Shown here: piece by piece, positions 1 through 21,209 of the stretch
How the letters are laid out: each line of letters begins with the position of its first letter
Numbering within the stretch: position 1 is the first letter of the stretch
From: Saccoglossus kowalevskii
Taxonomy: Eukaryota; Hemichordata; Enteropneusta; Harrimaniidae
DNA length: 21,209 nt
Assembly: GCF_000003605.2 (NCBI RefSeq)
Contig: NW_003113963.1
Coordinates: 128,038-149,246, forward strand
Direction: 5' to 3'
Position numbers and translations under genes: made by a program
Notes under the pieces: model-generated
What the model saw: only the letters and a program-made list of their open reading frames with translations
Databases searched by the model: none
Told to the model about the DNA's origin: nothing

Positions 1-1555
1 ACTCGTATCTTATGCCATCTCTCAATAGTAACTCGTATCCCATGCTATCCCCCAACAGTAACCCTTATCTTATGCCATCTCTCAATAGTAACTCGTATCC
101 CATGCCATCTCACAACAGTAACTCGTATCCCATGTCATCTCTCAACAGTAACCCGTATCCCATGTCATCTCTCAACAGTAACCCGTATCCCATGCCATCT
201 CTCAACAGTAACTCGTATCTTATGCCATCTCTCAATAGTAACTCGTATCCCATGCTATCCCCCAACAGTAACCCGTATCTTATACCATCTCTCAACAGTA
301 ACTCGTATCCCATGTCATCTCTCAACAGTAACTCACACTCATATCCCATGCCATCTCTCAACAGTAACTCGTATCCCATGTCATCTCTCAACAGTAACTC
401 GTATCCCATGCCATCTCTCAACAGTAACTCGTATCCCATGTCATCTCTCAACAGTAACTCACACTCATATCACATGCCATCTCTCAACAGTAACTCGTAT
501 CCCATGTCATCTCTCAACAGTAACTCGTATCCCATGTCATCTCTCAACAGCAACCCGTATCTTATGCCATCTCTCAACAGTAACTCATATCCCATGTCAT
601 CTCTCAACAGTAACCCGTATCCCATGTCATCTCTCAACAGTAACTCGTATCCCATGTCATCTCTCAACAGCAACTCGTATCCCATGCCATCTCTCAACAG
701 CAACTCGTATCCCATGCCATCTCTCAACAGTAACTCGTATCCCATGTCATTTCTCAACAGTAACTCGTATCCCATGTCATTTCTCAACAGTAACTCGTAT
801 CCCATGTCATCTCTCAACAGCAACTCGTATCCCATGCCATCTCTCAACAGTAACTCATATCCCATACCATCTCTCAACACTAACCCGTATCTTGTGCCAT
901 CTCTCAACAGTAACTCGTATCTTATGCCATCTCTCAACAGTAACCCGTATCTTATGCCATCTCTCAACAGTAACTCATATCCCATGCCATCTCACAACAG
1001 TAACTCGTATCCCATGTCATCTCTCAACAGTAACTCATATCGCATGCCATCTCTCAACAGTAACTCGTATCCCATGTCATCTCTCAACAGTAACTCGTAT
1101 CCCATGTCATCTCTCAACAGCAACGTGTATCTTATGCCATCTCTCAACAGTAACTCGTATCTTATGCCATCTCTCAACAGTAACTCGTATCCCATGTCAT
1201 CTCTCAACAGTAACCCGTATCCCATGCCATCTCTCAACAGTAACTCGTATCTCATGCCATCTCTCAATAGTAACTCGTATCCCATGCCATCCCCCAACAG
1301 TAACCCGTATCTTATACCATCTCTCAACAGTAACTCGTATCCCATGCCATCCCCCAACAGTAACCCGTATCGTATGCCATCTCTCAACAGTAACTCGTAT
1401 CGCATGTCATCTCTCAACAGTAACTCGTATCCCATGTCATCTCTCAACAGTAACCTGTATCTTATGCCATCTCTCAACAGTAACTCGTATCCCATGTCAT
1501 TTCTCAACAGTAGTCCGTATCCCACACAATCTCTCAACAGTAACTCGTACACAAC
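1..1555. repeat. 30-bp minisatellite, about 51 tandem units
   Basis: The unit is ctcaacagtaactcgtatcc followed by catgccatct, repeated head to tail from the left edge, so the array is truncated by the window. Two units carry an in-frame 6-bp expansion (cactca) near 333 and 459, exactly 126 bp apart, which points to block duplication. Because 30 is a multiple of 3, one open unit makes the whole array open, and several frames on both strands are open. One plus-strand frame (12-1649) would read as a decapeptide repeat LNSNSYPMPS ending in a short glutamine run and a stop. Differences between units include many that would change the residue (TCG/CCG, CCC/CTT, CCA/TCA, TCT/TTT) as well as silent ones (AAC/AAT, AGT/AGC, TCG/TCA). 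There is therefore no clear sign of protein-level constraint. I call it a repeat; coding is possible but unproven. Confidence 0.95.
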
Positions 1556-2525
1556 AGTACCTCATGCCACCTATCACCAGCAACAACAACAGCAACAAAA
1601 CATTGATTTTGCTGTTTATAATATTAATGTGTATTACTCCAGCACATGAACACATACACAAATTGTGACACGGGACTAACTTATTTGAACAACAACATAC
1701 ACAGGATATGACATTTCTCGGCTACGTCACACCCTTATTTGTGTCTGATGTAGGGAAACCGGACGAAGTTTTTACGACAAGTTGTATTATTTCAAAGTGC
1801 CCAAATAAAATGTTGTTAAGGAGTACATCATTATTTATGCGATGGGCTTTTGGAAAAAAAAAACTATATGCTAAAAGAAACGATATCAAGGAAGCAATAA
1901 CCAATAATTGCCACTTTGACATGAATAAGTATCACACTTGCCCCTGAACGCCATACACCACATTCAACGCGGCCGATCCCGAGTAATCTCACGGGAATGA
2001 CCTAACACATTCGAGAAGCGATGCAGTTCGATTGCAACAACAGGTGGGAATGCTGATAAAGAAATCGTGTAGTCACAATAGTTGACTGCCTGCCGTCCCA
2101 CATAATTCAACTTCACGAGGCGGAACTGTGAATCATAAAGAAATCAATTGGTTGTTTTGTCATTTCGTGTTTTAGCGAAAGTATATTTTGTTTTCAAAGC
2201 AGTGACCGAGAGAGACCTTATAATGTTACATATATTTACTGGGATAGTTATGAGCAAAGTCCACCCGTTGCCCCGGCACTTGCCAGTCGTCTCGGCTCGC
2301 CTTGCCTCTCGTATACGGCGCTCAAAGTCCAGTTCCGTTTTAAAATATACACTGTAAACATCCCTTTTTTAAATTCAATCGACTGAAAAATTCCAGGTTA
2401 AGCCTATAAGTCTATTTATCAAGAGTCTGGCACGAGACGGAATCACAAAACTGACCCTGAACGGAACGAAGACTTCACCGTAAAGCGACACGAACTGATT
2501 CAAGCTGTGGGTAACGTGTTGTAAC
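1556..2525. other. Gene-free stretch between the minisatellite and the fusion gene
   Basis: I see only short chance reading frames with no recognisable family here. The last few hundred bases presumably contain the promoter and 5' UTR of the gene starting at 2526. I find no convincing TATA box or other core promoter motif. Confidence 0.5.
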
Positions 2526-3064
2526 ATGGCAGCACCATCGCGGCGCAAGTCTCTCTGCTCGTCACTGGTCCAGCAAAGGGAAGAAATTGCACCGCTTTTA
2601 AAAACTGAATTACGGGAAGGTGAGTCGTGGTAAGTAAGATAGTCTAACTACGGACACTTTCTTGGTCGATGCGTATAAACCAGTACTGAATTTGTTATAG
2701 AACGTTGGGTAACCCATTTATAGCTGACTCTTATTTTTCTAATGTCTTTGTTTAAACTGGGGCATATCGTCTATATATTTTGAATTATTCTAGAATTCGA
2801 TTTCAATTTAAAAAAATTAAATTAATTCACTGTTTCATACCGATATAAGTGAAATAGTCATAACGATAACGGTGACCCGGTTACCATGCATGATTTCAGT
2901 GTATGCTCATTTCGTTGGGGGGGGGGCATCCATGTCAGTCAATTTCTGTAAAGTATGTGTTGTAACACGCGAGTACTTAAACATTGGGTACACGTAATAA
3001 CATTACGTAGCATTGATTTGATTTGATTTGATTTGATTTGATTTGATTTGATTTGATCAAATCA

Positions 3065-3111
<47 letters not shown>

Positions 3112-6100
3112 TCCATATTCATATATCTTTACAGGTATTTAATTTCAACTAAATGGTTATCGGCATGGAAGAAATATGTTGGTTTTGACGACCATGGTAG
3201 AACTGGGTTTGGTGGATATCCCGGATGTATTGATAATTCACCAATACTACGAGGTAATATATGCACACGTGGAATATTGGGAAACAGAGACGCCGCCAAC
3301 GGCTACAGCGCCTCGCATACTTTTTCTTAATGGGCTACTTAAACAATGACGTGTCTCACTACCTTTTAACGGGCCGGCTATCTAAACATTGGTAGACATT
3401 TACAATGTGTGTGCATGTTTCCCCTTTTACCGCTCCCTTGACACTTAAAACAAGAATGTGGTAATCCGGGGAAAGAGTACACACGCCACTGTGGGCGCAG
3501 TCAACCGTGCTGCTTCCAGCAACAAGCTCAACCCACGAATACTGATCTCGATTTAAATGGTTGATATGAAATTACATAGATACATTAAATATATTGCAAT
3601 GCGCCATTCATATAGACAATAACATACGAATAAAAACACACAAATGTGGAAATGATGAAAATAGTTGCAGGCCACCCTAACTTACTTATTTTTCTATTTC
3701 AATAACAGAAGATGGAAAACTGAAAAAGAATATTGTTGAGGAACTGGACTTCGTGGCTGTTCCCAGTGCAGCATGGGATAGATTGAGCGCTTGGTATGGG
3801 GTAACAGTCAATCAGCAGCCACTGGAAAGAAAAATTATAAAACAAGGGGTCTTCTCAAAAACGTTCAAAGTCGAACTATATCTAATGGATTTTTATCTGG
3901 GCTTACTATCCCAGCCTGGAAAAGGAATGAAAGATGAGTTCAGTAGAACTGATAAAATAGGTAAGTGAATTGTGTTTCTTTTTTATTTCGCCAAACCATA
4001 GTCACTCTACTAGTAGATTGACTGTGGCCAAACCAATGTAAAAGCTACCCATGGATGTGGTTAAAGCACGCCGTGGTTAAAGGTGATTTTTGTGAGTGTT
4101 TATAAATGCAAATTGTTTTGATACTTCCATAACTACCTGGTCAATATAATTTGTGTTACACGTTATTTTTATTGTTATTGAACCGTGAAAAACTAAACAG
4201 ATACAACAATTCCAAAACTTGTTATTGTCTAAAAAAGTAGTACTGCATACTAGTAGATAAAGTGGGGGAGTCGTCACCTGCGCATGTGTCAGATGGCCAT
4301 AGCGTGTCATTGTTTACAAACAAGCATCTACCCGTGAGCCTTTGCATTTTTAGTGTGTGTCGCTTGAGACTCAATTCCCGCGCTAGTCTGGTTCCCTGCC
4401 CCATTTCAACGCTGAGGGCGGTGAAAACTTGGGCAGGGAACCAGACTATTCCCGCGCGTGCGCAGGTGACGACCCTCCCGCTTTAATTTATGTTACAAAT
4501 ATACACAAACAATATACTGGTAATATATTTTCTATTCTGCGCTATATGAATAAACAATATGAAATGAGTTGACATTGAAAAGATTTTACATGAAAAGAAT
4601 ATATTGTATGGCAGTTTTTGTGGTCGATTTATATATTTCGAGAGTACCCTTACTAGTAACACTTTCAGAAAACATGTAATACTTGTAATAAATTGAATAG
4701 GCTGGGGAACACTAATGTGTTGACACTCTGCGTATTATTCATGAACTTCAGTGTTTCTGTTCCCATATTAGGGTACATACACTGGAAAGTGAGAAAAATG
4801 TACAAGATCGATTCAAACAAGGAGACGCGATTATGGAATAAGTTCATGTCCAACACCTATGAACAACTACGAGACCAAGACGCCACACTTCACGAAGCGA
4901 GTCTGTATCAAGGCCAGGTAAAATATACCGTGCAATGTAACTGAATGTAATCCTCTCTGAATCATCGCGCACGTTTCATACAGCTCAATTGGTTTTTATT
5001 CATTCACTGGTAATTTGGTTTATCCCCTAGGTCATTTTAATCGAAGAACGTACTCCCAGTGGCGGTTGGACAAGGTAAGAGTCGCTCGGGGAAAGTGTAA
5101 TCACGGTAACAAATCTTTTTTTAGTAACCGTGGTGTAATATAATATAACGAGGGCGCCCTTACAATGTAGGAGACGTGTGCAAATTTGGAACACAGAAAG
5201 CAAGCGTAATGTGTCTCAGTGTGAAAATAGTGATGCAACACGAAATTTGATTTGCTTGATTTTGTTTAATATTGTCTTGATGCTCTTTTTGGGATAGTTA
5301 TATTATATTGGAACTTAAACACTGCAATTGATTAAATTTCGGAAATTGTATATGTCTCATATTTTTAAATAATCATTTCACAGAAAGGAAAAATCTGGAG
5401 GATACACAGAAAGTTGTCTACTAAAGTACAAAAGGGATGAAACTGTACATACTGGTAAACATTTGTTTCTTTTACGTTGTGTTTTCACTCACGCTCGTTG
5501 CTTGTGTCATAAAGTAGTAACGAGGTATGTTTGCGACTAGACTCGGTTCGAGCTCCCCGGGCGAACCGCTCGAGACACTGTGTATAATAACTATATATAT
5601 ATATATATAAGCGAGGGTCAGAGAATGGAAATCTTGCCTAGTTCACGTCAAATGGCCGACGGAGACCCATTCACTTCAGAACAATCAGATATTTAAAAAT
5701 AAATAAACAGTCTTTTCATCAGAATAAATTGTACAGTATCATTTTTTGTTACAGATAAATTGGCCAATGTGGTGGACGGCCTACAAGGGGATTTCACGAC
5801 GTTTCTACAGGTTAAGCAATCTCAGTACCAAAAAGAAGAAGACATGCTGACGGCAAACTTCCAACGATTCGTAGACCAGGCCAAGCTACGGTTTGAAGAA
5901 GAGGAACGGTCTCTGGCGGAGCGCGATGAAGAGCTGAGGGATCGAGACAAGACGCTTAGAGGGCTGGAGTCCGACTTCAGAAAGAAATCGGACAATCTTG
6001 AGTGCGAGTGGAAGAAACTGAATGACGATAAAGCAGAATTCGCCCAGAAAGTCAAGGAGAAGGACGAGCAGTACCGAAAAGAGAGGCGGGAGTTCCGAGA

Positions 6101-6533
6101 GGAGTGCCGGAAACGTGAGAAAGAGCTGACGGCGAGGAAGGATGTAGTTGATAAAATGGCAGAGGAGCTGGACATCGAGAAGAAGAATATGGAAGAAATT
6201 AACAGAATACAGAAGAGCAGGATCACACTAGACGTAGGGGGCAGCCTTTTCAAGACGTCGATAACAACTCTTCTAAAGGACTCCGAGTCGATGCTGGCTG
6301 TTATGTTTAGCGGACGTCACCCATTGAAAACAGAGGACGATGGGAGTTACTTCATTGACAGAGACGGCACCCATTTTAGGCTTATTCTGAATTATCTGCG
6401 TGAAGGAGAGGTCAAGGAGGGCACACTGCCAGAGGACGTACAGACATTGAAAGAAATCAAAAATGAAGCGGAGTACTACCAACTGAATGCACTAATGAAA
6501 ACAGTTGAAGACATGATAACACAGTTACCCTGA
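2526..6533 (+). CDS. DUSP-UBL / coiled-coil / KCTD-type BTB fusion protein, 7 exons, 504 aa
   Basis: Exons read as 2526-2629, 3135-3253, 3709-3960, 4772-4917, 5031-5074, 5384-5454 and 5755-6533. All junctions are GT..AG and the frame is kept throughout (1515 nt with stop TGA 6531-6533). The ATG has A at -3 and G at +4. Residues about 20-125 form a DUSP domain (WYLISTKW, WKKYVGFD, YPGCIDNS, ELDFVAVP, WYGV). Residues about 135-222 form the linked ubiquitin-like domain (KETRLWNKFMSNTYEQL, LYQGQVILIEE). Both resemble USP4/USP11/USP15. Residues about 256-398 are an extremely charged E/K/R coiled coil. Residues 401-500 are a KCTD/T1-type BTB domain (RITLDVGG, DGSYFIDRDGTHFRLILNYL, EAEYYQL). The USP catalytic domain, with its Cys and His boxes, is absent. 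KCTD-type BTB domains often bind cullin-3, so a substrate-adaptor or USP-interacting role is plausible, but that is inference. The only weak point is whether transcripts really join exons 6 and 7. Confidence 0.83.
3013..3112. repeat. ATTTG pentamer array that flips into an AATC tetramer array
   Basis: In intron 1 of the fusion gene, about eight ATTTG units run into a perfect 22-bp palindrome centred on GATC at 3055-3058. After it come two AAATC units and then a run of AATC tetramers ending near 3112. The two halves are near reverse complements, so the array can fold into a cruciform. Confidence 0.9.
4258..4485. mobile_element. MITE with ~30-bp imperfect terminal inverted repeats
   Basis: The left end (TAAAGTGGGGGAGTCGTCAC, continuing to about 4289) is matched on the opposite strand by the right end (about 4454-4485). 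Both contain GTCGTCACCTGCGCA, with a few transitions between the arms. The ends fall on TA, compatible with a TA target duplication of the Tc1/mariner type. The 228-bp element has no coding capacity. It lies in intron 3 of the DUSP-KCTD gene and contains a second, smaller inserted element at 4384-4448. Confidence 0.8.
4384..4448. mobile_element. 65-bp nested miniature element with perfect 18-bp TIRs and 9-bp target duplication
   Basis: The arms tagtctggttccctgccc (4384-4401) and gggcagggaaccagacta (4431-4448) are perfect reverse complements around a 29-bp loop. They are flanked on both sides by the same 9 bases, ttcccgcgc (4375-4383 and 4449-4457). A 9-bp duplication fits a Mutator-like or similar transposase. 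It sits inside the larger MITE, so it arrived later. Confidence 0.75.
5592..5609. repeat. TA dinucleotide microsatellite
   Basis: A short run of alternating T and A lies in the last intron of the DUSP-KCTD gene. Confidence 0.9.
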
Positions 6534-8204
6534 CGTCACGGAAAATGTTCAAATACATTTGCTTTCAATATTAGTAGTCAAAAACAATAGGATATCATCA
6601 TCTTCTCGGCTTATTTCAGTAATCTGATATGTATAAAAATGTAGCTAAAGTTGATGATTAAACTAATGTTAATTTTTCTCTGACTGTTCACATCATCTGA
6701 TATTATAATGGTGGTCGGCGACTTGCTACTCACAATATAGTAACGATTACTCTAGTTTTATCGACGTAGAAACCATCTTCGTGAGAAGAAGATGAAACCA
6801 AATAACGAACTTTCGTAAACAGCGCCATCTATAGTATCGAAACTGACTCTACAATCGGACGGGGGGGGGGGTGAAGAAACTTTAAGTTAAAGCTCACTAC
6901 TACAAACCACAGTCCTGGACTGTGTACAAACATACTGTTTTAAAACTGCCTAATAATCCCGGCCATACTGAAAAGTAATAACCGTGGCCTAATGCGTTTC
7001 CAAATGTCATAGTTTTTGTATTGGAATTCGTGTTGAAGACATTTCTCATACCTGCAATTACACGCTAAGAACGCAAGGGCCATGGGTAGACGCTTGTTTG
7101 TAAACAATTACACTCCCCCGCTTTAATATTACCATGCCTTTTCCCTCCATGATAGTACAGATTGTAATTATAAGGAACAGATAACTGCGATCCGTGATGA
7201 AATATGCCAAGTCAGGACCTCTGTATTAATAATACCCTCTTTCGTCTTACCATGAAGGTGTTTAGCTCCATGCTCTTACGGCCTGGAGTTATGTTCCTTA
7301 GGCTTGCAGACAGCCACGTCACACCCATGAAGTTGGATTATTTTTTGTCTCAGACAGAAATTGCATGACGCTGTTTTCAAATGTCTGTGGGTTTCAGTCA
7401 TAGTTCTCAATAAACACCCTGAGATTGAATATCTGTCATCTTAGTATGCAAACTTATATTTTACAGACTAACATACAACAGTAAAATAGACACACTATTG
7501 AACTACATATACAATTTTCGAACGAGTGGAAAACCAGTGTAACTTGTAACCCAACTAATTAGTTGTCCGAGCATGTGATATTTGTGTCACGGGGTGTCGA
7601 AAATCACAGGATTAAGATGTAACCTTAGACGGACCACGGAGCTAATCTCTTTTTAATACCATGCTCAGACTCAGTCTCTTGACTGTACTACATGCATATA
7701 TACGAGAATAATTAGTACTGACATACCGAAAGCGGACCCGTCATCTTTTCAAACTAACAAACTGGTCTATGCAATAAGCATGTCTAGTAATCCGCTAAAA
7801 CTCTTGTAGATCAGTTTCTTGTAAGGTTCGCGTAGCTAAATGTATGATTTCCTTAAATCTTACGGGCGCCGGAGAATGGAGAAATATACATCGTCGTGTT
7901 TATCCCTCGTAACTATGTTGACATTATGGTGCAAAACGCGTTCTTTTGGCAAAAATCAGTCAAAATCTGTTGTATCACTGAATAGTTAACTTTCCCAGTC
8001 AATCAATCATGGAGCTCCATTGGTTTTCTTCATTGGGGTCTTTCTAGCTCCCATGAAGTATTCAAATTCCAAAATTTATAGTGATTTATTTACTCAATAT
8101 TGTAAGTATATAATGTGTACTAACCTCCCACATAAACAATGGTGACTAACAGGGCATCTGTCACTATCTTTGACCAAAAAAACAACAAACAAGCAGCCAG
8201 TCGG
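6534..8204. other. Gene-free stretch with 3' UTR of the fusion gene and a MITE end
   Basis: A possible variant poly(A) signal ATTAAA is at 6657-6662 and a canonical AATAAA at 7409-7414. Either could end the transcript of the gene that stops at 6533. There is an 11-G tract at 6861-6871. 7084-7126 matches, in inverted orientation, the internal and terminal sequence of the MITE at 4258-4485 (a shared gcttgtttgtaaacaat core and a cccccgctttaat end), so it is a truncated sibling copy. I see no coding exon. Confidence 0.5.
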
Positions 8205-9048
8205 CTGAGATAGCTCCGCTGTTAGCAATGCAAATTTAAATTAAAGAACAGGAAATATCATCAGAAAATGAACAATATGTATAGTATCAAAGCAATGGGA
8301 CTTGCTGTTTTCAACAAGAATTCAAAAATATAACTTTTCACCAAAAATGACAAAAATAATCATCAAAATTAGATAATTGAAGATATTACCACGGAATTAA
8401 CAAATCTGAAAGAGATCCACATGTAGTACCTATATATATGTAATATAAAAACAATGGGACTTGCGGTTTTCAACAAGAAGTCGAAAATATCACTTTTTAC
8501 CAAACATGACAAAAATATTCACCAAAATTAGAGAATTAAAAATATCATTACAAAATGAACAAATCTGAGAGAGGTCCACATGTAGTACCTATATATGTAA
8601 TATCAAAGCAATTGGACTTGCGGTTTTTAACAAGAAGTCGAACATATCACTTTTCACCAAAAATGACAAAAATATTCACCAAAATTAGAGAATTAAAGAT
8701 ATCATTACAAAATGAACAAATCTGAGAGAGATCCACATGTAGTACCTATATATGTAATATCAAAGCAATTGGACTTGCGGTTTTTAACAAGAAGTTGAAA
8801 ATATCACTTTTTACCAAAAATGACAAAAATATTCACCAAAATTAGAGAATTGAAGATATCATCATGAAAATAATGAACAAATCTGAGAGAGGTCTAGCCA
8901 AGGAACATACACACTAAGTATCAAAGCATTCAGGCTTGTAGTTTTCAAGAAGAAGTAAAAAATATAAAACATTGACACGGACGACGACGACGGACAATCA
9001 CTCATATGATAAGCTCCGCTCGACAAAGTCGACAGCGGAGCTAAAACA
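8205..9048. mobile_element. Pearl/HINE-like non-autonomous Helentron element with ~158-bp tandem core repeats
   Basis: The left part carries agctccgctgttagc (8212-8226). It is followed by five copies of a 157-161-bp unit, best tracked by the ggacttg-type motif at 8298, 8457, 8614, 8771 and about 8932. After these come an ACG-rich microsatellite (8976-8994) and a terminal hairpin (9012-9042) whose arms are agctccgct and agcggagct, with an inner cgac/gtcg pair. The same agctccgct thus appears at both ends. Core repeats, an ACGG/ACG microsatellite and a 3' subterminal hairpin match the known architecture of bivalve pearl elements and Helentron-associated elements. There is no coding sequence. 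Exact outer boundaries are uncertain by several bases. Confidence 0.7.
8240..8960. repeat. Five tandem copies of a ~158-bp unit
   Basis: The unit starts about aatgaacaaatctgagagag and includes cacatgtagtacctatatat, a ggacttgcggtttt block and ccaaaaatgacaaaaatatt. The middle copies (about 8457-8860) are the most alike. The first and last copies are more diverged, the usual pattern of an array that homogenises from its centre. Confidence 0.88.
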
Positions 9049-10370
9049 CTAAAAAATAGAAATTTTCTAGTGTCTTTGCTTTTACTAAATAAGCAAATCC
9101 GGTCCATGAAAGGAAGACCAAATTCAAGGGATTCTAACAATACTTCCAAAGACATCATTGCACAAGAAAAGATTGCAGCTCGTTCCAGAGATATTGGAAT
9201 GGAGAGCACGACAGCACAAATGAAAAGAAAGTTGAGTCTTCGGCGGGCGGATTGTAAGGATTGCAGTGGCCGAAAGTGAAAGTCTTTCGATTTTTGCATG
9301 ACCCCCAAACTATTTGTGTTTCGTTCTATCTCAGACTAGTAATACAGTCCATGGAAGGTACTAACACTCTGTGTACAGTCTGAGGTTCTATAGAACCCGA
9401 ATAGGTGACGCCCATGTCGCCGATTTTCATTCAACTGTCCATTTTGTCGAATGACATGTCGTCAACAGTCAACAATTATCGTTATTCAAGCGTCCAACTA
9501 CCACACAATGAAGTACAAATTAATGAAATCATTGCTCACTTTTGTCTTTATTGTGTAGTAAAACTATTTAAAGTCAGAAAATCACAACTTTTTATATGGT
9601 TGTTAATTACATAGATTCACTGCGAATTACGTCGCAAGTGTGTTTGTCTGGTGCCGATCTGTTTGTTTCCCTAAATAGTACAGTCGTATAAATTAATAAC
9701 GTTATAGAGACTGTAATCTGAATTTGCATTGCTGTTGTTTTTAACAGTGGAACTAACACGTACACTTTTCTGGTTACTGTACAGATTGGGTAAACGACGG
9801 GTGAACGCGAAATTCCTGTGACCGCTGCGGCGAAATCCCAACAGACTTGCCGTTACTGTAAGCGCCCTCACGTTCTACCGACCACAGCAATTTCGCTTTC
9901 CTCCTTCGTTTACGCAATTTATATTTTTCATCGGAATCGCAACAGACTGCAAGAAAGTCTAAGGTCCGCCATGTTGGACACTTCTGGCGTGACAAATCTG
10001 CGCTCGAAAGGAAAGAGGACCGGCTTAAAGTTTAACCCGGTCTAAGTAATGAGGTTGTGGCTGTCCGAAAACGTACCAAACCATAACTATTCATTGAGAA
10101 AGAATTTTTGCAGATGCTCATATTAATTAAAATGGTTGTGAAAGTCCCAAATTTAAACTTATTATCGTTTCGTAATAAAGTATATACAGTGCACAATGTG
10201 AAGATTTAGTCATCATTTTTATTTAACCACTATTTATGTACAACCTTATACATTTTGCACGTGTTCAAATAAGATTTCAAAAATTGCTTGTTTTCTAAAT
10301 TTTAAAATCGTTTTTTTTTTAGCATGTTTCACTATTCACTGTCCATTCCAAGTGCAAACGAACCTGTATC
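9049..10370. other. Mostly empty stretch with a CpG-rich patch
   Basis: No confident gene is present. About 9780-10040 is richer in CpG than its surroundings. On the minus strand it holds ccaacatggcgg (9966-9977), close to the YY1 consensus that often surrounds start codons in animal promoters. The minus frame 9995-9774 encodes a short basic segment (KLRKRRRK, then EREGAYSN) faintly like the N-terminal region of PIF/Harbinger transposases, but it is too short to call. Confidence 0.4.
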
Positions 10371-10719
10371 TATTCTCGGGGGGGGGGGGCGGACATCCGG
10401 GCATTTTCTACCGCCTGGCAACCCTCGCAGTGAAAACAAAGACCAAAAACTCGCAGAAAACGGTACTTTGCGATGGTTGTTGAGAGTCCCCTGAACAGTG
10501 TAACAAGATTAGCCCTACCTACGTGTGTAACATATATGACTTTGGTTGTTCAGGATTACTTCAAAGTCGAGTTTGTGTTCAAGTTGTTTTCTCGAGTTTT
10601 CATCGGCTCGACCGGCGTTCCACAGCAGCGCGCACACAGAGCCCATAGAAATACGTGGTACAGTGGTGCGCGTCTTAGCAACGTAGAACGTCCGTGACAT
10701 AGCTCCGCCCCCGAGGATA
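10371..10719. mobile_element. MITE copy 1, TATCCTCGGGGGCGGA-type inverted ends
   Basis: It begins TATTCTCGGGG, continues as a 12-G tract (10378-10389) and gcggacat, and ends gctccgcccccgaggata, the reverse complement of TATCCTCGGGGGCGGAGC. A second copy lies at 17059-17361. Relative to that copy it has about 30 extra bases after gagagtcc, 6 and 2 extra bases further on, and 8 more Gs in the tract; the rest is nearly identical. The reading frames inside it on both strands are chance. Confidence 0.8.
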
Positions 10720-11259
10720 GCTTAATCTTTTTTATTCAACAAACTAGAACTAACGCTCATGTCACAATAACATTTTTGGATTGATCAATTTTAACTCATA
10801 AACCCTTTTTGATTTATAGAAATGTATATTTATAAAACGTTTATAACGACCACGGCTTTATGCTCTTTACTGTATATATTCTATATAAAAAAAATAACAC
10901 AAGCTCCCAAACAAACAAATAAAAAGCTTTACTTGTCAAATGCTGGGCGTTGTTTTATTAGAGGCCTGCACAACTTGTTGCGACATGTTTCTCGCTTTTG
11001 CTTCAATCAAAATAAAAACATAAATATAGCTTGGACTGGGTCGGACCTACCTATTTGAAATAAACATTGCCCAATTAGTCTTTTTATGTTGCCTACACAA
11101 TCTCTAGTAGTCTCTTCTTAGCGGTAATCGTCTAGAAGACGGAATTCTTTGTCCCTAATGCTCACGTAATAGACCGTCTCCATTGCTGAGTCCATTGACG
11201 CAGTTAACCGCTCTAGCAGTACTCCGAAGTGCAAGTGTTCAACACACCTGGCGTATAGT
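10720..11259. other. AT-rich stretch upstream of the opsin gene
   Basis: I see no gene. The part nearest 11260 is expected to hold the opsin promoter and 5' UTR, but no core promoter motif stands out. Confidence 0.4.
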
Positions 11260-14200
11260 ATGGTGACTACCGACAGCTTAGCAAACAGCACCGACGAACC
11301 TGTACCCAGTATTCTGACGTTACAACAGCACTACGCCGCAAGCGTCACACTGCTTGCCTTGGGTACGTATAAACATGGCCTATATGGCCACGCCCATGTA
11401 CCGTGCATGCACGTGAAATGACCACAGTTTCCATCACGGTTACTAAAATAGTAACCGTGTTTCCATGTTGTAAACCACACTACATGTGTCGATAATGTTT
11501 TCTATATTCATTGAATTTCGAACATCAAGCACGGTTTACTAACACCTCACAAGTATGGCCACGATGTTTACATGTACGGTTTACATTGTCATTCATCTTC
11601 GCAAGCCAAGGTTCCCTCCCTTAATTTGAATCGGACAACGATGTCATTGTGTTAGGGGAGACAGATCCGTGATCTATTTTAGGCACAATTATGTAACACG
11701 TACGTTTTATTTTCTGACGGATGCGAATACCTTTGTCACGTGACATTGCTTACGCCATCTACGATAACATAATTTACACAGGCTGATCGGCGGAGGTACA
11801 CGTGCACAAATCTATCCCGTGATATATGTGTTTGCATATCACCCATGCAAGCACCCCCTCATGGGTTCAACCCTGACGATCAAGGATATGTTGTTATAAC
11901 GACCAGGCTATCCATAACTTGAACATTTTATGATTCATGATTAAGGTAGAATGCTACACAAAAGTTAAAATATTGTCATTTCTCTATTTTTACATATTTG
12001 ATCTATCATGTTACAAGGGTTGAGAAAATAAAATAAAAATATGGGGCCACCTTTCTCAGTTCAGAGAAAGGCCATAATTACAATACAATGAAAATGGCAT
12101 GTTTTGTCTATTTTAGAGCATTTACTATTGTTTCCTGTGGCGAGAATACATTTCAGTATCTCGGAATTTTGCCTGGTGACATGTAGTGAAAAAAACACAT
12201 ATACACTTTTTTACAGTGTACTTTTCGATGTCTGAATGTATTAAAATATTGACAATATTTTTAGTGGGTTTTAAGGAGGAATTGTGTTTTCATTGTGGTC
12301 TAATGGAAACCGCTGCTAAAATGCCATTTTATGTTTATTATTTTACTGTTTTTCGTACTAAAGCGAGTAATTGTAGACAGATTTTGACACGAAATATTCT
12401 CACTTTTATATGCGCTAAAATCTGCACACAAGTGAAAACTCGCGTATAACACTCTACTTGAATAATAAGATATTTTTTTGAGAATATATTATATAACCCC
12501 AGGGACTACCAGCCTGGTCTTTAAATGGGGATCATTAGCATAATAATAATATTACAATATGTTCATTTCCTCAGCTGTAATAGGGACTGTGCTCAGCTCT
12601 GTGAATTTCCGTATGCTGTTGTCTAATCCGGATTACTGCAGTAAAGCTGGGAATTTTTTTTTGTCACTAGCAGTCACTGACTTGTGTGAGTTTTCCTTTT
12701 TGAATTTCGAAATTTCGCGTATTTGCGTAACCATAGAAACCGGGAATCGTAAATCAACATTGCTTTGTGAATTCCTCCTGGTTTTATGAATCTTGATCAA
12801 TTCCCTTTCTGATTTGTCTATTAATGTGTACATAGGTGTGTGTATATTCGAAACGCCCTTCTCCGCCTTCAGTCACCATGCTGGATTTTGGATATTCGGA
12901 GACACAGCGTGCCAACTGTATGCGTTTTTCGGTATATTCTTTGGACTTGTCAACATCTTCATGGTAACCTTCATCAGTTTGGACCGTTACTGGGCAACGT
13001 GTTCTCCCGTAGAAGGTGAGTTTATAATATTAAAGTGACGTCAATCACTGAATCACCTTTATTCTGAAACATGGAATAGCTCATTTCTGGAGCAGTGATA
13101 AATACGATAAGATACGAACATACAACCGACTATTCGGCGAAATTCCCGATTTTATCGCCCCTTCTCCAGTACCTTTCCAATAAGTGGCGCCCTCTGGCGA
13201 CACGGTAGTGTTATTCAAAAATCGACCGTTATTTGAAAAAACAATCATGCCAGCTATATCATGCTACACTCTTCTTTGCTGCACCAATCACAGTTATTGC
13301 TTCGAGCGCCATTGCTCCCCTTCAACGTAATTTTGACGTCATAGATTCGCTTCGTCGCTAGAGGGCACGTATCATCAATTGCTATATTCTATTACAGTGA
13401 GCATCAGTACTAATTATGTAAAATATATTAAAATTAAAATAATTTATGTTTTCGTTCACTGGCGTTCATAATCCATTAATGGCTTTCCTACTATTTCAGT
13501 GGAATTGAAATCCAAGTACTACACGCGGATGACAGCGCTTGGATGGATGGTGGCGCTGTTCTGGGCGGCCGCGCCTGTATTTGGCTGGTCACGGTATGCC
13601 ATGGAACCTTCCATGGCCTCATGTAGTATTGATTATATGACAAACGACTTTAGTTACGTCACGTACATTACTTGCCTAACTTTGACGTGTTACGTGGTTC
13701 CCATCGTTGTCATGGTATACTGCTATGTTAAAGCGTCCAAGAACATCAAATATACTGGAAAAGTGACTGAGTGGGCACACGAAAATAACGCCACCAAGGT
13801 AAGCTGAGACAGGTGCTGCACTACGTCACATTCGTCGCATCGCTTCGCGTTCGATATGGGTCTCATGCGATGTTCACAACGCGTGTTAAATATATTGTTT
13901 CCATGGAATTCGAACGCGATGTGCGACTGCCGCTTTTAAAACGTGTTTAGATATATTTAAAACGCCAACATGTACATGGAAATTGATTGAAGTGGCCAAC
14001 TTCGTTTACCACGACCTCTCCACGAGCAAAAAATAACATTCGCTGGCATTATCTCACAATCTCACGCTGGCACTATTTCGGCTGTCCTTAAAAGATTAAA
14101 GATCGACACTGCCCCATTATCCACTGGACCACACGTTGTTGATTGCAGCGTTCGCACGTTGCGACCGGTGAATAACACTCTAATGAATGTTTTCTTCCAG

Positions 14201-14428
14201 ATATCGAGATTGTGCGTGTTGCAACTTGTATTTTGTTGGAGTCTATATGGCTTCAATTGCATGTGGACAGTAGTTGCCGATGATGTTGAAACGTTGCCGA
14301 AGATGCTGACAGTACTGGCTCCCATTCTAGCCAAGACCACACCGATCCTCAATTCTGGACTGTACTTCCTGCACAACAAAAAGTTTCGTGGTGCTGCTGT
14401 TGATATGTTCAAGGCCAAGGAGGAATAA
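11260..14428 (+). CDS. RRH-like: Peropsin (RRH)-group opsin, 5 exons, 306 aa
   Basis: Exons read as 11260-11362, 12575-12685, 12836-13015, 13500-13798 and 14201-14428 (stop TAA 14426-14428). All are GT..AG and in frame. The start ATG has A at -3 and G at +4. The protein is a seven-helix retinal receptor. Visible hallmarks are an N-glycosylation site NST at residues 9-11, the helix-3 disulfide Cys97 paired with Cys173, an intact DRY at 121-123, Glu167 six residues before Cys173 (the rhodopsin Glu181 equivalent), and the retinal-binding lysine K276 in APILAKTTPILN. The usual helix-3 counterion position is Tyr100, as in most non-vertebrate-visual opsins. The loop after helix 5 and the C-terminus (NKKFRGAAVDMFK) resemble human RRH. 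Oddities are CWSLY in place of CWxP in helix 6 and NSGLY in place of NPxxY in helix 7. An RGR- or neuropsin-related opsin is the main alternative. Exon 1 is the least certain exon. Confidence 0.85.
11435..11459. repeat. Perfect hairpin with 11-bp arms
   Basis: cacggttacta and tagtaaccgtg surround a 3-base loop in intron 1 of the opsin. A near copy with a longer loop and one mismatch (cacggtaac ... gtaaccgtg) lies at 5102-5132 in an intron of the DUSP-KCTD gene, so this is probably a dispersed palindromic remnant. Confidence 0.7.
13187..13368. mobile_element. Candidate MITE in opsin intron 3
   Basis: gcgccctctggcgac (13187-13201) and gtcgctagagggcac (13354-13368) are imperfect inverted repeats (13 of 15 match) spaced by about 150 bp. 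GCGCCCTCT-type ends are common on short DNA transposons. No clear target duplication was found, so the exact family is open. Confidence 0.5.
13833..13926. repeat. Imperfect inverted repeat in opsin intron 4
   Basis: cgtcgcatcgcttcgcgttc on the left is mirrored by gaacgcgatgtgcgac on the right, with small gaps. The arms enclose about 50 bp. It could be the core of a fold-back element. Confidence 0.5.
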
Positions 14429-14713
14429 GAACAAGAAAGAAGAAATAACCAGCATATGTGTTTTGTTTCATCTGTTCCGTATGTAAAAACATTGAGCATT
14501 TTCGTAACATATGTACTCTGTGTTGTATGTTGGTTAAGACAGAGAATAAGAATTCGATGCAAAAGGTCGCCGAGATCTGACCTAACGTAATCATGGTATT
14601 TAGAATAGTGACTCTCGCGCTCTCAACGAGATCTCGGTGACGAAATGGGCACGTATTTCGAAATTATATTACGTACTAGTATTTGACAGCGCATAAAAAA
14701 TATGTATTTCAAC

Positions 14714-15939
14714 CAGGGGCGTCGATCCATTCTGAAAAGTGAGGGGGACACTTTTGTGTCCGCGTAAGCGGCCAATGTCCGCGCTTGCGCGAACGGGGGG
14801 GGGGGGGTGTCTGAGAAGGGGGGACTGCCCTATGTTCCGACATCTCTATGATCCGACACCACTATGTTCCGACATGAATATGTCATGACTAATTCATTTT
14901 ATCATAGACAGGATTTGCCCAGGAAATGCCATTTGATGATTTTGAATAACGTATAATAAAGTTAATGGATTCATAATGTCAATAAGTAATGGATTATACG
15001 TTGTGATATCCAACGTAATACAACGTAATACACCAATATAGCTTTAATTTGATATATAAAATGATGGTGTTTGTTTGAGGTATTCCTATTTAATATGTGA
15101 CAGGCTGTTACGTAATTATATCATTGTATAATGTTGATCCTATAAAATTCCTTTTTTATTTGACGCTGTGTATAATTTTTTAAAGCTAACATATTTACCC
15201 TGATTTTCGGGGGCAAAACGGCTCAGATTCTATAGCCAAAATTGACCAAATAAATTCCCATGTTTCTGTCTATTTTATGGCATATAAATTTGACAGCCTT
15301 GTCTTAATTTTAATTGCACAGTCAGTATTCTATAACTAGACTGATCGCGCTGAACAGAGAAAAAACATGTTGCTTTGTTCTACCATGAGAAGGGGTATTT
15401 ATCCAATTTTGGCTTCCGACCACTAGCGTACATATTTCCATTGAAAATATGGCACATTCTGACCAGCTCAGAATTTATTGGATGATCGTCGAACATAAAA
15501 GTACTAAACAATGTAATTTAGGTCTCCCCGAGTACAAATTGTCAAGAGCCCACATAAAAACTGTCAGGTACATAGTTTATTGTTGATCTGAAAGTTTGGC
15601 AATAATTAAGAAAAATAATTTTTGAAGAAGAATAATGATATTTTTTCTTATAGTAGAGAGATAAAAACTCAGTGAAATGTCAAAAACGTTTCTAACATTT
15701 CGTAGGTGTCAGAACCTCAACATAGGGTTGTCGGAATATATGACCAAAATGAAGTCATTTGGTGCATACTTGGGGATTTTCATTCTTGATCACTAAGAAT
15801 ACAGTTACTGTACATGCACACAGAACCATAGGCCTTACACAAACGCAGGCTTTGATATTGAGCCTATTATTGATTGTGTCCCCGCCCTTCAGAAAGTGGG
15901 GGGCGTGTCCCCCCTGTCCCCCCATGATCGACGCCCCTG
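14714..15939. mobile_element. Non-autonomous hAT-type DNA transposon, 1226 bp, with intact ends
   Basis: The perfect 14-bp inverted ends CAGGGGCGTCGATC (14714-14727 and, reversed, 15926-15939) are directly flanked by the identical 8 bases atttcaac (14706-14713 and 15940-15947). An 8-bp duplication and CAGGGGCG-type ends are typical of the hAT superfamily. Inside the left end is a 13-G tract (14795-14807) and three copies of a 16-bp repeat (ctatgttccgacatct type, 14830-14877). An inverted relative of that repeat lies near 15720-15738, so these look like subterminal transposase-binding repeats. No transposase-like frame exists inside, so the element must have been moved in trans. Confidence 0.85.
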
Positions 15940-15947
15940 ATTTCAAC

Positions 15948-17058
15948 AATCATACGGTGTATGTATCCATATGCAAATGTACCCCCTTGCCTGCTAATAT
16001 ATGCTGATCTTGCAATTACTACTGTGTCAGTTGGAGGAAAATAAAATAATCTTGTATTCTGTTGGACAATATAAATTGGCTAAGTCCTGCTCAGATTTCG
16101 CTGTAATTTTCGTAATCCCAGCTTCATCGTATTTCTTTTCCGAGTAGCTCTTATTTTCTGATTTGCAGAATAGTATTCCGGTGTATCTGATCTCAAGTGC
16201 TCATAATAATTATTTATTATTGAGGACCGAGAACGAGCTCATTGAGCACACCAAAAAAAAAAGATAATTACAATAATGAGTAAGTATAAAAAGTTGCTCT
16301 CAAAATCTTAAGAATCAGCAGTTGCCAGTATTGGCTACTTCTTATGTCAACAGACAATGTTGTTGCAATTAAAGCATTTGCTCTCTTTTTCAATGTAACG
16401 TGAAATGACTTTACGTAGCATACACCTAAACACCAAGGTGTCATTCAACACGATGGTTTGGGATATATTTATGGCCAATCAGAATACGGGAAATAGTATT
16501 GTATTTACTGTGATATTGCAAACCCATTTTGTTATTAATAGCGATATCGCATTCCTAAGATTTTTGGGAAAAGTACGTCACCATACACTTTCATTGTCTG
16601 CTGGTGAAATACATTATGATGTAAAAATATGACTAATGTCCTAAGTCATATTCTGGTTACCCAACATGTGTGTCGAATGTGATAAATACGTGTTAGCAAA
16701 TTAGCTCCGGGAACTAAAGTTATTGAAAGTGATACAACTGGATTCATATATTTTGTGTTGAAATGTACGTTACCCTGAAAATATAATGTTTACAAATAGT
16801 AATGGTGTACCGCATCTACTTAGATTTATAAACAGATGACACGAGCACTTATCTGAAGAAAAGAAATATGCCACACATTTTGTTTGCTATTGAGCGCAAT
16901 ATATATGGATGAACTAAATACGTTAAGTACGTTACCATGACAGCGAACTGGTGAAAACATAGAGATAATTGTGTTTCAAGCTTATTAGAGTTTTCTGTCT
17001 GTCTGTTGTATATGTCATGTTTGTAAGTAAGCTGTAATCGCACAATCTACTAAGTTGG
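15948..17058. other. Gene-free AT-rich stretch
   Basis: I find no supported gene, RNA gene or repeat of note. The short open frames here look like chance. Confidence 0.45.
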
Positions 17059-17361
17059 TATCCTCGGGGCGGACATCTGGGCATTTTCTAACGCCTGGTA
17101 ACCCTCGCGGTGAAAAGAAAGACCAAAAACTCGCAGAAAACGGTACTTTGCGATGGTTGATGAGAGTCCTACGTGTGTAACATATATGAATTTGGTTGTT
17201 CAGGATTACTTCATAGTTGAGTTTGTGTTGTTTTCTCGAGTTTTCACCGGCTCCACCGGCGTTCCACAGCAGCGCGCACAAAGCCCATAGAAATACGTGG
17301 TACAGTGGTGCGCGTCTTAGCAACGTAGAACGTCCGTGACGAAGCTCCGCCCCCGAGGATA
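17059..17361. mobile_element. MITE copy 2, TATCCTCGGGG-type inverted ends
   Basis: The ends are TATCCTCGGGGCGGACATC on the left and gctccgcccccgaggata on the right, the latter the reverse complement of TATCCTCGGGGGCGGAGC. The body matches the copy at 10371-10719 apart from the listed indels. The terminal TA could be a TA target duplication. Confidence 0.82.
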
Positions 17362-17499
17362 AGAAAGGCGTTATATGCACATGTCGGAAGATGTACTTGA
17401 TTTAGTTGAAATACACTTTACTCAAGATACATTACTACAAAAGGTTGACATATGGCGATGGAAAGCACATGTTGATTTAGTTAAGGTTACAAAGGTGTT

Positions 17500-18350
17500 T
17501 CCCCTATAGCTGATGATTTCCAAGTTTTTGTTCCAACCTTTCCAAAGCATAATGGGTGGCACAGCTTGGATGTTGAACAAGCAGAACACATAACCAAGCA
17601 TACTGTCCTGACTGTTGTAAACAACGAGGTGGCATCTGGGATATGATTAAGCTTGCCTGGCACATGAATAGCTCATATGTTAATATTAGCAGAACAGCTC
17701 GCGTTAAAAACACGTCACTAATTTATTCAATATTGCAAGAACCACAAGGAGCAATTAATTGTGGTTTATATGCAAAGTAGACGTTTCTGACCAGTCAAGG
17801 CGCCATTGTATTGTCACCCCTGTAGAAAATAACTCAGTAGATCTATGTGCTCAACGGTATTTGCCCGACTGTCAATTAATTAACATATGTAAGGTAATTA
17901 AGCCACCAGTTAGTATCAAGCTGAAAATCTCGTTTGTTTTGGAGTGAGTGAATGTAAATCAAGCACATGATGGAGGAAAGTCCTACCCCTTTTGATGACA
18001 CAGCAAACCCAAGCATGTCAGCAAGGCATTACAGTTGGTGACGGCTAGTGTTTCGGAAAAATCTAGCAGTGTGTAAAACAAGTTTGGGCGGCAGCAGCTG
18101 AAGCATTTGGTGTAATGTGCTGATGTTTATCTCCAGGAAGGTAAGTTTTTAGAAGGGACCTGCCACTTTACCCGAGCAATATGAAATCCGAGTTTGCGAA
18201 GCCAATACACACAACGTACAAGACTCTGCTATGAAGAAATCGTCTAAGTAGACAACAATTGCATTGTACCCCCGAGCCATCATACTAACAATTTCGATAA
18301 CCCTGTTAAAAAATATAAAAGGTTCTTCATGTCCCAAGAAGAGTGGGTAA
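17500..18350 (-). pseudogene. Decayed DIRS/Ngaro-like reverse transcriptase-RNase H fragment
   Basis: Reading the minus strand from high to low coordinates, the fragments occur in the order known from retrotransposon polymerases. First comes FNRV then the catalytic YLDDFF (18233-18250). Next are LRKLGF (18184-18201), LTFLEINI (18122-18145), and an RHQL-L-FA block at about 18001-18045. Last are an HIN block (about 17761-17772) and HVPGKLNHIPDA (17631-17666), which resembles the end of the RNase H domain. Successive pieces fall in different frames and stop codons intervene, so nothing functional can be made. The combination of YLDDF, LRKLGF and HIPGK-type motifs is closest to tyrosine-recombinase retrotransposons (DIRS/Ngaro). 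A Ty3-like origin is the alternative. Neither a recombinase part nor terminal repeats were seen. Confidence 0.72.
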
Positions 18351-19518
18351 CTATCAGTCTAAAGCTTAAAGTTTCTCCGAACTGGAAAGTTCGTTGTGCT
18401 TTTTGGTAATCAAAATTGTTTCAAAAATTAACAACTGAAAGTGAAATTATCGATGCCTGAATGTATTGAATACCAAACAGCTTTGATTAAGGAATAAAGA
18501 GTAACAGTAAATAGGAAATAACTTCAAATAACGAGTAGTTTTGAATAACAATCAAATACTAAAGACTAAAAATACTGCTCCACACTATTCGGTAATTCTA
18601 ACAGTTCGGTAATAAACGACAATAATCAGTCCTCAAAACTGTCTTGAATTGTCATCCTGGCACAAAGCTTATCGATGTTTCAGTATTACAGGACCGGACG
18701 TAGGTGTGAAACTGACATGTGTTATGTCATGTGAAGCTTTGGTAGATTGCAACTTTGCTTAATTATACTGGCTGATGCATTGGCTGTATGTGTTGGTTGT
18801 GCAGATGGATGCGTCTTTCATTGAGTTGATATAATTAAACCTTTACCTCTTGGTTATTTTTTAAATCATCATTGTTGCTTCTGGTCTCTTAGACGCTGCC
18901 ATCTTTGATTGCAATATCACTTTTGACACGTTCATCACTTATTATATTTTTATTTTATTTATAGTTCAACATTTTAGCTCTTATGAAATCAAAACTCGAA
19001 ACTGCTAAAGCTGAATCCAACATGGAAGTTAAATATTCAAGTTCACTGTTTGTACTGATGTCATTTAATACATAAATGTGTATGAAAATAGTTAATTCAC
19101 ACCTATAATATGCCATATTAGAGTTTATACTGGCACTTCACTAGCATAATATATTTGTCTTGCCTTATCAACGACATTTAATTGATTATGTGAATATGTG
19201 GGCAAAAATTCTATACACAAATACAATTTAATTTCAATTAAAATCAAATCAATTTCTAAAATCCTATATATGAATGCAATTTATTTTTTGTTTAGTTCAA
19301 ATTTAATTACCCAACATATAGTAAAATAAATTTAATTAAATGAAATTTAACATGAACTTAAATTCAAGTAATTTAAATTAACTAAAGAGTAAAGGGATAA
19401 CTTTCACTAGTACCTAACGAGATTATTTCTAACATTCTTTCATCTCAGATACAAGTGCAATTCTACTTGAAATCTTATATTTATTATATTTGGGCTCTAA
19501 CCCTATTATCATGTAATT
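18351..19518. other. Very AT-rich gene-free stretch
   Basis: Nothing gene-like is visible. About 19200-19385 is dominated by variants of aatttaattaaat and aatcaaatcaattt. The right end should be the 3' UTR of the minus-strand methyltransferase gene. Confidence 0.5.
19480..19485 (-). promoter_or_regulatory. Candidate poly(A) signal AATAAA
   Basis: TTTATT on the plus strand reads AATAAA on the minus strand, 33 bases past the stop codon of the methyltransferase gene. A second candidate is at 19280-19285. Confidence 0.5.
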
Positions 19519-20439
19519 TTAACCCTGCTTTTGAACAATAATCGCATCAGAACTGTTGTTGAACATCTTTCTTCCATCCAAGGTTTCACAGCACTGCTCA
19601 CTTTTTAATAATTGAATTAAATCATCTCGAATATTCTTTGGGACCGTCTGCCGAAAATTGCATATATGAGTTAAAAAGTCTAGGATGCGATCCCCAACAT
19701 CCGAATTATCAACGAATACTTCTGAAATGTCCACTCGTGATTCATCACGGATACTCATAAAAGGAATGTTCTTCATTCTTAGTTCTTTTTTGACATCAGC
19801 CGAAGTGATGAAATTCATCCGATCATCCTGAAGAATGGATCTATGCCGCTTCCAGAGATTGTGATAGCCACTTCCATCGGCAGTAACTATGATCAATAAT
19901 ATTCCACCCAACGCAAGAATATTGTACATCTCTTGAATTGCGCCATCATACGGCATGTAATAAATGGCTTCAATGATGTGAATGAAGTTAAAACTGTCTC
20001 TGGGGCTGACTTTCATGCATTCGATGAATTCATCAAAGGTTTTCATGTGCCAATCAAATGCTGTCTTTAATAGGTGTGTGTCTCCTTCAACCAAATTACG
20101 AAATTTCTCTATTTCTTGTAGAGATGGCTCAACCACAGAATATTTAATATTGGAAAACATACCCTGAAGTTGTTGCAGCATCATTCGATCAACTTCACCA
20201 GAACCACCCCCAATGCTGAGGACACTACAAACACTGTGACATTCCCTCTTCTCACATCCATTCTTCTTCTCTTCTTCGGCTAACAAAATGATATTTTTTA
20301 TGATACCGGGGAAGACGTGTTGACACCACCGAGGCATTCGTTCTGTGAAATATTTCGCAAGTGGCAGGAAAGAATGTCTACATTTACTGTAATGGTCCTT
20401 ATCATTAAACAGACTTTGTACACTTAACATGTTGGTCAT
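19519..20439 (-). CDS. HNMT: Histamine N-methyltransferase-like enzyme, single exon, 306 aa
   Basis: The protein matches the vertebrate HNMT fold along its whole length (human is 292 residues). Class I SAM-dependent methyltransferase motifs are clear: VLSIGGGSGEVD (73-84) binds the SAM methionine/ribose end, and VVEPS (102-106) is the acidic ribose-binding strand. FIHIIEAIYYM (152-162) and LDFLTHICNF (253-262) also align, as does the C-terminal FNN (293-295). HNMT methylates the imidazole nitrogen of histamine in the cytosol. Of the known histamine contacts, the human Asn283 equivalent is kept (Asn295). The human Gln143 position appears to be Glu157, and the human Glu28 position is not clearly matched. 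Substrate may thus differ from histamine. There is no intron across the full frame, unlike multi-exon vertebrate HNMT, which suggests either retroposition or intron loss. The first ATG has a weak context; Met4 (aacATG) is an alternative start. Confidence 0.85.
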   Translation of the reverse strand: MTNMLSVQSLFNDKDHYSKCRHSFLPLAKYFTERMPRWCQHVFPGIIKNIILLAEEEKKNGCEKRECHSVCSVLSIGGGSGEVDRMMLQQLQGMFSNIKYSVVEPSLQEIEKFRNLVEGDTHLLKTAFDWHMKTFDEFIECMKVSPRDSFNFIHIIEAIYYMPYDGAIQEMYNILALGGILLIIVTADGSGYHNLWKRHRSILQDDRMNFITSADVKKELRMKNIPFMSIRDESRVDISEVFVDNSDVGDRILDFLTHICNFRQTVPKNIRDDLIQLLKSEQCCETLDGRKMFNNSSDAIIVQKQG

Positions 20440-20975
20440 TCACTGGAACTTTTGCTGAGATCAGATCAATATCAGACTATATCCAACTAAGCTTGTGTTT
20501 GATAACCTGTTTGGAGAAATTGAAATATATATATTACACTGTTAATATGATGTGGTTAATTATTTTTTTATTAAACCTCACGCCAGGTAACAGGGATCGT
20601 AACGTTCGCGCAACCTTTTACCAAACAAAGACGCACATAGATCAAGAATACGTGTCAACTTCTCGTCTCAGTCACCCATCAAGAATCTCCAAGACAGAAT
20701 GCCTCGGGGGGGGGGGGACTCTTTCGCTTGGAGCCCTATCAAGACTCACCTTGCCTCGTGGAGATCTCTCTCAGACTGACTAAGATTCGCTGGTAGAACT
20801 TAACACAATCATATTGATTAATCGTTCACTATATGGGAAGACCTCTTATATAAAATAGCGTCAGAACACTCGTGGGGTGTCAGGGTTACCATGTGTGGTA
20901 AAACAACAGTTAGTTTTAATTTCCATTCGGTACTTTGAACATAAGCCCAAACAATGACATATATGGGAATGTATT
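20440..20975. other. Upstream flank of the methyltransferase gene, no gene seen
   Basis: It should contain the minus-strand promoter. An alternating AT run (about 20525-20535) is the only TATA-like sequence, and its spacing to a transcription start is unknown. There is a 12-G tract at 20706-20717. Confidence 0.4.
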
Positions 20976-20977
20976 GG

Positions 20978-21118
20978 GGATCTGCTCTGCTAGGATTGCC
21001 CTTATAATCACTTTTGTTGGCGATCCACTTTCCTAGGATTGCCCTTATAATCACTTTTTCGTTTTGTTGGCGATCCGCTCTGCTAGGATTGCCCTTATAA
21101 TAACTTTTGTCGTTTTGT
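20978..21118. repeat. Three-copy tandem repeat of 43-53 bp
   Basis: Each copy contains gatcc/t, an actttc- or gctctg-type box, then ctaggattgcccttataat and acttttg. Copies start near 20979, 21021 and 21072. The spacing differs because the linker gained an extra ttcgttttg. Confidence 0.85.
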
Positions 21119-21131
21119 GTGTGTGTGTGTG
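21114..21131. repeat. GT dinucleotide microsatellite
   Basis: A run of tg repeats directly follows the three-copy tandem repeat. Confidence 0.9.
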
Positions 21132-21209
21132 ATTTCCAGTGTTTTCACGTATGATTTCTTCTGTGATTTGTTTGGCTTGGCCGATTTCTTTCAAACTGGC
21201 AGGTAGGTC

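Follow-up and report, generated by a model that had tools for sequence, protein, structure and literature searches.

In the 21,209-nucleotide stretch of Saccoglossus kowalevskii DNA analysed here (the window), we identified a gene whose predicted product joins a DUSP and ubiquitin-like (UBL) tandem of the USP4/15 deubiquitinase type to a long charged helix and a C-terminal KCTD-type BTB domain. Analysis at the sequence level confirmed this gene model as a sound observation. The architecture appears to be undescribed within the open-licence literature searched, in whose titles and abstract openings neither a DUSP-UBL/KCTD-BTB nor a RING/B-box-DUSP fusion is mentioned, and to that extent the original prediction that it has no described precedent is borne out. 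Action as a cullin-3 adaptor is considered the most likely mechanism, followed by regulation of a full-length USP, and we put at about even the chance that one gene combines USP4/15-derived heads, a helix and a KCTD-BTB in a cullin-3 adaptor that opposes USP4/15.

The gene is composed of seven exons, which lie in the window as follows:

2526..2629, plus strand: exon 1, with the start codon and the N-terminal helix region of the DUSP
3135..3253, plus strand: exon 2, part of the DUSP; its ends match those of the USP4/15 paralog on contig C3976
3709..3960, plus strand: exon 3, the remainder of the DUSP, the DUSP-UBL linker and the beginning of the UBL
4772..4917, plus strand: exon 4, the UBL core; 146 bases, equal in length to its C3976 counterpart
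5031..5074, plus strand: exon 5, the end of the UBL; its 3' end differs from C3976, where the exon continues
5384..5454, plus strand: exon 6, a linker without a known domain
5755..6533, plus strand: exon 7, the long charged helix, the KCTD-type BTB and the stop codon

Spliced in frame at GT-AG sites throughout, these exons give 1,515 bases that encode a predicted protein of 504 residues followed by a stop, so that the stop-free joining of seven exons originally proposed holds, with phase agreement at all six junctions. By a rough splice-site consensus with weights of our own setting, all six donors fall at or above the 96th percentile among all GT of the window, and all six acceptors at or above the 94th percentile among all AG. 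Exon 6 is required because the phase of exon 5 forbids its direct in-frame joining to exon 7, and its codon use is coding-like (1.2% of 757 overlapping null windows score equally high).

Profile matches and the predicted helix map onto the genomic sequence at these positions:

2619..3839, plus strand: genomic span of the DUSP match (residues 32-118), with introns 1 and 2 lying within it
3927..5384, plus strand: genomic span of the Ubiquitin_3 match (residues 148-222), with introns 3 to 5 lying within it
5757..6212, plus strand: predicted long helix (exon 7 residues 2-153; coordinates derived from the residue range)
6222..6497, plus strand: BTB_2 match (residues 402-493)

The USP4/11/15-like N-terminal half and the KCTD/T1-type BTB of the original prediction were both recovered by profile search, with DUSP (E 2e-21, 76.7 bits against a gathering score of 29.3), Ubiquitin_3, the ubiquitin-like domain of USP4/15 (E 9e-23, 80.4 bits against 24), and BTB_2 (E 4e-20, 72.3 bits against 21.4) all exceeding the Pfam gathering scores. 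Comparison with solved structures matched residues 13-224 to the DUSP-UBL of human USP15 (E 2.5e-59), USP4 (1.2e-58) and USP11 (8.8e-35). By sequence, the BTB matched KCTD7 first (E 3.5e-20), with KCTD13 and KCTD10 next. The window protein thus shares the DUSP-UBL tandem with USP4, USP15 and USP11, being nearest to USP15 and USP4, but differs from them in that no catalytic domain was found and a C-terminal helix and BTB are carried instead. In many KCTD proteins the BTB lies close to the N-terminus and a C-terminal domain comes after it. That layout is absent here; the window BTB resembles those of KCTD7, KCTD13 and KCTD10 in sequence, predicted fold and cullin-3 contact residues, but it is positioned C-terminally, behind the long helix and with DUSP-UBL ahead, and the protein stops 11 residues past the BTB_2 match. 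Pfam found neither a RING nor a B-box in the window protein.

An AlphaFold2 model of exon 7, for which the alignment input was seven KCTD-like frames of the same genome, has a mean pLDDT of 89.2 and shows a helix spanning residues 2-153 (152 residues), then the BTB; with a pTM of 0.42, the model does not fix how the helix is angled relative to the BTB. The predicted BTB fold is nearest to those of KCTD13 and KCTD10, with TM scores of 0.91-0.94 by target length among the best seven Foldseek matches. For the coiled coil of about 140 residues that had been predicted here, the length is near to that of the modeled helix. Hydrophobic residues recur along this helix with a period that peaks at 3.6 (0.25% of 2,000 shuffles equally strong), and on this basis it may form a coiled coil or else stand as a single-helix stalk. 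A genome search with exon 7 gave nine places, the window itself and eight that match the BTB end only, seven of which (L030-L036) are KCTD-type frames without the helix. Membership of exon 7 in a helix-BTB gene family of this genome was considered and rejected, since the genome matches cover only the BTB end.

The front half could be traced to a USP4/15 gene. Searching the genome with the DUSP returned eight places on four contigs (C3376, C3976, C11 and C761, the last being the window's own), and searching with Ubiquitin_3 returned only two, C3976 and the window. The C3976 locus has two UCH matches by Pfam, and its USP4/15 gene contains the catalytic boxes GLSNLGNTCFMN and GGMGGGHYTA. The C11 DUSP gene looks USP32-type by eye. 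All four comparable introns of the window gene match those of the C3976 USP gene in position and phase (intron 1 falls at W|Y in phase 2 in both), and because these introns are held in common the window front is, as read from the two sequences, a DNA-level, intron-bearing duplicate from a USP4/15 gene. Intron 5 of the window gene has no counterpart in C3976, where the exon continues. The window front is identical to the C3976 paralog at 98 of 209 residues (47%), and the paralog to human USP15 at 161 of 215. Over the 209 codons compared, the window gene and the paralog differ at 42% of first, 29% of second and 62% of third positions, a pattern that points to constraint, and the front has diverged fast and yet remained under this constraint.

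A single gene has to be weighed against two transcription units, in which a DUSP-UBL-only transcript would end in intron 6 and a single-exon helix-BTB gene would start from the ATG at 5844. Intron 6 does contain AATAAA at 5698 and 5723, read-through past exon 6 meets a stop after 28 more codons, and third-position G+C climbs from 0.38 to 0.57 at exon 7. However, a good acceptor with matching phase is present at 5755, the helix is predicted already from exon 7 residue 2, and the 30 codons of exon 7 that precede 5844, its first in-frame ATG, are coding-like in their use (among 508 overlapping stop-free non-coding windows of 30 codons, 0.4% score equally high), which speaks for splicing at 5755 rather than initiation within exon 7; we therefore regard two units as improbable. 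A misassembled join, or a duplicate in decay, would be compatible with the derivation of the sequence from a single assembly and with the fast divergence of the front, but the window contains no N anywhere, so that no marked gap lies at the 5454/5755 junction, the frame is open throughout, every splice site is present and the codon positions show constraint, all of which makes such an origin of the fusion very improbable.

The removal of the protease, also part of the original prediction, agrees with the searches made for it. When 113 residues of the C3976 USP catalytic domain were searched against the genome, six places were hit, distributed over C3976, C11 and C2596, whereas C761 had none; tblastn of 119 frames of the C3976 locus against the window and its flanks returned, at E < 0.01, only the DUSP/UBL exons and stretches resembling shared repeats. 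The tblastn search covered the whole window and, of the 30,000 bases downstream and the 12,000 upstream, 15,437 and 7,346 respectively; only half of the far flank was readable, since 14,563 of those downstream bases are N. Within this coverage, no UCH catalytic domain with Cys and His boxes was found for the window gene. The statement is based on tblastn and the catalytic-domain genome search; Pfam scans of long stop-masked frames were weak, one of them having overlooked a 7tm exon that reaches 3.5e-13 when scanned by itself. Two stretches of the window, 10386-10795 and 17067-17354 (minus strand), resemble sequence outside the exons of the C3976 USP gene; they are probably a dispersed repeat.

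Judged from its residues, cullin-3 binding by the window BTB is plausible. Residues of KCTD7 that contact cullin-3 are listed in PMC10856315, which also describes KCTD13 and KCTD10 as cullin-3 binders. At eight of these contacts, six are kept in the window BTB, as they are in KCTD13 and in KCTD10, while the non-binder KCTD1 keeps two of eight and seven KCTD-like frames of the same genome keep 2, 3, 4, 4, 5, 5 and 5; the six contacts support the original suggestion that the BTB could recruit cullin-3. The minor-interface residue R65 of KCTD7 is a serine in the window BTB, and the other seven contacts comprise six identities and one change, Asp to Glu. PMC10856315 also reports that several KCTDs do not bind cullin-3, including KCTD14, which is grouped with KCTD7, so that resemblance to KCTD7 is insufficient for binding. 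These non-binders lend some weight to a scaffold in which the BTB would not bind cullin-3 and would only oligomerise DUSP-UBL, but the match at the contacts other than R65 argues against it, and we think it quite improbable.

In the cullin-3 adaptor that we prefer, the window BTB would form a ring-like oligomer and bind cullin-3, with the helix acting as a stalk that keeps the DUSP-UBL heads off the BTB ring. The heads would bind USP4/15 partners or the catalytic domain of a full-length USP, and the bound proteins would be delivered to the cullin-3 ligase, so that ubiquitin would be added where USP4/15 takes it off. Partners are known for the USP4 modules, with RIG-I, Rheb and NBS1 bound via the DUSP and BRAP via DUSP-UBL according to PMC7935551. 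The case for SART3, offered as an example in the original prediction, is weakened: USP4 residues 125-130, GLFVKH, are essential to SART3 binding according to PMC8125482, and the equivalent linker is altered to GVFSKT in the window gene, whereas it reads GMFVKH in the C3976 paralog.

The heads might instead work with no ligase, as a multivalent regulator in which oligomeric DUSP-UBL heads would bind the catalytic insert of USP4/15 in trans, either activating it or titrating it. In PMC4243247, USP4 DUSP-Ubl is reported to bind the insert of the catalytic domain and, in trans, to raise the activity of that domain up to about ninefold, though this was seen at 150 uM, and ten activity-lowering mutants of USP4 are reported, with M24, R40, F51, residues 88-92, E134 and Y136 named. 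One other DUSP-UBL gene was found in the genome, that on C3976, and it carries catalytic boxes. With each of residues 88-92 counted, six of the ten activity-linked positions named there are identical in the window protein and four are similar, the positions having been located by an assumed USP4 numbering; the six identities are weak evidence because they are near the overall 47% identity to the paralog. A regulator of this kind would leave the retention of cullin-3 contact residues unexplained, and we consider it an unlikely, if credible, account of the gene.

The window gene is not the only one in this genome in which a USP4/15-type DUSP is found with ligase-type domains. Three long open frames on contig C3376 are TRIM-like:

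L025:666-2255, contig C3376: TRIM-like open frame with a B-box and a terminal DUSP
L025:5746-7323, contig C3376: TRIM-like open frame with a B-box and a terminal DUSP
L024:1864-3732, contig C3376: TRIM-like open frame with a B-box and a terminal DUSP

Besides the B-boxes present in all three, a RING is found in two. The DUSPs of two of these genes have USP4 and USP15 as their best solved relatives, and the third shows 42-46% identity to USP4, USP15 and the C3976 USP; a further genome search with this third DUSP gave no additional locus. The Ubiquitin_3 genome search found no UBL in the TRIM-like genes, and no fork is supported in a DUSP tree of seven rows. Of the five USP4/15-type DUSP genes found, one is joined to a protease and four to ligase-type domains, a count that is a lower bound as the searches were by exon. 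Attachment of a USP4/15-type DUSP to ligase-type domains is thus common to the window gene and the TRIM-like RING/B-box proteins, and suggests that this joining has been recurrent in the genome. The TRIM-like copies are single open frames, whereas the window front bears introns, which suggests that the TRIM and KCTD captures of the DUSP took separate routes.

Since the TRIM-like genes share part of the USP front, the opposite ubiquitin tool may aim at the same targets. We advance tentatively, as something possible rather than probable, that the lineage has built 'mirror' ligases by repeatedly joining a deubiquitinase's docking module to ligase parts (one of the cullin-3 and three of the TRIM type). 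Were this true, the writer and the eraser of ubiquitin would read the same address, and the reuse of deubiquitinase targeting domains to steer ligases would be a natural counterpart of engineered degraders. The fusion makes the poorly defined role of the DUSP testable, in that what the fused heads bind would be what the DUSP is for.

Several other features were observed in the window and the genome. Positions 1-1646 of the window contain about 51 copies of a 30-base repeat that is open on the plus strand in two frames and encodes ten-residue repeats such as NSYPMPSLNS; the bases preceding the window are N, and the repeat may be part of a repeat protein. A tandem repeat of 157 bases occupies 8275-8891 in about four copies. 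Exons of a rhodopsin-family receptor lie on the plus strand at 12790-13038, 13472-13807 and 13991-14428, with 7tm_1 matched in the first two and not in the third, which by eye resembles the last opsin helix with its lysine. On the minus strand, 19519-20439 is a single open frame for a methyltransferase (Methyltransf_23, E 4.6e-8). A search for the GFP family gave no match, which is weak evidence against an amphioxus source, as no control responded either. Elsewhere in the assembly, L041 on contig C4830 is a mitochondrial COX1 with ATA at 10 codons, nine of which fall at places where sea stars have isoleucine, and we read this as a sign of an echinoderm or a hemichordate.
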